A DNA stretch of 64,000 nt from Methanobacteriota archaeon (GTDB lineage Archaea; JAADCQ01; Methanopyri; Methanopyrales; Methanopyraceae): the NCBI GenBank assembly GCA_027064425.1, contig JAMOPO010000015.1, positions 365,959 through 429,958 of the forward strand. Reading direction: 5' to 3'. This document shows, in pieces, positions 1 through 64,000 of this stretch (its first letter is position 1; each line of letters starts with the position of its first letter). The translations under genes and the position numbers were made by a program. The notes under the pieces were generated by a model. That model had not been told where the DNA came from, searched no databases, and was given only the letters and a program-made list of their open reading frames with translations.

Positions 1-189
1 AAGCACACCGGACGCAAGGCGGTGATCGCCAAGCTGAAGGAGCTGGGCGTGGAGCCGGAGGAGGAGATAGTCGAAGAGGTCCTGCGCGAGATCAAGGCGC
101 TCGGCGACCGGAAGGTGAGGATCACCGACTCGAAGCTCCGGAAGATCGTGAAGCGCGCGGTGGAATCGCGAGGAGATCGTGGCTCATGA
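1..189 (+). CDS. aksA: C-terminal end of homocitrate synthase / isopropylmalate synthase family protein (partial)
   Basis: The first 62 codons are an open frame ending in TGA at 187-189; the start lies outside the window. The peptide opens with KHTGRKAVIAKLKELGV, the conserved C-terminal segment of the LeuA/AksA/CimA acyltransferase family, whose members condense acetyl-CoA with a 2-oxoacid. The homoaconitase-type genes that follow at 718 and 1954 suggest the AksA member, which elongates 2-oxoglutarate towards 2-oxosuberate for coenzyme B. Leucine-pathway or citramalate synthase membership cannot be excluded from the tail alone. Confidence 0.7.
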   Translation, partial: KHTGRKAVIAKLKELGVEPEEEIVEEVLREIKALGDRKVRITDSKLRKIVKRAVESRGDRGS

Positions 190-691
190 GGAACTCGACC
201 AGGTCGCTCGCCCTCCGAGAGAACTCGCGGAAGGCCTCTTCCTCGCCCCACCACTCACCCTCCACGCTCGCAAGGCCCTTGGAGACGAGCCTCCGGAGCG
301 CCAGCTCCACCAGCCCGTCCCGACGGGGATCGCCCGTCCGGCCCAGCCGCACCGTCACCGCCCGCCTCCCCCGCCACTTCACCACCCTGAGAGGTAGCGA
401 GCGGCCCCCGACCGGGCCCAACAGGTCACACACGAGGCAGGTCACGTACAGGTCCTCGTCCTTGAGGTACCTACGCCCGGACTCCAGCACCCTGCCCGCG
501 GCCTCCAGCTCCCACATCGGCACGAACCCGCGCGGCCGGTACCGGCCCACGTCCCGCGGGTGACAGTACGGTGGACCGCCCACCGGGCAGGCGAACGCCC
601 GGTGCTCGATCTCGCCCAGGACCACCTCGCACAGGCTCCTCTTGAGCAGCTTCCGACAGTCTTCGCCCGAGAGCGACCGGACCAGGACCAA
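122..691 (-). CDS. Hypothetical cysteine-rich protein
   Basis: A 189-residue minus-strand frame with a TTG start fills the gap between the two plus-strand Aks genes. It has no family I recognise. Cysteines cluster at about residues 12, 21, 35, 43, 86 and 89, including a CPVGGPPYC segment and a CLVC pair, which suggests metal binding. The middle is acidic/aromatic and the last 17 residues are low-complexity and basic. Its 3' end overlaps the end of the upstream gene by 68 bp, tail to tail, so the true end of either protein may be poorly conserved. It is kept as a gene because no other frame explains 190-717. Confidence 0.45.
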   Translation of the reverse strand: MVLVRSLSGEDCRKLLKRSLCEVVLGEIEHRAFACPVGGPPYCHPRDVGRYRPRGFVPMWELEAAGRVLESGRRYLKDEDLYVTCLVCDLLGPVGGRSLPLRVVKWRGRRAVTVRLGRTGDPRRDGLVELALRRLVSKGLASVEGEWWGEEEAFREFSRRASDLVEFLMSHDLLAIPPRASRSSGASSR

Positions 692-717
692 CCGGGAGAC
701 ACCCCGGGGGGCCCGGG

Positions 718-1950
718 TTGGCCAGCGTAGCCGAGCGTATCCTGTCTGAAAAATGTGGCGAGCGCGTCGAGGCCGGAGACGTCGTGGCCATCGAGCCGGA
801 CGTGATCATGCTGCACGACGGGTCCGGGGCCACGGCCCTCCGGACCCTCCGGGAGCTAGGGACGGAGCGCGTGAGGCGGCCGGAGAAGGTCGTCCTAATC
901 TTCGACCACTCCGTCCCACCCAGCTCGGTGGAGGCGGCCAACCGGCAGAACGAGCTCCTCGAGTTCGCCCGGCGGCACGGGATCGAGCGCGTCCACGTGG
1001 ACGAGGGAATCTGCCACCAAATCCTCGTGGAGGAGGGGTACGCCCAACCGGGCCGCGTCGTCTTCGGCGGGGACTCGCACACCCCGACCGTTGGAGCCGT
1101 TTCCGCCCTCGGGTTCGGCTTCGGCGGCACCGACATGGCCTTCACGCTGCTGTACGGTGAGCTCTGGATCCGCGTACCCCGGACCATCCGAGTACACGTG
1201 ACCGGGGAGCTCGAGGCGGGGGTCACGGCGAAGGACCTGGCCCTAACCATCGTCGGCGAGCTGGGGGCCGGGTACGCGGACTACGCCGTTCTCGAGTACA
1301 CCGGCCTGCCGGAGCGCCTGCCCACGGGCGACCGAATGTGCCTGTGTAACCTGGCCACGGAGGCGGGGGCCAAGTCCGCCTACGTACCGCCCAAGGACGG
1401 TCCCGAGGACCTGCGGCCCGGGGACGCCGACGAGGTCGTCGAGGTCGACGCCTCAGAGGTCGAGCCGGTCGTCTCCGTCCCGGACGCCGTGGACGACGTG
1501 AGGCCGGTCGGAGACGTGCAGGGCACCGAGATCACCCGGGTGTTCGTCGGCTCGTGCACCAACGGTCGGTACCGGGACGTTAGGGCGTTCACGGAGGCGC
1601 TGGACGCGCTCGGCGGCCCCGACTCGGACGTCCGAGTCGTGGTCGTGCCGGCCTCCCGACGCGTTCTGCTCAAGCTGACCCGGGACGGGACCCTGGAGCG
1701 CCTCCTCGAGCTCGATGTGACCGTGGCCCCGCCCGGGTGCGGTCCCTGTCTGGGCGAGCACATGGGCGTGCTGGGCGACGACGACGTGTGCGTCTCCACC
1801 GCCAACCGCAACTTCCCGGGCCGAATGGGGTCGACCGAGGCCGACATCTACCTGGCCAGCCCGCTCACCGCGGCCGTGGCCGCCGCCCTGGGGGAGCTCG
1901 CGGACCCGCGCGAGGAGCTCCCCGACAGCGTGCTGGAACGGGTGGGATGA
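718..1950 (+). CDS. aksD: Homoaconitase large subunit (3-isopropylmalate dehydratase large-subunit family)
   Basis: This 410-residue protein is the catalytic, [4Fe-4S]-bearing subunit of the LeuC/AksD aconitase family. The cluster cysteines are visible: Cys280 in VGSCTNGRY, and Cys341 and Cys344 in PPGCGPCLG. The substrate motif GDSHTPT occurs near residue 120. The start is TTG at 718 after a G-rich stretch. It is followed after 3 nt by the small subunit, so the two form one unit. Homoaconitase hydrates and isomerises the chain-elongated tricarboxylates of 2-oxosuberate (coenzyme B) biosynthesis, whereas the paralogue serves leucine. The large subunit alone does not tell these apart; the small subunit favours homoaconitase. 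Confidence 0.85.
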   Translation: MASVAERILSEKCGERVEAGDVVAIEPDVIMLHDGSGATALRTLRELGTERVRRPEKVVLIFDHSVPPSSVEAANRQNELLEFARRHGIERVHVDEGICHQILVEEGYAQPGRVVFGGDSHTPTVGAVSALGFGFGGTDMAFTLLYGELWIRVPRTIRVHVTGELEAGVTAKDLALTIVGELGAGYADYAVLEYTGLPERLPTGDRMCLCNLATEAGAKSAYVPPKDGPEDLRPGDADEVVEVDASEVEPVVSVPDAVDDVRPVGDVQGTEITRVFVGSCTNGRYRDVRAFTEALDALGGPDSDVRVVVVPASRRVLLKLTRDGTLERLLELDVTVAPPGCGPCLGEHMGVLGDDDVCVSTANRNFPGRMGSTEADIYLASPLTAAVAAALGELADPREELPDSVLERVG

Positions 1951-1953
1951 GCC

Positions 1954-2457
1954 GTGAGGTGGGAGGGACGCGCCTGGGTGTTCGGCGACGACGTTGACAC
2001 GGACCAGATCATCCCGGGCCGCTACCTCCGGCGGGTCTCCTACGACGAGCTGGGCAGGTACGCGATGACGGGGGCGGACCCGGAGTTCCCGGAGAAGGTC
2101 CGGGAGGGTGACATCATCGTCGCGGGCCGGAACTTCGGGTGCGGCTCCTCCCGGGAGCAGGCGGTCATGGCGCTGCAGCAGGCCGGGGTCGCGTGCGTCG
2201 TCGCACGCTCCTTCGCTCGGATCTTTTACCGGAACGCTCTGAACCGGGGTCTGCCGACGATCGAGGCGCGCGGGGATCCCACGGAGGTCGTTGAGGACCG
2301 TGAGAGGGTCGTCGTCGACCTGGACGAGCTCGTTCTGAGGACAGGGTCGGGCGAGGTGCCCCTCCGCGAGCCACCCGAGTTCGCCCTGAGGGCCTGGCGA
2401 GAGGGCGGTCTGCTGGAGCTTGCCAGGGAGGACCCGGAGCGGCCGCCGTGGCGATGA
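1954..2457 (+). CDS. aksE: Homoaconitase small subunit (LeuD/AksE family)
   Basis: This 167-residue swivelling-domain subunit of the archaeal LeuD/AksE family has the signatures DDVDTDQIIPGRYLRR near the N-terminus and NFGCGSSREQAV near residue 55. The substrate-recognition loop reads YLR with Arg26. In methanogen enzymes an arginine here (YLRT in M. jannaschii MJ1271) marks homoaconitase, while isopropylmalate isomerases have a hydrophobic residue. I therefore infer a role in coenzyme B 2-oxosuberate synthesis. The start is GTG, 3 nt after the large-subunit stop. Confidence 0.85.
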   Translation: MRWEGRAWVFGDDVDTDQIIPGRYLRRVSYDELGRYAMTGADPEFPEKVREGDIIVAGRNFGCGSSREQAVMALQQAGVACVVARSFARIFYRNALNRGLPTIEARGDPTEVVEDRERVVVDLDELVLRTGSGEVPLREPPEFALRAWREGGLLELAREDPERPPWR

Positions 2458-2842
2458 CGCCGAGCTGCGCCTCCTCCTGCGGGCCGTCAGGGAGTTGGGC
2501 GCGAGCCGGGTCGTGGAGGTGGGCCACGGGAGGAACCTACGGTACCTCTCGTTCCTGCGAGAGCACGGGGTGGACGCGGTCGGGGTCGAGACGCGAACCG
2601 AGCACGTCCGGAGGGCGCTGGCTCGGGGCCTACCCTCGGTGAACGTGGACGCGGTCGGGGAATCGGGCTGGGTCAGGCGGGTGCTGAGGCCCGACCTGGT
2701 CTACTCGGCGCGGCCCCCGGTGGAGCTGGCTCTGGGCCTCTTGAGGGAGTATTCCCCGGTGCTGCTGAGAATGAGGGAGGAAGAGCGGTGGGAGCTGCCG
2801 GAGCCGACCCGCCGGTTGGGACCCTGGGACCTCTACGCCTAG
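2420..2842 (+). CDS. UPF0146 family protein (methyltransferase-like fold)
   Basis: A 140-residue protein of the archaeal UPF0146 family, whose function is unknown. VVEVGHGRNLRYLSFLREHG at about residues 31-50 resembles a Rossmann SAM-binding loop, and DLVYSARPPVELALGLL near residue 95 is the other family signature. The only near in-frame start is TTG at 2420, giving a 38-bp overlap with aksE. The stop overlaps the convergent ABC permease stop by 4 bp. Confidence 0.7.
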   Translation: MPGRTRSGRRGDDAELRLLLRAVRELGASRVVEVGHGRNLRYLSFLREHGVDAVGVETRTEHVRRALARGLPSVNVDAVGESGWVRRVLRPDLVYSARPPVELALGLLREYSPVLLRMREEERWELPEPTRRLGPWDLYA

Positions 2843-3951
2843 AGGTACTCCCGGACACGGTCGTACAGGACCGAGCCCGCGGCCAGGAAGCCCAGCGTAA
2901 AGCCCAGCAGGATGAGCAGGTCCACGGGGTCCAGGTAGCCCAGCAGCGCGGCCTTCCGGGCCGCGTCACCCATGTAGTACATCGGGTTGATGAGGGCGAA
3001 CGCCCGGGCCCAGCCCGGCATGACGCTGATCGGCATGAAAATGCCGGAGAGGAACATCATCGGGATGGTCACCGCGCCCGTGGCCATCTCCGCGACCTCG
3101 GAGCGGCCGGCGAGCGACGCCATGAGGAGGCCGAGCCCGACCATCGTGGCGGCGGATAGCGCCCCCACCAGGAACAGCAGGACGGGGTGGAGGATCTTCG
3201 CGCCCAGGGCCAGCGCGACGAGCACGACGATCGCGCACCTGACGCATCCCCAGATGGTCATGTTCACGAACCGGCCGATGACGACGTCCCGCGCCCGGAT
3301 GGGGGCCGCGAAGAGGGCGTAGGCCACGCCCAGCTCGATCTCCTCCATCATGAGGCGCCCGAGCCCGAAGATGGAGCCCATCGCCGCGGTCATGACGGCC
3401 AGTCCCGGGACCAGGTAGTCGAAGTACTTCATTCCCTTCACCGGCGTTTGCACGCGAAACGGGTTGAACTGCGGCACGTGGACGGGCCGCTCGGGCGCCG
3501 CTTTCAGCACCGGGGCCAGCCGCCTCACGGAGGACTTGACGGTGCCCGCCACGTGCCTCGCCCAGGACCGCTGGATCTTGTTCAGGACGTACCGGGAGCC
3601 CATCGGATCGGTTGGATCGTAATAGACCGTGGCCTTGCGGTCCGGGAACCCGGACGGCAGGTACAGAAAGACCGAGGCCGAGCCCCGCCGAACCAGGTCG
3701 CGTCCCTCTCGAACGCTCTTCACGTGGATCAGGTGGATCCGATGATCGCACCTCAGCTGGTCAACGATCGGGTCCCCGGCGCCCGAGTCGTGCCGGAGGA
3801 TCGCGACGTTGACGCTGGTTGGCTTCACGTCGTGGAAGGCCCCGTACATCACGATCATCATGACGATGGGCGTGACGATGGTGACCGTCACCCGCCTCCG
3901 GTCCTTCACCCAGGCCTTGAAGTCCCGGGCGGCGATCGTGCGCCAGCTCAC
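2839..3951 (-). CDS. ABC-2 type exporter permease
   Basis: A 370-residue membrane protein with one N-terminal transmembrane segment (about residues 22-40), a large extracytoplasmic domain of about 140 residues, then five or six C-terminal membrane segments. This is the YhgE/DrrB-like ABC-2 permease architecture. The cassette ATPase lies directly upstream on the same strand with 4 nt between them, so the two form an exporter operon. The substrate cannot be read from the sequence; drug, lipid or ion export are typical for the family. The stop overlaps the convergent UPF0146 gene by 4 bp. Confidence 0.85.
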   Translation of the reverse strand: MSWRTIAARDFKAWVKDRRRVTVTIVTPIVMMIVMYGAFHDVKPTSVNVAILRHDSGAGDPIVDQLRCDHRIHLIHVKSVREGRDLVRRGSASVFLYLPSGFPDRKATVYYDPTDPMGSRYVLNKIQRSWARHVAGTVKSSVRRLAPVLKAAPERPVHVPQFNPFRVQTPVKGMKYFDYLVPGLAVMTAAMGSIFGLGRLMMEEIELGVAYALFAAPIRARDVVIGRFVNMTIWGCVRCAIVVLVALALGAKILHPVLLFLVGALSAATMVGLGLLMASLAGRSEVAEMATGAVTIPMMFLSGIFMPISVMPGWARAFALINPMYYMGDAARKAALLGYLDPVDLLILLGFTLGFLAAGSVLYDRVREYL

Positions 3952-3955
3952 GCCC

Positions 3956-4708
3956 TCACTCCCCCGCCACCTGCGCCGCGACGGACCGGTACGCGTCCAG
4001 CACGGACCCGTGCTCGCTCATCAGCCGGTCGAACGGCTCGTCCAGGGCCTTGCGGCCCTCCAGGAAGATCAGGACGCGGTCCGGCTCCAGCTGCTCCACC
4101 TCGTGAACGTCGTGGGAGACGTAGAGGACCGTCGTCCCCGACTCGTTGTACTCGCGCACGGCCTCTATCACGTCCTGCCGGGCCGTCGGGTCCAGCTCGT
4201 TGGTCGGTTCGTCGAGCACCAGGATCTCGGGCCGGAGGGCGAGGGCCAGGGCGACGGCGGCGCGCTTCCGCATGCCGCCGGAGAGGTGCTCCACGCGCCG
4301 GTCCATGTACTCGTGCACCTCCAGGAGCTCGAACGGCTCCTCGTCCGGCTCGACACCGTACAGCTCGGCGTAGAACCGGACGTTCTCCCGAACGGTCTGC
4401 TCGAGGTACAGCCCTCCCTGCTGAGGCACGATGGAGACGCGGCGCTTGATGTCCGGGTCGGACGGGTCGCCCCCCAGGACGCGGATCTCGCCCCTGGTGG
4501 GCCTGGTGACGCCGCACACGATCTTGATGAACGTGGACTTGCCGGCACCGTTGGGGCCGAGGATGGCCACGAGCTCTCCCCGGTCTATGTCGACGTTCAC
4601 GGAGCGGAGGGCGACGACCCGCCCGTACTCCTTCCACAGGTTCGTGGCCTGGACGGCGGACAAGGTGACCCCCCGCGGCGTCGCCCGGCCGCCCACGCCT
4701 TTGGTCAT
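3956..4708 (-). CDS. ABC transporter ATP-binding protein
   Basis: A 250-residue cassette ATPase partnering the adjacent ABC-2 permease. It shows Walker A GPNGAGKST near residue 52, a Q-loop in VPQQGG, the signature LSGGMRKR near residue 140, Walker B ILVLDEPTNELDP, and the switch histidine in YVSHDVHEVE. The best match in style is the CcmA/DrrA exporter group. The start ATG is preceded by a GGGTGA Shine-Dalgarno-like stretch. A palindromic element of the four-copy family lies 29 bp upstream. Confidence 0.92.
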   Translation of the reverse strand: MTKGVGGRATPRGVTLSAVQATNLWKEYGRVVALRSVNVDIDRGELVAILGPNGAGKSTFIKIVCGVTRPTRGEIRVLGGDPSDPDIKRRVSIVPQQGGLYLEQTVRENVRFYAELYGVEPDEEPFELLEVHEYMDRRVEHLSGGMRKRAAVALALALRPEILVLDEPTNELDPTARQDVIEAVREYNESGTTVLYVSHDVHEVEQLEPDRVLIFLEGRKALDEPFDRLMSEHGSVLDAYRSVAAQVAGE

Positions 4709-4736
4709 TCACCCGGGGACCGCGGTTGGAGGAGGG

Positions 4737-4761
4737 TCGTTTCGAACATCGTAACGATTCG
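4737..4761 (-). repeat. Intergenic palindromic element, copy A
   Basis: Arms TCGTTTCGA and TCGTAACGA flank a 3-nt centre; one arm position departs from perfect symmetry. The element lies 14 bp past the stop of the macro-domain gene and 29 bp upstream of the ABC ATPase start. It matches three other elements in this window (14841, 18135, 56785). A 3'-end hairpin (terminator or processing signal) or a protein-binding site are the two leading readings. Confidence 0.75.
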
Positions 4762-4775
4762 TCCGGCGGGAGGGC

Positions 4776-5357
4776 TCAGCGCAGGGCCTCAGCGAACGCC
4801 TCCGCCAGCTCCTCCTCGTACCCCACCAGGAAGACCCTGCGAACCCGCTCGAGCTCCGGAGCCAGCTCCCGGATAACGCCGACCATGGTCTCCGCGGCGT
4901 CCTCGTAGGGGACGCCGCCGACCCCGGTTCCCATCCCCGGGAACGCGACGGACTCCACGCCCAGCTCCTCCGCCTTTTCCAGCGCCGCCCGGGTGGCCTT
5001 CTCGACGTTCTCCACGCCGATCCGCTGGGCCGGCCGCTCCATGGTGGGTGCGTGGATGACGTACTCCGCGCTCAGCCGGCCCGCGGTCGTGGCGACGGCT
5101 TCACCCACGGGGATCGGCGCCTTCTCGCGCGCCTCGCGCTCGATCTCCTCCCCTCCCTTCTCCTTGATCGCGGCCGCCACGCCGCCTCCCATCACGCCCT
5201 GGCTGTTGGCCGGGTTCACGATCGCGTCCGCGTCCTCCAGCTCGGTGATGTCGCCCTGGAGGACGATCACCTCAACCCCTTCCACTTCGGTGCGGAACAC
5301 CTCCTTCAGGGGCAAGCGCCGGCACCCCCAGCCTCGGGAACCCCGTCGTATCTTCAT
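4776..5357 (-). CDS. Macro-domain (ADP-ribose-binding) protein
   Basis: The protein is a single macro domain: GDITELEDADAIVNPAN (about residues 38-54), the glycine-rich GVMGGGVAAAI, and GMGTGVGGVPYEDAA near residue 140, which together form the ADP-ribose pocket. Family members hydrolyse O-acetyl-ADP-ribose or remove ADP-ribose from targets. The first about 15 residues (basic, WG-rich) look foreign to the fold, and TTG at 5315 is an alternative start giving a more typical length. It is monocistronic, with a C/D-like RNA candidate upstream. Confidence 0.85.
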   Translation of the reverse strand: MKIRRGSRGWGCRRLPLKEVFRTEVEGVEVIVLQGDITELEDADAIVNPANSQGVMGGGVAAAIKEKGGEEIEREAREKAPIPVGEAVATTAGRLSAEYVIHAPTMERPAQRIGVENVEKATRAALEKAEELGVESVAFPGMGTGVGGVPYEDAAETMVGVIRELAPELERVRRVFLVGYEEELAEAFAEALR

Positions 5358-5425
5358 CACTACGCCCGGGACTCCGCTGGCGCGGTGCTCCTCATCGGCC
5401 TACGGGGGCGCCGGGCGGGCCGGTT

Positions 5426-5478
5426 TCGGCCCCCGTCATACTCATCACCGCTCAGAGGGGACAATGGTTCCTCATCAA
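5426..5478 (-). ncRNA. Candidate C/D box guide sRNA
   Basis: Read on the minus strand: C box TTGATGA (5478-5472), a 16-nt guide, D' box CTGA (5455-5452), a 3-nt spacer, C' box GTGATGA (5448-5442), a 12-nt guide, then CCGA (5429-5426) where D box CTGA is expected. Flanks CTGGTT and AACCGG can form a 6-bp terminal stem just outside. Box order, spacing and total length (53 nt) are those of archaeal C/D sRNAs that direct 2'-O-methylation. The D box carries C where U is normal; it may be a variant or may need C-to-U editing. Confidence 0.6.
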
Positions 5479-5589
5479 CCAGCGTGATCGGGGTCAGCGT
5501 GAGCGTGTGCCCGGCGGCTTGCCCGCCCCCTCATCCCGACCCGCGAAGGGAGCGTCAGGGACGGCCTCCGGGCTTTACCGGGCTGCCGA

Positions 5590-5639
5590 CCGGTCGGGGC
5601 ATCCCCGGCGGTCGGGGAGACCGCCCGGTTCCCGACCGG
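5590..5639. other. GC-rich nested stem-loop in a 350-bp intergenic region
   Basis: Between the macro-domain gene and the membrane-protein gene (5358-5711) no convincing protein frame is present. Apart from the C/D candidate, the clearest structure is a two-tier hairpin. The outer stem is CCGGTCGGG (5590-5598) with CCCGACCGG (5631-5639). The inner stem is GGCGGTC (5607-5613) with GACCGCC (5619-5625). They are separated by an asymmetric internal loop of 8 and 5 nt. This resembles a guide-RNA hairpin, but no ACA box follows on either strand. It could equally be a leader structure. Confidence 0.35.
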
Positions 5640-5660
5640 GCGCCCTCGGACTGCCAGGAT

Positions 5661-5670
5661 CTATAATCGT
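5661..5670 (+). promoter_or_regulatory. TATA-box-like element for the membrane-protein gene
   Basis: CTATAATCGT is the only AT-rich stretch in the GC-rich leader, 42-51 bp upstream of the GTG start at 5712. That position would give transcription from about 5690 and a short leader containing the GGGGAGG ribosome-binding sequence. Confidence 0.5.
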
Positions 5671-5711
5671 TTCCGCCAAGAACCAGCGCGGTCGGCGGGG
5701 CGTGGGGAGGC

Positions 5712-6470
5712 GTGACGCTTGAGGACTACCTGGCCCGACTGAAGGAGTCCAGCGCCGTCCACGAGCCGGACCTGAGGATCCCCGTGAAGCGGGCCCTACT
5801 GCCCTGGGTGCTGACCTACGCGTCGTGGGTCGGGATGGCGCTGCTACCGGGGCCCGAGCGACTCCACGCGCCGCACCCGGGACACTTTGCGCTGCTGGGA
5901 GCGGCCGCGCTCGCGGTCCTGGGCACGCTGCTGGTGGGCGAGGCCCTCTACCTGTATTACCTTTACCTGCTGATCCGGCGCCGCAACGAGCACTTCGAGC
6001 GCTCGCACCGGTTCTTCCTGGCCCTGGTAAGGCTGCTCCGAGAGGCCGGGTACGAGGACGTATCGGCGCTCGAGCTGAAGGTGGAGGAGCTGAGGAGGGA
6101 GCCCAAGAACCCGGTCCTCTGGGTGATCCTCTCGCTGGTCCCGGTGCTGGGGCTCCTGGCCGTCCTTTACGTGTACCACTCGCTGAATCGAGACTTCCAC
6201 GAGCACTCCGTCGTGGAACGCAGCCTGGTGGAGGGCGTGGCCCGGGCCCTGGGAATGAGCCCGTACGAGCCCCCGTTCGAGGTGGAGGAGCTGGAACCGG
6301 TGCCGCGGCGGAGCACCGGCCTGTACCTGCTGCTGACGCTGCTAACGCTCGGGGTCTTCTCCGCGTACTGGTGGTACACCCTGGTACGGGACCCGAACGG
6401 GCACTTCCGGGCACACGAGCGGTTCGAACGGCGGCTGATTAGGGCGATAGAGGAGGGGATGGGAGGGTGA
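5712..6470 (+). CDS. Uncharacterised membrane protein (four predicted membrane segments)
   Basis: A 252-residue protein with hydrophobic segments at about residues 31-45, 58-90, 136-155 and 200-218. Its cytoplasmic loops are rich in Arg, Glu and His, and the NxHFERSHRFF and NGHFRAHERFERRL segments repeat a common pattern, suggesting an internal duplication. The layout resembles DUF4234-type proteins, whose role is unknown. The start is GTG at 5712, preceded by GGGGAGG. It is convergent with the reverse gyrase gene, 1 nt from its stop. Confidence 0.6.
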   Translation: MTLEDYLARLKESSAVHEPDLRIPVKRALLPWVLTYASWVGMALLPGPERLHAPHPGHFALLGAAALAVLGTLLVGEALYLYYLYLLIRRRNEHFERSHRFFLALVRLLREAGYEDVSALELKVEELRREPKNPVLWVILSLVPVLGLLAVLYVYHSLNRDFHEHSVVERSLVEGVARALGMSPYEPPFEVEELEPVPRRSTGLYLLLTLLTLGVFSAYWWYTLVRDPNGHFRAHERFERRLIRAIEEGMGG

Positions 6471-6471
6471 C

Positions 6472-9400
6472 TCAGCCCCCTACCTCCTTCAGCAGCTCGG
6501 CCAGCAGGCCGATGAGGCCGCGCTCGTTGAGCAGCTCCCGCGCGCGGTCCGAGAGTCGGTACGCGTCTCCAACGGGTTCGAACAGGTCCGTCTGGGCCAG
6601 TCGTCCAAGCTCCTTCTCGGAGAAGGTCGCGTCCGCGCCCTCCCGGGCCACTCGCCGCAGCACGTCGATGGCGGCGTCGCTTAGCCGCTCCGCCAGCTCG
6701 GGCGGTAGGCGCAGCTCCTCGATGAGGGCGGTCGTCTCCTCCTCGCCATCGCCGGGCAGCTGGGCCCGGCAGGCGTAGAACTCGGTTTCCTCGTACTCCC
6801 GGGCCCTGTCGATGACCCAGCCGAGCACGGGCGTCTGGACGCGGCCGGCGCTGAGCCAGGTCATGGCCTCCAGCTCGACGTCCGGCTCGACCTCCTCGCC
6901 GTTGACCACCGCCCGGACCTCCACGGCGTCCTCCCGGACCGACTCGGCGTCGCCGAGCTCCCGGTTCTCGTCCATGAGGGTGGCGACATAGGTGACCTGG
7001 CCACCCCGGGAGATGCGCGTCCGAACGACGTACTCATCGCCCTCTCGGCGCACGCGGACGGGCCGGGACGGGACGTCCTCGTCCTCGAACCGGCGGCGGA
7101 AGTCAATGATCTTCACGCCCTCGGGCAGGCGGATACGGAGCTCGATGAACGTGCCGCGGTCACGCTCGCCCAGGTCGATGGTGAGGAGCTTGAACACCTC
7201 CCACAGGTCCTGGGACAGTGCGAAGCCGATCCACCGGTCGGCGACCCGGCGGAGGATCTGGGCGGACACGCGCCCGGCGTCCACGTCCTTCCAGTTCTCC
7301 TCCTCCAGCGCCTCGGAGATGCCGCGCCGGGTGACCTCGTGGAACTCGGTCCGGTGAACCTCCGCGGTGACCCAGCCGAGGTAGTTGAACACGTCCCACC
7401 CGATCTTCTCTCCCTCGGTGTCCGGGTCCGTGCCGATCAGGATGACGTCGGCCTCGGCGGCGAGGTCCCGGATGGATTCCAGGAGTGGCGTCTTCAGCTC
7501 AACCTCGCCACCGCAGTTCGGGCACTCCTCGCGGCCCACGACCTGCTCACCGCACTCCCGGCACCGGCCCAGCACGTCGTACACCGGCACCCACCGATCA
7601 CCCACCTGCTCCACACCGAAGACGCCCTCGTCCTCCACGAGGTCCGCGACGTGGCCCTGCGTGGCGACAACGGTCAGGTGCAGGCCCTCGGCCGCGGCCT
7701 CGTAGGCCACGCCACCGTCCAGCCGGCGCCGGGAGGGCCGGCGCGAGAACAGGGAGGCGATCATCCGGGCCTTGTTCGGCGATTCGACGATCATCAGGGC
7801 CGAGCGGGCGAGCTTGCCGGCCTCCTCCGGCTCGAGCTCGCCCCGGAGGATCTTGCGCACGCGCTCCCGGTCGTCGTCCACCTTCTCCACCAGCTCGTCC
7901 AGCTCCTCCTCGGACACGCCCTCCAGGTTCAGGCCGATGTCGTCCGCCGTGAGCTCCTCCGGGTAGGACTTCCACTCGAACTCGGTCCCGTACGTGTACG
8001 ACATTCGCCGGATCAGGCCGTTGAGCAGCCGGAGCTCCCGGTCGTCGTCCGGATCGCAGAGGACGAAGGACAGGCCGAAGGTCACGCCGCCGGCGAAGAG
8101 CCGGCTCACGCGCCCGCTGGCCTGTACGTACGTTCTCAGGTCCGGCACCTCGAGGAACGAGTCACCATCCTCCTCTCGCACGGCCACCGTGGTCGCCTCG
8201 CGCGCGAGCCGCTCCACCCGCTCCCGATCACCGAGCAGGTTCAGCAGCTCCCTCACGCCCTCGGCCAGCGTGCGGACGTTCCGGGCCAGCCAGGGCTCCA
8301 CGTCCAGCTCGTCGGCGATCTCGTCCGCGTTCCGGTCGGCCAGGTCCTGGAGCTCCTCGATGGAGAGGTCCTCCACGGCCTCCTCGACCCGCTCCCGGTA
8401 CCAGGCGCCGCGCCGGACGATCCGCCAGAGCCGGCCGGCGACGCCCTCGAGCCGGCTCCGCAGCTGGGTGTCGTCGATTAGGCGCGCAAGGTTGGACAGG
8501 GCGGAGGCGACGTAGGTCACGTCCTTCAGATCCTCCTCCTCGGGCGTCAGCCGGATGCGCTGGCGCGGGACCCCGTAGAAGACGGCGTACCGGGCCGCCT
8601 GGGGTAAGTCGAGCCCGCGCACGATAACGCCGTACGGGCTGGCGACGGCGACGAGGACGTCCACCTCACCCTCCGCGAACGCGTCGATGGCCTCCTCGCG
8701 CTCCTCGGCCGACGTGCCGGCGTGGACCGCCCGCGCCTCTATCCCGTGCTCTCGCAGGTGCTCGGCGATCTCCTCCGCCACCTCGCGCGCCCGCTCACCG
8801 CCGGGCAGACGCTGCGGTACGAAGACGAGGCCGCCCTCCGGACCCACGCGCTCGACGACCTCGCGCACGGCCTCCGGGGACGGCTCTTTCGGCACGACCA
8901 GGTCCTGGATGTTCCGGAGCCCCTCGCCGCCGGCGCCCACCTCGAAGTCGAAGAGCTCCCGAACGACCGCGAGCCTCCGGGATGGAGCGGCGGCTCCGGT
9001 CGCGCTCATGAAGACGATCTGAGCGAGATCCCGCCCTTTAGCCTCCTCAACCTCCTCCTCCAGCTCCTCGAGCTCCTTCTCGAGCTCCTCCAGGTCGCGC
9101 CGGACGCGCTCGGCCCGCTCCTCTTCGCCGCGCTCCTCCAGTGACTCGAGCCAGTCGCGCAGCGAGTAGTACCGGCGCCGGAGGTTCGCGAGACGGTACG
9201 CGGCGTCGATCTCGTCCTGCTCCAGGCCCGCCACCCGGAGGACGCGGTCGACGTTCCGGCCGGTACCGCGGATGATCGCGTCCACGTCGTCGACGAAGAT
9301 CACGTCGAAGTCGAGCCGCTCGAGCTCCTCCACGCGGTGGACCAGGAACTGGGCGGTGGTGATCAGGACGTCGAAGTCGCCCTCGCGGATGCGCTCCTGG

Positions 9401-10158
9401 GCCCTTCGCCGGCGCTCGTCGGGCATGGCCGCGTGGTAGCTGACGACCTCGACGTCGAGGCCGGCCCGCTCGGCGAGATCGCGGATGCGCTCCTCGACCT
9501 GGCGGACGAGGGTGGTCGTGGGCACGATATAGTACACGCGCCGGCCCGCGTGGGCCAGGAGGGCGCTCATCAGCGAGGCCCAGGAGGTCTTACCCGTGCC
9601 GGTCGGGGCCAGGATCGAGAAGCTGCAGCCACGGATCAGGCGCCGCGTCCACACGGCTTGGGCGGAGTACAGCCGGAACCCGGTCGCCTCCTCGAACGCG
9701 CGGTTCGCGATCTCGGTGAAGAGCTCGGGCCAAACGTGCTCGCGGAAGAACTCCTCGACGCGCTCGCGGTCGACCTCGCCCCGCTCGGCCCGGTCGCGGA
9801 GGAGCTTGAGCACCAGGAGAACCTCGCCCACGGTCCCGTGCTCCTTCCGGGCGGTCTTGAGCGCGTCCAGGAGCCGATCCGTCTCGTAGGGGAGGCAGCG
9901 CTCGCAGATGCCGATGCGAGAGGTGAGCCGGATCGAGGAGCAGTCGCCACCGCAGATCACGCACGCGGAGCCGAAGATGGCGACGGGCTCGTTCGGGTCC
10001 GTCCCGGAGATGTCCTTCTCGCGGACCCGGTCCGGGTCCTCCAGGTGCTCCTCCAGCCGCTCGGACAGCCGCTCGATGGTCTCAGAACACTCCTGAAGGA
10101 TCGGCTCGGCGAGGTCCTGGAAGCCCTCTGGGACGAGCTCCAGCACGTCATCCAGCAT
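6472..10158 (-). CDS. rgyB: Reverse gyrase subunit B (helicase module plus TOPRIM part of the topoisomerase)
   Basis: This 1228-residue protein introduces positive supercoils together with a separate RgyA subunit. An N-terminal zinc finger has Cys66, 69, 73, 85 and 88. The helicase-like module has Walker A APTGTGKT at about 184-191 and DDVDA near 290. The topoisomerase IA TOPRIM begins near 786 (MIVESPNKARMIASLF), contains a second zinc finger near 864 (CRECG...CPNCGG), and the acidic GTDPDTEGEKIGWD. SAGRVQTP lies near 1101. The chain ends about 110 residues later, before any domain with the active-site tyrosine. This matches the known Methanopyrus split, in which RgyA (not in this window) carries the tyrosine. 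The gene overlaps taw3 by 11 bp and is probably co-transcribed with it. Confidence 0.95.
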   Translation of the reverse strand: MLDDVLELVPEGFQDLAEPILQECSETIERLSERLEEHLEDPDRVREKDISGTDPNEPVAIFGSACVICGGDCSSIRLTSRIGICERCLPYETDRLLDALKTARKEHGTVGEVLLVLKLLRDRAERGEVDRERVEEFFREHVWPELFTEIANRAFEEATGFRLYSAQAVWTRRLIRGCSFSILAPTGTGKTSWASLMSALLAHAGRRVYYIVPTTTLVRQVEERIRDLAERAGLDVEVVSYHAAMPDERRRRAQERIREGDFDVLITTAQFLVHRVEELERLDFDVIFVDDVDAIIRGTGRNVDRVLRVAGLEQDEIDAAYRLANLRRRYYSLRDWLESLEERGEEERAERVRRDLEELEKELEELEEEVEEAKGRDLAQIVFMSATGAAAPSRRLAVVRELFDFEVGAGGEGLRNIQDLVVPKEPSPEAVREVVERVGPEGGLVFVPQRLPGGERAREVAEEIAEHLREHGIEARAVHAGTSAEEREEAIDAFAEGEVDVLVAVASPYGVIVRGLDLPQAARYAVFYGVPRQRIRLTPEEEDLKDVTYVASALSNLARLIDDTQLRSRLEGVAGRLWRIVRRGAWYRERVEEAVEDLSIEELQDLADRNADEIADELDVEPWLARNVRTLAEGVRELLNLLGDRERVERLAREATTVAVREEDGDSFLEVPDLRTYVQASGRVSRLFAGGVTFGLSFVLCDPDDDRELRLLNGLIRRMSYTYGTEFEWKSYPEELTADDIGLNLEGVSEEELDELVEKVDDDRERVRKILRGELEPEEAGKLARSALMIVESPNKARMIASLFSRRPSRRRLDGGVAYEAAAEGLHLTVVATQGHVADLVEDEGVFGVEQVGDRWVPVYDVLGRCRECGEQVVGREECPNCGGEVELKTPLLESIRDLAAEADVILIGTDPDTEGEKIGWDVFNYLGWVTAEVHRTEFHEVTRRGISEALEEENWKDVDAGRVSAQILRRVADRWIGFALSQDLWEVFKLLTIDLGERDRGTFIELRIRLPEGVKIIDFRRRFEDEDVPSRPVRVRREGDEYVVRTRISRGGQVTYVATLMDENRELGDAESVREDAVEVRAVVNGEEVEPDVELEAMTWLSAGRVQTPVLGWVIDRAREYEETEFYACRAQLPGDGEEETTALIEELRLPPELAERLSDAAIDVLRRVAREGADATFSEKELGRLAQTDLFEPVGDAYRLSDRARELLNERGLIGLLAELLKEVGG

Positions 10159-10738
10159 CGTCTTTCAGCCCCTCGACGGCGCGAACGAGTCGTTCTAGTC
10201 GGGCGTGGCCCCTGGCCAGCAGCCGGTTGCACATCTCGACCAGGTGAGGCCAGGCCTCCCTCCTGATCGTCTCGCGCCCGTCGATCTTGACGGGCACTTC
10301 CATGCGCTCGGAGCCGAGGATCTCCACCACCACTTTTGAATCTTTGATCGAGCGGATGGAGGAGGCCTTGAACCCGGCCTCGGAGGCGGCGGAGCGCAGG
10401 CGCCGGGCCGCCTCCAGGTCGCGGCACAGGACGTGGAAGAGCGGCGGCTGGGCCTTCAGCCACGTGAGACCCTCGTCCGGGGCGCGCCGGACGGCCTCGC
10501 GCACCTCCTCCACCTCGACCGGCTCGTGCCACTTCGCGACGAACTCGGAGCCGCGCTTGTCCCCCACCTCGGGCTCGTGGAGCACGATGATGCGGCCCGA
10601 GCAGCTGCTCGTCGTGCAGTAGTCCGGGAGCGAGTTGATCGCCTCGAGGACGGGGATCGCCGGCTCGTCCACCTCGCCCCGCTCGATCGCCTCCTCGAGC
10701 TGGCGGAGGCGGCGCCGCTTCTCGCCCTCCCAGTGCAA
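10148..10738 (-). CDS. taw3: tRNA wybutosine-synthesis methyltransferase Taw3/TYW3 family
   Basis: This 196-residue protein has the TYW3 signature TTSSCSGRIIVL at about residues 42-53 and the downstream WLKAQPPLFHVLCRDLEAA. TYW3-family enzymes N4-methylate the tricyclic wyosine precursor at tRNA-Phe position 37. The gene's last 11 bp overlap the rgyB start, so the pair is likely one transcript. It is divergent from the radical-SAM gene at 10807. Confidence 0.88.
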   Translation of the reverse strand: MHWEGEKRRRLRQLEEAIERGEVDEPAIPVLEAINSLPDYCTTSSCSGRIIVLHEPEVGDKRGSEFVAKWHEPVEVEEVREAVRRAPDEGLTWLKAQPPLFHVLCRDLEAARRLRSAASEAGFKASSIRSIKDSKVVVEILGSERMEVPVKIDGRETIRREAWPHLVEMCNRLLARGHARLERLVRAVEGLKDDAG

Positions 10739-10740
10739 GG

Positions 10741-10792
10741 TCAGTGCCGCCTGAGCTCCTCATTTATCCTCGGCGTTCGGTCGCCTCATCAT
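10741..10792 (-). ncRNA. Candidate C/D box sRNA in a divergent promoter region
   Basis: Minus-strand order: C box ATGATGA (10792-10786), a 12-nt guide, CCGA at the D' position (10773-10770), a weak C'-like AAATGAG after 4 nt, then D box CTGA (10744-10741). The 52-nt length and the 12-nt guide fit archaeal C/D sRNAs. Against it: the C' box is poor, no terminal stem is convincing, and CATTTATCC here is also the best TATA element for the radical-SAM gene. Confidence 0.35.
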
Positions 10793-10806
10793 CCGGGGGC
10801 TCGGGG

Positions 10807-11826
10807 TTGAAGGATCTCCGGAACTGTAAACTCTGCGCCTGGGAGTGCGGAGTAGACCGGCTCGAAGGCGAGCGCGGGGTCTGCCGGGTTACGGAGCCCG
10901 TCGTGGCCTCGAAACAGCTGCACCCGGCCCCGCCCGCGAGCTACACGGTGTTTATGGCCGGGTGCAACTACCGCTGCCTGAACTGCCAGAACTGGGACAT
11001 CGCGCACTTCCCGGACAACCCGGAGGGGCGCGTGCTCGGGTACCAGGACCCGAAGGAGCTGGCCGTCGAGGCCGTGAACATGATCGAAACGCCGCAGGGT
11101 CGCGCGATCGGCGCCGACCGAATCTTCTTCTCCGGGGGCGAGCCGACCGTTCACCTCCCCTACGTTGAGAAAGTCGTCGAGCACTTCCGCGAGACGACGG
11201 ACATCTGGAAGGTCAACTTCGACACGAACGGGTTCGCCACGCGGAAGAGCATGCGGCGGATCATCCGGCTCGCGGACTCGATCACGTTCGACTTCAAGGC
11301 GTACTCGGACGAGCTGCACCGCGCGATCACCGGCGCGCCCGTGGAACCCGTTCTCCGGAACCTGGAGCTGCTGATCCCCTCCCACCTGGACCTGATCTGG
11401 GAGGTCCGGATCCTGCTGATCCCGGAGGCGCACGACGAGGAGGAGATCCGGAGTATGTGCGAGTTCCTGGCGGACCTGGACGAGTCCGTTCCCGTCTGCT
11501 TCCTGGCCTTCCGGCCGAACTTCGTCCTGGAGCGGCACCCGGGCGCGCCGCGGAAGCTCATGCAGCGGGCCGTGGAGATCGCGCGGGAGTGCGGGCTGGA
11601 GAACGCCTCCTGGTCGGGGCTGCCGGACCTCGAGGGCGAGGTCCCGCCCAGGGTCCGGGAGCGTCGGGAGAGGCTGCGGGAGCGGTACGACGGGCACGAG
11701 GGCGCCGCCCTGATGGCCGGTTACGCCCGCGAGGCTGGGTGCCCGTGCCACCCGCGGGACTGCCTGAGCTGCTCGAAGATGAGCGAGTGCCCGGTGAAGC
11801 GGTACCGGGCGGCGCGCCGGACGTAG
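10807..11826 (+). CDS. Radical SAM protein related to pyruvate-formate-lyase activases (PflX-like)
   Basis: An accessory Cys set CKLCAWECGVDRLEGERGVC opens the protein. The radical-SAM cluster motif CNYRCLNC (CX3CX2C) follows near residue 53, then FFSGGEPTVH (SAM-binding GGE). The C-terminus has a further Cys-rich patch (CPCHPRDCLSCSKMSEC), likely a second Fe-S site. The substrate is unknown; PflX/COG1313-type proteins are presumed glycyl-radical or peptide activases. TTG at 10807 after a G-rich stretch is chosen over an upstream in-frame codon that would run into the promoter region. Confidence 0.8.
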   Translation: MKDLRNCKLCAWECGVDRLEGERGVCRVTEPVVASKQLHPAPPASYTVFMAGCNYRCLNCQNWDIAHFPDNPEGRVLGYQDPKELAVEAVNMIETPQGRAIGADRIFFSGGEPTVHLPYVEKVVEHFRETTDIWKVNFDTNGFATRKSMRRIIRLADSITFDFKAYSDELHRAITGAPVEPVLRNLELLIPSHLDLIWEVRILLIPEAHDEEEIRSMCEFLADLDESVPVCFLAFRPNFVLERHPGAPRKLMQRAVEIARECGLENASWSGLPDLEGEVPPRVRERRERLRERYDGHEGAALMAGYAREAGCPCHPRDCLSCSKMSECPVKRYRAARRT

Positions 11827-12375
11827 CTACTCACGCCAGCGCTGGAACTCCTTGAACCGGCGCTTGATTCGGCCCGGGACGCCGGGAGGGCTGAGCTCGC
11901 CCAGGTACCCGCGACCGTCCTCCTCCGAGATCCTGACCTCCTCCCGCAGCTCGGCCCGAAGGAGGAACTCGCACAGGCCCGCGTTCCGGATCACCGCGTC
12001 CCGTGGACGGAGCGTGACGGACCAGACGTAGTACACCTTGAAGGCCGTGTCCGGGAACATCCCGCCCCCGAGGTCGACCGCGAGCACGTCGCACGAGGGC
12101 TCGCCGAGGGCCTCAAGCACCCGCTCGAGCGTCTCATACTCCCGGGCGTCGCCCGGGACGAACGTCAGCTCCTCATGCTCCCGCTCCAGCTCGGCCATGG
12201 CCTCGCGCGCCTCCTCCCCGTAGTCCACGGCCACGACTCGCTCCGGACCGCGGCTTAGGATCCTCCGCGTGGCCGCGCCCTTGTGGCAGCCGAGCTCCAC
12301 GACGGTGTCGCCCTCCCGCACGACTTCCCCGAGAAGCTCCCGGTAGCGGTCCACGGATCGCACGAGCGCGATCAA
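11827..12375 (-). CDS. SAM-dependent methyltransferase of unknown target
   Basis: A 182-residue Rossmann methyltransferase. Motif I is VVELGCHKGAATRRIL (about 26-41), motif II acidic is VAVDYG, motif III region is FVPGDAREY, and motif IV is VLAVDLGGG. A basic C-terminus (GRIKRRFKEFQRW) suggests nucleic-acid contact. The family is conserved in methanogens without an assigned substrate. It is convergent with the radical-SAM gene, with adjoining ends. Confidence 0.75.
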   Translation of the reverse strand: MIALVRSVDRYRELLGEVVREGDTVVELGCHKGAATRRILSRGPERVVAVDYGEEAREAMAELEREHEELTFVPGDAREYETLERVLEALGEPSCDVLAVDLGGGMFPDTAFKVYYVWSVTLRPRDAVIRNAGLCEFLLRAELREEVRISEEDGRGYLGELSPPGVPGRIKRRFKEFQRWRE

Positions 12376-12424
12376 GCTCGGGCCCCGCTAGGCTTTTGTT
12401 CGGGCGGTGCGCGGATCCCGCCGG

Positions 12425-12482
12425 ATGATGACGGTTTCAGGCGCCGAGTTCGGCCGGGGATGCGGATATCTCCCCGCACTGA
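12425..12482 (+). ncRNA. Weak candidate C/D box sRNA
   Basis: The intergenic region 12376-12540 has no protein frame of note. It contains ATGATGA (12425-12431), CCGA after a 12-nt guide at the D' position, and CTGA (12479-12482) as D box. CCGG occurs on both flanks and could make a short terminal stem. A clear C' box is missing. Two copies of GGGTGACGAG exactly 30 nt apart follow (12490 and 12520). Confidence 0.3.
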
Positions 12483-12540
12483 CCCCGGAGGGTGACGAGG
12501 GCCTTCCGGGGACCGAAGGGGGTGACGAGACCGGCCCGCG

Positions 12541-13620
12541 CTACCGACTCCGGGTGACCACCACCACCGCCTTCCTGTTGTTCACCCCCACCCGGAACCG
12601 CTCCTCCGCGATCACCTCGCCGCCCAGCTCCCTCCTCAAGCGCCGGATCATCCGACCATAGTAACGGTCGCCGATGGACAGGCCGACCCCGTACTCGCCG
12701 AGGTCCAGGGTGGCGTGGCCGGCCCCGTCGATGTTCTTCCCGTGCGCCAGCCGGGTTAGGATGCTCCTGATCATGGCCGCGCTCGGCGGCGCGTCACCCG
12801 TCACGATCTCCCTGACCTCCTCCAGCGCCTCCTCCACCAGCTCCTGCGCCATCCCGCCGATCTCGAGGCCCCGAAGCTCCGTCAGGTCCGCCCGCGTGGT
12901 GCGGTGGCCCTCGATCAACGAGCCGTCGACCCACTCCCGCAGCACCAGCTTGGCCGCCCCCTCCAGGTCCCGGCCGAGCCGGTCGGCGATGTCCCGGAGG
13001 ACCTCCTCCGGATCGTCCCTCTCCTCGACGTCGAAGCGCTCCTCGATCGCGCCGGGGTACTCGCGCAGCACCCGGTCGATCACGCGGGTCGCCGGGGTGA
13101 CCGGGTCCTCAAGCACGTCCGGGTCGAGGGCACCGGCCTCCTCCCCGACCTCCTCCGTCGGCACGACTCCCGGCGAGTCGATGACGAGGAGCTTCCGGCT
13201 CCCGCGCACCCACATCTTGCCCCTCGTGTAGCCGGCCTCCCGTGACGTCTCGGTGGCCGACCGCCGGACGAGCGCGTTGATGAGCATGGACTTGCCGACG
13301 TTCTGCACGCCCACGACGCCCACGCGCACGGTCTCCACGTCCTCCGGCGCAACCTCGAAGATCGCGCGCCGCAGGTAGCGGATGCCCATACGCTCTCGGG
13401 CACTCACGTAAACCGTGGGCACTCCCTCCTCCGCCTCGATGCGCTCCTTGATCTCCTCCGCCCGGACCCGCGGGACCAGGTCCGCCTTGTTGAGCACGAC
13501 CACCCGGGTGTAGTCGAACACGTCCTCGAGCCGCTCGAGCCGGTCCCACCGGGTCTCCTCCGGGTACCGGATGTCCCGGACGTCGAGGACCACGTGCGCC
13601 TCGGAGAGGACGCGCATCAC
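12541..13620 (-). CDS. Circularly permuted GTPase (YlqF/YawG family, ribosome biogenesis)
   Basis: The GTPase motifs occur in permuted order: G4 NKAD near residue 45, then G1 GVQNVGKSM near 107, then G3 DSPG near 148. This is characteristic of YlqF/RbgA/YawG GTPases that act in large-subunit assembly. A C-terminal region of about 180 residues is not the usual RNA-binding tail. The start GTG at 13620 may be too late: the in-frame upstream residues PPRWYRHV look conserved, but only a CTG (13644) could start there. Confidence 0.85.
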   Translation of the reverse strand: MMRVLSEAHVVLDVRDIRYPEETRWDRLERLEDVFDYTRVVVLNKADLVPRVRAEEIKERIEAEEGVPTVYVSARERMGIRYLRRAIFEVAPEDVETVRVGVVGVQNVGKSMLINALVRRSATETSREAGYTRGKMWVRGSRKLLVIDSPGVVPTEEVGEEAGALDPDVLEDPVTPATRVIDRVLREYPGAIEERFDVEERDDPEEVLRDIADRLGRDLEGAAKLVLREWVDGSLIEGHRTTRADLTELRGLEIGGMAQELVEEALEEVREIVTGDAPPSAAMIRSILTRLAHGKNIDGAGHATLDLGEYGVGLSIGDRYYGRMIRRLRRELGGEVIAEERFRVGVNNRKAVVVVTRSR

Positions 13621-13663
13621 GTGCCGGTACCAGCGCGGCGGCAGGGTCGCGCCCCCCTTAGCC

Positions 13664-13678
13664 TTTTTATCCCGGTGT
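13664..13678. promoter_or_regulatory. Shared AT-rich promoter element between divergent genes
   Basis: CCTTTTTATCC reads as a TATA-like element on either strand and sits between the divergent permuted-GTPase and radical-SAM genes, 23 and 44 bp from their starts. No other AT-rich stretch lies between them apart from one near the plus-strand start. Confidence 0.45.
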
Positions 13679-13700
13679 TAACTCTCGGTCGGCACCGGGG

Positions 13701-14819
13701 GTGGTCGGCATTAAATCTGACCTCGAGGTTCTGGAGACGCTGCAGCGGGACGTAGAGCCGGCCCAGGACGGAGCACTCCCGCGGCTGGTCGACGAGAAGA
13801 TCGTCAAGGAGCTGTACGAGCAGGGTGAGCTGTTCGCCTCCTTCGGCGCCTACTACCGGCGGGAGAAGGGCTGCAAGGTGATGAAGGCGGCCGTGGACGG
13901 GGGCTTCGTTTGCCCGAACAAGGACGGTAGGATCTCGAAGGTGGGGTGCCTGTTCTGCCCGAAGATGGGCCGTACGATCATCACGCCCAACGTGGACCCG
14001 AAGAAGAAGATCGAGGAGCAGGCTAAGAAGCAGATGGAGGTCTTCCGGGAGCGGTACGGGGCGGAGAAGTTCCTCGTCTACTTCTACCCGGCGACGAACA
14101 CGTACGCGCCGCCGGACGTGCTGGAGGAGCTGTACAACCGGGCGCTGGAGATGGAGGACGTGGTCGGCCTGTCCATCGGCACGCGGCCCGACTGCCTGCC
14201 GGACGAGGTCCTGGACCTGCTGGAGGATTACGTGAAGGAGGGCTACGACGTCTGGCTGGAGATCGGCGTTCAGTCGTACCACCACCGGACGCTGATGCGG
14301 GTGCGCCGGGGTCACGGCCTGGCCGAGGTCGTGGACGCGATCATCCGGGCCAAGGAGCGGGGCATTCGGGTGGTCAACCACATCATCTTCGGCCTGCCGG
14401 GCGAGACGCGGGCTGAGATGCTGGAGACCGTGCGGATGCTCTCGGTGCTGGGCGTTGAGGCGGTGAAGCTGTACCCGCTGGTCGTCCTGGAGCGGACGGA
14501 CCTGGAGTGCCTGTACAAGAAGCGGCGGTACAAGCCGCTGAGCTACCGGGAGTACATCCGGCTGCTCGCGGACGCGCTGGAACGGATGGCGCCGACCGTG
14601 CTCATCCAGCGGCTGTCGAAGGACCGGGCGCCGGACGAGGAGGTGATCGAGCCGGAGTGGGACCTGTACCGGATGAGGGTGATCTCCGACGTGCGGAAGG
14701 AGCTGGCGCGGCGCGAGTCGCGGCAGGGTGCCAAGTACAAGGTGGGGCTGGACGCGGACGAGCTGGTGCCGCTGGTCAAGGGGGCCACGGGCGCGGAGGG
14801 CTCGGAGGTCCCGACCTAG
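13701..14819 (+). CDS. Radical SAM protein, YhcC/YtqA (TIGR01212-like) family
   Basis: A 372-residue radical-SAM enzyme. The cluster-binding segment is CPNKDGRISKVGCLFC (about 71-86), as in the YhcC/YtqA family. FYPATNTYAP and the barrel motifs GTRPDCLPDEVLD and IIFGLPGETRAEM follow in the order seen in Elp3-like proteins. The family is linked to tRNA modification, but the substrate here is not determinable. The start is GTG at 13701. It converges on rnpB, with palindrome copy B lying between their 3' ends. Confidence 0.85.
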   Translation: MVGIKSDLEVLETLQRDVEPAQDGALPRLVDEKIVKELYEQGELFASFGAYYRREKGCKVMKAAVDGGFVCPNKDGRISKVGCLFCPKMGRTIITPNVDPKKKIEEQAKKQMEVFRERYGAEKFLVYFYPATNTYAPPDVLEELYNRALEMEDVVGLSIGTRPDCLPDEVLDLLEDYVKEGYDVWLEIGVQSYHHRTLMRVRRGHGLAEVVDAIIRAKERGIRVVNHIIFGLPGETRAEMLETVRMLSVLGVEAVKLYPLVVLERTDLECLYKKRRYKPLSYREYIRLLADALERMAPTVLIQRLSKDRAPDEEVIEPEWDLYRMRVISDVRKELARRESRQGAKYKVGLDADELVPLVKGATGAEGSEVPT

Positions 14820-14840
14820 CCTCCCCACGCCCGGACGCGT

Positions 14841-14865
14841 TCGTTACGAACCTCGAAACGATTCG
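14841..14865. repeat. Intergenic palindromic element, copy B
   Basis: Arms TCGTTACGA and TCGAAACGA flank a 3-nt centre (one mismatch). The element sits 5 bp beyond the 3' end of RNase P RNA and 21 bp beyond the stop of the convergent radical-SAM gene, so it separates two converging units. On the minus strand it reads with the same loop sequence GGT as copy C. Confidence 0.78.
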
Positions 14866-14870
14866 GCGCG

Positions 14871-15330
14871 GCGGCGGCCGTGGGTGGGCTATAGCCCGCC
14901 TTCTGTAGTCTTAGCTGGCGGCATTCACCTCAGCGGCCCACCATCCCCCTCCGGCCCGGTGTTCATCGGGGGCATCACCCTCGTATCATCGGGCTCATTC
15001 GGCCTCGCCCGCCGCCGGGCGGCCCGTTTCACCGATCCCGTCGGCGTCCTCTGCGGGTTAGCTCGGGCCCCGTCGCCGGGGCCCTTCTCGGCCCGCCGAC
15101 GGCGGGCCTCAGCCGCGTCATCGCCATCCGCCGACGGACGTGTCGTTTCTGTGGCCGGACCCCGGCCTCTCGGCCGGCCCCGTCTCGGGGCGGCGGCCCG
15201 GGCCCGGGGGCGGAGCTTCCTCCCCTTAGCGGCCTTCCGGCCGCACCCCGACGGGCCCGCCCTCATTGCCGTGCTCCGGCGGGCCCTTCCTCGGGGCGGG
15301 GGAGCCGCCAGCCCACCCACGGCCGCCGCC
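14871..15330 (-). ncRNA. rnpB: RNase P RNA
   Basis: The minus strand shows conserved archaeal RNase P RNA elements in order. These are a GAGGAAG (CR-I-like) segment near the 5' end, CCACAGAAACGACACGUCC in the middle, and near the 3' end GAGGUGAAUG followed by CUACAGAAGGCGGGCUAUAGCC (CR-IV/V). The first and last 20 nt (15329-15310 and 14890-14871) are perfectly complementary and form an unusually long P1 helix, which sets the approximate ends. The RNA is the catalytic part of RNase P, which matures tRNA 5' ends. Palindrome copy B follows 5 bp downstream. A long open frame on the opposite strand is an artefact of GC richness. Confidence 0.93.
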
Positions 15331-15378
15331 GAGCGCCCCGGGACGCCGGCGGCTAATAGCCGTTTCCCCGCCCGGCTC

Positions 15379-15394
15379 CTAAACCTTATTTTAC
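15379..15394 (+). promoter_or_regulatory. TATA-box-like element upstream of the m5C methyltransferase
   Basis: TAAACCTTATTTTACC is the only AT-rich patch between the rnpB 5' end and the ATG at 15421. The distance predicts a start site very near the codon, i.e. an almost leaderless mRNA. On the other strand it could also serve rnpB. Confidence 0.45.
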
Positions 15395-15420
15395 CCTCAG
15401 CGAGGCTCGCCCGCCGAGGG

Positions 15421-16764
15421 ATGCCCATGAAGGTCCGAGAGGTAGTCTCCTTACTCACGGACGTGCTCACGGAGCACTACCGCTCCGGAGTCTCACTGAA
15501 AGAGTCATTCTACCGAGTGTTCGACGACCCAATGTCCGTTCCCAGCTCCAAGGCGCGCATGATACACCGCCGACTGATGGAGCTGGGCAAGCGGATCGGC
15601 CTCTGCGAGGAGGTCATCGACGACATCATCGAGTCCTCCAGCTTCGAGGACCTACGACCCGAGCTCAAGGGCGTCCTCGTCGCGGCCGCCGACGAGATCC
15701 TCTTCGAGGGCACCAACCCCGCCCTCGTCACCGACGCGGCCACCCGGAAGGCCCGAAAAATGCTCCACGAGCGCGCCGCCGACTTCGTCCACGCCATCTG
15801 CTTCGACCTCGAGGAGTACGACCTGAGCCGGCTCAAGGAGCGCGGCTACGACGAGCTGTCCCTGGAGTACCACTTCCCGCCCGAGTTCATCGAGCACGCC
15901 CGGCGCGTGCTCCCGGAGGACGAGGTCGAGGAGTTCCTCAAGGCCTGCAACCGGCCGGCCACCAAGTACGTTCGGGTGAACACGCTCCACGCCGACTTGG
16001 AGGAAGTGGCCCAGCGCCTCAACGACGAGGGGGTGAAGGTCGAGCCCGATCCGCACGTGCCCGACCTGCTCAGGGTGGTCGAGGAGCAGGTACCCATCGT
16101 GCGCACCGAAGCGTGGCGGGAGGGCCTCGTGTTCACCCAGGACAAGGCCTCCGCCCTCGTCGGTCACGTGCTCAACCCGCAGCCCGGTGAGTTCGTGGTC
16201 GACCTGTGCGCGGCCCCCGGCGGCAAGACGCTCCACGCCCTGTGCCTCATGGAGGGTGAGGGCGAGATCCTCGCCGTGGACAAGTCGGACTGGCGCCTGG
16301 AGGCGATGAAGGAGAAGCTCGAGTGGCAGCGGGTTCCGGACGGCGTGATCGAGCTGAAGCACGCGGACGCGCGCGACCTGCCGGAGGAGCTCGAGGACGA
16401 GGCGGACCGGGTCATCGTCGACCCACCGTGCTCCGGCATGGGTTCGGTGCAGAAGCGGCCGGAGACGCGGTGGAACCTCAGTCGGAAGAGGGTCCGGCGG
16501 TACGCCAAGCTGCAGGCGGAGCTCCTGGAGGCGGGCGTCCGGGTGGCGCGGCCCGGCGGGGTGATCGTGTACTCCACCTGCACGCTCACGCTGGACGAGA
16601 ACGAGGGCGTCGTCCGACGGGTGATGCGCCGGCACGACGTGGAGCTGGAGGAGGTCAAGGCGGGCTTCGGCAGGGAGGGTCAGCTGAAGGGGACGCGGCG
16701 CTTCTACCCGCACTCCGACGACTGCCAGGGCTTTTTCATTGCCCGGCTAAGAAAACGCTCGTAG
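15421..16764 (+). CDS. RNA cytosine-C5 methyltransferase, RsmB/NSUN family, with N-terminal NusB-like domain
   Basis: A 447-residue protein. The N-terminal about 130 residues are helical and NusB-like. A PUA-like linker follows, then the methyltransferase core: LCAAPGGKT (motif I, SAM), DKSDWRLEA, HADARDLP, catalytic-site motif IV DPPCSGMGS, and motif VI YSTCTLT, whose cysteine is the nucleophile. It probably methylates rRNA or tRNA cytosine. ATG at 15421 is preceded by GCCGAGGG; a second ATG at 15427 is possible. An upstream AT-rich TAAACCTTATTTTA near 15380 is a plausible promoter. Confidence 0.9.
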   Translation: MPMKVREVVSLLTDVLTEHYRSGVSLKESFYRVFDDPMSVPSSKARMIHRRLMELGKRIGLCEEVIDDIIESSSFEDLRPELKGVLVAAADEILFEGTNPALVTDAATRKARKMLHERAADFVHAICFDLEEYDLSRLKERGYDELSLEYHFPPEFIEHARRVLPEDEVEEFLKACNRPATKYVRVNTLHADLEEVAQRLNDEGVKVEPDPHVPDLLRVVEEQVPIVRTEAWREGLVFTQDKASALVGHVLNPQPGEFVVDLCAAPGGKTLHALCLMEGEGEILAVDKSDWRLEAMKEKLEWQRVPDGVIELKHADARDLPEELEDEADRVIVDPPCSGMGSVQKRPETRWNLSRKRVRRYAKLQAELLEAGVRVARPGGVIVYSTCTLTLDENEGVVRRVMRRHDVELEEVKAGFGREGQLKGTRRFYPHSDDCQGFFIARLRKRS

Positions 16765-16837
16765 GGTTCCGGAAACGTCGAAAAGAAAAACTCAAAGCCG
16801 ACCACCCGATTCGGTCCGCCTGGGGGTGCCGGGGCGC

Positions 16838-17995
16838 ATGCGAGCGCTGCCGGTCGTCGTGCTGGCCCTGCTGGCGACGCTGAGCGGGGCGGCGGTGGCG
16901 GAGGAGTCTCCCCTGGCCGGAGTGATGGTCCACCCATGGTCGCTGCAGCTGAGCGCCAGCCGACCAAAGGAGGTCCCGAAGGAGTACCTGGTGATCGTAG
17001 AGGCGCCGGCGGGCGCGAACCTGCCGCTGGGTAAGGCGTACTACGGCGTGTTCGTGTCGGACCCGAGGCACGCGGCGCTGATCGTGGACCTGACGCCAGC
17101 GGTGGTCGTTGAGTCCGATGACAAGGTGATCATCGACCCGAACGCGATCCCGGGCCGGAGGTACGCCAAGGTTCGGTTCAAGAAAGTGAAGCCGGGCAAG
17201 TTCGCGCTGCTGGCGCTGTCGCTGGAGACGAAGCCGCTGCCACTCAGCCTGCCGGTGAAGATGGTCAAGCCGGAGGGGCTGGAGCTGAAGGTTGGCCGAG
17301 TGAACGTCAAGCTGACGCGAGAGGTCGCTGAGGACCTGGCGCGGGTGCTGGCCACCTACGAGTACGGACTGCACCGGCGAGTGGACGTCGGCTACCTACA
17401 GGCGCTGGTGTTCAAGGTGCTGATCCGAGAGCAGCTGGTCAGCAGCGTCCCGTCGGAGCCGGAGAAGCTTGAGACCCGGCCGGGGACGAAGGAAACGGAG
17501 CGGAAGGAAACGGAGCAGAAGGAGGCGAAGCGGACGGAGACAGCCGAGACAGCCACGTCGACGACAGCCGAGGCGACAGCCGAGGCCACGACGAGGAAGG
17601 CCACGACGAAGACGACGAGGACAGAGGCCAAGAAGACTGAGACCGAGACTGCTACGACCGAAAAGACTGCTACTACGGCCAAGACCGCTGCCGAAACCAA
17701 GGCTGAAACCGAGGAGAAGAAGGTGAACGAGGAGACGGGCTACGCGCTGCGGGCCTTCCTGGAGGTCAACGGCGGTCGGAGCACCGACGTCCGAGCGGAA
17801 TTCGAGGCGACCAACCTGGAGCGGTTGATCGGTGAGGCCGCCAGCCTGGTCGAGGACTTCCTGAAGTCGCCAGAGGGCCAGAAGCTCGTGGGCGCCGCTG
17901 AGCGGACGGCGCGGGCAGGGGCCGCCGCCGCGCCGGTGGCCGCGGCAGCGGTCCTAGCGGGCCTGCTGGCGCCGGCGCGGGTCCGCCGGCACTAA
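16838..17995 (+). CDS. Secreted, membrane-anchored surface protein with a Thr/Glu/Lys/Ala-rich stalk
   Basis: The protein begins with a signal peptide (MRALPVVVLALLATLSGAAVA). A folded domain of about 200 residues is followed by about 90 residues of Thr/Glu/Lys/Ala low complexity (about 210-300), then a short folded segment and a hydrophobic C-terminus ending in basic residues (APARVRRH), which fits a membrane anchor. The stalk resembles the glycosylated or spacer regions of archaeal surface proteins. No family was recognised. ATG at 16838 is chosen; a GTG 12 bp earlier is in frame. Confidence 0.65.
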   Translation: MRALPVVVLALLATLSGAAVAEESPLAGVMVHPWSLQLSASRPKEVPKEYLVIVEAPAGANLPLGKAYYGVFVSDPRHAALIVDLTPAVVVESDDKVIIDPNAIPGRRYAKVRFKKVKPGKFALLALSLETKPLPLSLPVKMVKPEGLELKVGRVNVKLTREVAEDLARVLATYEYGLHRRVDVGYLQALVFKVLIREQLVSSVPSEPEKLETRPGTKETERKETEQKEAKRTETAETATSTTAEATAEATTRKATTKTTRTEAKKTETETATTEKTATTAKTAAETKAETEEKKVNEETGYALRAFLEVNGGRSTDVRAEFEATNLERLIGEAASLVEDFLKSPEGQKLVGAAERTARAGAAAAPVAAAAVLAGLLAPARVRRH

Positions 17996-18017
17996 CCTCC
18001 GCCGGCCCCCACAACGT

Positions 18018-18025
18018 TTTTATAG
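18018..18025 (+). promoter_or_regulatory. TATA box of the tRNA-Gly gene
   Basis: TTTTATAG lies 37 bp upstream of the mature tRNA 5' end, the expected distance for a short 5' leader removed by RNase P. Confidence 0.6.
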
Positions 18026-18054
18026 CGGCTGTGGGTCGGATCACGATGGGAGGC

Positions 18055-18130
18055 GCGGCCGCAGTCTAGTCTGGTAGGACGCGGGCCTTCCGAGCCCGTG
18101 GCCCGGGTTCAAATCCCGGCGGCCGCACCA
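18055..18130 (+). tRNA. tRNA-Gly (anticodon TCC), with C at position 8
   Basis: The 76-nt gene folds as a full cloverleaf: acceptor GCGGCCG/CGGCCGC, D stem GTCT/GGAC with loop AGTCTGGTA, anticodon stem CGGGC/GCCCG with loop CTTCCGA (anticodon TCC), T arm CCGGG-TTCAAAT-CCCGG, and encoded ACCA at the 3' end. Position 8 (18062) is C rather than the near-universal U. In Methanopyrus many tRNA genes carry C8, and the deaminase CDAT8 edits it to U8, so editing is expected here. Palindrome copy C starts 5 bp downstream. Confidence 0.97.
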
Positions 18131-18134
18131 CCCG

Positions 18135-18161
18135 GAATCGTTACGAGGTTCGTAACGATTC
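18135..18161. repeat. Intergenic palindromic element, copy C (perfect)
   Basis: Perfect inverted repeat: GAATCGTTACGA (18135-18146), loop GGT, and TCGTAACGATTC (18150-18161). It begins 5 bp after the tRNA-Gly CCA and lies 20 bp beyond the stop of the convergent DUF505 gene. It is the most symmetrical of the four copies. Confidence 0.8.
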
Positions 18162-18181
18162 CCCCGGCGGGGAGGATGGCG

Positions 18182-19996
18182 TTAGGAGGCGGCGCGGCGT
18201 CGGATGCTTCCCGCGTCCCTCAGGACTCGTAGCGCCTCGAGGAGCTCCTCGCCCGCCCGAGTGATCTTCCACCCGCTCATCATCTTCGTCCGCCGGAGCA
18301 GCGTCACCACCTTCTTCGCCTGGTCCAGCGTCACGTCCGCCTCCTTCAGCAGCGACTTCGGGAACTTCGAGAGCTTCTTCGCCCCGAACCCCCGCCCCCT
18401 CAGCTTCGACACGGCCTCCAGGAACCGGGCCGAGACCGGCGTGATCGGATGCCTCAGCTTGAGGATCTCCATCGTCTGGCCCCGATGGATCGCCCGTCGG
18501 AGGTGCCGGCCGGCGCGGGTCAGCGAGACGTAGCCCGTCAGGAGCTCGTCCACGATCCCCCTCGACTCGAGGCGGTCCAGGTGCTCGAGCACCTCGTGCT
18601 CGAGGAGCCCGTACCGGTTCTCGAGGTCCTCGATCAGATCCTCCCGGGCCACCGCCTCCGGCGGGATCCGGTACACGATCTTCGCCTCATCACCGGTCAA
18701 GAACGGGGCCCGTTTCACTCTCCTCGCCACCTTGGCGACCAGGAGCCCGCGCGTGGTAATCGCCGACTTCGAGACCAACCCCTGCCGGTGAGCCTCCTCC
18801 AGCCACTCCGGCGAGGGCGCCTCATGGCCCAGCGACACCGTGACGGCCTTGACGGCGACGGCGCGGACGGGGTCACCGAGCTGGTGCAGCACTTGCTCGC
18901 CTTCCTCGGTCAGCACCCAGATGGGCTTGCCCTTCTCCCTCCCGTAGTCGCAGACGGTCTTCTCGACGAGCCCGTGCGCCTCGAGCTCCTTGAGCTCCGT
19001 GGACGGGTCGGGGTCGCGCTCTCCGTACTCCTCCTCCAGGACGCGCTTGATGCGGGCGAGCGTGGGGGCGACGTTGGGGTTCTCTCCCGGTCGGTGCAGC
19101 CGGTCGATGATCTCTAGGAGTCGGAGCTCTTCCGGCCGGATGCTGACCGGCGGTACGCCCGGAACGTCCTCGCCGAGCATCTCGTAGGCGCGGAGGACGT
19201 GCTCGCCCGCCCGGGTCAGCGAGCCCTCCCACACGTAGCCCAGCCGCTCGAGCCGCTTCATGTCCTCCGGCTCCTCGCCCTCGTCCACGGCCTTGATGTC
19301 CTCCATGATGTCCGGCGAGAGGACGACGTGCATGGCCGGCACGGCCTTCTCCAGCGCGTACTTGACCTCGCGACCCAGGGCGGTCAGCGTGTAGGTCCTG
19401 GCGCCGTCGATGGGCGGCGAGATCACGAGCAGCCGCATCGCCTCGAGCGCGTGCAGGACGCTGTCCGGGATCCCGAGCGTCTCCCGGTACTTGATGAAGG
19501 CCTTGAGCGTGCCCGGGCCGGGTGGGAGCCGGGCGATCACGCCCGAGACGTCCTGGGTCACGTAGAGCCGCGGGGTCGCCCTCAGGTAGGCCTCGAGAAT
19601 GAGCTCGCCCGCCTCCGTGAGCTCACCGTCCTCGGCCAGGCCGCGCTCCCGGAGCAGCTCATCCCAACCGTCGGGCACGGCGGACAGCGAGGCGTGCTTC
19701 AGCGCGAGGATTGTGTCCGAGCCCACCCAGCGCTCGTGCGTCCACTCGTGCGGGTCGCAGCCCAGGATCTCCGCGGCCCGCTCGGCGGCCTCGGCGGCGA
19801 GTCGGCCCGCCTTCGTGAGCTTCCACTCGTTGGAGCCGACCCGGACGGCCAGTCCCTGCAGCTCGAGCTCGAGAAGTCGCCGTGGGACGATCTCCGTGGT
19901 CGTCTCCGCCTCCTCCGCGATCTCGCGCGCTTCCTCCCTCTTACCCGCCTCCTGGACCGTGAGCAGCACGTCCGCGTGGTCGCGCAGGAGGAGCAA
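18182..19996 (-). CDS. DUF505 family protein with repeated winged-helix-like domains
   Basis: A 604-residue protein restricted, as far as I know, to methanogens. Units such as LTKAGRLAAEAAERA, LTEAGELILEAYLRA, LTALGREVKYALEKA, LTRAGEHVLRAYEML and LTRAGRHLRRAIHRG recur about every 90 residues. Each ends a predicted winged helix. This suggests five or six tandem DNA- or RNA-binding modules; no catalytic motif is seen. Its role is unknown. It probably has its own promoter (CTCATAAAAACG near 20030 on the opposite strand). Confidence 0.75.
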   Translation of the reverse strand: MLLLRDHADVLLTVQEAGKREEAREIAEEAETTTEIVPRRLLELELQGLAVRVGSNEWKLTKAGRLAAEAAERAAEILGCDPHEWTHERWVGSDTILALKHASLSAVPDGWDELLRERGLAEDGELTEAGELILEAYLRATPRLYVTQDVSGVIARLPPGPGTLKAFIKYRETLGIPDSVLHALEAMRLLVISPPIDGARTYTLTALGREVKYALEKAVPAMHVVLSPDIMEDIKAVDEGEEPEDMKRLERLGYVWEGSLTRAGEHVLRAYEMLGEDVPGVPPVSIRPEELRLLEIIDRLHRPGENPNVAPTLARIKRVLEEEYGERDPDPSTELKELEAHGLVEKTVCDYGREKGKPIWVLTEEGEQVLHQLGDPVRAVAVKAVTVSLGHEAPSPEWLEEAHRQGLVSKSAITTRGLLVAKVARRVKRAPFLTGDEAKIVYRIPPEAVAREDLIEDLENRYGLLEHEVLEHLDRLESRGIVDELLTGYVSLTRAGRHLRRAIHRGQTMEILKLRHPITPVSARFLEAVSKLRGRGFGAKKLSKFPKSLLKEADVTLDQAKKVVTLLRRTKMMSGWKITRAGEELLEALRVLRDAGSIRRRAAS

Positions 19997-20026
19997 CCGC
20001 GGGCCCCACGGGCCGGTTGAGGGCGC

Positions 20027-21181
20027 TCATAAAAACGTGTCGAGAGTGCCCTGCCGGTCGCGCCTAAGTGCCTTCAGTGCCGCCCTTGCGGTGTCGTCCA
20101 TGCGTTTTTCCAGCGCCTCAAGCAGCTCCCCGAAGTCGTCGGTGCGCAGCACTTCCTCGGCCCTCCTGACGGCCTCTCGGATCACCCAGGCACCGAGGGG
20201 GGCGGAGTACTCTCGGCGGACGACCCGGACGACCGTGATCCCGAACTGGCGACCGAGGTCCAGGCACGCCTCCAGGGCGCCGACGCGGGCGGCGTAGTAC
20301 GCCCCGCCCGTCTCCTCGGGCTCCTCCTCCCGGCTCACCTCGGAGTCGCGAAGCACCGTGACACGCTCCCGGTCCGACCACGGGGCGCCGGGCTCGTACA
20401 CCTCGATGAGCTCGTAGGATAGGGGCTCCGGGCGGAGGATCACCCACATCTCGTTGCCGAAGAGCTCGCCCCGGAGCAGCCGGTACTCGTCGCCTGGGGG
20501 CAGCTCTCGAGCGGCGCGCTTCAGGTGGTCGGAGATGATCGCGTCAACGGCCGCGACGCTCCACCGGGTGGGCACGAGCCGGCGGTTTGCGGTCCGGCCG
20601 AGGAGGCCCAGGGAGAAGGCTCGGGCGATGTGCGACTCGTCGAGACCGCGCTCGTAGAGCTCGATCACCGCCTCCTCAGCCTTCAGCTCGTCCTCGTGGA
20701 CGCGCTCGAGCGGTCGGGGTACGCGCGGGGTCCCGTCCAGCTCGAGCCGTCCCTCGACGAGCGGGCCGATGAACGGTGCCGTGCGGGAGGGCTCGCCGAC
20801 CCGGCGTTCCACGTGGAGCGTGCTCTCGACGGGGCGCGAGGAGACGGCCGCCTCCACCTCCTCGTCGGATAGGCTCGGGGTCTCCCGCACGTGCCTCCGC
20901 TCGTTACGCTTCCTGAAGGTGAGAGCCCGGAGCTCGATGACCTCCTCGTAGGGCAGGCGCGCCAGCTCCCTGCCCTCGTCCGGGACGTCCCGTTCGCCGA
21001 CGCCCGGGGTCAGCCGAACTCGCGGGTACCCGCGCCAGGAGACGTGGGCGGTGAGGGTGTACCCGTCTAGGTCGCGGTGACGGCGGAGGCGGCGGCTGAT
21101 CTCGCGCAGCGTGGCCAGGTACACGCACTCGTCTCGACCGCACCAGCCGCGACCTCGACACCGTGGACAGAGTCCTCCCAT
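20027..21181 (-). CDS. nreA: NreA DNA-repair-associated protein with C-terminal PIP box
   Basis: A 384-residue member of the archaeal NreA family. The N-terminal zinc finger is CPRCRGRGWCGRDEC (about 5-19), and the chain ends in QGTLDTFL, a PCNA-interaction (PIP) motif. Family members interact with PCNA and have been linked to resistance to DNA damage; the enzymatic activity is not settled. The gene lies just upstream of the DUF505 gene on the same strand, 30 bp apart. Confidence 0.85.
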   Translation of the reverse strand: MGGLCPRCRGRGWCGRDECVYLATLREISRRLRRHRDLDGYTLTAHVSWRGYPRVRLTPGVGERDVPDEGRELARLPYEEVIELRALTFRKRNERRHVRETPSLSDEEVEAAVSSRPVESTLHVERRVGEPSRTAPFIGPLVEGRLELDGTPRVPRPLERVHEDELKAEEAVIELYERGLDESHIARAFSLGLLGRTANRRLVPTRWSVAAVDAIISDHLKRAARELPPGDEYRLLRGELFGNEMWVILRPEPLSYELIEVYEPGAPWSDRERVTVLRDSEVSREEEPEETGGAYYAARVGALEACLDLGRQFGITVVRVVRREYSAPLGAWVIREAVRRAEEVLRTDDFGELLEALEKRMDDTARAALKALRRDRQGTLDTFL

Positions 21182-21203
21182 GGGGTTCCCCCGCCTCGTC
21201 GTA

Positions 21204-21218
21204 ATGGTTTAATTCGAG
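21204..21218 (+). promoter_or_regulatory. TATA-box-like element of the KaiC-like ATPase gene
   Basis: AATGGTTTAATTCGA is the AT-rich patch in the divergent region between nreA and the KaiC-like gene, about 35 bp upstream of the latter's ATG. A GGAGGGGG ribosome-binding sequence lies between. Confidence 0.5.
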
Positions 21219-21247
21219 ATGAAGCGTAGTCCGGAGGGGGATTGAAC

Positions 21248-22009
21248 ATGGCGGTGGAGAAGGTCTCGACTGGTGTGCCGGGAATGGATGACGTGTTGGA
21301 CGGCGGGATCCCGGAGCGGAACGCGGTGCTGCTGACCGGCGGTCCGGGTACGGGCAAGACGATCTTCTCGCAGCAGTTCATCTGGTCCGGCCTGGAGGAG
21401 GGCGAGCCGGGCGTCTTCGTGACCCTGGAGGAGCACCCGGTGCAGGTGCGGAAGAACGCGGAGGGGTTCGGCTGGAACTTCAAGGAGTACGAGGAGGAGG
21501 GGATGCTGGCGGTCGTCGACGCGTTCACGGGTGGTATTGGTAAGGCCAGCGAGTACGAGAAGTACGTGGTCAAGGACCCGACGGACATTAGCGAGCTGAC
21601 GAGCGTGATCCGGAAGGCCGTGGAGGACGTGGACGCGAAGCGCGTGGCGATCGACTCGGTCACGCCGCTGTACATCGACAAGCCGAGCGTGGCGCGGCGG
21701 ATCATGTTCCGGCTGAAGCGGATGCTGGCGGGCCTGGGCTGCACGACGATCCTGGTGAACCAGATCGCGGCGCACGAGCGGGGCTTCGGTGGCCCGGGCG
21801 TCGAGCACGCGGTGGACGGGATCATCCGGCTGGACCTGGACGAGGTGGGCGGACGGCTCTGGAGGTCGCTGATCGTATGGAAGATGCGAGGCACCTCGCA
21901 CAGCATGTACCGGCATCCGTTCGAGATCAGCGACGACGGGATCAAGGTGGACCCGGAGAAGGTGTTCGACAAGAGCAGCGGCAGCGTGAAGGAGATCTCG
22001 GAGGAGTAG
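21248..22009 (+). CDS. KaiC/RadA-like RecA-superfamily ATPase
   Basis: A 253-residue single-domain protein of the archaeal KaiC-like (COG0467) group. It begins with the typical [18 protein letters not shown]; Walker A is [14 protein letters not shown] near residue 33; the catalytic Glu pair lies in FVTLEEHP; Walker B is [10 protein letters not shown]. Substrates are unknown; relatives act in signalling, and no fused sensor is present. ATG at 21248 is preferred to TTG at 21242. Confidence 0.85.
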
Positions 22010-22013
22010 GCGG

Positions 22014-23072
22014 TCATCCGGGCAGCCCGAAGCGAAGCAGCGCCGCGACCCCTCCCAGCTCCTCCAACCGCTCCCCCCACTCGTGCTCGGTGCTCACGAT
22101 GAGCACGTCACCGCCCGTGCGCTCCACGTACTCCACCAGCTCTCGAATGTCCTCGTCCTCCTCCACCATCGCTCTCCGGAAGACCTCGTCGGCGATCAGC
22201 AGCGTCTCGACGGCCCCGAACTCCGCCGCCCGCTTGCAGTCCTCCAGCCCGTAGGCGACCGTGTCGTCCCCACGGCCGATCCGCTTGAATACCTCCTCCA
22301 CGTGCTTGGCCTCCTCCGCCACGCGTGACTCCTCAACCACCCGCTCCACCGCGCCGCGCCGGATCATCTCGATGAGCCCCGACTCGCCCGCCGAGCCCGT
22401 GTCCTCCACCGCGGGGTTGAGGTCACGCTCCTCTCGGAGGAACTCAGCGAATTCCTCCTTCACGAAGCCCGGACCACCGACGACCAGGTGCTCGATGTCC
22501 TCCTCCTCCATCACCCGCTCCACCTCGTCCGCGAGCCGGTGGAAGAACTCGCGGAGCTCGGAGCGACGGTCCCCACCCCGCTTCCCGGGCACGTTGTGCC
22601 GGACCCGGGCCACCACGTCGAGCCCGTAGTCCCGGACGATCCCCAGCGTGCCCTCGCCCGCGTCGACGGCGACCAGGAGCACGGGCGGCCGGGACATCTC
22701 CGCCTCCTCCAGGCGCTCCAAATCCTTGTCGTCCCACTCCTCCTTGACGACCTTGATCTTCTTGCCCGTGGTAACGTTGATCGTGTGGTAGGACCCGGAC
22801 TCCGGCCCGTGCTCGATGATCCCCTTGATCCGGAGCCGGTTAGAGTACTTGTCGAACTCCGTGTCCTCGACGCGAACGCCCAGGTACACGGGCCGTCGCT
22901 CGCCCTTGTCCCGGCGGATGGTCTCGGCGCGCTCGTCCTTCACCCGGCGCCGCTCCAGCGCGAAGACGAGGTCGCCCTTCCGGACGATATGGTACAGGTG
23001 CCAGAGATCGTCCAGGGTCTCCGGAAGGAGCTCGACGTACCCCTTATCCAGGTCCTTCTCCAGTATCTTCAT
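22014..23072 (-). CDS. pelA: Pelota (Dom34) mRNA surveillance factor
   Basis: The 353-residue protein starts MKILEKDLDKGYVELLPE, the typical Pelota N-terminal Sm-like domain. It has the central eRF1 domain 2 region (LLVAVDAGEGTLGIVRDYG) and the C-terminal domain ending in VLIVSTEHEWGERLEELGGVAALLRF. Pelota with aEF1A or ABCE1 rescues stalled ribosomes in archaea. It overlaps the end of the HD-domain gene by 29 bp. Confidence 0.95.
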   Translation of the reverse strand: MKILEKDLDKGYVELLPETLDDLWHLYHIVRKGDLVFALERRRVKDERAETIRRDKGERRPVYLGVRVEDTEFDKYSNRLRIKGIIEHGPESGSYHTINVTTGKKIKVVKEEWDDKDLERLEEAEMSRPPVLLVAVDAGEGTLGIVRDYGLDVVARVRHNVPGKRGGDRRSELREFFHRLADEVERVMEEEDIEHLVVGGPGFVKEEFAEFLREERDLNPAVEDTGSAGESGLIEMIRRGAVERVVEESRVAEEAKHVEEVFKRIGRGDDTVAYGLEDCKRAAEFGAVETLLIADEVFRRAMVEEDEDIRELVEYVERTGGDVLIVSTEHEWGERLEELGGVAALLRFGLPG

Positions 23073-23604
23073 CGCCACCACCCCGGGACAGGAGCTCCTC
23101 GAACACCTCCAAGTACTCGGGACCCAGCTCCTCCGCCGTCTCCCGGGCCGACTGAACGAACTCCCGGTACCCCTTGAACCCGATCTTGGCGTACTCGAGG
23201 GCCTGCAGCGCCATGTCCAGCACGTCCGCGAGCTTCGCAGCCTTGGCCTCCTCAGTCTCCAGCCGCTCGAACTCCCGCCAGAGCTCCAGGAGCTCCCCGT
23301 CCAGAACCTCCCGAGCGGCCGCCTCCTCCGCCTTCCGCTTGGCCTCCCCGTAGACCCGACTGGCCTCAGCGTCGAGGTCGAGCGCCACCGCCTCCGGCAG
23401 ATCGTGCACGAGCGCGATGAGGGCGGCCCGCTGCGGGTCCACGTTCACCCCGCGCTCTCGGAGCCTCCTCGCCACCTCCCAGGCCAGCACCGCCGCCCCG
23501 AAGGAGTGCTCCGCGACGCTCTCGACCGACCCACGTGGGATTCCTCGCACCAGCCAGCCGGTTCTCAGCACCCGCTTCAGCCGGTAGATCGCCCTCAGGT
23601 CCAA
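23044..23604 (-). CDS. HD-domain phosphohydrolase (YfbR-like 5'-nucleotidase family)
   Basis: The HD metal-binding residues are visible: His in SVAEHSFGAAVLAWEVA, the HD pair in LIALVHDLPEAVALDL, and Asp in KLADVLDMALQALEY. The size and spacing match YfbR/HDDC2-like 5'-deoxynucleotidases. TTG at 23604 is chosen because the frame upstream (Thr/Pro-rich) is not domain-like and would overlap the divergent gene. It is co-transcribed with pelA. Confidence 0.8.
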   Translation of the reverse strand: MDLRAIYRLKRVLRTGWLVRGIPRGSVESVAEHSFGAAVLAWEVARRLRERGVNVDPQRAALIALVHDLPEAVALDLDAEASRVYGEAKRKAEEAAAREVLDGELLELWREFERLETEEAKAAKLADVLDMALQALEYAKIGFKGYREFVQSARETAEELGPEYLEVFEELLSRGGGDEDTGEGPG

Positions 23605-23620
23605 CGTCGCAGACCCCGGG

Positions 23621-23830
23621 GTGGTCCGGTTGAAGCGGGAGTACCTCGGGGCCGTCGAGCTGTCCACCTCCGTCGTGTTCGGGGTGGTGGCCGGCTGGGT
23701 CATCGCCAAGCACGTCCAATCGCGGGCGTTAAAGGCGCTCCTGCCCGCCCTGGGCGCGGTTATAGGCTTTTTCGCGGGGTTAGCCAGGCTCGCCAGGGGG
23801 GCGGCGGAGGGTGAAGAGGGCCAAGGTTGA
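23621..23830 (+). CDS. Small membrane protein, two predicted helices
   Basis: A 69-residue protein with hydrophobic segments at about 15-30 and 40-57 joined by a basic loop, and a Gly/Glu-rich tail. It resembles small Gly-zipper or AtpI-like proteins but cannot be assigned. It overlaps the start of the next GTPase gene by 20 bp, indicating co-transcription and possible translational coupling. GTG at 23621 or TTG at 23630 may start it. Confidence 0.5.
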   Translation: MVRLKREYLGAVELSTSVVFGVVAGWVIAKHVQSRALKALLPALGAVIGFFAGLARLARGAAEGEEGQG

Positions 23831-24395
23831 GGAGGTCCCGCGGCTGGAGAAGGGCCGGTTCAAGATCGCCGTGGTGGGCCCGGAGAACGCGGGCAAGTCG
23901 ACGCTCGTGAACGCGCTCATGGGCCGAGCCGTCGCCGAGGTCTCGGAGGTGCCCGGCACGACGAAGTCGGTCTCCGGATACCACTGGTCGGACCGGGACA
24001 TCCCGCTCTACGTGTTCGACACGGTCGGGCTCGCGGACGAGCGCGGGCGGCGGAGCAAGCGCGGTGTCACGGCGGAGGACGTGGTGGAGCGGCTCGGGAG
24101 CTACGACCTGGCCCTGTTCGTCGTGGACGTCACGCGCCCCATCGGACCGGAGGCGCTCCGGGCCCTGCACGTGATCAAGCACGCGGCCGACCTTGAGACG
24201 CTGCTCGTCGCGAACAAGATCGACCTGCTGGACGAGGAAGAGCTGGAGGAGCGGCTGGAGGAGATCCGCCGGCGGACGGGGCACAGACCCATCCCGGTCT
24301 CGGCGCTGAAGGGGGACGGGGTCGAGCGCCTGCTGCGAGAGATCGAGGAGCGGGTTCGGCGAAAGCGGCGGGTGGTCGCGTCGGCGCCACGGTGA
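23811..24395 (+). CDS. Era-like small GTPase
   Basis: A 194-residue single-domain GTPase: G1 GPENAGKST near residue 23, G2 Thr in EVPGTTKSV, G3 DTVG near 70, G4 NKID near 133, and G5 SALKG. No KH or other RNA-binding domain follows. Its context (a small membrane protein upstream) suggests a membrane-linked role, but this is inference. Confidence 0.85.
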   Translation: MKRAKVEEVPRLEKGRFKIAVVGPENAGKSTLVNALMGRAVAEVSEVPGTTKSVSGYHWSDRDIPLYVFDTVGLADERGRRSKRGVTAEDVVERLGSYDLALFVVDVTRPIGPEALRALHVIKHAADLETLLVANKIDLLDEEELEERLEEIRRRTGHRPIPVSALKGDGVERLLREIEERVRRKRRVVASAPR

Positions 24396-24457
24396 GGCGG
24401 TAATACTATCATCTCGGGCCGGCGGCGGCCCACGACCACACGCTGGGGGAGGTCACG

Positions 24458-25540
24458 GTGACCGTGCTCCGATCGATCGAGGAGCTGCGAGAGCTCAACC
24501 CGTTCGCGATCGTGGGGGCGGGAGGAGGCGGCGAGAAGTTCGCCTCGCTGCCCACCGTGGAGGTCGTGGGCATCCTCGATGACGACCCGGAGAAGGCCGG
24601 GATGAAGATCGCCGGGGTGGAGGTTACGAACGACTTCGATGAGGCCGTCGAGGGCGCCCGCTCCGTGGCGATCATGCTCCCGAAGGGGGCGGAGCACCGG
24701 GCGCTAGAGCTGGCGGTGGAGTCGATCCGGCGCGGGCTGAACGTGGTGACCTCGTTCCGATCACTCCCGCTGGACGAGTACCCCGCGCTGGTTAAGTTGG
24801 CCCGGGAGCGGGGTGTCAAGGTCCTCGAGCTGAGCCCCCGGCTGGACGTGGTCCGCGAGGTGGCGGGGGACGCTCCGGAGCGGTGCACGGAGTGCGTGCC
24901 GAAGAAGGACGCCCCTGAGACGGACGTGCCCACGGTCTTCGTGGGCGGGACCTCGCAGGAGTGCGGGAAGAGGACGACGACGCTGAAGCTGGCCGAGGGC
25001 CTGGAGTCGCTGGGTTACACGGCGGCCACGGTCGGGACGGGGGAGTTCGCGGCGCTGGAGGCGGACGTGGGGTTCCGCGCGGGCTCTCTCTCCGTGATGG
25101 ACGTGGCCTCCGCCGTCGCACACGCCGTGGACTACGTGGCAGAGGAGAAGGACCCGGACGTGGTCATCGTGGAGGGACAGTCCTCCTTGACCGAGCGGCG
25201 GAACCCGCACCCGCGCCCGCTTTACTTCGGGATCATGCTCGGATGCAACCCGGACGCCGTTGTCGTGTGCCACCGACCGAACCACCCCTTCCGACGGCCG
25301 AGGGGAGTGGTGGACGAGATTCGAGCCATTCAGGCCCTGCTACCGAACGTCAAGATTGCAGCCGTAAGCTTGAACCCGAGGAACCTCAGGGAGCCACTCG
25401 AGGACTACGCGCGGAGGTTGAGGGCGAAGGTCTGGCGGGAGCTGGGATCGCGGGTCCCGGTGAGGGATCCGGTGCGGGAGGCGGAGGAGCTGGCGCGGGA
25501 CGTCCTGGACGCCCTGGGACTGGAGGAGCGGGGGACGTGA
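24458..25540 (+). CDS. DUF1611 family protein (Rossmann domain plus P-loop-like domain)
   Basis: A 360-residue DUF1611 protein. The N-terminal Rossmann-like half begins with FAIVGAGGGGEKF and has VVGILDDDPEKAG. The C-terminal half begins VFVGGTSQECGKRTTTLKL, a modified P-loop (GKRTTT). Bacterial relatives (DgcN) act in amino-acid metabolism; a methanogen substrate is not established. The start is GTG. The next gene, sepF, begins 1 nt after the stop. Confidence 0.75.
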   Translation: MTVLRSIEELRELNPFAIVGAGGGGEKFASLPTVEVVGILDDDPEKAGMKIAGVEVTNDFDEAVEGARSVAIMLPKGAEHRALELAVESIRRGLNVVTSFRSLPLDEYPALVKLARERGVKVLELSPRLDVVREVAGDAPERCTECVPKKDAPETDVPTVFVGGTSQECGKRTTTLKLAEGLESLGYTAATVGTGEFAALEADVGFRAGSLSVMDVASAVAHAVDYVAEEKDPDVVIVEGQSSLTERRNPHPRPLYFGIMLGCNPDAVVVCHRPNHPFRRPRGVVDEIRAIQALLPNVKIAAVSLNPRNLREPLEDYARRLRAKVWRELGSRVPVRDPVREAEELARDVLDALGLEERGT

Positions 25541-25541
25541 G

Positions 25542-25883
25542 TTGCGCCGCCTCCTCAAGCGCTTTCTCTCCGCCGTCCTCGGGACGAGCGACGGGGAGTC
25601 CGAGTCCATCCCGCCGGGGGACATAGAGGACCAGGAGCCGAGCCTCAAGATCGTCGTCTCCCGGATCACCGAGGCCTCGGAGCTGGAGGAGCTGCTCGAG
25701 GAGCTCTACGACGGCAACGTCCTGATCCTGGACCTGGCCCCGCTGATGGAGCGTGGAGACCACGAGGACGTGGTCCGGGAGCTCAAGCGCACGGCGATCG
25801 GGCTGGGCGGGTTCATAGGTGTTATCAGGGACACGGTCGTCCTGGTCACGGCCGATAACGTGGACATCGAGAAGAGGGGATGA
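25542..25883 (+). CDS. sepF: SepF cell-division protein
   Basis: A 113-residue protein with the SepF fold: an N-terminal amphipathic helix (MRRLLKRFLSAVLG) for membrane binding, a short linker, and the core NVLILDLAPL...IGLGGFIGVIRDTVVLVTADNVDI. Archaeal SepF anchors FtsZ to the membrane. It has a TTG start and its last 4 bp overlap the pgk2 start. Confidence 0.88.
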   Translation: MRRLLKRFLSAVLGTSDGESESIPPGDIEDQEPSLKIVVSRITEASELEELLEELYDGNVLILDLAPLMERGDHEDVVRELKRTAIGLGGFIGVIRDTVVLVTADNVDIEKRG

Positions 25884-26866
25884 GCTTGGCCAAGCCCACG
25901 ATCGTGCTGATAGGCGGCGCGTCCGGCGTGGGCACGTCCACCATCGCCCGCGAGGTCGCGCGCCGGCTGGACATCACCCACCTCATCGAAACGGATCATC
26001 TCCGAGAGGTCCTCCGCGGGGCGATCGACGAGGAGTACGCGCCGACCCTCCACATGTCCTCCTACAACGCGTACCGGGCCCTCAGGATCCCCGATCATAT
26101 GATCCCGGAGAAGTTCGAGGACCGCGTGATCGCGGGGTTCGTCGATCACGCGTCCATGGTTAAGCCCGCCATCGACATGGTGATCAAACGGGCGGCGGAG
26201 GACGCGAGCGACCTCGTCATCGAGGGCGTGCACATCGTCCCCGGGCTCGTGTCCCCAGACGACTACCCGTTCGCGGACGTGCACATGGTCATCCTGTGCG
26301 CGGACGAGGAGGAGCACCGGGAGCGCTTCGTCAAGCGGGCCATGGAGAAGGGTCGCGGCGGCCGGCACCTGGAGTACTTCAAGCAAATTCGCGTCATTCA
26401 TGACTTCCTCGTGGAGGCGGCCGAGGAGCACGGAATCCCGGTGATCAAGAACGACGAGATTGAGCGAACGGTCCAGGAGGTCCTGGCCGTCGTCCGCAAG
26501 GTCACCTTGACCGTCAAGTCCGTGCACCCACTCAAGGAGTCGATCAAGGAGGCGAAGATTCTCCGGGAGCACAACTGCCGGATGATGGACGTCGGCTTCC
26601 CCATCCCGGGCAAAGAGGACGTGATTAAGGTGACGTTCCACCGGGATCCCGTGGACGAGTGGCGCGAGATCCTCGGGCAGGAGGAGAGTCGGGACTACTT
26701 CAAGCACCTGTACTCAGCGTCGAACAACGTGCACTATCACCAGATCACGGCGCCGAACGAGGAGTCCCTCGAGCGCGCGCTGGAGGCGCTGGAGGAGGCC
26801 GGAATCGAGGTGGAGCCCGTCGAGCCGGGGGAGGAGCCCGAGGTTGAAGAAGGGCAAGGAGAGTGA
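25880..26866 (+). CDS. pgk2: 2-phosphoglycerate kinase
   Basis: A 328-residue P-loop kinase. Walker A is GGASGVGTSTIAREVARRL, the substrate region is LIETDHLREVLRG, and the Walker-B-like segment is DLVIEGVHIVPGLV. 2-Phosphoglycerate kinase makes 2,3-bisphosphoglycerate, the precursor of cyclic 2,3-diphosphoglycerate, an abundant thermoprotectant in Methanopyrus. The kinase part ends near residue 205. A C-terminal region of about 110 residues (NNVHYHQITAPNEESLERAL) is unlike the kinase fold and may be a separate small domain. It overlaps the ZPR1-like gene by 23 bp. Confidence 0.85.
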   Translation: MSLAKPTIVLIGGASGVGTSTIAREVARRLDITHLIETDHLREVLRGAIDEEYAPTLHMSSYNAYRALRIPDHMIPEKFEDRVIAGFVDHASMVKPAIDMVIKRAAEDASDLVIEGVHIVPGLVSPDDYPFADVHMVILCADEEEHRERFVKRAMEKGRGGRHLEYFKQIRVIHDFLVEAAEEHGIPVIKNDEIERTVQEVLAVVRKVTLTVKSVHPLKESIKEAKILREHNCRMMDVGFPIPGKEDVIKVTFHRDPVDEWREILGQEESRDYFKHLYSASNNVHYHQITAPNEESLERALEALEEAGIEVEPVEPGEEPEVEEGQGE

Positions 26867-27488
26867 CGGCGGCGACGAGGAGGAGTTTCGATACCAGATG
26901 GAGATCGCCGACCAGGAGTGTCCGGCGTGCGGTCGGAAGGCACTGCGGGTCTACGGCCGGGTGGACGAGATCCCGCACTTCGGTAAGGTCCTGGAGCAGT
27001 TCATCCAGTGCGAGGCCTGCGGGTACCGGATCTCCGACGTGATGTGCCTCGACGAGCGTGACCCGGCGGAGTACCGCTACCGAGTGAACTCGCCGGACGA
27101 CGTCAAGGTTCGGGTGATCCGCTCCCCCTCCGGCTTCCTGGAGATACCGGAGATCGGTGTCGAGGTCCGGCCGGGACCCGCCGCCGAGGGCTTCGTATCG
27201 AACGTGGAGGGCGTCCTGCGCCGGGTCAAGCGGCACGTCAAGCTGGCCGCCAAGTGGTCCGACCGGGAGGAGGCCCGCGAGCGGGCGGAGAAGATCCTGG
27301 AGCGGATCGAGGCCGCGCTGTCCGGGGAGGATGAGATCACGATCGTGCTGAAGGACCCGTACGGTCACTCGGCCATCATCCCGGAGGACGAGGAGAAGCT
27401 CGAGGTGCGGAAGCTGGACGAGCGTGAGGTAAAAAAGCTCCGGAGCATGATCCTTCGCGGCGCCCTTTCGGGCCGGGAAACTTTCTAA
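26844..27488 (+). CDS. ZPR1-related zinc-finger protein
   Basis: A 214-residue archaeal ZPR1 homologue. The C4 zinc finger is CPACGRKALRVYG...CEACGYR (Cys at about 27, 30, 58, 61). The beta-rich A-domain that follows has KVRVIRSPSGFLEIPEIGVEV. Eukaryotic ZPR1 assists eEF1A folding; the archaeal role is unproven. It has a TTG start overlapping pgk2. Confidence 0.85.
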   Translation: MKKGKESDGGDEEEFRYQMEIADQECPACGRKALRVYGRVDEIPHFGKVLEQFIQCEACGYRISDVMCLDERDPAEYRYRVNSPDDVKVRVIRSPSGFLEIPEIGVEVRPGPAAEGFVSNVEGVLRRVKRHVKLAAKWSDREEARERAEKILERIEAALSGEDEITIVLKDPYGHSAIIPEDEEKLEVRKLDEREVKKLRSMILRGALSGRETF

Positions 27489-27502
27489 TTCCACTCCCGG
27501 GG

Positions 27503-27530
27503 CGGCCGCGTCCTCCGGGACCCGCGGCCG
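27503..27530 (+). promoter_or_regulatory. Leader hairpin upstream of the ribosomal-protein operon
   Basis: CGGCCGCG (27503-27510) pairs perfectly with CGCGGCCG (27523-27530), and TCC/GGA can extend the stem inside. It lies 13 bp upstream of the rpl19e TTG start and adjoins the G-rich ribosome-binding region. It could be a terminator for the ZPR1 unit or a leader structure that controls the ribosomal operon. Confidence 0.5.
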
Positions 27531-27542
27531 GGGGGTCGCGAG

Positions 27543-27992
27543 TTGAACCTCAGGCCCCAGCGGAGGATGGCGGCGGAGATCCTGAAGTGCGGCGTCCACC
27601 GCATCTGGATCGACCCGGACCGACTGGACGAGGTGGCTCAGGCGCAGACGCGCGAGGACATTCGCAGGCTGATCAAGGAGGGTGTGATCAGGAAGAAGCC
27701 GATCAAGGGACAGTCCCGCGTCCGCGCGCGGAAGCGGCACGAGCAGCGGAAGAAGGGCCGGAGGCGCGGTCCCGGTCGCCGGAAGGGAGCGAAGGGCGCC
27801 CGGATGCCGAAGAAGCGGCGCTGGATCCAGCGCATCCGTCCGATCCGCCGCAAGCTGCGCGAGCTGCGAGACTCCGGCAAGATCGACCGCAGCACGTACC
27901 GGAAGCTGTACATGATGGCCAAGGGCGGTTACTTCCGCGACACGTCCCACCTGCTGCAGTACATCGAGGAGAACGACCTCTGGAAGAAGTGA
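27543..27992 (+). CDS. rpl19e: 50S ribosomal protein L19e
   Basis: A 149-residue basic protein with the L19e signatures [15 protein letters not shown] and IWIDP near the N-terminus, the Arg/Lys/Gly-rich [21 protein letters not shown] stretch in the middle, and [15 protein letters not shown] in the last third. It is the first gene of the distal spc operon, TTG start after GGGGGG. Confidence 0.97.
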
Positions 27993-28009
27993 AACAAGGG
28001 TGATTCCCC

Positions 28010-28612
28010 ATGGCGACCGGGCCCCGCTACCGCGTACCGTTCCGTAGGCGCCGGGAGGGCAAGACCAATTACTACAAGCGGAAGGAGCTGCTGAAGGCCG
28101 ACGCTCCGCGCCTGGTGGCACGGAAGACGCTGAACCACAACATCGCCCAGGTGATCGACTACGCCCCGCAGGGCGACGTGACGCTGGCCTCGGCGCACTC
28201 CATCGAGCTCCGGAACAAGTTCGGCTGGAAGGGGCACTGCGGCAACACGCCGGCCGCCTACCTGACCGGGTACCTCTGCGGGCTCCGGGCCCTGAAGAAG
28301 GGAATCGAGAAGGCGATCATCGACATCGGCCTGCACCGACCCGTCCGGGGCGCCCGGGTCTTCGCGATCATGAAGGGTGCCATCGACGCGGGCATGGAGA
28401 TCCCGCACAGCAAGAAGATCCTGCCGCCGGAGGACCGGATCCGGGGCGAGCACATCGCCAACCTGGCCCGGCAGATCAAGGAGGAGGACCCGGAGGAGTA
28501 CGAGCGGCGGTTCTCGAAGTACCTGGAGCGCGGCCTGAAGCCCGAGGAGCTGCCCGAGCACTTCGAGGAGGTGAAGGCTAAAATCGAGGAGGAGGTCGGC
28601 GCGGAGTCGTGA
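28010..28612 (+). CDS. rpl18: 50S ribosomal protein uL18
   Basis: A 200-residue archaeal/eukaryotic-type uL18 (5S rRNA binding). It begins [39 protein letters not shown] and LDIGLHRP-like [17 protein letters not shown] are the conserved central blocks. The C-terminal acidic helix is typical of archaea. The RBS GGGTGATT precedes ATG. Confidence 0.97.
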
Positions 28613-28640
28613 CCCCGGAATCCGGAGGGGGTGCGAGGCG

Positions 28641-29324
28641 TTGGGCGCGCCGAGGAGCCTGGAGGAGTGGGAGCCGAAGACGAAGCTGGGTCGGATGGTG
28701 AAGGAGGGCGAGATCAAGTCCATCGATGAGGTGCTCGCGCAGGGCTGGCGGATCCTGGAACCGGAGATCGTCGACTGGCTGCTGCCGGACCTGGAGGAGG
28801 AGGTCCTGGACGTCAACATGGTCCAGAAGATGCACAAGTCCGGTCGGCGAGTCCGGTTCCGCGTGACCGTCGTGGTCGGCAACCGCGACGGCTACGTCGG
28901 CGTGGGTCAGGGTAAGGCCCGGGAGGTGGGTCCGGCGATCCGGGCCGCGATCGACCGGGCCAAGCTGAACATCATCAAGGTGCGGCGCGGTTGCGGCAGC
29001 TGGGAGTGCGGCTGCGGCCGACCGCACTCCGTGCCGTTCGAGGTTACGGGCAAGTGCGGCAGCGTCCGGATCACGCTGAAGCCGGCCCCGCGGGGCACGG
29101 GCCTGGTGGCGGGTGAGGCGGCGCAGAAGGTGCTCGAGATGGCGGGCATTGAGGACGTCTGGACGAAGACCACGGGCGGCAAGGGCAAGGGTGAGACGCG
29201 GACGACGATCAACTTCGCGAAGGCCACGTTCGACGCGCTGCGGAACCTGATCTACATGCGGATGCGGCCCGAGGAGGCGGAGCGGCTGGGCATCGTGAGC
29301 GGCCGCGCCGAGGAGGGGGCGTAG
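28641..29324 (+). CDS. rps5: 30S ribosomal protein uS5
   Basis: A 227-residue uS5. [21 protein letters not shown] is the S5 double-stranded RNA-binding core, followed by the C-terminal [26 protein letters not shown] block. The Cys-rich [10 protein letters not shown] segment is typical of archaeal S5. TTG start. Confidence 0.97.
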
Positions 29325-29327
29325 GCC

Positions 29328-29921
29328 TTGGTCGCCACCGGCAAGCTCGACCTGAAGCACGAGACCGCGAGCGAGGCGGCGAAGAAGCGCGCGAAGACGG
29401 GAGAGGGCGTCAAGGTCAGCCCGGACGCCCGGGAGTACGAGCGTGCCACCAAGCGCCTCGCGGTGGTCCGGGTGCGCGGCCGGGTCGGCGTCCGGTACGA
29501 CATCGAGGACACCATGAAGATGCTCAAGCTGCTGCGGCGGAACTGGTGCGTGCTCATCGACGACCGGCCCAGCTACCTGGGCATGCTGCAGAAGATCAAG
29601 GACTACGTGACCTGGGGCGAGGTCAAGCCGGAGGTCGTGGCCGAGCTGCTCCGGAAGCGGGGTGAGCTGGAGGGCGGCAAGCCCGTGACCGACGAGTACA
29701 TCGCCGAGCACACGGACTACGACAGCATCGACGAGTTCGCGGAGGCGTACTGCAACTTCGAGGCGGAGCTGGACGACATCCCGAAGCTGAAGCCGTTCTT
29801 CCGCCTGCACCCACCGCGCGGCGGCTACGAGCGCGGCGGGATCAAGAAGCCGTTCGTGCTGGGCGGTGCACTGGGCTACCGCGGCGAGCACATCAACGAC
29901 CTGCTGATGAGGATGATCTGA
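29328..29921 (+). CDS. rpl30: 50S ribosomal protein uL30
   Basis: The conserved core starts at [23 protein letters not shown] (about residue 44), followed by the archaeal L30 [15 protein letters not shown] and [19 protein letters not shown]. At 197 residues it is longer than most archaeal L30 proteins (about 150). The extra about 40 N-terminal residues are Lys/Ala/Glu-rich, so the TTG at 29328 could be too far upstream, though it sits 3 nt after rps5. Confidence 0.93.
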
Positions 29922-29934
29922 GGGGGTCCCGGTC

Positions 29935-30447
29935 TTGGTCGTCCGCCGGAAGAAGAAGTCGCCGAAGAAGTACCGCGGGTCGCGCACGCACGGTGGCGGT
30001 CACCACCGGAAGCGGAGCGGTGCCGGTAACCGCGGCGGCCGCGGAATGGCGGGCTCACACAAGCACAAGTGGTTCCACGTGATCAAGTACATGCCCGACC
30101 ACTTCGGCAAGCGTGGCTTCAACCGGCCGCAGAAGGTCGTCGAGGAGCCCAACCCGATCAACGTCGGCGACCTGGACGCCCTGGCGGACAAGCTGCTCGA
30201 GGAGGGCATCGCCGAGAAGGAGGACGACAAGATCGTCATCGACGTCACCGACGAGCGGTTGAAGAAGTTCGGCGGCCCGTTCGACAAGGTGCTCGGCGGA
30301 GGGCAGGTCAAGCGGCCCCTGGTCGTGAAGGCACCGCAGTTCACGGACCGGGCCGTGGAGAAGCTGGAAGAGGCCGGCGGTGAAGCGGTGGAGATCGAGG
30401 CCGAGGAAGCGAGCGGTGAGGAGGAGGCTGAGGCCGCCGAGGCGTAG
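29935..30447 (+). CDS. rpl15: 50S ribosomal protein uL15
   Basis: A 170-residue uL15: [28 protein letters not shown]-terminal Gly/Arg-rich region shown in part by [20 protein letters not shown], central [10 protein letters not shown]-terminal [22 protein letters not shown]. The C-terminus ends with a Glu/Ala-rich acidic tail. TTG start. A T-rich tract follows the gene. Confidence 0.96.
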
Positions 30448-30472
30448 GCCCGGGACCTCTTCAGGCCGCCGC

Positions 30473-30483
30473 ATCATTTTTTC
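30473..30483 (+). terminator. T-tract terminator after the ribosomal-protein block
   Basis: Six consecutive T residues (ATCATTTTTTCAG) directly follow rpl15, in a region otherwise poor in A/T. Oligo-T tracts are the usual archaeal intrinsic termination signal. The putative secY promoter follows about 30 bp later. Confidence 0.5.
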
Positions 30484-30500
30484 AGCAAAACCGTTCCGCG

Positions 30501-30538
30501 CGCTCACCACCTTAAAACCCGGGTCAGGGTGGTGAGCG
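30501..30538 (+). promoter_or_regulatory. secY: secY promoter region inside an 11-bp inverted repeat
   Basis: CGCTCACCACC (30501-30511) and GGTGGTGAGCG (30528-30538) are perfect inverted repeats flanking TTAAAACCC, the only TATA-like element before secY. The right arm abuts the TTG start at 30539. If transcription begins about 25 bp after the TATA element the mRNA is nearly leaderless, so the repeat would act as DNA (an operator) rather than as an RNA hairpin. Confidence 0.5.
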
Positions 30539-31915
30539 TTGGCGGAGGAGTGGCTGGAGCGGCTCAAGCCGATCCTGGAGCGGCTACCGGAGGTCAAGAC
30601 CCCGGACCGGCACGTTCCGTTCAACGAGAAGCTGTTCAAGTACACCGGACTCCCGCTCCTGGCCTACTTCATCCTGTGCGAGATCCCGCTCTACGGCATG
30701 TCCCCGCAGGCCGTGGACTACTTCGCGAACCTGCGCGCCGTCCTGGCGGGCAGCTTCGGGTCCATCCTCACGCTCGGAATCGGTCCGATCGTGACCGCGT
30801 CCATTCTCCTGCAGCTCCTCGTCGGAGGAGACATCATCAAGCTCGACCTCACGGACCCCGAGGATCGGCGCACGTTCCAGGCCCTGCAGAAGTTCCTGGC
30901 CATCCTGCTCTGCTTCTTTGAGGGTGCCATGATGGTGTTCAGCGGCGCCGTGCCACCGGCCGAGCCCAGCCTGCTGCTCGAGATTCTGCTCGTCCTGCAG
31001 CTCGCGCTCGGCGGCATCCTGGTGATCTACCTGGATGAGGTCGTGAGCAAGTGGGGCATCGGCTCCGGAGTCGGCCTGTTCATCGTTGCGGGCGTGGCCT
31101 CACAGATCATCATCGGAGCGTTCAACCCGCTGCCCAGTCCCGAGCAGCCGGGGCGGCCCGCGGGCGCCGTGTGGGCCTTCCTCACGACCGCGCTGCAGGG
31201 AACGCCCGACTGGACGCTCCTGGCCCCCGTGCTGGGAGCGCTAATCACGTTCCTCGTCGTGCTGTACGTCGAGGGGATGAGGGTCGAGATCCCCATCGCC
31301 TTCTCCGGCATCCGAGGCGCGCGGGGTCGATTTCCGGTCCGGCTGCTCTACACGTCCAACATCCCGGTGATCCTGGCGACGGCGCTGTTCATGAACGTCC
31401 GGCTCTGGGCGCTCGCCTTCCAGCGGATGGGCGTCCCCATCCTCGGCAAGCTGGACCCGCGCGGTCAGCCGATCTCCGGGCTGGTTTACTACCTCTCACC
31501 ACCCAACAGCATAGTCAAGACGCTCTCCGACCCGCTGCAGGCGCTGGGCTACACGATCGCGATGGTCGTCACCTCCGTGTTCTTCGCCATCCTGTGGGTC
31601 GAGCTGACGGGCATGGGCCCGAAGGACGTCGCGCGGCAGCTGCACCGGGCCGGGCTGCACATCCCGGGCTTCCGGCGGGACGTTAGGGTGCTGGAGAGGC
31701 GGCTCCGGCGGTACATTTACCCCGTGACGGTGCTGGGCGGCGCCTTCGTCGGCCTCCTGGCGGCGGGCGCGGACCTGTTGGGCGCGCTGGGCGGCGGCAC
31801 GGGCGTCCTGCTGACGGTCTCAATACTTTACAACATGTACGAGGAGATCAAGCAGGAGCGGCTGATGGAGGCCCACCCGGTGGTGAGGAAGTTCCTAGAG
31901 CGGGCGCTGCGGTAG
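30539..31915 (+). CDS. secY: Preprotein translocase subunit SecY
   Basis: A 458-residue ten-helix membrane protein. The N-terminal cytoplasmic segment is followed by LLAYFILCEIPLYGM, the plug region GSFGSILTLGIGPIVTASI, and the loop ISGIRGARGRFPVRLLYTSNIPVI-type sequence visible as FSGIRGARGRFPVRLLYTSN. The C-terminal cytoplasmic tail is MYEEIKQERLMEAHP. SecY forms the protein-conducting channel with SecE and Sec-beta. It begins its own unit downstream of the ribosomal genes. Confidence 0.97.
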   Translation: MAEEWLERLKPILERLPEVKTPDRHVPFNEKLFKYTGLPLLAYFILCEIPLYGMSPQAVDYFANLRAVLAGSFGSILTLGIGPIVTASILLQLLVGGDIIKLDLTDPEDRRTFQALQKFLAILLCFFEGAMMVFSGAVPPAEPSLLLEILLVLQLALGGILVIYLDEVVSKWGIGSGVGLFIVAGVASQIIIGAFNPLPSPEQPGRPAGAVWAFLTTALQGTPDWTLLAPVLGALITFLVVLYVEGMRVEIPIAFSGIRGARGRFPVRLLYTSNIPVILATALFMNVRLWALAFQRMGVPILGKLDPRGQPISGLVYYLSPPNSIVKTLSDPLQALGYTIAMVVTSVFFAILWVELTGMGPKDVARQLHRAGLHIPGFRRDVRVLERRLRRYIYPVTVLGGAFVGLLAAGADLLGALGGGTGVLLTVSILYNMYEEIKQERLMEAHPVVRKFLERALR

Positions 31916-32503
<588 letters not shown>

Positions 32504-32506
32504 GGA

Positions 32507-33049
32507 GTGGTCACCGTGGACTGGGGGCACCTCGCCCGCTACTTCTACCCACTCGTGGACCCCTTCATCCGGTGCTTCGGGCCCGCTCTGGGCATGCTCG
32601 TCGCGGCCGCCATCGTCGTGTTCTTCATCGACATGGTGTACGAGCTCATCATTGGTAGGGAGGAGCTGGAGCGCATCCAGTCCACCTTCAACAAGGTTAA
32701 AGAGTACCAAAAGGAGCTCGAGAAGGCCAAGATCCTGGGTGACTTCGAGCGGGTCCGCGAGCTGGAGGAGAAGATCCGGGACCACGCGCAGGAGACGTTC
32801 GAGATCCAGTCCAAGGTCATGATGAAGCACCTTAAGGCCATGCTCATCACGTTCCCGCCGATTATCGTGATCATCTACACGCTCGAGTATCGACTGGCCC
32901 ACTGGACGCTCAAGCTGCCCTTCCACGCCCCGCTCGTGGGGAACGAGATCGGGCCCGTGGGCTGGTACATCCTGTGCGCCACCGCCGTCTCCGTCCCCCT
33001 CAAGCCTTTAGCCGAGCTGCTGGCGACCAAGGTGCGCGGGGGTGAGTAG
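32507..33049 (+). CDS. DUF106 membrane insertase (archaeal YidC/EMC3-like protein)
   Basis: A 180-residue DUF106 protein with membrane segments at about 18-45, 115-130 and 148-165. The long coiled-coil hairpin between the first two (ERIQSTFNKVKEYQKELEKA) is the hallmark of the archaeal Oxa1/YidC/EMC3 relatives that insert membrane proteins. Its place next to secY fits that role. It begins 3 nt after adkA. Confidence 0.88.
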   Translation: MVTVDWGHLARYFYPLVDPFIRCFGPALGMLVAAAIVVFFIDMVYELIIGREELERIQSTFNKVKEYQKELEKAKILGDFERVRELEEKIRDHAQETFEIQSKVMMKHLKAMLITFPPIIVIIYTLEYRLAHWTLKLPFHAPLVGNEIGPVGWYILCATAVSVPLKPLAELLATKVRGGE

Positions 33050-33052
33050 CGC

Positions 33053-33418
33053 ATGCCCGAGCCACGCTATCGGTCCCGATCCCGTCGGCGCGTGTACAAG
33101 CGGACGCCGGGCGGCCGGACGGTGATCCACTTCGAGAAGAAGATCCCGAACTGGCCCAAGTGCGGCGCCTGCGGTCGGCGGCTGAACGGCGTGATCCGGG
33201 GCCGCAACATCGACTTCAGGAAGACGCCGAAGACGCAGAAGCGGCCCAACAGGCCCTACGGCGGCGTGCTCTGCCCGGAGTGCATGCGGAAGTTGATCAA
33301 GGACAAGGTCCGGTACAAGTTCTGGAAGCAGAAGCGCGAGCAGCCGTGGCTGCCGCCACTGCCCGGTGAGGAACCGCCCGAGCCGGCCGAAGAGTCGGGA
33401 GAGGAGGAGTCCGAGTAA
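33053..33418 (+). CDS. rpl34e: 50S ribosomal protein L34e
   Basis: A 121-residue L34e. [22 protein letters not shown] is visible in part as [19 protein letters not shown], and the zinc-binding residues lie in [11 protein letters not shown] and [10 protein letters not shown]. The C-terminal about 20 residues are Glu/Pro-rich. ATG start 3 nt after the DUF106 gene. Confidence 0.95.
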
Positions 33419-34007
33419 GCCGGGGTGTTTCCCGATCGGCGTCGTCATCACCATCGGCGGTCCGCCGGGCTCCGGCACCACCACCATGGCCCGCCGCCTC
33501 TCCAAGCACTTCGGCCTCAAGCACGTCTACGCCGGCAAGATCTTCCGCGAGATGGCCGAAGAGCGCGGGATGACGCTCGAGGAGTTCTCCAAGCTCGCCG
33601 AGGAGAACCACGAGATCGACCTGGAGGTCGACCGGAGGCAGCGCGAAGCCGCCGAGGAGGGCGGCGTCGTCCTCGAGGGGCGCCTCGCCGCCTTCGTCGC
33701 CGCCGGCGAGCTCGAGCACGTTAAGGGACCGGACCTCGCCGACCTCAAGATCTGGCTGAAGGCACCGCTGGACGTCCGGGCGGAACGCATCGCGCGCCGG
33801 GAGAACATCCCGGTGGAGGAGGCCAAGCGCCGGATCAGCGAGCGCGAGAGGAGCGAGCTCAAGCGGTACCGGGAGATCTACGGCGTCGACCCCACGGACC
33901 TCTCGATCTACGACATCGTCGTGGATACGTCCCGCTGGGACGAGGACGAGACGTTCGAGATACTCAAGGCGGCCGTGGAACCAGTGGTGGAGCGGGATCG
34001 ATCATGA
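33366..34007 (+). CDS. cmk: Cytidylate kinase
   Basis: Archaeal CMP kinase: P-loop [18 protein letters not shown] (again lacking the usual Lys after Gly), VLEGRLAAF, and the lid Arg-rich [19 protein letters not shown]. It phosphorylates CMP/dCMP. The domain starts near 33435, but no ATG, GTG or TTG lies there in frame. The only standard start is GTG at 33366, which overlaps rpl34e by 53 bp and adds about 24 non-conserved residues. A non-standard codon such as ATC at 33435 is possible. The stop overlaps the next gene's start (ATGA). Confidence 0.9.
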
Positions 34008-34771
34008 AGGTGGGCGTGATCGGAGGGACCGGGTTCCGTCCCGGCCATCCCGAGGGCACCCGCACGGTCAACACCCCTTACGGCCGCGTCCGGGTCGAGA
34101 TCACCCGGCTGGGCGATCGCCGAATCTACTTCATCAACAGGCACGGCCGCGGCCACACCCAGCCACCGCACCGCATCGAGTACCGGGCCATTATCTGGGC
34201 GATGAGGGAGGTCGGCGTCGAGCGAATCCTCGCCACCAACTCGGTCGGCGTGATCAACGCGGACGAGTATGAGCCCGGCGATTTAGTCCTCCCCGTCGAC
34301 TTCTTGGACTTCACCAAGAACCGCCCCACGACCTTCTACGACGATAAGGTCGTGCACGTGGACGTGACCGAGCCCTACTGCCCGGAGCTCCGGCGGGCGA
34401 TCAAGGAGGCGGCCGACGAGCTCGGGATCGAGGTCAAGGAGGGAGCGGTGTACGTAGCGACCGAGGGCCCCCGGTTCGAGACGCCCGCCGAGATCCGCGC
34501 CTTCGCCAAGCTCGGCGGCGATATAGTGGGGATGACGGGATTCCCGGAGGTCGTGCTCGCCCGGGAGCTCGAGCTGTGCTACGCGACCGTCTGCATCTGC
34601 ACCAACTACGCTGCCGGGGTGGACGAGCGGCGCAGGACCGTGGACGAGGTGTTCGAGCTGGTCGAGCGCGTGCGGCCTAAGGTGGTGGAGCTGATCGAGA
34701 CCGCGATCGACCACGTCCCCGACGAGCGGAACTGTCCCTGCGCCCGCGCGCTGGAGGGTGCCGAGGTATGA
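34004..34771 (+). CDS. S-methyl-5'-thioinosine / 6-oxopurine nucleoside phosphorylase (PNP/MTAP family)
   Basis: A 255-residue trimeric-type purine nucleoside phosphorylase. VGVIGGTGFRPG is the phosphate loop; FINRHGRGHTQPPHRIEYRA, ATNSVGVIN and EGPRFETPAEI are the catalytic and base-site blocks. GMTGFPEVVLARELEL resembles the methanogen enzyme that uses methylthioinosine rather than methylthioadenosine. Annotated as MTIP by that similarity; MTAP is the alternative. Confidence 0.85.
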   Translation: MKVGVIGGTGFRPGHPEGTRTVNTPYGRVRVEITRLGDRRIYFINRHGRGHTQPPHRIEYRAIIWAMREVGVERILATNSVGVINADEYEPGDLVLPVDFLDFTKNRPTTFYDDKVVHVDVTEPYCPELRRAIKEAADELGIEVKEGAVYVATEGPRFETPAEIRAFAKLGGDIVGMTGFPEVVLARELELCYATVCICTNYAAGVDERRRTVDEVFELVERVRPKVVELIETAIDHVPDERNCPCARALEGAEV

Positions 34772-35040
34772 GCGAGGAGAGGCCCGAGGAGCAGCTCGAG
34801 TCGCTGAAGCTGATCCCGGAGGACTACAAGGTCCGCCCACTGGCGCTCCGATACCTGAAGCGGCTGGAGGACGACTACCCCGACATCCTGGAGGACGTCG
34901 TCAAGGAGGCGCTGAGGATCGCCAAGGAAGAGGGACACCACGAGGTCAGGGCCGAGACGTTGAGGAAGGCGTACGCCAAGGTGAAAGGGATTAGCCTGAA
35001 GGAGGCCAAGCGGGAGTTCTTCCCGAAAGCGCTTAAGTAG
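34768..35040 (+). CDS. Small helical protein of unknown function
   Basis: A 90-residue, all-helical protein overlapping the phosphorylase gene by 4 bp (ATGA). The pattern YPDILEDVVKEALRIAKEEG followed by HHEVRAETLRKAYAKVKG is reminiscent of small helix-strand-helix domains (histone-fold or PCP_red-like) but is not enough to assign. The C-terminus is basic. A canonical histone is excluded because the typical loop motifs are missing. Confidence 0.6.
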   Translation: MSEERPEEQLESLKLIPEDYKVRPLALRYLKRLEDDYPDILEDVVKEALRIAKEEGHHEVRAETLRKAYAKVKGISLKEAKREFFPKALK

Positions 35041-35058
35041 GCGGGCGCCGGGCCGTCC

Positions 35059-35124
35059 ACCGGCCCGGGATTCGGCGGCCCGCCGGAGAACGATGACGGC
35101 GGGCGGAACCCGCCCGGTACATCC
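35059..35124 (+). ncRNA. Candidate H/ACA box guide sRNA
   Basis: The stretch folds as a single H/ACA-type hairpin. The lower stem is ACCGG-CC-CGGG with CCCG-C-CCGGT. The open pocket is ATTCGGCG on the 5' side and GGAA on the 3' side. The upper stem GCCCGCCG/CGGCGGGC is capped by GAGAACGATGA, which resembles a K-loop that binds L7Ae. ACA (35119-35121) lies 3 nt from the end, 10 nt after the pocket. All parts are at canonical distances. A second independent stem-loop follows at 35127-35178. Confidence 0.55.
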
Positions 35125-35224
35125 AGCCGGCGGGGCGGAGGCGGCCGGTCATACCGGCCGACCGTGACCGCCCCGTCCTTTGGGCCGGGCACAGCCCGGT
35201 CCTCACGCTGATTCTGCCGGATCC
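35125..35224 (+). other. Non-coding region with two further strong hairpins
   Basis: No protein frame. GGGGCGG...CCGCCCC encloses GGCCGGT-CAT-ACCGGCC (35142-35158) with an asymmetric internal loop. A separate 9-bp hairpin lies further on (GGGCCGGGC, triloop ACA, GCCCGGTCC; about 35182-35202). Together with the H/ACA candidate this makes the 185-bp gap look like an RNA gene region. No ACA or C/D boxes fit the two extra hairpins. Confidence 0.4.
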
Positions 35225-35587
35225 TCAAAACGTGAGCAGGTCCGCCGCGTCCTCTAGCTCCTCTCGGCACTCATCGCACGCCACCCGGCCGGTCACGCTC
35301 ACCACGTCGTACCCAGACGGTGCCAGCCGGGCGTAGTACACGTTCGGCTTGTCCTCCAGGATCCTCCTGGCGGCCGACCTCACCAGCTCCTTGATCTTAG
35401 GCCCGAACACTTCCACGTCCTCCTTGACCAGGTTCCTGGTCTCCAGCGAGACGCCGACGCACCCGCAGGGCATCGCGAAGACCGTCAGCTGGAGCACCCC
35501 GACGGGCTTCCCCAGCAGGCTCGACAGGTTGGACTCGACCTGCTTCCGCACCTTAACCAGACTCGACGGACGCAGCCCGGGCGGCAT
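35225..35587 (-). CDS. Conserved-looking protein of unknown function
   Basis: A 120-residue protein with a central alpha/beta core (LGKPVGVLQLTVFAMPCGCVG), a CGC motif near residue 41 and a CDEC pair near 103. No family recognised. Its start overlaps the 3' end of the U32 gene by 35 bp, so the two are co-transcribed; a link between them is inferred only from this. Confidence 0.5.
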   Translation of the reverse strand: MPPGLRPSSLVKVRKQVESNLSSLLGKPVGVLQLTVFAMPCGCVGVSLETRNLVKEDVEVFGPKIKELVRSAARRILEDKPNVYYARLAPSGYDVVSVTGRVACDECREELEDAADLLTF

Positions 35588-36569
35588 CGGCCAGTCCGCC
35601 CCGGAACCTTACGGCTCGTTCGGCCACCTCCTCGCAGAACCCGCACTCCGAGCACCGCTGGTCGCATCGACCCGCGCGCTCCAGCAGCCCGTCCAGCTCC
35701 CCGTTGTCCAGGTAGATCAGGTGCCGGAGCGTCGTCGGACAGTCCAGGATGTCGAGCAGGTTCCCGTCGTACTCGCGCCGGAGGTACGCCTCCACCGCGC
35801 GCTTGATCCATCGGATCGAGTTCGCCCTGCCCGCGATCTTGAACGTCTCCACGCCCAGCCTCCGGTACTCGTCCAGGTCCTCCGGTCGCACGAAGGGCTG
35901 CTGGACGAGCAGCACCGGGTTGTTCACGCGCTCCGAGACGCACCGGACGTAGTACGAGTCCTCGGTGACGCCCGCCCCGGCCCTGGTCGCGTGGGAGAAC
36001 AGGCAGAAGTGGTACGGCCGGTAGGGGCAGTCCGGCAGGCAGCCCTCGTTCACGATGACTCGAAGCCGGGCGGAGACCTCGCTCGCGATGGCCTCAATCA
36101 CGTCCAGTCGCCGGTTAACGTTCGTGTCCAGGGTGATCTCGTCCACGCCCAGCTCGTCGTAGTACCGGGCCCGCTGGGGTGTGTTCACCTCCGAGATGCA
36201 TGAAACGGACACGCGGAACCCGCGCTCGACGGCGCGCTGGATCAGGAGCGGGTCCGACAGCACGAGACGCTCCACGCCGACGTCGTCGAGCTCGGAGAGC
36301 GTGCGCTCGAACTCCGAGAACCCGTCCCTGCTGGAGATTACCTCGGCCGTGCAGAGCGGGTTCATCACGACCTCCAGGTCGACGTCGTGCGAGTCGCACG
36401 TCTCGGCCACGGTCTCGACCGTGTCCACGTCCACTTGGACGACGGTCGCCCGGCCGGTGCCCAGGCTGGGGAGGCCCATGTAGACTCGGGTGACCTCGGA
36501 CTCGTCGGAGAACCAGCCCAGGAGACGCTCGGTGGCGTCAGGGTCGCCCGGGGTGGGGATCGAGAACAC
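35553..36569 (-). CDS. U32 peptidase-family (UbiU/UbiV-like) Fe-S protein
   Basis: A 338-residue TIM-barrel protein of the U32 group. VIVNEGCLPDCPYRPYHFCLFSH and YYVRCVSER supply the four cysteines that bind [4Fe-4S] in U32 relatives such as UbiU/V and TrhP. The C-terminal CSECGFCEE adds a further Cys set. U32 members are mostly hydroxylases or RNA-modifying enzymes; the substrate here is unknown. Confidence 0.75.
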   Translation of the reverse strand: MFSIPTPGDPDATERLLGWFSDESEVTRVYMGLPSLGTGRATVVQVDVDTVETVAETCDSHDVDLEVVMNPLCTAEVISSRDGFSEFERTLSELDDVGVERLVLSDPLLIQRAVERGFRVSVSCISEVNTPQRARYYDELGVDEITLDTNVNRRLDVIEAIASEVSARLRVIVNEGCLPDCPYRPYHFCLFSHATRAGAGVTEDSYYVRCVSERVNNPVLLVQQPFVRPEDLDEYRRLGVETFKIAGRANSIRWIKRAVEAYLRREYDGNLLDILDCPTTLRHLIYLDNGELDGLLERAGRCDQRCSECGFCEEVAERAVRFRGGLADAARAASVESG

Positions 36570-36620
36570 GAGGTGCCCCTCGTGCGCCGGTGGGTGGCGA
36601 AACGTTCAAGTGGGCTGTTT

Positions 36621-36632
36621 GTTTCCGGAAAC
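36621..36632. promoter_or_regulatory. Perfect palindrome GTTTCCGGAAAC between U32 and hcgB genes
   Basis: This 12-bp palindrome lies in the 89-bp gap between the U32 gene start and the hcgB stop, 52 bp upstream of the U32 start. It could be an operator. A near copy (GTTCCGGAAAC) occurs at about 16767, just after another gene. Confidence 0.3.
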
Positions 36633-36658
36633 GGGTCTTGGTATCAACAAGTGAGTCT

Positions 36659-37135
36659 TCACTCCGCTTCCCTCATACCCAGCCGCTCGAGCGCCCGCCG
36701 GACCTCCCGTTTCATCGCCTCGCGGACGGGCAGCCCGTGCAGCACGTGGGGAGGAGAGAGGGCGGCCGTCAGGATCCGGCACCGGTCGTCCACGAAGACG
36801 GTCATCGCTCCGGAGCCCGGGGCGCCGAGGCGGCCCCGCGCGATCACGACGTCGGCGTCCGAGGTTTGGACGCCCAGCAGAGCCTTGAAGAGGGCGGGGC
36901 ATGGGGTCGCGTCCGCCATCTCGGTGGGCACCTTGTGCATCTCCGCCTCCGGGAGCCCGAAGGCGCTCAGGACCTCGTTAACCGCCTCGAGCTTCTCCCG
37001 GTTGGAGGTGACCACGGCGATCCGGGCGGACCGCAGCCGCTCGCGGATGGCTCGGACCTCCTCCTCACGGTCACCCCGCCGGCGGCCCTCGCTCGACTCC
37101 CGGACGGCGCGGAGCAAGAGCTCGCCGAGGCTCAA
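36659..37135 (-). CDS. hcgB: HcgB, guanylyltransferase of [Fe]-hydrogenase cofactor synthesis
   Basis: A 158-residue DUF3236/HcgB protein. The family block VVIARGRLGAPGSGAMTVF followed by ILTAALSPPHVLHGLP is clear, as is VVTSNREKLEAVNEVL. HcgB joins a GMP to the pyridinol precursor to make guanylylpyridinol. It is the last gene of the minus-strand hmd-hcg run and overlaps hcgG by 4 bp. Confidence 0.92.
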   Translation of the reverse strand: MSLGELLLRAVRESSEGRRRGDREEEVRAIRERLRSARIAVVTSNREKLEAVNEVLSAFGLPEAEMHKVPTEMADATPCPALFKALLGVQTSDADVVIARGRLGAPGSGAMTVFVDDRCRILTAALSPPHVLHGLPVREAMKREVRRALERLGMREAE

Positions 37136-38667
37136 CAGACCGGCTTGGCCCCCGTCTTCTCCGCGAGCGCCCGCGCCACCCCGGGCATCACCGCGGTCAC
37201 CAGGGCCTCGTCCGCCTCCTCCACGGCCCGCTTGTCGTCACCCATCATCCCGTGCACGGTCGCGTCCAGCTCCTCGTTGAGCAGCCTCACCGTGACTCGC
37301 TCCACCCACGCGTCCGGGTCGCTGATGAGGATCTCCGAGACTCCGGCCTCGTCCAGCGCCTTGGCGAGTCCCCAGGCCGGGAACCGGCCGCCCAGGAGGG
37401 CCACCGTCTCTCCCTCCACCTCCCGGGCGATCTCCTCCACGCTCCTGACCTCGGACTCAAGCTCCCGGGCCCGGCCGGATCGCAGGGCGGCGACCCAGTG
37501 AGCGTCGCCGATGGGGATGCCGGCAACGTCGTTCGGGTAGAGCAGCTCCTCACCGAGCATCAGGGAGGCGCGAACGATGCCGTCAAGCTCCTCCCAGCCG
37601 GCCGGGACGCTGGTCTGACCGTACCGGCGCCCGAAGACGCGCCGCATGATCGCGAAGACCTTGGGCAGGCCGAAGTTACCTCGGCGAGCGGTGCCGGGCT
37701 CGTAACCGACCATGTACCCGTGATGATTCTTCGGGAACCCGGACAGGGCCCCGTTCAGCCCCGCCTGCAGGCCCGCGACGAGCTCGTCCTCGTAGGCCCC
37801 GTTCGTGATCACCACCTTGCCCGGGACGAGGATCCTGGCGGCGACAACGGCCCTCCGGAAGGCCGTCAGACGGTCGTCGGCGCGGTTGAAGGGTCCTCCC
37901 TCGATGGCGAGGTAGTCGACCTCCAGCTCCTCGATCGCCGCGCGGAGCCCGTCCGCCAGGTCGTCCTCGCCGTCGCCCACGTGCAGAATGGCGCCGGTGC
38001 CGGCCCCGACCTCCCGCGCCGTCTCCACCACCTCCCGCATCTCCTCGAGCGGGGCGGCGTGCCCCTCCGCGTCCTGGCCGCCCTCCCCCGTGACGTTGAC
38101 GCACACGGAGGAGGCGACCTCGAGCCACTCACGCAGCTCTTCCTCCTGCTCGCGCTCCTTATCCAGCAGCCGGCGGTGGATCCGGCCGCGGGGGCACTCC
38201 TTGAAGGGCGGTCCCTGAAGGTAGCACGTGCCCTCGCACGCGGTGATGTCCTTGGGGAACCGCATCGGACCGTTCGCGCCGATGTGGTCCACGTCGACGG
38301 GCACTCGGACGCTGTTCACGAGGCGGCGGAAGAGCTCGATCGGCCGCATACCCTCGCGCTCGGCGGCGTCGGCCACGGCGTAGGCGCACACGTGCAGGCA
38401 CATGCCCATGCGGTCGGTCAGCTCGGCGTTCGCCAGAATGGTGTCCGGGCTGTAGTCGGAGGCGCACGGACCCACGGCGATCTCGATCAGGTCGCAGCCG
38501 ATCGGGAAGGTACGGAGGTTGTCCCCGAGCGCCTCCAGCTCGCGGTCCGAGAGCTCGCATAGGTCCGTCACGAGCTCGTCCACGTCGATCTTGCCCTCGT
38601 AGGCCATCCGCTTCAGCTCGAGTGCTGCATCGAGAGACTCGCACGCCTCTCTAAGCAGGTCAAGCAA
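37132..38667 (-). CDS. hcgG: HcgG, [Fe]-hydrogenase cofactor biosynthesis protein
   Basis: A 511-residue protein at the hcgG position of the cluster. The Cys motif CEGTCYLQGPPFKECPRGR near residue 143 and several further conserved Cys/His residues (MCLHVCAYAV; GFPKNHHGYMVGYEPG) fit an Fe-S enzyme. Published work assigns HcgG, with HcgA, to radical-SAM chemistry in FeGP-cofactor synthesis. The end of hcgA overlaps its start by 55 bp, so the true start may be later. Confidence 0.85.
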   Translation of the reverse strand: MLDLLREACESLDAALELKRMAYEGKIDVDELVTDLCELSDRELEALGDNLRTFPIGCDLIEIAVGPCASDYSPDTILANAELTDRMGMCLHVCAYAVADAAEREGMRPIELFRRLVNSVRVPVDVDHIGANGPMRFPKDITACEGTCYLQGPPFKECPRGRIHRRLLDKEREQEEELREWLEVASSVCVNVTGEGGQDAEGHAAPLEEMREVVETAREVGAGTGAILHVGDGEDDLADGLRAAIEELEVDYLAIEGGPFNRADDRLTAFRRAVVAARILVPGKVVITNGAYEDELVAGLQAGLNGALSGFPKNHHGYMVGYEPGTARRGNFGLPKVFAIMRRVFGRRYGQTSVPAGWEELDGIVRASLMLGEELLYPNDVAGIPIGDAHWVAALRSGRARELESEVRSVEEIAREVEGETVALLGGRFPAWGLAKALDEAGVSEILISDPDAWVERVTVRLLNEELDATVHGMMGDDKRAVEEADEALVTAVMPGVARALAEKTGAKPVC

Positions 38668-39692
38668 GCCTCCCTACCCTCCTCAACGCTTAGTACGGGC
38701 TTGAGACCGGCGTCCTCGATGAGCTCGATTACCCGGTCGAGGTTGCCCGTGCGCGGGCTCCCCACGCCCTTAACCTCGTGCGGATGGTTGTCCGGGATGA
38801 CCGTCGCGAGGTTGTCCGCCCCCGCCATCAGGGCCACCTGCACCTCCTCGGGACCGATCGTCGGGGTCGGTGCGGTGATCATCAGGTCCGGGTACATCAG
38901 CCGGGCCACCGCCATCACCCGAGCCTGCTCCAGGAGCGGGCACCTCGGGTGATCCTCCATCGGGGTCCCGCGGTACGGGTTGAACCCCATGATCGGGATC
39001 TCCATGAGCGTCTCGAACCGGGCCAGGAACCGCAGGTGCCGGGCCCGATCCTCGCGGGACTCCCCGATGCCCACGAGGAGTCCACTCGAGAGGCCGATCC
39101 CGTGCTCGCACACGAGCTCGCAGACCCGGATCCGAGCGTCCAGGTCGTCGCCTGGCTTCAGGCGCTCGAAGAGCTCCCGGTTGATCGTCTCGAGATTGCA
39201 GCAGACGGTCTCCACGCCCAGCTCCCGAAGCTCCCGGACCGTCTCACGGGACAGGTCGTGGCCGAAGTTGATCAGGACGAGGAGGTCCGTGTTCTCTTTC
39301 ACCGCCCTCGCCGCCATGACGGCGAGCCGACCACCGTCACCCCGGTACGCGCCCGAGCAGCTCACGCGCGGGATGCCGGCCTCCTCGATCGCCTGGGCGG
39401 CCTCGGCCACCTCCTCGTAGGATCGTGTGAAGGGTCGGTCGTAGCCCTCCGGCGAGGCGCCGGCCGCGAACCCGCAGAACGCGCATCTAGGGCGGACCTT
39501 GCACTCGTTCGTCACGTGAACGGTGGACGTCAGCATCACCCGCTCGCCTCGGTGCTGTAGCCGCTCCTCGAAGGCGGTACGGAACAGGTCGTGAACGCGC
39601 GGACCCTTCGCGGAGAGCAGCCGCACTATCGCCTCCTCGTCGGCCTGGTGGCGGTCAGTCCGCACCTCGCGCAGGGCCCGCTTGAACCTCAA
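38613..39692 (-). CDS. hcgA: HcgA, radical SAM protein of [Fe]-hydrogenase cofactor synthesis
   Basis: A 359-residue BioB-like radical-SAM protein. The cluster motif is CKVRPRCAFC, i.e. CX5CX2C rather than the canonical CX3CX2C, which is diagnostic of HcgA. The BioB-like barrel includes CSGAYRGDGG, VCCNLETINRELF and GLLVGIGESREDRARH. It builds the pyridinol ring of the FeGP cofactor. It overlaps hcgD by 38 bp upstream and hcgG by 55 bp downstream. Confidence 0.92.
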   Translation of the reverse strand: MRFKRALREVRTDRHQADEEAIVRLLSAKGPRVHDLFRTAFEERLQHRGERVMLTSTVHVTNECKVRPRCAFCGFAAGASPEGYDRPFTRSYEEVAEAAQAIEEAGIPRVSCSGAYRGDGGRLAVMAARAVKENTDLLVLINFGHDLSRETVRELRELGVETVCCNLETINRELFERLKPGDDLDARIRVCELVCEHGIGLSSGLLVGIGESREDRARHLRFLARFETLMEIPIMGFNPYRGTPMEDHPRCPLLEQARVMAVARLMYPDLMITAPTPTIGPEEVQVALMAGADNLATVIPDNHPHEVKGVGSPRTGNLDRVIELIEDAGLKPVLSVEEGREACLTCLERRASLSMQHSS

Positions 39693-40374
39693 CCTCGGTC
39701 CCCCAGGGGCAGCGTGGGTCGACCAGCTCGACCTCGACCGGGAGCCGCTCGTCCAGCTCGCGTCGCAGCTCCCGGAGCCCGGGCAGCTCGGTGGCGGCGT
39801 GGGTGGCGTCCACGCAGCTCACGCCCAGAAGCCGGGCTCGGAGCGCCACGTGGTGGGTCAGGTCCCCGGACACGACCACGCGGGCGCCGACCTCCGCCGC
39901 CAGCTCCACGAAGTCGGGCTTTGACAGGCCGAAGCCGGGGACGACGAGGACCCGGGACGCGTCGACCGTGGTCCTCACCACGCGCAGCTCCGGCGGTTCG
40001 AGCTCCGCCACCCGGTCCAGCAGCTCGGGCAGGGTGCCGTCGAACGAGCCCACCGCGGCGAGGTCGTGGGGGCGCTCGACGTCCTTCAGGCCGAGGAACT
40101 CGGCCAGGGCGGTGGCCCCGCTGACGGCGTCCCAATTGGAGTGGCAGACGATGATCGGGAAGCGGGCGTCCCGGAGCGGCTCCGGGACGGGGTGGTGGGA
40201 CACGACGAGCGTGGACTCGGGGATCCTGCGGGCGAGGTCGGGGAGGAGGTCCAGGCAGACCAGGACACGCTCGATCTCCTGGGACTCAGACCCGTTAACG
40301 AGGCCCACCTCGTCCCCCTCCACGGCGCGGTCGAAGGGGGCGAGCTCGTCGAGGAGGTCCAGGACTTCGCCCAC
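39655..40374 (-). CDS. hcgD: HcgD, NIF3-like protein of [Fe]-hydrogenase cofactor synthesis
   Basis: A 239-residue NIF3-family protein. The metal-site residues lie in VVSHHPVPEPL, ICHSNWDAVSG and VVVSGDLTHHVALRARLLG. HcgD is thought to supply or chaperone iron for the FeGP cofactor. GTG at 40374 is preferred, one base after the hcgC stop; the longer frame is Ser-rich and lies inside hcgC. Confidence 0.9.
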   Translation of the reverse strand: MGEVLDLLDELAPFDRAVEGDEVGLVNGSESQEIERVLVCLDLLPDLARRIPESTLVVSHHPVPEPLRDARFPIIVCHSNWDAVSGATALAEFLGLKDVERPHDLAAVGSFDGTLPELLDRVAELEPPELRVVRTTVDASRVLVVPGFGLSKPDFVELAAEVGARVVVSGDLTHHVALRARLLGVSCVDATHAATELPGLRELRRELDERLPVEVELVDPRCPWGTEVEVQAGPARGAD

Positions 40375-40375
40375 G

Positions 40376-41137
40376 CTAACTGCGCTCTCGGACCTCGAAC
40401 ATGAGCTCATCCAGGACTTCCCCGAGCACCTCGTCCGGGTCCACGGCTCCCTGAAGCTGGGAGACGGTCACCGCGGGTCGCTCCTTGGCCCGCTCGACAC
40501 CCTCCTCGGGGCGCTTGTAAACGAAGGTCCAGCGCTCCAGGTTGACGATCCCGGGGATCGCGTACAGGACGCCGTAGTGCCGCTCCAGCCGGTTGGCCGC
40601 CTCCCGCACGACCCGGATGGAGAGGGAGAACGTGCCGGAGGTCTTGACCTCGAACGGGGCGTCCATGAGCCGGAGCTCGTAGGACTCGACGCCGGCCTCC
40701 AGCCGCTCCTCGGTCTCGTTATGCTCCTCCACGCGCGGGTCGTTGAGCGTGCCCTCCGGGTTCTCCACGACGAGGATCTCGGGCTCGAGTCGCCGGAGCG
40801 TGCGCGGATCCACGCCGCCCAGCCCGGTAAAGTCGAGGACCACGTCGTACCGGCCCGGAGGCGGGATGCGGGCGGCCCGGAAGCGGACCTCGTCCGGGAG
40901 CAGATCCTCGACCACGGGCTCGGGATCGAGCACGGTTACGTCGTGGCCTTCCTCAACCAGAAGCTCGGACACGAAGACGCCGGTGAGGTAGCCGCCAAGA
41001 ACGAGCACCCGGGCGTCCTCGGGGACGACCTCGAGGACCTCCTCGGCCTTAAGGTAGCCGATCTCCTTGACGACGTCCCAGAACGGTCGCGAGGCCACGG
41101 TTTCGGTGAGGTCCGTGATACCGCGCTCGCCTCGCAA
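40376..41137 (-). CDS. hcgC: HcgC, pyridinol C3-methyltransferase of cofactor synthesis
   Basis: A 253-residue DUF1188/HcgC protein: GITDLTETVASRPFWDVVKEIGYL at the N-terminus (in part TETVASRPFWDVVKEIGYL), Rossmann loop VLVLGGYLTGVFVSELL, and VVLDFTGLGGVDP. HcgC methylates the pyridinol ring using SAM. A TATA-like element lies upstream, in the gap after hmd, so the hcg genes may have a promoter of their own. Confidence 0.9.
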   Translation of the reverse strand: MRGERGITDLTETVASRPFWDVVKEIGYLKAEEVLEVVPEDARVLVLGGYLTGVFVSELLVEEGHDVTVLDPEPVVEDLLPDEVRFRAARIPPPGRYDVVLDFTGLGGVDPRTLRRLEPEILVVENPEGTLNDPRVEEHNETEERLEAGVESYELRLMDAPFEVKTSGTFSLSIRVVREAANRLERHYGVLYAIPGIVNLERWTFVYKRPEEGVERAKERPAVTVSQLQGAVDPDEVLGEVLDELMFEVRERS

Positions 41138-41164
41138 GCGCCGCCCCGGGCGGAGGTAGGGTTG

Positions 41165-41180
41165 GGGGGATAAAAAGCGG
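41165..41180 (-). promoter_or_regulatory. T-rich terminator of hmd / TATA element of the hcg operon
   Basis: Just after the hmd stop the minus strand reads CCGCTTTTTATCCCCCC. This T-tract can end hmd transcription, while CTTTTTATCC is also positioned about 30 bp upstream of hcgC as a TATA-like element. It may allow hmd to be expressed in excess over the hcg enzymes. Confidence 0.45.
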
Positions 41181-42257
41181 TTACTCGGCCTTCTTGGAGT
41201 ACTCCTCGAGGACCTTCAGCGCCTTCGGCAGCAGGTCGGACTCCGCCAGCGGGCCGAAGTTCATGGAGTCGGCGGTGTTCGTCAGCGCGGCCGGGTCCAG
41301 ACCCTCCTCTAGCTTGTCCAGGCCCTGCTCCTCCATGTACTTCGCCATCATCTTCAGCGCCTCGGCGGCCATGTTCTGCGTGAAGTCCACCGGCGCGCCC
41401 AGCTGCTCGGTGCACGCGTCCCGGAACGTCAGCAGCGCGGCGTAGACGATGGCGGTCACCGCGCTCGCCATGTCGCACACCGGGCCCAGCAGGTAGCCCG
41501 GGACCTTGAACGCCAGCCCGCGAGCCTTCTTACCCAGCTCGTAGACCGCGTCCACGACCTCCTCGTCCGCGTAACCCTCCGCCACGAACACCTGACCCTT
41601 GTGCTCCGGCACGGTCGCCGGGTGGTAGGACGTCACCTGCAGGTCGTCGCGGCCCAGGTCCTCGAACATCTCCTTGAACTGCCGCGTCGGGATCGTGCAC
41701 GTGTTGGCGACCACGCACTCCTCCGGGATGTCGTCAACGATCCTCTTGAAGATCTTCGGCTGGACGCCGCCCTTCGGCAGCCACGAGATGATCAGGTCCG
41801 CGTCCTCCACGGCCTCGGAGTCGTCCGTCGTGATCTCGATCTTCAGCTTGTCCTCCATCTCCTCCGGCGTCAGGAAGTGGATCGCGCCCTCGGGCGGCTT
41901 AGGCACGTCGTCGGCGATGTCGTTCACGTAGTCCCGGATCTTCGGCATCACGTCCTCCGGATCGCCCTCCAGGTGCGCCTCGATGAACTCGTCCAGGTCG
42001 ACGCCGCAGTCCTCCTCGATGTCCACGACGGTGAACCCATCCTCCTCGAACACCGGGTCCGAGACGATGACCTCGTCCACGCCGGCCAGGTGCTTGAGCT
42101 CGACCGCGTACGTGATGCTCGAGTGCGTCAGCGCGGCCTCCTTGATGCCCGTCTCGTCCGCGACCTCACACGCGCGCTTGAACGTCGTGATGCCCGTCGC
42201 CGCGTGCGTTCGCCAGCAGCCCGCGCCCAGAATGGCAACCTTCTCGAACTCGACCAT
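41181..42257 (-). CDS. hmd: H2-forming methylene-H4MPT dehydrogenase ([Fe]-hydrogenase)
   Basis: A 358-residue Hmd. It begins EKVAILGAGCWRTHAATGIT, the Rossmann loop that binds the FeGP cofactor, and has the cofactor cysteine in ANTCTIPTRQF (Cys187 from the ATG, equivalent to Cys176 of the M. jannaschii enzyme), TSYHPATVPE, and GPVCDMASAVTAIVYA in the C-terminal intersubunit domain. Hmd reduces methenyl-H4MPT with H2 without nickel. ATG at 42257 is preferred to an in-frame GTG three codons earlier. Confidence 0.98.
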   Translation of the reverse strand: MVEFEKVAILGAGCWRTHAATGITTFKRACEVADETGIKEAALTHSSITYAVELKHLAGVDEVIVSDPVFEEDGFTVVDIEEDCGVDLDEFIEAHLEGDPEDVMPKIRDYVNDIADDVPKPPEGAIHFLTPEEMEDKLKIEITTDDSEAVEDADLIISWLPKGGVQPKIFKRIVDDIPEECVVANTCTIPTRQFKEMFEDLGRDDLQVTSYHPATVPEHKGQVFVAEGYADEEVVDAVYELGKKARGLAFKVPGYLLGPVCDMASAVTAIVYAALLTFRDACTEQLGAPVDFTQNMAAEALKMMAKYMEEQGLDKLEEGLDPAALTNTADSMNFGPLAESDLLPKALKVLEEYSKKAE

Positions 42258-42317
42258 CCTGCCCACCCCGTCCGGGTCCCGACCGGAACTCGCGTTTTAG
42301 CGTATCGACCAGGGTCA

Positions 42318-42341
42318 AGGCTGAAAAGGCTAAAAGGGGTG
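42318..42341. promoter_or_regulatory. Divergent promoter region of hmd and the UPF0254 gene
   Basis: AAGGCTGAAAAGGCTAAAAGG contains a near-direct repeat (GGCTGAAAA/GGCTAAAAG) and the A-rich TATA-like element for the plus-strand gene about 18-25 bp downstream. On the other strand, the hmd promoter is probably the TTTTAGCG patch near 42300. Confidence 0.4.
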
Positions 42342-42351
42342 GTACGCGCGC

Positions 42352-42909
42352 GTGCTCCGCGTGGCCACAGCCGAGTGCTTCACTCACGGATACGTCGGGC
42401 GGGAGATCCACGCCTCCGCGAGCGGCTACACCGGGGAGCTGGGGTCCGAGATCCTGGGCACGGAGTTGGAGGGACGCGTCTCGGTCGTGGCCGCCTGCTT
42501 CATCCCCACGATCTCCGGGCTCCGCGAGCTGCTCGGGGTCGACCCGCCCGAGCCTGATTACACCACGAAATCCGGTGCGAAGGCCTACTCGGAGGAGAAG
42601 GATCGGGAAGTGGCCAAGCTCATGGCTCGGGCCGTGCGGGAAAGGACCGGCGCCGACGTGGGCATCGGCACGACCGCCGGGGTCGGCCGCGGGGCGATCT
42701 GCCTCGACGACGGCGAGGTGACCGTCGTGGCCCGGACCGACGTGCGCGCGAACCTGCTGAAGCCGGACGAGAGGATTCTGGAGCGGCAGCGACAGGGCAT
42801 CCGCCGCGCGCTGAGGCTGTTCAAGGCGTACGTGGACGGCGAGCTCGAACGAGTGGTAAGAAAGGATTGGGTGGTCGAGGCCGAGGGCGTTACTCCGGAT
42901 CCTCCATGA
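42352..42909 (+). CDS. UPF0254 family protein
   Basis: A 185-residue member of a methanogen-specific family of unknown function. The signature VATAECFTHGYVGREIHASASGY opens the protein (in part ATAECFTHGYVGREIHA), and GIGTTAGVGRGAICL near residue 105 is the second conserved block. It lies between hmd and mtd, divergent from hmd and converging on mtd with a 20-bp overlap of ends, which hints at a connection to this metabolism. Confidence 0.75.
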   Translation: MLRVATAECFTHGYVGREIHASASGYTGELGSEILGTELEGRVSVVAACFIPTISGLRELLGVDPPEPDYTTKSGAKAYSEEKDREVAKLMARAVRERTGADVGIGTTAGVGRGAICLDDGEVTVVARTDVRANLLKPDERILERQRQGIRRALRLFKAYVDGELERVVRKDWVVEAEGVTPDPP

Positions 42910-43747
42910 GCCGCCGCTTGGACAGCACCCGCCCGTCCGGGGCGTGCGGAGTCCGCAGGACGGCGTCGTTGGACTTCTCGATCTCGCGCGCCTCGTCGGC
43001 AAGCTTGGCGGCCTGACGCATCATCTCGTGCGCGGACGCGACGATGGGCACGTACCGGTCCTTCTCCTGCTCCACGAAGCAGCCCTCGACGGTCACGTCC
43101 GCCACGTCCTCGGCGATCTCCAGCGCGGCCATCGCCTTCGCGCGCGCGTACGGGTTCTCGAACTCGTCCTTCAGCTCGTCCAGCAGCGTGTTCCGATCGA
43201 TGACCAGCCGCGGCAGGTCGTCCTCGGTGACCTCGCCCTCCTTCGCCCGCTCGATGAGCTCGTCTAGGGCCCGCTGGACCAGCCTCAGGACGCCCGTGGC
43301 CGCGAGCGTTTTCACCAGGTCGGCGTTGTACACGGCCATCTCGACCGGGTCCAGGAACTCGCGGCGGGCGCCGATCATAGCGTCCGGCTTGACGAGGATG
43401 TACCCCAGCCCCTGCTCCTCCATCTCGTCCTTCACCTTCAACCCCGGCGAGTCGCCGATGATCACGGCGGGGTAATCCGACTCCGAGAGCAGCTCCCGGG
43501 CCTTGGAGGGGCCGGGCGCGCCCGGGTTAGGGCCGCCGTACACGATGAAGTCTGGCTCGAAGTCCTCCGCCAGGTCCAGCGCCGTCTGAACGACGTCCTC
43601 CACGTACTCCGGGTCCATCTTGACCGAGCTGCTCAGAATGCGGAACTCCACGTCCTCCCGGTCGGCGCGCTCGTCCAGGAGCATGTCAACTAGCATGGTC
43701 GTGCCAAGGTTCCCGCACTTGATGAAGATAGCCCGAGCCTCGGACAT
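42890..43747 (-). CDS. mtd: F420-dependent methylene-H4MPT dehydrogenase
   Basis: A 285-residue Mtd beginning MSEARAIFIKCGNLGTTMLVDM, of which AIFIKCGNLGT is the family start. FIVYGGPNPGAPGPSKARELL, VKPDAMIGARREFLDP and RKMDPE-like ends are typical. It oxidises methylene-H4MPT with F420; coupled to Hmd it forms an H2-dependent F420-reducing cycle used when nickel is scarce. ATG at 43747 is chosen over an upstream GTG frame. Confidence 0.97.
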   Translation of the reverse strand: MSEARAIFIKCGNLGTTMLVDMLLDERADREDVEFRILSSSVKMDPEYVEDVVQTALDLAEDFEPDFIVYGGPNPGAPGPSKARELLSESDYPAVIIGDSPGLKVKDEMEEQGLGYILVKPDAMIGARREFLDPVEMAVYNADLVKTLAATGVLRLVQRALDELIERAKEGEVTEDDLPRLVIDRNTLLDELKDEFENPYARAKAMAALEIAEDVADVTVEGCFVEQEKDRYVPIVASAHEMMRQAAKLADEAREIEKSNDAVLRTPHAPDGRVLSKRRLMEDPE

Positions 43748-43772
43748 CGCGACGCCCCGAGCGCGTTGAACC

Positions 43773-43831
43773 ATCGGAAACTATCACGGGGTCGGTTCCT
43801 CCGTCATCGAAACGGCTATCACGGGGGTCGG
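43773..43831. repeat. Two-copy direct repeat in the mtd-hcgE divergent region
   Basis: ATCGGAAACTATCACGGGG-TCGG (43773-43795) and ATCGAAACGGCTATCACGGGGG-TCGG (43806-43831) are near copies spaced about 33 bp apart, three helical turns. They fill the 89-bp space between mtd and hcgE starts. No other TATA-like patch is present, so CTATCA may be both promoter and part of an operator that controls both genes. Confidence 0.55.
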
Positions 43832-43836
43832 GCGGC

Positions 43837-44496
43837 GTGGCCGGCGACGAGATCGCGGAGCTGGAGCGACGCAAGCGGCCCCGGGGAACCGTGCTGCTGT
43901 GCGGGGTGGGGCGGCTGGGGTTCCGCGTTTTCCTCAAGCTTTTGGAAACACATCGCGGAGGTCCAAAAACAATAGTGTGTGTGGACGGCCAGGAGGTGGA
44001 GCCGGACGACGTGATTCACCTACGGCACGGGGCCCGCGTGGGCGAGAACAAGGCCGAGTTCTGCGCGCGGCTGGGCCGCGCTCACCCGGACAGGGACGTC
44101 GTCGCCGTTCCGGAGTTCGTGCGGGAGGAGACCGCGGAGGGCCTGGTGGAGGAGTGGAAGCCGGACGCTGTGGTGGTCACGATCGCGGGCGGCCGCACCA
44201 CGCCCATCACGGCCAGGCTGGCGCGCGCGGGCCGCGAGGTGGGGGCGACCACGATCAGCACCGGCGGGGTCTTCGGGTACGGGGGCGAGGAGGTGGAGGT
44301 GGTGAGGCTGAGGGAGGCCTCGGGGCCCGTGGCCGAGGAGCTCCGGGAGCTGGGGGCGCCGGATGATCACCTGCTGGTGACCACGGGGCGCTACATCCGG
44401 GACCCCGACCCGATCACCCCTACCGTGCTGGACCGCGTGGCCCGCCGGCTAGTGGAGGTGGCGTTGAGGTCGCTGCCCAGCCCTGAGGAGGAGTAG
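43837..44496 (+). CDS. hcgE: HcgE, E1-like (ThiF-fold) adenylyltransferase of cofactor synthesis
   Basis: A 219-residue ThiF/E1-fold protein: GTVLLCGVGRLGFRVFLKLL is the nucleotide-binding loop, IVCVDGQEVEPDDVIHLRHGARVGENKA carries the ATP-site Asp and Arg in the order of E1 enzymes (in part VCVDGQEVEPDDVIHLRH). HcgE adenylylates the carboxylate of guanylylpyridinol before acyl transfer by HcgF. It is on the opposite strand from the other hcg genes, beside mtd; its 3' end overlaps the next gene by 48 bp. Confidence 0.85.
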   Translation: MAGDEIAELERRKRPRGTVLLCGVGRLGFRVFLKLLETHRGGPKTIVCVDGQEVEPDDVIHLRHGARVGENKAEFCARLGRAHPDRDVVAVPEFVREETAEGLVEEWKPDAVVVTIAGGRTTPITARLARAGREVGATTISTGGVFGYGGEEVEVVRLREASGPVAEELRELGAPDDHLLVTTGRYIRDPDPITPTVLDRVARRLVEVALRSLPSPEEE

Positions 44497-45648
44497 CAGC
44501 CCGGCCCAGAGTGCCGCGGAGAGCACCGACAGGCCCGCGGTGACCAGGATCTGGGCGGTGGCGGTGGCGTCGAGGGCCCTGAAGCGCACCTCGTACAGCC
44601 CCGCCTCGCCCGCGGTCAAGGTCAGGGAGACCCGGCCCCTATCGTCCGTCGTCAGCTGGAGCGTCTGCGTCCCGTCCGGGCCGCTGACCTCGACCTGGAC
44701 GGGGAAGTCTGGGATCGGATCGCCCAGCCAGTCCGTGAGCTCGGCGGTGAGGGTGACCCGGCCCCCCGGCTGCGTGACGACGCTCTCCGGCGACAGGTGG
44801 ATTACCCAGTCCGCTGGCAGCCGTTTCGCGGCCCAGAGGATGGCGTACACGAACAGCTTGATCATGTCGGGGTCGCGGTCCCGGCGGCCCATGATCTCCG
44901 GATGCACGCTCATGATGGCGAACCGGCCCTTCTCGACGCCGTCGACAATCCAGCGGCCGACGACGTAGGCCCAGCCCTTGACCTTCTCGAGGTACTTGAT
45001 CACCCCGCGAACGTCGCAGTAGGCGCGGACGGTGTGCCAGCGCCTGTCGATGTAGTACTTGACCGTGTACCAGCCGCGCCTGAAGGCCATTCCGGGCCCG
45101 TTCGCGTAGTACATCCTCGTTTCGTAGGTGCTCCCCGGCTCGCTGGCGAGCGGGTTGGCCGGGTGCGGGAGCAGCAGCACGCGCGGCTCGGCGTGCCCCT
45201 TGAGCCCGTCAACCGCCTTGACGCACGGGAAGGCGCGGATGTACGTGGTTGCACCCGCGCAGATCCCCACGTAGCCCAGCCCCAGGTGGAGCTGCGCCCA
45301 CCGCAGCAGGTCGACCCAGTCTGAGCCCCAGTGATCCTCGGGCCGCCACCCGCCGGGCACGTAGACGACGTCGACGCGGCGGCCCGTCTTGGGATCGACG
45401 CCGGTGTACAGGATGTGTCGCCAGCGGTGCACGTTCTTGACCGGAATCAGCACCACTTTCTCCTTAACTGGGAGCTCCTGCAGGTGGCTGTTCCACCACT
45501 TCACGTCCCAAACGGAGGTGGTCCAGCAGTTGGTTTCCGGGTTGGGGTCGGTGTCTAGGCCCGGCCCGGTCCAGACGGCCACGTGAACCGTGGCGGTGGA
45601 GGGGAGTGGAAGCGTGAGGAGCGTCAAGAACGTTAGGACGTGACGCAT
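44449..45648 (-). CDS. Secreted protein: BPL_N/class-I-amidotransferase-like domain plus Ig-like domain, membrane anchored
   Basis: A 399-residue protein: a signal peptide (HVLTFLTLLTLPLPSTAT), an amidotransferase-like domain with the nucleophile motif VGICAGATTYIRAF near residue 135 and a HPE motif (MSVHPEIMG) near 250, then a Big-1/Ig-like domain (PGGRVTLTAELTDWLGDPI), and a C-terminal membrane helix. The first domain resembles BPL_N proteins. A secreted glutaminase/peptidase-like enzyme is the best inference. ATG at 45648 follows GGGAGG. Confidence 0.75.
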   Translation of the reverse strand: MRHVLTFLTLLTLPLPSTATVHVAVWTGPGLDTDPNPETNCWTTSVWDVKWWNSHLQELPVKEKVVLIPVKNVHRWRHILYTGVDPKTGRRVDVVYVPGGWRPEDHWGSDWVDLLRWAQLHLGLGYVGICAGATTYIRAFPCVKAVDGLKGHAEPRVLLLPHPANPLASEPGSTYETRMYYANGPGMAFRRGWYTVKYYIDRRWHTVRAYCDVRGVIKYLEKVKGWAYVVGRWIVDGVEKGRFAIMSVHPEIMGRRDRDPDMIKLFVYAILWAAKRLPADWVIHLSPESVVTQPGGRVTLTAELTDWLGDPIPDFPVQVEVSGPDGTQTLQLTTDDRGRVSLTLTAGEAGLYEVRFRALDATATAQILVTAGLSVLSAALWAGLLLLLRAGQRPQRHLH

Positions 45649-45672
45649 GATCCTCCCTCGGCGGGCCAAAGC

Positions 45673-46023
45673 TCAGAAGAAAATAACGTTGTCGGACTCC
45701 TTGACCCAGCTCACCAGGTCGTGCATGGTGGCGATCTCAACGCCGTCGATGAAGTCGTCCTCGGAGAGCCCCCGGGCCTTGGAGCAGGGTCCGCAAGCCT
45801 TGACCTCCGCACCCTGCTCGATGCACTGCTTCAGCAGCTCCAGATGGTTGGGCACCTCGTCGGGGTCCTGGTCCCTCTTGGCCAGGTACACACCGTCCTC
45901 GATCAGGAAGATCTTGACGTCCTCACCCTCGACGAGGGCCGTGAGGGCGAACCTCAGGGCGGTGTAGGCGCGCTCCCGCCCGTACGGCGCTTGGGAGATG
46001 ATGACGGTGATCAACCCGCTCAC
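45673..46023 (-). CDS. DsrE/DsrF-like sulfur-relay family protein
   Basis: A 116-residue DsrE-fold protein: GRERAYTALRFALTALVEG, VKIFLIEDGVYLAKRDQ and the active-site-like ACGPCSKARGL with two cysteines near residue 80. Members carry persulfide sulfur or have lost the activity; here the CxxC arrangement leaves either possible. Start GTG at 46023 or TTG at 46014. Confidence 0.8.
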   Translation of the reverse strand: MSGLITVIISQAPYGRERAYTALRFALTALVEGEDVKIFLIEDGVYLAKRDQDPDEVPNHLELLKQCIEQGAEVKACGPCSKARGLSEDDFIDGVEIATMHDLVSWVKESDNVIFF

Positions 46024-46112
46024 CCCGGCCGCCGGCTCATGGTAACCGGGTTATGGCTTGCCTTCGGGCGGATCGATGGTCATCGAGTTATTTCCGCGGA
46101 GTCTGGTCCGCA

Positions 46113-46127
46113 AACTTTAAATATAAG
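46113..46127 (+). promoter_or_regulatory. Strong TATA box of the TIP49-like gene
   Basis: AACTTTAAATATAAG is the clearest archaeal TATA element in the window, about 30-44 bp upstream of the ATG at 46157. It predicts a transcription start near 46145 and a very short leader. Confidence 0.7.
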
Positions 46128-46156
46128 TGCATGACAGTCACCGAGGGCTGCGGATT

Positions 46157-47527
46157 ATGGTCGAGATCAAGGAGATTACCGAGACTTCCACCGACGAGGA
46201 GGTGGCGTCCGGAGCGCATTCACACATCGCGGGACTTGGCCTGGATGAGAACCTGAAGGCCAAGCCGGTCGGAGATGGTCTGGTTGGCCAGGAGGAGGCG
46301 CGGGAGGCCGCCGGCATTATCGTAGAGATGGTGAAGGAGGGCCGGCGGGCCGGGCACGGTCTGCTCCTGGTTGGACCGCCCGGAACGGGCAAGACCGCGA
46401 TCGCGTACGGTATGGCCAAGGAGCTGGGTGAGGACGTCCCGTTCGTCTCGATCTCCGGCTCGGAGATTTACGGCACGAACCTGAGCAAGACGGAGTTCCT
46501 GCAGCAGGCGATCCGGCGGGCGATCGGCGTCGAGATCACGGAGACGCGAGAGGTGATCGAGGGTAAGGTGGAGAGCCTGGAGATCGAGCGTACGAAGCAC
46601 CCGCTCTCGCCGTACATGGAGATGCCCAGCGGGGCGATCCTGGAGGTCAGCACGCAGGATGACCGGAGGAAGTTCAAGGTGCCCGAGGAAATCGCCGTGC
46701 AGCTGGTGCAGGCGGGTGTGCGGGAGGGTGACGTGATCCAGATCGACCTGGAGAGTGGTCGGGTCACGAAGCTGGGTCGGGCGGAGGAGGAGCTGGAGAA
46801 GGAAGAGGAGGAGATCCTAGGCGTTCGGGCGGTGGAGGTGCCGGAGGGCCCGGTTCAGAAGAAGAAGGAGATTCGGCGCGTGGTCACGCTGCACGACCTG
46901 GACATGGCCAACGTGAGGGCTGGCCGGCTGCTGGGCTTCCGTGAGGAGGAGATCACGGACGAGATCCGGGAGAAGGTGGACGAGCAGGTGCAGAAGATGG
47001 TGGACGAGGGCGAGGCCAACCTGGTCCCGGGCGTCCTGTTCATTGACGAGGCTCACATGCTGGACATCGAGGCGTTCGCGTTCCTGAACCGATCCCTAGA
47101 GGAGGAGATCGCGCCCATCCTGGTGATGGCCACCAACCGGGCGATGGCGAAGGTCCGAGGCACGGACGAGGAGGCGCCGCACGGCATCCCGGGCGACCTG
47201 CTGGACCGGCTGCTGATCGCGCGGACGCGGCCGTTCAAGCGTGAGGAGATCCGCGAGATCATCGGCATCCGGGCGCGGGTGCAGGACATCGAGCTGACGG
47301 ATGAGGCGCACGAGTACCTGACCGACCTCGGCGAGGAGAAGTCGCTGCGGTACGCGACTCGGCTGCTCGAGCCGGCCCGGATCGTCGCGGAGAAGGAGGG
47401 CGACGACGTCGTCGACAAGAAGCACGTGGAGCGGGTCGAAGAGGTCTTCACCGACGTGTCGGACAGCGTGGAGTACATGGAGAAGATGCGCCGCGAGCTG
47501 CCGACGATGAAATACTTAACCGGGTAG
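46157..47527 (+). CDS. TIP49/RuvB-like AAA+ ATPase
   Basis: A 456-residue homologue of eukaryotic RuvBL1/2: Walker A LLVGPPGTGKTAIAYGMAKE near residue 70, an inserted OB-like domain (about 120-290), Walker B VLFIDEAHMLDIEAFAFLNR near 300, sensor 1 MATNRAMAKVRG, and the C-terminal lid. Archaeal members are rare and little studied; eukaryotic ones act in chromatin remodelling and RNP assembly (including box C/D RNPs). ATG at 46157 is chosen because an upstream in-frame codon overlaps the TATA box. Confidence 0.9.
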   Translation: MVEIKEITETSTDEEVASGAHSHIAGLGLDENLKAKPVGDGLVGQEEAREAAGIIVEMVKEGRRAGHGLLLVGPPGTGKTAIAYGMAKELGEDVPFVSISGSEIYGTNLSKTEFLQQAIRRAIGVEITETREVIEGKVESLEIERTKHPLSPYMEMPSGAILEVSTQDDRRKFKVPEEIAVQLVQAGVREGDVIQIDLESGRVTKLGRAEEELEKEEEEILGVRAVEVPEGPVQKKKEIRRVVTLHDLDMANVRAGRLLGFREEEITDEIREKVDEQVQKMVDEGEANLVPGVLFIDEAHMLDIEAFAFLNRSLEEEIAPILVMATNRAMAKVRGTDEEAPHGIPGDLLDRLLIARTRPFKREEIREIIGIRARVQDIELTDEAHEYLTDLGEEKSLRYATRLLEPARIVAEKEGDDVVDKKHVERVEEVFTDVSDSVEYMEKMRRELPTMKYLTG

Positions 47528-47542
47528 CCCCTCCCCCCACGC

Positions 47543-47548
47543 TTTTTT
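47543..47548 (+). terminator. T-tract terminator between TIP49-like and RFC genes
   Basis: CGCTTTTTTCAGG, six T residues 16 bp after the stop codon, inside an otherwise C/G-only gap. Confidence 0.45.
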
Positions 47549-47563
47549 CAGGGGAGAACGACG

Positions 47564-49357
47564 TTGTCCGAGCACGACGAGGTCGAGGTGCTGGAGGTCC
47601 CGTGGGTCGAGAAGTACCGGCCCAAGAGGCTCGAGGACATCGTGGACCAGGAGCACGTGGTCAAGCGGCTCCAGGAGTACGTTAAGCGGGGCGACATGCC
47701 CAACCTGCTCTTCGCCGGACCGCCCGGCACGGGCAAGACCACGGCCGCGCTGTGCCTGGCCCGCGAGCTCTACGGGGAGCACTGGCGGGACAACTTCCTC
47801 GAGCTGAACGCGTCCGTGTCGCCGGACACACCGCTGCTCGTTCGCGCGGGCGATAGGGTGTTCTTCGCCACCTTCCGCGACCTGGACGAGGCGCTGATCA
47901 GCGTGGAGGGCGACGTCAAGGTTCGCGTCCGGGGCCTTCAGGTCCTCACGGTCGTCGACGGGTGCCGCATCACCTGGGCGCCGGTGAAGTACCTGATCCG
48001 ACACCGCGCCCCGGGTTACCTGCGCGTTCACCTGGAGTCGGGGCACGTGCTCGAGCTCACCGGCGATCACTCCGTCATGGTGCTCCGGGGCGACGGGCTC
48101 GAGGCCGTGCCGGCCTCCGCGCTGCGGGAGGGCGACGTGCTCCTGACCTTCCAGGCCCCGCTGGACCTGATGACGACCGAGCAGCTCGAGAACCTGGCCG
48201 GGATCGTCGGGGACATCGAGCTCAACTGGATGGCCCGGCTGTGCGGCGTGGAGGGCTTCGTCCGGGACGGCTCGTTCGAGGAGCCGGAGCTCCGGCGCGC
48301 GGTCCCGGCCGATCCGGTGCTCGAGCTGGCGCGCCAGGTGAGCCGGGACCTGGCGTGGGAGGTGGAGGCGCTCTCCGTGGACGGGCTGATCGACGCCGGC
48401 CTCGTGCTGGAGCTGCTCCCGGAGCGGCGGGACGTGAGCCCGGAGGCTCGACCGGCGTACGACCGGCTGCTGCGGCTGCTGACCTCGGACCTGCGCGGCC
48501 TCAGGATCCGGAAGATCGAGGTCGTGGAGCGCGAGGGGTACGTGTACGACGTCAGCGTGCCGGGGACGGAGATGTTCTTCGCGGGCGAGGTCCCGATCCT
48601 GCTGCACAACTCGGACGAGCGCGGCATCGACGTCATCCGCACCAAGGTCAAGAACTTCGCCCGGACGCGACCGATGGGCGGTGCGAAGTTCAAGATCATC
48701 TTCCTGGACGAGGCGGACAACCTCACGAGGGACTCGCAGCAGGCCCTGCGCCGGATCATGGAGATGTACTCGGACGCGTGCCGGTTCATCCTGGCGGCCA
48801 ACTACTCGTCCGCGATCATCGACCCGATCCAGAGCCGCTGCGTGGTCTTCAAGTTCACCAAGCTGCCGGAGGATGCGATCAAGGAGCGGCTGCGGGAGAT
48901 CGCGGAGAACGAGGGCGTGGAGGTCACGGACGAGGCCCTGGACGCGATCGTGTACGTGTCCGAGGGTGACATGCGCCGGGCCATCAACGTGCTGCAGGCC
49001 GCGGCCGCGCTGGGCGCGGAGGTTGATGAGGACACCGTGTACCAGATCGCGGCCACGGCCCGGCCCGAGGAGGTCCGGCAGATGATCCACTACGCCTGGA
49101 ACGGCGAGTTCGAGCGGGCCAGGGAGCTGCTGCACGAGCTCCTGTCGCGGTACGGGATGTCCGGCGAGGACGTGGTCCGACAGGTGCATCGCGAGGTGCT
49201 CGAGATGGATGAGATCCCGGACGAGGCGGTGCCAGAGCTGGTGGAGGCCGTGGGTGACTTCGAGTACCGGCTCGTGCGAGGCTCGGACGAGCGGATCCAG
49301 CTGGAGGCCCTCCTGGCCCGCATCCACGCGCTGGGTAGCAAGTACTCCGGCGGGTAG
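47564..49357 (+). CDS. rfcS: Replication factor C small subunit, interrupted by an intein
   Basis: The host protein is a clamp-loader small subunit: Walker A LFAGPPGTGKTTAALCLARE, then after the intein KIIFLDEADNLTRDSQQALRR (Walker B) and the SRC box DPIQSRCVVFKF. The intein is inserted inside the conserved LELNA|SDERGID site (residues 84-349). After splicing the protein has 331 residues, the normal archaeal length. RFC loads PCNA together with the large subunit encoded 5 bp downstream. TTG start. Confidence 0.96.
   Translation: MSEHDEVEVLEVPWVEKYRPKRLEDIVDQEHVVKRLQEYVKRGDMPNLLFAGPPGTGKTTAALCLARELYGEHWRDNFLELNASVSPDTPLLVRAGDRVFFATFRDLDEALISVEGDVKVRVRGLQVLTVVDGCRITWAPVKYLIRHRAPGYLRVHLESGHVLELTGDHSVMVLRGDGLEAVPASALREGDVLLTFQAPLDLMTTEQLENLAGIVGDIELNWMARLCGVEGFVRDGSFEEPELRRAVPADPVLELARQVSRDLAWEVEALSVDGLIDAGLVLELLPERRDVSPEARPAYDRLLRLLTSDLRGLRIRKIEVVEREGYVYDVSVPGTEMFFAGEVPILLHNSDERGIDVIRTKVKNFARTRPMGGAKFKIIFLDEADNLTRDSQQALRRIMEMYSDACRFILAANYSSAIIDPIQSRCVVFKFTKLPEDAIKERLREIAENEGVEVTDEALDAIVYVSEGDMRRAINVLQAAAALGAEVDEDTVYQIAATARPEEVRQMIHYAWNGEFERARELLHELLSRYGMSGEDVVRQVHREVLEMDEIPDEAVPELVEAVGDFEYRLVRGSDERIQLEALLARIHALGSKYSGG
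47813..48610 (+). other. RFC mini-intein (266 residues, no recognisable homing endonuclease)
   Basis: Begins with Ser at the splice site (SVSPDTPLLVRAG, block A), has block B LTGDHSVMVL with the TxxH-type histidine, and block F VYDVSVPGTEMFFAGEVPILLHN. It ends His-Asn before extein Ser. No LAGLIDADG (DOD) motif is present in the roughly 100-residue middle (180-300), which is Leu/Arg/Glu-rich and may be a decayed linker. Methanopyrus is known to have an RFC intein. Confidence 0.9.
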
Positions 49358-49362
49358 CCGCC

Positions 49363-50943
49363 TTGGTGCCATGGGTCGAGAAGTACCGGCCCAAGCGCCT
49401 CAAGGAGCTGGCGAACCAGGAGGAGGCGAAGAAGGAGCTGGTCGCGTGGGCCAACCAGTGGGCGCGCGGTGAGCCTCCCGAGCCCCGCGCCGTCCTCCTC
49501 CACGGTCCTCCAGGCACGGGCAAGACCAGCGCGGCCTACGCCCTCGCGAACGAGTTCGGCTGGGACGTGGTCGAGCTGAACGCCTCTGACAAGCGCACCC
49601 GGGATGTCATCGAGAAGGTCGTGGGCGGCGCCTCCGCCGGCCGCTCCCTCGCCCGACTGATCCAGCGGGCCGGCGGCCGCCACGAGCGGGTGGAAGGGTC
49701 GGATCGGGTCCTAGTTCTCGTGGACGAGGTCGACGGCATCGACCCGCGCGAGGACCGGGGTGGCGTGACCGCGCTGATCCGGGCCGTGAAGCGCGCGCAG
49801 AATCCGCTCGTGCTGGTCGCCAACGACCCGTGGAGCCTGCCCAAGTCGCTGCGCGACGAGGTCCGGATGATCGAGTTCCGGCAGCTGCGGAAGCGGGACA
49901 TCGTGAACGTCCTCCGCCGGATCTGCGAGTCGGAGGGCGTCGAGTACGACGAGCGCGCCCTCGAGATGATCGCCCAGCGGGCCCGGGGCGACCTCCGCGC
50001 GGCCATCAACGACCTCGAGGCGATCGCCCGGTCCACCGGTCGGGTCACGGTCGACGACGTCCAGGACCTCGGCTGGCGGGACAAGGAGATCACGATCTTC
50101 GAGGCGCTCGGCCAGATCTTCAACAAGTCGCCCCGGGAGGCGCGCCGGGCCCTCTGGAACCTGGACGAGGACCCGGAGGATGTTATCCTCTGGATCGCGC
50201 AGAACGTGCCCCGGGCCTACGACGACCCGAGGGAGATCGAGCAGGCGTACGACTATCTCTCGAAGGCCGACATCTTCTCGACCCGAGCGATCGAGACGGG
50301 CAACTGGCGGTTCAAGTACGTGTACGCGACCGACCTAATGACGTCTGGCGTGGCCGGTGCCAGGCGCGGGAAGCCGCCGGGGTTCGTGCGGTTCCAGCCG
50401 CCCCGAATCCTGCGCAGGTTGAGCGCGACGAAGAAGGAGCGGGAGATCCTCAACTCCATCGCCGAGAAGATCGCGGAGCGGATGCACGTGTCAACCCGGG
50501 TGGCGAAGAACGACATCATCCCGGTCCTGCAGGTCGCCTTCCGTAAGTTCGTGGAGGAGGAGTCGGAGCGTGGCCTGGAGATCCTGAGCGGGATCGCCGG
50601 GTACCTGCAGCTGACGAAGCGAGAGATCTCATACCTGTGTGAGGATCCGCGGGTGGCGCAGCGGATCTACAACCGGTCGCTGCAGGTGAGGAAGAAGCTG
50701 AAGGAGGCGCAGCGTGAGGAGCTGAAGGAGCGGGTAGCGGCGATGATGGAAGAGGCCGAGGAAGCCCTGGCCGAAGGGGCGGAGGAGACCGCCGAGACGC
50801 CCGCTGTTGAGGAAGCTGAGGAGGAAACCGCCGAAGAGGAGGCTGCTGAGGAGGAAGAGGAAGAAGAGGAGGAAGCCGCCGAGGAGGAAGAAAAGAAGAA
50901 GGAGAAGCGGGAGGAGCAAAAGACGCTGGACGCGTTCTTCTGA
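49363..50943 (+). CDS. rfcL: Replication factor C large subunit
   Basis: A 526-residue clamp-loader large subunit: PWVEKYRPKRLKELANQEEA, Walker A LLHGPPGTGKTSAAYALANE, Walker B LVLVDEVDGIDPREDRGG. The C-terminal about 80 residues are a long acidic/basic low-complexity stretch (Glu/Lys) ending in the PCNA-binding PIP motif QKTLDAFF. Start TTG at 49363 or GTG at 49366. It ends 3 bp from the convergent rpl12 stop. Confidence 0.96.
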   Translation: MVPWVEKYRPKRLKELANQEEAKKELVAWANQWARGEPPEPRAVLLHGPPGTGKTSAAYALANEFGWDVVELNASDKRTRDVIEKVVGGASAGRSLARLIQRAGGRHERVEGSDRVLVLVDEVDGIDPREDRGGVTALIRAVKRAQNPLVLVANDPWSLPKSLRDEVRMIEFRQLRKRDIVNVLRRICESEGVEYDERALEMIAQRARGDLRAAINDLEAIARSTGRVTVDDVQDLGWRDKEITIFEALGQIFNKSPREARRALWNLDEDPEDVILWIAQNVPRAYDDPREIEQAYDYLSKADIFSTRAIETGNWRFKYVYATDLMTSGVAGARRGKPPGFVRFQPPRILRRLSATKKEREILNSIAEKIAERMHVSTRVAKNDIIPVLQVAFRKFVEEESERGLEILSGIAGYLQLTKREISYLCEDPRVAQRIYNRSLQVRKKLKEAQREELKERVAAMMEEAEEALAEGAEETAETPAVEEAEEETAEEEAAEEEEEEEEEAAEEEEKKKEKREEQKTLDAFF

Positions 50944-50946
50944 GGC

Positions 50947-51282
50947 TTACCCGAACAGGGCTCCGAGGCCGGCCGCTGCCTCCTCCTCGGCCTCCTCCTC
51001 TTCTTCCTCCTCCTCCTCTTCTTCCTCTTCCTCCTCAGCAGCCTCCTCCTCAGTCTCCTCCTCTTCCTCCTCAGCGCCGGCACCGGCGGCCGGTGCTGCG
51101 GCCGGCACGGCGGCCTCCTCGATGGCCTCGTCGATGTCGACTTCCTCTAGCGCGGCGACCGTGGCCTTCAGCCGGGCCTCGTCCACTTCGACGCCGGCGG
51201 CCTCCAGGACCTTCCGCAGGTTCTCCTCGTTGATCTCTTGACCGGCGGCGTGCAGTAGCAGGCACGCGTAGATGTACTCCAA
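50947..51282 (-). CDS. rpl12: 50S ribosomal protein P1 (L12e)
   Basis: A 111-residue stalk protein: [22 protein letters not shown] at the N-terminus (from TTG at 51282), then [22 protein letters not shown], an Ala/Gly-rich hinge and a long Glu tail ending in GLGALFG, the factor-binding motif. The glutamate tail is unusually long (about 30 residues). The longer frame starting at 51336 adds non-conserved residues. Confidence 0.95.
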
Positions 51283-51329
51283 ACCGAGCACCCCCTCTCC
51301 GAGGACTTTCGCCCCTCGGCGCCCGTAGA

Positions 51330-51345
51330 GTTCCAAAAAGGTTTA
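51330..51345. promoter_or_regulatory. Divergent promoter element between rpl12 and the NOG1-like gene
   Basis: GTTCCAAAAAGGTTTAC is the only AT-rich patch between the two divergent genes and can act as TATA element for both; it lies 15-30 bp before the NOG1-like start, predicting a nearly leaderless message. Confidence 0.45.
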
Positions 51346-51359
51346 CGGGAGGGGACACC

Positions 51360-52460
51360 GTGTCCGGGAACCCGTTTCGGAAGATGCCAGAGGTGCCGGA
51401 TCCGGAGGAGCTCATCGACACCGCGTTCCGGAGGGCAGAGCGAGCGGCCGAGGGAACGCGCAAGTCGTTCCGGGGCACGAGGACTCCGCCGGAGGTGAGG
51501 GCCCGGTCCATCGAGATCGCCCGGGTCAACACCGCCTCTCAGCTGATTCAGGATCGACTCTGGGAGATCGTCCGAAAGACGCCGAACCTGGACAAGATCC
51601 ACCCGTTCTACCGGGAGCTGGCGGACGCTATCGCGGGCGTGGACAAGCTCAAGCAGAGCCTCGCCGACGTGCACACGGTGGCCAAGCTGGCCCGGCTGAT
51701 CCGGGAAGAGTACATCCGGAAGCTCAAGCAGACGGACGACCCGGGCGAGGCCGCGGAGCTGCGCCGGCAGGCGTACGGACGGCTGGCCTCGGCGGTGCGT
51801 CGTAAGGCGGGCGACGCGCTGAGGTTCCTCCGGCAGGTGCAGCCGAAGCTCGTGGACCTGCCCTCCATCGACCCGGAGATGTTCACGGTAACGTTCGCCG
51901 GGCACCCCAACGTGGGCAAGACCACGCTGATGACGGCACTCACCGGCTCGGAGCCGGAGATCGCGCCCTACCCGTTCACGACGAAGGGGATTCAGGTGGG
52001 CTACATGGAGGACCCGTACCCGGTGCAGATTCTGGACACGCCGGGCCTGCTGGACCGGCCGGACGAGGAGCGGAACCCGATCGAGCGCCAGGCGATCGTG
52101 GCGCTGAAGCACGCCACCGACGCCGTCTTTTTCCTCCTGGATCCGACGGGGACGTGCGGGTTCGACGTCGAGGAGCAGCTGGACCTGCTGCGCCGGGTGC
52201 GGGAGGAGTTCGACGTTCCCTTCCACGTGGTCCTCACGAAGGCGGACATGGAGGACCTGTGGGAGCGGCCCGAGGAGCTCGATGAGGTGCTGGAGGAGGA
52301 CGACAAGGTGTTCGAGGTCTCGGCGAAGGACGGTCGGGGGCTCGACAAGTTAAAACGGAGGCTCAACGAGCTGGCCCGGGGGTACTACGGTGAGCGCGAT
52401 CGAAAGGATGTTGGAGGAGGCGGTGAGGACTGGAGCGAAGAGCGCCGAGGAGGGGATTAA
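51360..52460 (+). CDS. NOG1-family GTPase
   Basis: A 366-residue Obg-superfamily GTPase with the NOG1 N-terminal helical domain (NPFRKMPEVPDPEELIDTAF), G1 FAGHPNVGKTTLMTALTGSE, G3 DTPGLLDRP, G4 TKADMEDL. NOG1 proteins act in late 60S/50S maturation. Its last about 20 residues (Gly/Asp/Glu-rich) overlap the next gene by 71 bp, so its C-terminus is constrained by two frames. GTG start. Confidence 0.9.
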   Translation: MSGNPFRKMPEVPDPEELIDTAFRRAERAAEGTRKSFRGTRTPPEVRARSIEIARVNTASQLIQDRLWEIVRKTPNLDKIHPFYRELADAIAGVDKLKQSLADVHTVAKLARLIREEYIRKLKQTDDPGEAAELRRQAYGRLASAVRRKAGDALRFLRQVQPKLVDLPSIDPEMFTVTFAGHPNVGKTTLMTALTGSEPEIAPYPFTTKGIQVGYMEDPYPVQILDTPGLLDRPDEERNPIERQAIVALKHATDAVFFLLDPTGTCGFDVEEQLDLLRRVREEFDVPFHVVLTKADMEDLWERPEELDEVLEEDDKVFEVSAKDGRGLDKLKRRLNELARGYYGERDRKDVGGGGEDWSEERRGGD

Positions 52461-52905
52461 GCTCGCGAGCGAGCTGTTCGAGGAGGTCCTGCGAGAGGGC
52501 CTTAGGACGCTGTCGGAGGCGGCCAGGTCGGAGGACCTGCAGGGTCTGGTGGAGGACGCTACCGGCCAGCTCGTCCGGACGCTGCGCTGGGCGAGCACCC
52601 CGGCCGTGGACGTGTATGAGAGGTCGGGCGAGTTCGTGATCGTGGTGGAGGTGCCCGGTGCCAAGCCGGACGACGTGAGCGTGCGCGCCGGGGAGGACTA
52701 CGTGGAGGTCCGGGCCAAGCTGCCCCGGATGCGCGAGGGCAGGCCCAGGTACCGGGAGCGCGTGACGGGCGAGGTCACCCGGCGGATCGACCTGGACGCG
52801 AAGATCGACCCGAAGGGTGTCAAGGCGGAGTGCGGCGACGGCCTGCTGGTGATACGAGCCCCCAAGGTTGAGGAGGCGGAGGTGAAGGTGAGGCCGGCCG
52901 AGTGA
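52390..52905 (+). CDS. Hsp20 small heat-shock protein
   Basis: An alpha-crystallin domain of about 95 residues begins near residue 60: PAVDVYERSGEFVIVVEVPGAKPDDVSV, YVEVRAKLP, and the end DPKGVKAECGDGLLVIRAPK. The C-terminal IxI-like tail (VKVRPAE) is reduced. The N-terminal about 55 residues are helical. It starts inside the NOG1-like gene (71-bp overlap, GTG) and is probably translated from the same mRNA. Confidence 0.85.
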   Translation: MSAIERMLEEAVRTGAKSAEEGIKLASELFEEVLREGLRTLSEAARSEDLQGLVEDATGQLVRTLRWASTPAVDVYERSGEFVIVVEVPGAKPDDVSVRAGEDYVEVRAKLPRMREGRPRYRERVTGEVTRRIDLDAKIDPKGVKAECGDGLLVIRAPKVEEAEVKVRPAE

Positions 52906-52984
52906 CGGCTCGGTCCCGGGTTCAGTCGTCACCCGGCACGCCGTCAGCCGTTCCGGACCCTCGTCATCGCCGGAGGTATCGCCC

Positions 52985-54037
52985 ATGATCGAGATCGACG
53001 GGTCCTACGGGGAGGGAGGCGGACAGATCCTCCGCACCGCCGTCGGGATGGCGGCCCTCACGGGGAAGCCGGTGAGGATCTTCAACATCCGCGCCAACCG
53101 GCCCAACCCGGGCATGTCCCATCAGCACTACCATGCGGTTAAAGCTGTGGCGGAGATGTGCGACGCCGAGTGCGAGGGGCTGGAGGTGGGATCCACCGAG
53201 CTGGTGTTCAGGCCCGGCAGGGTGCGAGGAGGCGAGTACGAGATCGATATCGGAACGGCGGGCAGCGTGACCCTGCTCCTGCAGGCCGTCAAGCTCGCCG
53301 CCCTCGCCGCCGACTCCACCGTCGAGGTCGAGGTTCGGGGCGGCACGGACGTCAAGTGGTCGCCACCAGTGGACTACGAGATCCACGTGCACGCGCACTA
53401 CCTCAAGCGGATCGGATGCGAGTACGAGCTCGAGGTAGAGCGGCGCGGGCACTACCCGCGCGGTGGGGGCATCGTTCGGGCCCGGATCGAGCCGGTCGAC
53501 AGGCTCAAGCCCCTCAACGCCGTCGAGTTCGGAGAGCTCGAGGAGGTCCGGGGCATCTCCCACTGCGTCCGACTGCCGCCCCACGTTGCCGAGCGTCAGG
53601 CTAGGGCGGCGGCGGAGGTGATCGAGAGGGAGCTCGGCGTCGAACCGGACATCGAGGTGGAGACGTACCCCAAGCACCGGGACCCGCACAAGGGACCGGG
53701 CAGCGGGATCGTGCTCTGGGCCGAAGACGATCAGGGCAACCGGATCGGCGCCGACGCGCTCGGCGAGAAGGGCAAGCCGGCCGAGCAGGTGGGCCGGGAG
53801 GCCGCCGAGGAGCTGGTCGAGCGCGTGAAGACGGGCATGGCGCTGGACGAGAACATGGGTGATCAGATCCTACCCTTCCTGGCCCTCGCGGACGGCGAGT
53901 CGGAGTACGGAGTGACGAGGGTCGACCCGCACCTGACCACGAACGCCTGGGTGGTTCAGAAGTTCCTGGACGTCGACATCGAAGTGGACGGGGAGGAGGG
54001 TGAGCCCGCGGTGGTCAGGGTCCGGCCTGGGAGTTGA
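52985..54037 (+). CDS. rtcA: RNA 3'-terminal phosphate cyclase
   Basis: A 350-residue RtcA: IEIDGSYGEGGGQILRTAVGMA at the N-terminus (in part DGSYGEGGGQILRTA), KPVRIFNIRANRPNPGMSHQH, GSVTLLLQAVKLAA, RGGTDVKWSPPVDY, and GENMGDQILPFLALA with the catalytic His region. It makes 2',3'-cyclic phosphate ends. ATG start. The 80-bp gap before it contains no clear feature. Confidence 0.95.
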   Translation: MIEIDGSYGEGGGQILRTAVGMAALTGKPVRIFNIRANRPNPGMSHQHYHAVKAVAEMCDAECEGLEVGSTELVFRPGRVRGGEYEIDIGTAGSVTLLLQAVKLAALAADSTVEVEVRGGTDVKWSPPVDYEIHVHAHYLKRIGCEYELEVERRGHYPRGGGIVRARIEPVDRLKPLNAVEFGELEEVRGISHCVRLPPHVAERQARAAAEVIERELGVEPDIEVETYPKHRDPHKGPGSGIVLWAEDDQGNRIGADALGEKGKPAEQVGREAAEELVERVKTGMALDENMGDQILPFLALADGESEYGVTRVDPHLTTNAWVVQKFLDVDIEVDGEEGEPAVVRVRPGS

Positions 54038-54707
54038 GCGCCCGCTCCGCCTCCCGCACGTCGCCCGGCTCGTTAACGTTCAGTAGCTCGCCCTTGTCCC
54101 TGGGCGGCACGACCCTGAACTCCAGCCCGGACTCCCGGAGCACCGGGTTCAGGTTCATCGAGTTGGAACCGCGCTCGGGCGCCAGTCGCTCGACGGTCTC
54201 CAGGAACCGCTCGACCGCGTCCCGGTCCAGCGCCAGCGGCGGCCCGTGCCCCTCCAGCTCGTCCCCACTGATCACGTCGTCCGGGGCGCCCCGATCCAGG
54301 ATCGCGGCCCCGTACTCTCTCGCCGCCCGGACGAGCTCTTCCATCGTCTCCGCGGTCACGGTCGGCTGGTCGCCCGCGAGCACCAGCGAGACGTCCGCTC
54401 GGGAGCGCCGGAGGAGGTTGGCCGCCGTCCGGGCCATGGGCACGTCCGCCGGGTCGTTGAGCACCGGCTTGACCGGGGCCCTCGCGTGCTCGGTCACCGC
54501 CTCCCACACGAGGCCCGCGTCGTAGCCCAGCCCCACCAGGATCACGTCCGCAACCCGTGAGGCGCGCTTGACCACCCAGCCGACCATCGGCTTGCCCGCG
54601 ACCGGGTAGATCAGCTTGTTGACGGGCTCCTCGCCGCGCTCCCGCAGCCCCTCCCGGAATCGGCTGGCCCGGCCGGCCGCCAGCACGCACGCCGCGACCC
54701 GCACCAT
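54015..54707 (-). CDS. MobA/GlmU-like nucleotidyltransferase
   Basis: A 230-residue NTP-transferase: CVLAAGRASRFREGL near residue 8 (LAAGxSxR motif), KLIYPVAGKPMVGWV, and the metal-site DQP in LVLAGDQPTVTAETM. It may guanylylate or cytidylylate a cofactor or sugar; the substrate is not evident. It overlaps rtcA tail to tail by 23 bp. Confidence 0.8.
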   Translation of the reverse strand: MVRVAACVLAAGRASRFREGLRERGEEPVNKLIYPVAGKPMVGWVVKRASRVADVILVGLGYDAGLVWEAVTEHARAPVKPVLNDPADVPMARTAANLLRRSRADVSLVLAGDQPTVTAETMEELVRAAREYGAAILDRGAPDDVISGDELEGHGPPLALDRDAVERFLETVERLAPERGSNSMNLNPVLRESGLEFRVVPPRDKGELLNVNEPGDVREAERALNSQAGP

Positions 54708-54719
54708 GGGCCTCGCACC

Positions 54720-55892
54720 CTAGCCCGCGTGCAGCTCGACGACGTCCCCGTCCTCCAGGACGTGATCGCGGCCCACCATCATTCCGTCCTTCTTCACGGA
54801 CTTACCCCAGACCCGCGCGTACTTCAGGTTCTTAGCTAGCTCCGAGTGGATCTCCTTGGCCAGATCCTCCACCGTCGCACCCCGCGGCAGGACGACCGGC
54901 GGCTTCTGCGGCTTCCCGCCCGGCTTCTTCGTGTACACCCGGATGATGTTCAGCGTATCGTACAGCCGCTCCTTGAACTCGTCCAGATTCGCCCCCTTCT
55001 TCGCCGAGATCGGTACGACCGGCAGCTCGAACTCCAGCTCCTCCTCGATCCACTCGCGCAGCTCCTCGTAGGACTCCCGCGTCCCGGGCTCGTCACCCTT
55101 GTTCGCCACCACCATCCCACGCTTGTACTCGAGCCTCCGGTCCAGCGCCTCCGCCACGTCCTCCAACGTCACCCCCTCCTCCTCGATCACCACGACCGCG
55201 CTGTGGATGCCCGACTCGCGCAGGAACTCCTTCACGTCCTCCGGGTCACACTCCAGCCGCTCCTCGCCTCGGATCTCGATCCCACCGGACGCTCGCTCCT
55301 CGATGCTGACGCCGGGCGGGGACTGATTCAGCTTGATCGCCGCCGAGTCCAGCTCGCCGAGCACCGTCTTCAGCTGGTCCACGGGATCCTCGGACAGGTC
55401 CACCATGATGCAGACCGCGTCCGCGCTCCGGATCACGCCCACGAACCGGCTGCCCTCCCCGTGCACGAACCCCTCGTGTACCGGCGGAACCTCCACCAGC
55501 TGGATCTGCACGTCCTTGTACTCCATCATCCCGGGGACCGGCTTCCGCGTCGAGTACGGGTACGGTGCCACCTCCGGCTCCGCGTTCGTCAGCTTCCGCA
55601 GCAGCGTCGACTTGCCCACGTTCGGCGGCCCCACCAGCGCGACCTGGGCGGCCCCCTCCTTCTTCACGTGGTAGTCCGGCCCGCCGCCCGACTTCTGCTT
55701 CCGCCGCTTTTCCACCTCCTCCCGCAGCTTCGCCAGCCGACGCTTGAGCAGCGCCCGCAGGTTCTCCGTGCCCTTGTGCTTCGGGACGACCGAGAGCATT
55801 TCCTCCGTGATCTTCAGCTTCTCCTCCGGCGAGCGGGCCTGGCGGTACTTCTCCTCCAGCTTGTGGTACTCCGGCGGCAGGTTCGCCGGCAC
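54720..55892 (-). CDS. DRG/OBG-family GTPase with C-terminal TGS domain
   Basis: A 390-residue DRG-type GTPase: N-terminal helices (EEKYRQARSPEEKLKITEE), G1 LVGPPNVGKSTLLRKL near residue 86, G3 EVPP in place of DTPG, and a C-terminal TGS domain ending GRDHVLEDGDVVELHAG. The altered G3 and a missing clear NKxD between (VVANKGDEP) suit the DRG subfamily. Probable ribosome-associated translation factor. Confidence 0.85.
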   Translation of the reverse strand: MPANLPPEYHKLEEKYRQARSPEEKLKITEEMLSVVPKHKGTENLRALLKRRLAKLREEVEKRRKQKSGGGPDYHVKKEGAAQVALVGPPNVGKSTLLRKLTNAEPEVAPYPYSTRKPVPGMMEYKDVQIQLVEVPPVHEGFVHGEGSRFVGVIRSADAVCIMVDLSEDPVDQLKTVLGELDSAAIKLNQSPPGVSIEERASGGIEIRGEERLECDPEDVKEFLRESGIHSAVVVIEEEGVTLEDVAEALDRRLEYKRGMVVANKGDEPGTRESYEELREWIEEELEFELPVVPISAKKGANLDEFKERLYDTLNIIRVYTKKPGGKPQKPPVVLPRGATVEDLAKEIHSELAKNLKYARVWGKSVKKDGMMVGRDHVLEDGDVVELHAG

Positions 55893-55898
55893 GCGAAC

Positions 55899-56510
55899 TC
55901 ACCCCCGGACCACCCTCATCACGCCGTCCAAAACCATCTGCACCCCGATCCCCGCCAGCACGACCCCCATCACCCGCGTCAGCACGCGGATGCCGGACCT
56001 CCCCAGCATCCGAGCCAGCGGCTCCGCCGCCAGGAACGTCCCCAGCGTGGCGAGCATCACGAGCACGCAGGCCAGGATCGTCTCCAACCGCCCGTACCGA
56101 TGGAGCATGACTATGACCGTGACGATGGCGCCCGGCCCCGCCAACAGCGGCGTTCCCAGCGGCACGTACGCCACGTCCAGCCGCGACTCCGGCTCGATCC
56201 GGAACCCAGTCGGATCCCCCTCCACCATCCCCAGAGCCGCCCGGAGCAGCAGGATCCCGCCCGCGATCATCAGCGCCTCGACCGAGACCCCCAGGTAATC
56301 CAGCACGAGCTTGCCCGAGATCGCGAACCCCAGGATCAGCACGCCCGCGAAGCCCACCGCCCGGTACACGACCCGCACCCGCTCCCCGGGCCTCAGGTCG
56401 GAGGTTAAGGACAGGAGGACCGGCACGTTCCCCACCGGGTCCACCACCACGAACAGCTCGATGAACCCCTTCAACACGCCGTAGAGGTCCAACGCCCGCG
56501 CCCCCAGCAC
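55899..56510 (-). CDS. MarC family integral membrane protein
   Basis: A 203-residue six-helix membrane protein of the MarC/UPF0056 family. FIELFVVVDPVGNVPVLLSLT near residue 17 and GTPLLAGPGAIVTVIVM near 120 are the paired signatures. Its function is unknown. It lies 6 bp upstream of the DRG gene on the same strand, so they are co-transcribed. Confidence 0.85.
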   Translation of the reverse strand: MLGARALDLYGVLKGFIELFVVVDPVGNVPVLLSLTSDLRPGERVRVVYRAVGFAGVLILGFAISGKLVLDYLGVSVEALMIAGGILLLRAALGMVEGDPTGFRIEPESRLDVAYVPLGTPLLAGPGAIVTVIVMLHRYGRLETILACVLVMLATLGTFLAAEPLARMLGRSGIRVLTRVMGVVLAGIGVQMVLDGVMRVVRG

Positions 56511-56548
56511 TTAAGGCCGACCGGTGCGCCGTCCACCCGGGGAACCGC

Positions 56549-56773
56549 ATGGCCTGGCGCGTGTACAAGAAGAAGGTGATCGTGCACCACTACCACCACC
56601 CGGCGCACGGCCACCACGTCGTCGTGCACAAGAAGTCCGGCCTGCTCGGAGGACTCCTGAAGCTCGGACTGGTCGCCGCCGTCCTGGTCCTGCTGGTGAT
56701 CGCCGTGGCGGTGATCGTCGGGCTGTACCTGCTGTACCGGTTCCTCGGCCGGCGACGCCACCGGACTCACTGA
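56549..56773 (+). CDS. Small histidine-rich single-pass membrane protein
   Basis: A 74-residue protein. Its N-terminal 30 residues hold eight His (VHHYHHPAHGHHVVVHKK), followed by one transmembrane segment (about 33-62) and a basic C-terminus RFLGRRRHRTH. Such a His cluster could bind Ni, Co, Zn or Fe at the membrane face. No homologue recognised. ATG start with RBS-like GGGGAACC. Palindrome copy D follows 16 bp after the stop. Confidence 0.55.
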   Translation: MAWRVYKKKVIVHHYHHPAHGHHVVVHKKSGLLGGLLKLGLVAAVLVLLVIAVAVIVGLYLLYRFLGRRRHRTH

Positions 56774-56784
56774 GCCCCCCTCAG

Positions 56785-56814
56785 CCGATCGTTACGAGCG
56801 TCATAACGATTCGG
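56785..56814. repeat. Intergenic palindromic element, copy D
   Basis: Arms TCGTTACGA (56789-56797) and TCATAACGA (56801-56809) with GCG between; CCGA and TCGG extend the symmetry. It follows the His-rich gene by 12-16 bp and lies about 110 bp upstream of the broken helicase gene. Confidence 0.75.
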
Positions 56815-56861
56815 GTCGGGAGATCGGGCGCCGAGGCCGCGCCTCAGGGTCGCAACGTTCT

Positions 56862-58977
56862 GTGGAACAAAGTATTTCGCCACGCGAGCGCACCACGGGG
56901 GGAGCCCCGGGCGGGGGTCGCTGGTTGAGTGAGGCGGTTTTCGAGGCGCTGGACGCCGTGGAGGAGCGTTGGGGTGACAACCTTCGCGCGTCGCAGGTGG
57001 AGATGCTGAGGAACCTGCGGAGGCAGCTCGAGGAGGATCGAGTGGCCATCCTCCGGGACCGGCCCGGCTCGGGTAAGTCGTGGCTGCTGCGCCGAATCGC
57101 ACGCGTGTACGGGGAGGGTGAGGCGAGCACCCACGCGCTGTTCTCGACCCGTCCCCGGACTTGGCGGGGCGGGAGGCTAAGACGTTCCGGGACGACTGGG
57201 GACTGCAGGCGGAGTGGTGGCGGGACGTCAGCGAGTACGAGTGTCGGGTCGGGCTGGACGCGCTCCTGGGAGACAAGCTGAGTGACAAGGACCTGCTCAG
57301 GGTGTACCAGGCCGCATCAAAGGCGAACGATGAGCCGAAGTGTCACCCGGACTTCTACCGGAAGGAGGGCCCGCTCCTGGGCAGCCTGGAGGATGAGGAG
57401 CTCCGGGAGCGGGTTCGGGAGGCGCTCTACGAGGACAACCCGTACGTGCACGGGTTCGCGCCCTGGGACGAGTGCGCGGAGTGCGAGGCGGTCAGGCAGC
57501 TGCGGGAGCCGGCCCGGATCGTCTGCCTGTCGTTCGACAAGCTCCTGGCGGCCCCGTTCCTGTACGTCTCGCATGAGCGGGCCAGAGAGGCGCTAGGCAA
57601 GGAGCCGCTGATGACGCTGGAGGATTGGAAGGAGGTGCTGGACGGCTCCCTCGTGATCCTGGACGACGCGCACATGCTTCCGGGCGCGCTCGTCGTCGAG
57701 GTACCGGCGTACGTGCCCGTGGGGGACTCCACGCTGGGGAAGCGGCTGGAGGGGCTGGCGCTGGGTCAGGAGTACCTGTGGCAGGTGGTGGACTGGGGGA
57801 GGGACGTCAGGAAGGTCAGGGCGGCGCTTCGGGGAGAGATCCTCGGCGACGTGCGCGACGTGCTGGTCAAGGAGCTCGAGGATTGGCTGGAGGAGCTCCG
57901 GGACCGGATCTCGGAGGACCGGAACGCGGGTTACCTACGCGCGAGGAAGGAGCTGTCGCTGCTGAACGAGCTGGTGAACCGGGCGGAGGAGGTGGGCGTG
58001 CGGGAGTGGGTGGTGGTGCGAGGCCCCAGGCGGGGCGGTGGGGCCAAGTTCCTGACGTTCGCCCCGGTAATCGAGAGCCTCGAGCAGCTGTTGGGGCTGC
58101 TCATGGGCCCGGACCTGATGGACCTGCCGGAGGCGTACCTCGTGGCGGAGAACCGGCCGACGCTGTCGGAGCTGCGGCGGGGATGACCGATCCGCGGGAG
58201 GGGAGTGACCGATGGGTGCACGGGCCGTCTTCCACCTGCTCCCAGTGCGCATCAAGGCCAAGGACGCGTGGAGGCTGGGGAGGCTCCTGCGGCGGGGACG
58301 TGCGGAACCACCGGGTGCTGGTCCTCGACCGGGCCAAGAGCTTCGCGGACGGCGTGCACGAGGCCCTCGGGGACGCGGAGCGGGTGGAGAGCGTGGTGGA
58401 CCTGGAGCGGTTCGCGGGTCGGGGTGGCGGGTTCGCGGTCGCGGAGATCACGCGCGGACTCGTGGGTGCGGACGTCCGCGGGATCGAGGGCGTGATCGTC
58501 TGCCGGACCTACCTGTCCAACTATGCCGCCCAGAGGTCCATCGTCATCCCGATCATGCTCAGGCGCGTGCGGCTGGATCCGAAGCCGGTGATGGAGGAGA
58601 ACCCGCTGGACGCGCTCCGGCTGGAGGCGCTGGAGAGCGTGCTCCACGACCTCGCCACGGTGGCCGGTCGGGCGGTGCGGGCGGAGTCCGGGGACGAGCA
58701 CCCGTTCACGGTGCTGGTGGGGGCGGGCACGGTCGTAGAGGTGATCCAGAACCGCCCCGACGAGGCGGGGGAGATTTACCGGGAGTTCCGGGATCGGTTC
58801 AGCGCGATCGACCCGAAGGTGAAGGTTCTCGACCTAGATTCCGGCACGGAGGTGCCGATGGAGGAGCTCCTCGACGGTTCCTTCAGGCTGGACACCCGGG
58901 ACTTCGAGGAGCTGGGAGAGGACGAGCGGGACATGCTGGTGCGTTGGATGGAGCGGAGGTTGTTCATGGTTCGCTGA
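56862..58977 (+). pseudogene. Rad3/XPD-like helicase gene split by frameshifts
   Basis: Three reading frames in succession give one helicase. Frame 0 from TTG 56925 (or GTG 56862) carries a helical lead and Walker A LRDRPGSGKSWLLRRI. Near 57140-57160 the sequence continues in frame 2 with an Fe-S-like Cys set (YEC, PKC, DECAEC), and Walker B LVILDDAHMLPGA (DDAH for DEAH), ending at 58186. Frame 0 then gives GARAVFHLLPVRIKAKD from 58212, and near 58300 frame 1 continues with VLVLDRAKSFADGV (motif IV) and EITRGLVGADVRGIEGVIV (motif V) to 58977. The pieces are in the order of an XPD-type helicase. It is either decayed or affected by sequencing indels. Confidence 0.7.
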
Positions 58978-59004
58978 GCCTCAGAGGAGCATCTATAGTC
59001 GGGT

Positions 59005-59020
59005 GACCGCGGCGGTGGTG
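59005..59020 (+). promoter_or_regulatory. Promoter region of the nicotinate phosphoribosyltransferase gene
   Basis: The short gap (58978-59037) contains CATCTATAGTCGG near 58990, a TATA-like element about 45 bp before the GTG start, followed by the G-rich ribosome-binding stretch GGGCGTGGGGG at 59018-59030. Confidence 0.4.
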
Positions 59021-59037
59021 GGCGTGGGGGTTCGAGC

Positions 59038-60225
59038 GTGCGACTACACATCGCCACCGAGGAGGAGATCAGGCGAGGGGAGACCGCCGACGTCTACTTC
59101 CGGAGGATCCGGAAGGTGCTCGAGGAGGAGGGACTGGACGACGTCAAGGTGGTGGCCGAGGTCTCCACGCGCTCGCTCCCGGAGGGCTGGGAGTGGGGCG
59201 TTCTGTGCGGCGTCGAGGAGGCGCTGTCGCTGCTCGAGGACCGGGACGTGACGGTCTACGCGATGGACGAGGGTGAGATCTTTCGCCCGGGCCAGCCGGT
59301 GATGCGAATCGAGGGCTCCTACACCGAGTTCTGCGAGCTGGAGACGGCGCTGATCGGGTGCCTGGCGAAGGCGACCGGCATCGCGACGAAGGCGGCGAGG
59401 TGCAAGCTGGCGGCTAAGGGCAAGCCGGTGTACAGCTTCGGGATCCGGCGGCAGCACCCCGCGATCGCCCCGATGGTGGACCGGGCCGCGTACATCGGTG
59501 GCTGCGACGGTGTCTCCGGGATCAAGGGGGCGGAGCTGATCGGGGAGAAGCCCGTCGGCACCATGCCGCACGCGTTCATCCTGATCTTCGGCGACCAGCG
59601 CGAGGCCTGGCGGGCCTTCGACGAGCACGTGCCGGAGGACGTGCCCAGGATCGCGCTCGTGGACACGTTTTACGACGAGGTCGAGGAGGCGCTCATGGCG
59701 GCGGAGGAGCTGGGCGACCGGCTGTTCGGCGTGCGACTGGACACGCCCTCTTCGCGGCGGGGGGACATGGTGGAGATCGTGCGCGAGGTCCGCTGGGAGC
59801 TGGACGTGCGCGGCTACGAGGACGTCAAGATCATGGTCTCCGGCGGGCTGGACGAGGAGGAGATTCGAGAGCTCGCGGAGGCCGGTGCGGATGCGTTCGG
59901 TGTCGGTACGGCGATCTCGGACGCGCCGGCCGTGGACTTCGCCCTGGACGTGGTGGAGGTGGACGGAGAGCCGCGGGCGAAGCGGGGCAAGCTCTCGGGA
60001 GCGAAGCAGGTCTGGAGGTGCCCGAAGTGCCTGGAGGATAAGGTGACGCCGGCCGACCGAGAGCCAGGGGAGTGTCCGAGGTGCGGTGAGGAGCGGCGCC
60101 CACTCCTGCGCAAGTTCATCGAGGGTGGCGAGCCGGTTCGGGAGCCGAGGAGCCCAAAGGAGGCGCGGAAGCACGTGCTCAGGACGGTGAAACGCCTGGA
60201 GGGGGTGGACCGTGAGCGAGATTAG
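59038..60225 (+). CDS. pncB: Nicotinate phosphoribosyltransferase with a C-terminal zinc ribbon
   Basis: A 395-residue NAPRTase: EVSTRSLPEGWEWGVLCG (PRPP/base site), GIRRQHPAIAPMVDRAAYIGG, the barrel strand AFGVGTAISDAPAVDFALDVV, and EGRPRYRERV-type loops absent. A zinc ribbon CPKCLEDKVTPADREPGECPRCG lies near residue 325-350, as in some archaeal homologues. It makes nicotinate mononucleotide for NAD salvage. It overlaps the RIO kinase gene by 14 bp. Confidence 0.93.
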   Translation: MRLHIATEEEIRRGETADVYFRRIRKVLEEEGLDDVKVVAEVSTRSLPEGWEWGVLCGVEEALSLLEDRDVTVYAMDEGEIFRPGQPVMRIEGSYTEFCELETALIGCLAKATGIATKAARCKLAAKGKPVYSFGIRRQHPAIAPMVDRAAYIGGCDGVSGIKGAELIGEKPVGTMPHAFILIFGDQREAWRAFDEHVPEDVPRIALVDTFYDEVEEALMAAEELGDRLFGVRLDTPSSRRGDMVEIVREVRWELDVRGYEDVKIMVSGGLDEEEIRELAEAGADAFGVGTAISDAPAVDFALDVVEVDGEPRAKRGKLSGAKQVWRCPKCLEDKVTPADREPGECPRCGEERRPLLRKFIEGGEPVREPRSPKEARKHVLRTVKRLEGVDRERD

Positions 60226-61093
60226 CGAACGGCTCGGCAGGGCCTTGCTGGAAACGGTGGAGAGGGACGATCCCGAGCCGTTCATCGAGGCCGTTCGGGA
60301 GCTCGAGCCCGACCCGGAGGAGCTGGAGCGGTTCCTGGAGGCGCTGAAAATTCAGCGGGAAAAGGGACGCGTCTCGGAGGAGACGGTGAGGGTCGTGGAG
60401 GAGGTCGTCGAGAAGGCGGGTGGAAGGAGGGAGCGCGGGGAGCTCCCGGAGACGGACCCGCTGGCTGAGTACGCGGGCGTGGACCGGGTCCTGGGCACCA
60501 TCATGACGGGGAAGGAGGCGGACGTCCTGCTCGCGGAGAAGAGGGGAAGGAAGGTCGCACTGAAGGTCTACCGAGCGTTCACAGGCCGGGAGGAGAAGCG
60601 CGAGGAGCGGGCCTACAGGACGGAGGACGGTGAGGTCGTCCGCCGCGTGGAGCGGGGTGACGCGGCCCTCCGTGAGTTCTCGCGACTCAAGCGGGCTTAT
60701 GAGGCCGGGGTTCGGGTCCCCGAACCCTACGACGCCCGGCCCGGAGTCATCGTGATGGAGTACATCCCCGGTGAGCCCCTGTACCGGGCCCCGGACTTGG
60801 AGGATCCCGAGGCGGTCCTGGACGATCTGGTGAGGCAGGTGGAGCGGCTGGCGGTCAAGGCGGAGCTGGTCCACGGGGATCTGAGCGCGTTCAACGTGCT
60901 CGTGAGCGACGACGAGGTGCCCTACATCATCGACCTCTCCGAGGCGAAGGGCGTTAAGGAACCCGGGGCGATGGAGCTGCTACGGCGGGATGTGGAGAAC
61001 CTCGTGGACTTCTTCAACCGAAAGTATGACGTCTCCAGGGACGTCGACGAGGTGGTGGAACGGGTGAGGGAACGTGTTTACGGTGATCGGTGA
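60212..61093 (+). CDS. rio1: RIO1-type atypical protein kinase
   Basis: A 293-residue RIO kinase: an N-terminal helical region, GTIMTGKEADVLLAEKRGRKVALKVYR (ATP loop, STGKEA-like, and Lys), catalytic loop LVHGDLSAFNVLVSDD, metal loop YIIDLSEAKGVKEP. RIO1 functions in small-subunit maturation. GTG start overlapping pncB. It overlaps ribK by 20 bp. Confidence 0.93.
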   Translation: MSEISERLGRALLETVERDDPEPFIEAVRELEPDPEELERFLEALKIQREKGRVSEETVRVVEEVVEKAGGRRERGELPETDPLAEYAGVDRVLGTIMTGKEADVLLAEKRGRKVALKVYRAFTGREEKREERAYRTEDGEVVRRVERGDAALREFSRLKRAYEAGVRVPEPYDARPGVIVMEYIPGEPLYRAPDLEDPEAVLDDLVRQVERLAVKAELVHGDLSAFNVLVSDDEVPYIIDLSEAKGVKEPGAMELLRRDVENLVDFFNRKYDVSRDVDEVVERVRERVYGDR

Positions 61094-61505
61094 GTACGTC
61101 CGCGGGCTCGGCGAGGGACGGAAGTACGTCAGCATGCCTTATTACCGGGAGGAGATCCGCAAGATCACCGGCGAGGACCCGTTCCCGGGCACGTTCAACG
61201 TGCGGGTGGGGAGGGAGGAGTGGCGAGCGCTGCTGGAGGTGGCGGAGTCGAAGGGTTACCGGATCGAGCCCCGAGGTGATCTCGGCGGAGCGTGGCTGTA
61301 CCCGTGCGCCGTGAACGGTGTCCGGGCGTGGATGGTGTTCCCGGACCTAACCGAGCACCGGGATCAGGTCGAGCTGATTTCCGGTCTCGAGCTCCGCAGG
61401 ACGCTGGGAGTGCTCCCGGGAGACCCCGTCAAAATCAGGGTCTGGGGCCCGAAGTCTTGGCGGATCTGGCGGGAGACAAGCTGCGAGAGATCAAGCGGGC
61501 GCTGA
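61074..61505 (+). CDS. ribK: CTP-dependent riboflavin kinase
   Basis: A 143-residue RibK of the archaeal CTP-dependent type: GLGEGRKYVSMPYYREEIRK (nucleotide loop), FPGTFNVRV, AWMVFPDLTEHRDQVELISGLELRRTLG. The core ends near 61440; the last about 20 residues lie inside the next gene. It makes FMN. It overlaps ribB by 49 bp, consistent with the two forming a riboflavin unit. Confidence 0.9.
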   Translation: MFTVIGEYVRGLGEGRKYVSMPYYREEIRKITGEDPFPGTFNVRVGREEWRALLEVAESKGYRIEPRGDLGGAWLYPCAVNGVRAWMVFPDLTEHRDQVELISGLELRRTLGVLPGDPVKIRVWGPKSWRIWRETSCERSSGR

Positions 61506-62158
61506 AGCGCGGCGAGCCCGTGCTCGTGTTTGACTTCGAGGATCGCGAGGGCGAGACCGACGTGATGCTCTGGGCCCCCAAGGTGGAGCCGGAGCACGTG
61601 GCGTTGCTGCGCGAGCGGGCCGGAGGCCTCATCTGCGCGGTCTTACACCCGGAGCACGCCGAGGAGATCGGGCTCCCTCACCTCGTGGACGTGTACCGGG
61701 CGGCCAGGGACGAGTTCCCGCTCCTGCGTGAGACCTGGCCGGACGACATCCCGTACGACGAGCGGTCCACGTTTTCCATCACGATCAACCACCGCGACAC
61801 GTTCACCGGCGTCACGGACGAGGACCGAGCGCTGACCATCCGGAAGCTCGCGGAGTTCTTCGAGCGGGAGCACGAGGATCCCGTCCGCGAGTTCGGCCGT
61901 GAGTTCCGGTCGCCGGGCCATGTGCACCTGCTGCGACCATTCGACGGGCTCTTGGACGAGCGGCAGGGTCACACCGAGCTCACGGCGGCGCTGCTCGAGA
62001 TGGTCGGGTTGGAGCCTAAGGTGGCCGTCATCTGCGAGATGCTGGAGTCCGGCGGGGGTTCCCTGCCGCCGGATCGGGCCCGGGACGTGGCCGAGGAGCT
62101 CGACGCCCCGTTCGTGACCGGGGATGAGATTCTCCAGGCGTGGAGGAGGCGCCGGTAA
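61457..62158 (+). CDS. ribB: 3,4-Dihydroxy-2-butanone 4-phosphate synthase
   Basis: A 233-residue RibB: VLVFDFEDREGETDVMLWAP is the Mg-binding acidic loop, FSITINHRDTFTGVTDEDRALTIRKL the ribulose-phosphate site, and SPGHVHLLRPFDGLLDERQGHTELTAAL the second half. It makes the four-carbon precursor of riboflavin. TTG at 61457 is chosen; the longer frame (from 61292) reads ribK in another frame and is not conserved. Confidence 0.93.
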   Translation: MADLAGDKLREIKRALKRGEPVLVFDFEDREGETDVMLWAPKVEPEHVALLRERAGGLICAVLHPEHAEEIGLPHLVDVYRAARDEFPLLRETWPDDIPYDERSTFSITINHRDTFTGVTDEDRALTIRKLAEFFEREHEDPVREFGREFRSPGHVHLLRPFDGLLDERQGHTELTAALLEMVGLEPKVAVICEMLESGGGSLPPDRARDVAEELDAPFVTGDEILQAWRRRR

Positions 62159-62219
62159 TCCCCGACTCGGGAAAATGGAAAATGTGGAACCGTGGCTTCG
62201 GCAGCGGGGGGAGCGCAGC

Positions 62220-62813
62220 GTGAGGGGACCGGTCCTGGTCCTCGGCGTAATGCTCGTGCTCTCCGCCGCGGTTCCCGCGTACGCGCAGACGACCGCCGCG
62301 GCGGGTGGCGGTGGGGGAGCGACTCAGGCGGCACCGACCGTCCAGACCGCACCCGCCGGTGGTGGAGGCGCTGGGACCACCCAAACGGCCGCCCCGGCAC
62401 CGTCCGAGACGGGAGGAGGGAGCGCCTCCGCTCCTCAGGGATCGCAGCAGGGTCAGGGGCAGCAGGGAGGGAAGAAGAAGCCCGAGCCGAAGAAGAAGCA
62501 CGTAGGACAGCAGAAGCGGTCTGCCGGGCCGGGCTTCGGCCGGCTGATCGGAGAGTACAGGTACTACACGATGGCCGCAGCGGTGGGCCTCATGGCGCTG
62601 GCCGGCCTGGTGGGTTACGGAATGGTCAAGTTCGAGCGGGAGGCCGCTCGGCGGGAGTCCGAGGAGGAGTCTCGGGCTCGGAGGTTCGGAAGGAGGTCGG
62701 CAGGGCGCGAGGAATCAGACGAGTCAAGGCCCAAGCGCCCCTCCACGATCGAGAGGTCCGATGAGGAGGTGGAGAAGGTCAAGCGACTCTGGGAGCAGCT
62801 GAGGGAGGAGTAG
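62220..62813 (+). CDS. Secreted or surface membrane protein with a Gly/Gln/Thr-rich region
   Basis: A 197-residue protein: a signal peptide (VLVLGVMLVLSAAVPAYAQ), about 85 residues of Ala/Gly/Thr/Gln/Pro low complexity, a Lys-rich patch (KKKPEPKKKHVG), then a transmembrane helix (YYTMAAAVGLMALAGLVGYG near residue 118) and a charged cytoplasmic tail. Function unknown; possibly a surface attachment or chaperone-like protein. GTG at 62220 after GGGGGGAGC is chosen. Confidence 0.6.
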   Translation: MRGPVLVLGVMLVLSAAVPAYAQTTAAAGGGGGATQAAPTVQTAPAGGGGAGTTQTAAPAPSETGGGSASAPQGSQQGQGQQGGKKKPEPKKKHVGQQKRSAGPGFGRLIGEYRYYTMAAAVGLMALAGLVGYGMVKFEREAARRESEEESRARRFGRRSAGREESDESRPKRPSTIERSDEEVEKVKRLWEQLREE

Positions 62814-62826
62814 GGGAGTCGTCGCG

Positions 62827-63213
62827 ATGGCCCTCAGGTGCCCTCGGTGCGGCGGCCCGGTGCGTCCGCACATGGAGATCCTCGAGTGTGAGGAGTGTGA
62901 CTGGACGAAGGAACTGGACAGCAAGCCCAAGCGCACCACCAGGCTCAAGTGGATCAAGGAGTACGCCGTCCGCATCCTTCGGGAGGAGTTCGACGACTGC
63001 GGTGTGGTGAAAGCGTTCGTTCGGGGCCCCCGCGGGCCCAAGGGAGCGGAGTACTTGGCGGCGACGGTGTACGTCGAGGACCACCACAAGGCGATCGGGA
63101 AGGAGGGCGAGCGGGTGAAGGAGGTCGAGGAGAAGCTGCGGGAAGTCTGCGAGGAGCTGGACGTGCCTCCCATCCGCATCACCATTCAGCCGGCTTCCCA
63201 AGCCCCGGACTGA
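62827..63213 (+). CDS. Small zinc-ribbon protein of unknown function
   Basis: A 128-residue protein: an N-terminal zinc ribbon CPRCGGPVRPHMEILECEEC (Cys at 5, 8, 22, 25), then a compact alpha/beta domain with FVRGPRGPKGAEYLAATVYVE and IRITIQP. No family recognised. It lies 13 bp after the surface protein, perhaps in the same unit. Confidence 0.6.
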   Translation: MALRCPRCGGPVRPHMEILECEECDWTKELDSKPKRTTRLKWIKEYAVRILREEFDDCGVVKAFVRGPRGPKGAEYLAATVYVEDHHKAIGKEGERVKEVEEKLREVCEELDVPPIRITIQPASQAPD

Positions 63214-63323
63214 CGTCCGGTGCGGTGGGCTTCTTTTTCCAGTCGAGGCGGTCGCTCCGGCGCCGCGCCCCACCTCCGGCTCACTCATTCTCGCGCCCGG
63301 GGCGCGCGTTGGGGTCGCAGCGC

Positions 63324-63331
63324 CTTTTTAA
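63324..63331 (+). promoter_or_regulatory. TATA box in the non-coding region before atwA
   Basis: CTTTTTAA in CGCCTTTTTAACGTGCG is a good TATA element with only GC-rich sequence around it. Transcription would begin near 63355, about 330 bp before the atwA start, so the transcript begins with a long non-coding stretch. Confidence 0.5.
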
Positions 63332-63349
63332 CGTGCGAGCGCGCACCCG

Positions 63350-63686
63350 GCGCGGGGCGCTCGCGGATCATCGCCAGGCTCTCGGGCCCGTACACCGCCG
63401 GGAACGACGCGGGAGCGTGGACGGCTCGTGCGCAGGATCGGAGGACGAGCTAACCCGCCGCTGAAGGAGCCCGCGAAACGCGGGAGTGGCCGTTGGGTCT
63501 CCGCCTCCCTGGGGCTCCGAACGGGCTGGTAACGGCATCGCGAGCTCGTTGGGGTGGTGTTGAGGAGCGGGCTCGCCACCCGCCTCGCGTTCCTAGGCTT
63601 CCGAGCCGGGTGGCGCACTAGGTGGCTAGGTCGAACCTCGCCGGGGCGCCGCGCGGGCTCCTCACTGCGCTCAGGGGGCGAGCGGC
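63350..63686 (+). ncRNA. Candidate structured non-coding RNA upstream of atwA
   Basis: The 473-bp gap 63214-63686 has no plausible protein frame (the minus-strand frame 63328-63618 is Arg/Pro-rich junk). Downstream of the TATA box it contains strong stems, e.g. CCCGCG-AAA-CGCGGG (63471-63485), a helix GGAGCC/GGCTCC enclosing that region, and GCCACCCG with CGGGTGGC (about 63577-63617). It could be a stable RNA or a structured leader of atwA. It is not SRP RNA by its conserved motifs, nor RNase P RNA, which is elsewhere. Confidence 0.4.
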
Positions 63687-64000
63687 TTGTCCTCCGCCGT
63701 GGTAGTGGAGGGACTGAAGAAGGTTTACGAGACGGAAACCCGGGGCAAGGTCGTGGCGCTGGACGGGCTGGACTTGGAGGTTGAGGAGGGTGAGATCCAC
63801 GGGATCTTGGGTCGGAGCGGTGCGGGCAAGAGCACCCTGATTCGGATCTTGCGAGGGGCGGAGCGGTTCGACGAGGGCAGGGTAGAGATCTGCGGGATCG
63901 AGCTGACGCCGGACGCGCCGAAGTCCAGGTTCACCGAGGTGAGGAAGGTCACCGCGATCCACCCGCAGCGAGAGTTCGGTCTGTGGCCTGAAACCGCGGC
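63687..64000 (+). CDS. atwA: Methyl-coenzyme M reductase activation protein A2 (ABC ATPase), 5' part
   Basis: The first 104 residues of an AtwA: VVVEGLKKVYETETRGKVVALDGLDL, Walker A GILGRSGAGKSTLIRILRG near residue 44, and VTAIHPQREFGLWPE, a signature of the A2 component. AtwA is a twin-ABC ATPase required to activate the nickel cofactor F430 of methyl-CoM reductase. The gene runs off the window. Start is TTG at 63687. Confidence 0.9.
   Translation, partial: MSSAVVVEGLKKVYETETRGKVVALDGLDLEVEEGEIHGILGRSGAGKSTLIRILRGAERFDEGRVEICGIELTPDAPKSRFTEVRKVTAIHPQREFGLWPETA

Follow-up and report, generated by a model that had tools for sequence, protein, structure and literature searches.

A genus-specific palindromic element at the 3' ends of stable-RNA genes in Methanopyrus, a putative binding site for a dimeric protein

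Four intergenic palindromes of common sequence lie just beyond gene ends in the 64,000-nucleotide stretch of archaeal DNA analyzed here (the window), which raises the question of what these sites mark and whether they are read as RNA or as DNA. In its full form the element is the 25-nt palindrome AATCGTTACGA-N3-TCGTAACGATT. Its core, the 21-mer TCGTTACGA-N3-TCGTAACGA, has four copies in the window with 1, 1, 0, and 1 mismatches (positions 4737 to 4757, 14841 to 14861, 18138 to 18158, and 56789 to 56809), whereas 0.02 core copies are expected on average in shuffled windows. A previous reading of the same DNA from its letters (the sequence-only reading) had described four intergenic copies with a 3-nt center and at most one mismatch, the one at 18135 being a perfect 12+3+12 palindrome, and both descriptions proved correct.

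The element and its neighbors in the window

For scoring, a symmetric weight matrix was built, with which the highest-scoring 84-nt segment of the window outside the four elements reaches -3.3; the palindromes themselves carry no strand. The first copy (positions 4735 to 4759, score 30.8) is located in a tandem gap, 18 bp beyond the stop codon of a macro-domain protein gene (4776 to 5315, minus strand; PF01661), and the next co-directional gene, encoding an ABC transporter, follows 28 bp downstream of the copy. The second copy (14839 to 14863, score 33.5) occupies a convergent gap, in which the Rfam end of the RNase P RNA gene (14887 to 15238, minus strand; RF00373) is 25 bp away and the stop codon of a radical-SAM protein gene (13701 to 14819, plus strand; identified by gene call and family search) 21 bp away. 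The third copy, the perfect palindrome (18135 to 18161, score 43.1), lies 10 bp from the discriminator base and 7 bp from the CCA end of a tRNA-Gly(TCC) gene (18055 to 18130 including CCA, plus strand), and 23 bp from the stop codon of a convergent DUF505 protein gene (18182 to 19996, minus strand; PF04458). The fourth copy (56787 to 56811, score 36.1) is positioned 15 bp beyond the stop codon of a gene for a small His-rich, membrane-like protein (56549 to 56773, plus strand; no Pfam match). The earlier statement that every copy lies 5 to 20 bp past a 3' end thus holds for the association itself, whereas the range was slightly too narrow, given the 25-bp gap at the RNase P RNA gene. In the window, which is an unbiased sample, two protein genes, those for the macro-domain and the His-rich protein and hence about 3% of the called genes, have a copy that is not explained by a neighboring RNA gene.

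Distribution among genomes and genes

The sequence-only reading had proposed a search of the whole genome and of related genomes, and in such a pattern search, allowing at most three mismatches, the genome containing the window yielded 68 copies and the reversed control none, while 26, 35, 56, and 69 copies were present in four other Methanopyrus genomes. In 36 other archaeal genomes, the pattern search gave a single match each in seven, which is not above the control. The element is restricted to the genus Methanopyrus and occurs hardly at all elsewhere. In Halorubrum and Fibrobacter, the inner 16 bases were matched exactly, each time at a single recurring, similar site with no tRNA gene within 400 bp, and these matches were not counted as members of the family. 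Many Halorubrum species (loci L037, L041, L052, and others) possess one similar, longer palindrome that includes these 16 bases and has no relation to tRNAs. About 20 Fibrobacter genomes (L026, L033, L049, and others) share a single such site, again containing the inner palindrome, in tRNA-free surroundings.

The pattern search covered whole genomes, whereas the matrix scan covered only the stretches around sites and tRNAs; these stretches were taken from the genomes G000, AV19 (G002), and G004, their genes were called with a codon model, and 129 sites were listed. All 91 tRNA genes tested in five Methanopyrus genomes are followed by the element, i.e., 30 of 30 in G000, 31 of 31 in AV19, and 30 of 30 in G001, G003, and G004 together, in a sample comprising all G000 tRNAs but one (C5) and part of the tRNAs of the latter three genomes; the corresponding figure for six other archaeal genomes is 0 of 30. 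The lowest matrix score among the G000 and AV19 tRNA copies is 16.7. The gap between the discriminator base and the element is nearly always 8 to 16 nt; in G000 and AV19 it is 8 to 15 nt, with the exception of the one tRNA having a partial Rfam match (20 to 21 nt), and one AV19 tRNA has an additional, better-scoring copy at 74 nt. A comparison of 24 tRNAs of G000 with their AV19 orthologs gave identities of 84% and 72% for the two arms, 29% for the spacer, and 37% for the following 20 bp; being anchored on the best match, this comparison somewhat favors the arms. All 50 tRNA copies analyzed for this feature have an A immediately upstream of the core, and in 37 of 50 the tRNA-proximal half-site is the stronger one (sign test, p of about 0.001), an asymmetry that was not seen at protein genes.

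Contrary to the sequence-only reading, which knew of no named element like this, the motif has been described before. In a word-pair study of 2017 (BMC Genomics 18:27, PMC5217627), CGTTA(N)9TAACG was detected at roughly half of the M. kandleri AV19 tRNA genes, about 10 bp beyond the gene, and the authors proposed a tRNA 3'-maturation signal. The element contains this same word pair about 10 bp downstream of tRNAs, identical in letters, spacing, and place. While that study reported it for one strain, at about half of the tRNAs, and interpreted the motif as a maturation signal, here all tested tRNAs of five genomes as well as other RNA genes and protein genes carry it, and it is read as a DNA site. 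New beyond the 2017 report are its universality, its presence at other RNA genes, and the DNA-level reading.

Among the other stable-RNA genes, 5S rRNA is followed by the element in all five genomes (gap of 9 to 14 nt), SRP RNA in four of five (13 to 16 nt; the fifth copy is weak, with a score of 10.4), and RNase P RNA in four of five (16 to 26 nt). From the 23S rRNA end, the element is 146 nt away in AV19 and about 135 nt away in G000. For tRNA-Sec, the element lies 9 nt past the end; the G000 copy at C27:117655, placed inside a gene by the gene caller, is the copy behind this tRNA. For RNA genes on the minus strand, where the site lies toward the lower coordinates of the locus, the gap was computed by hand. 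Two copies (G000:C57:192840 and 193032; L230:8341 and 8533) are situated downstream of a 16S rRNA 3' end truncated at the contig end. Five strong G000 copies have no called gene end or Rfam family nearby (C2 at 516, 1175, 3001, and 3125, L191; C48:893, L222) and possibly mark the ends of unannotated RNA genes.

A few percent of the protein genes carry the element, which follows the stop codon at 13 to 57 nt with one exception. They include the genes for mcrB, the chaperonin, ATPase subunit A, an L7Ae-family protein, and ribosomal proteins S10 and L2, and furthermore those for 3-dehydroquinate synthase II, rubrerythrin, and anaerobic ribonucleotide reductase. An overlapping pair of copies is found behind the chaperonin gene (G000:C3:131779 and 131796; L198:2780-2817) and another close pair in G004 (C4:17932 and 17955). 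Scatter, presence in coding sequence, and absence from relatives, the outcomes that the sequence-only reading had named as speaking against a 3'-end role, were all tested, and all results favor that role. Specifically, 98 of the 126 strong copies in the stretches of the three genomes lie at most 60 nt beyond a 3' end, compared to 39 by random intergenic placement, and only two lie inside called genes, compared to 103 by random placement anywhere; since the stretches were selected around sites, these expectations are local, and they refer to gene calls made in this analysis. The 72 strong copies not beside a recognized RNA gene show the same preference (47 at 3' ends versus 22.5 expected). Divergent gaps, which the sequence-only reading had found to be free of copies, are indeed so within the window, but contain seven of the 126 strong copies (25 by random intergenic placement). 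Overall, the association with 3' ends across genome and genus is strongly supported.

In each of the five genomes, a copy is located behind mcrB (L337 to L341; in G000 at C26:20005, i.e., L211:2506-2526), and in the two operons inspected (G000 and G004) it is directly followed by mcrD and then by mcrC and further mcr genes. Full termination would be harmful at this position, so the element must permit read-through there and is not an absolute terminator everywhere; its presence at only a few percent of the protein genes argues likewise against a general terminator. The copy within the mcr operon would be easier to understand if the element were a site for topology or chromosome organization, at which a topoisomerase or a protein of chromatin boundaries would dock downstream of strongly transcribed genes, the places where positive supercoils accumulate. 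The stable-RNA genes and those for mcrB, the chaperonin, ATPase A, and ribosomal proteins are usually highly expressed, the element is palindromic and orientation-independent, and a precedent is provided by BIME/REP elements, which bind gyrase. Methanopyrus possesses topoisomerase V, described as unique, which would be in line with such a site, but the structure paper on this enzyme states no sequence preference, and the near-constant gap of 8 to 13 nt to the tRNA ends is tighter than topology requires. We therefore consider a topology site unlikely.

Reading as DNA or as RNA

A palindrome with a 3-nt center just beyond gene ends could also act as an RNA hairpin, be it a terminator, a 3'-end processing signal, or an exonuclease block, and the maturation signal proposed in PMC5217627 would be of this kind. 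The perfect copy at 18135 is predicted by ViennaRNA to be folded at 37 to 85°C, but for all five sample hairpins the prediction at 98°C is an unfolded state, which four of them have reached by 85°C, so that they would melt below the growth temperature of this heat-loving archaeon. Half-sites in inverted orientation have a spacing of 3 in 142 cases; every other spacing is represented once at most, apart from -9, where the motif trivially overlaps itself. Covariation between the arms was not detected, with 749 paired positions compared to 756 (standard deviation, 6) in shuffles, and compensated changes show no excess (12 versus 14.8). In the tRNA sense, the most frequent change yields C·A, present at pair 7 in 20 of 50 copies, whereas U·G, the pair that the opposite orientation would have kept, is present in five; for all changes in the tRNA sense, A·C outnumbers G·U by 43 to 18, the corresponding counts at protein genes being 18 and 24. 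A signal specific for tRNA maturation was rejected, as 5S, SRP, RNase P, and 23S RNA genes and protein genes also carry the element.

Features of known terminators were sought as well. None of the 61 tRNAs of G000 and AV19 has a T5 tract within 60 nt, and T4 occurs within this distance at one of 30 G000 and six of 31 AV19 tRNAs; a run of at least four U at the transcript end, as in U-tract terminators, does not characterize the element-bearing tRNAs. Of the hallmarks of an intrinsic terminator, neither a stem predicted to be stable at growth temperature (in the five samples) nor a U-tract after the stem nor compensatory arm changes were found. At the ends of protein genes, T5 was present in two of 81 cases with the element and in 12 of 244 without it, so that the idea of the element replacing T-tracts there was dropped, T5 being rare in both groups without a clear contrast.

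The fixed spacing, the non-covarying arms, the A·C changes, and the predicted melting together point to a DNA site for a protein of two-fold symmetry, which fits the element, whereas an RNA hairpin fits it poorly and appears improbable. Of the two hypotheses offered by the sequence-only reading, the site of a DNA-binding protein, possibly acting in termination, is thus the one that agrees with the data, and the hairpin is not. A DNA-uptake-like sequence was rejected too, because single arms are almost absent outside elements (85 of the 87 occurrences of TCGTTACGA lie inside them). We regard as highly improbable a REP- or MITE-like mobile repeat piling up beyond gene ends by chance: the element is intergenic, multi-copy, and variable in number between species, but every tested tRNA has it at a near-constant distance, copies resemble each other neither in the spacer nor in the flanks beyond about 25 bp so that no longer unit moves, and the arms, nearly absent singly elsewhere, are kept while the flanks drift.

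A putative boundary of transcription and its relation to known systems

Its position, its palindromic form, and its occurrence between convergent genes suggest that the element signals the end of transcription units in both directions. The location, the universality at tRNAs, the genus restriction, the arms outlasting their flanks, the rigid two-fold geometry, and the lack of RNA covariation were computed directly; protein binding, the dimeric state, and an effect on termination or pausing are what we infer. On balance, the sequence features make it rather probable that the element is the recognition site of a putative dimeric DNA-binding protein that terminates or bounds transcription. The element would mark the 3' ends of a few percent of the mRNAs and of virtually all stable-RNA units, and a sequence-specific, probably dimeric Methanopyrus protein sitting on it would terminate or pause RNA polymerase in either direction, which would account for the palindromic form and for the presence of copies between convergent genes. 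A simple roadblock was dropped as a model because the element is too close to the tRNA end: judging from polymerase footprints, a plain roadblock 10 to 13 bp past a tRNA would halt the active site inside the tRNA. The polymerase would thus have to enter the element, partly invading it in its protein-occupied state before stopping, and trimming to the exact RNA 3' end would then fall to the nucleases normally responsible, RNase Z at tRNAs and aCPSF1.

More tentatively, the sequences suggest a possibility that we view with some doubt: at all its stable-RNA genes, Methanopyrus may use, instead of the U-tract terminators of other archaea, a dedicated system in which a genus-specific protein on DNA terminates or bounds transcription in both directions. 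The literature searched contained no archaeal termination or boundary system in which all stable-RNA genes are served by a specific protein bound to DNA. The element offers a ready bait for its putative protein and dozens of sites per genome for RNA 3'-end methods, and such a system would show how transcription can end near the upper temperature limit of life.

Archaeal terminators are usually U-tracts, read by RNA polymerase and aCPSF1/FttA (PMC8716108, PMC7515710). They share with the element the position at 3' ends, but are single-strand runs of four to seven U, whereas the element is palindromic and poor in T, lacks a U-tract, and is probably read as DNA. For the copy in the mcr operon, a parallel may be the partial termination inside operons that is common in Methanococcus (PMC10450193). 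Like the element, the REP/BIME sequences of enterobacteria are intergenic palindromes beyond gene ends and rare in divergent gaps; unlike it, they are not fixed behind tRNAs. REP units are also longer and are dispersed with a RAYT transposase. In eukaryotes, Reb1 and TTF-I bind the terminator DNA of Pol I at asymmetric, polar sites that serve rRNA genes. The element is likewise a fixed DNA site just past stable-RNA genes, provided that the DNA-protein reading holds, but it is palindromic and specific to an archaeal genus, and its protein is only putative. If a dedicated system of this kind does operate at all stable-RNA genes, it would be a prokaryotic counterpart of the Pol I terminator proteins, suited to life at about 100°C, where short RNA hairpins melt.
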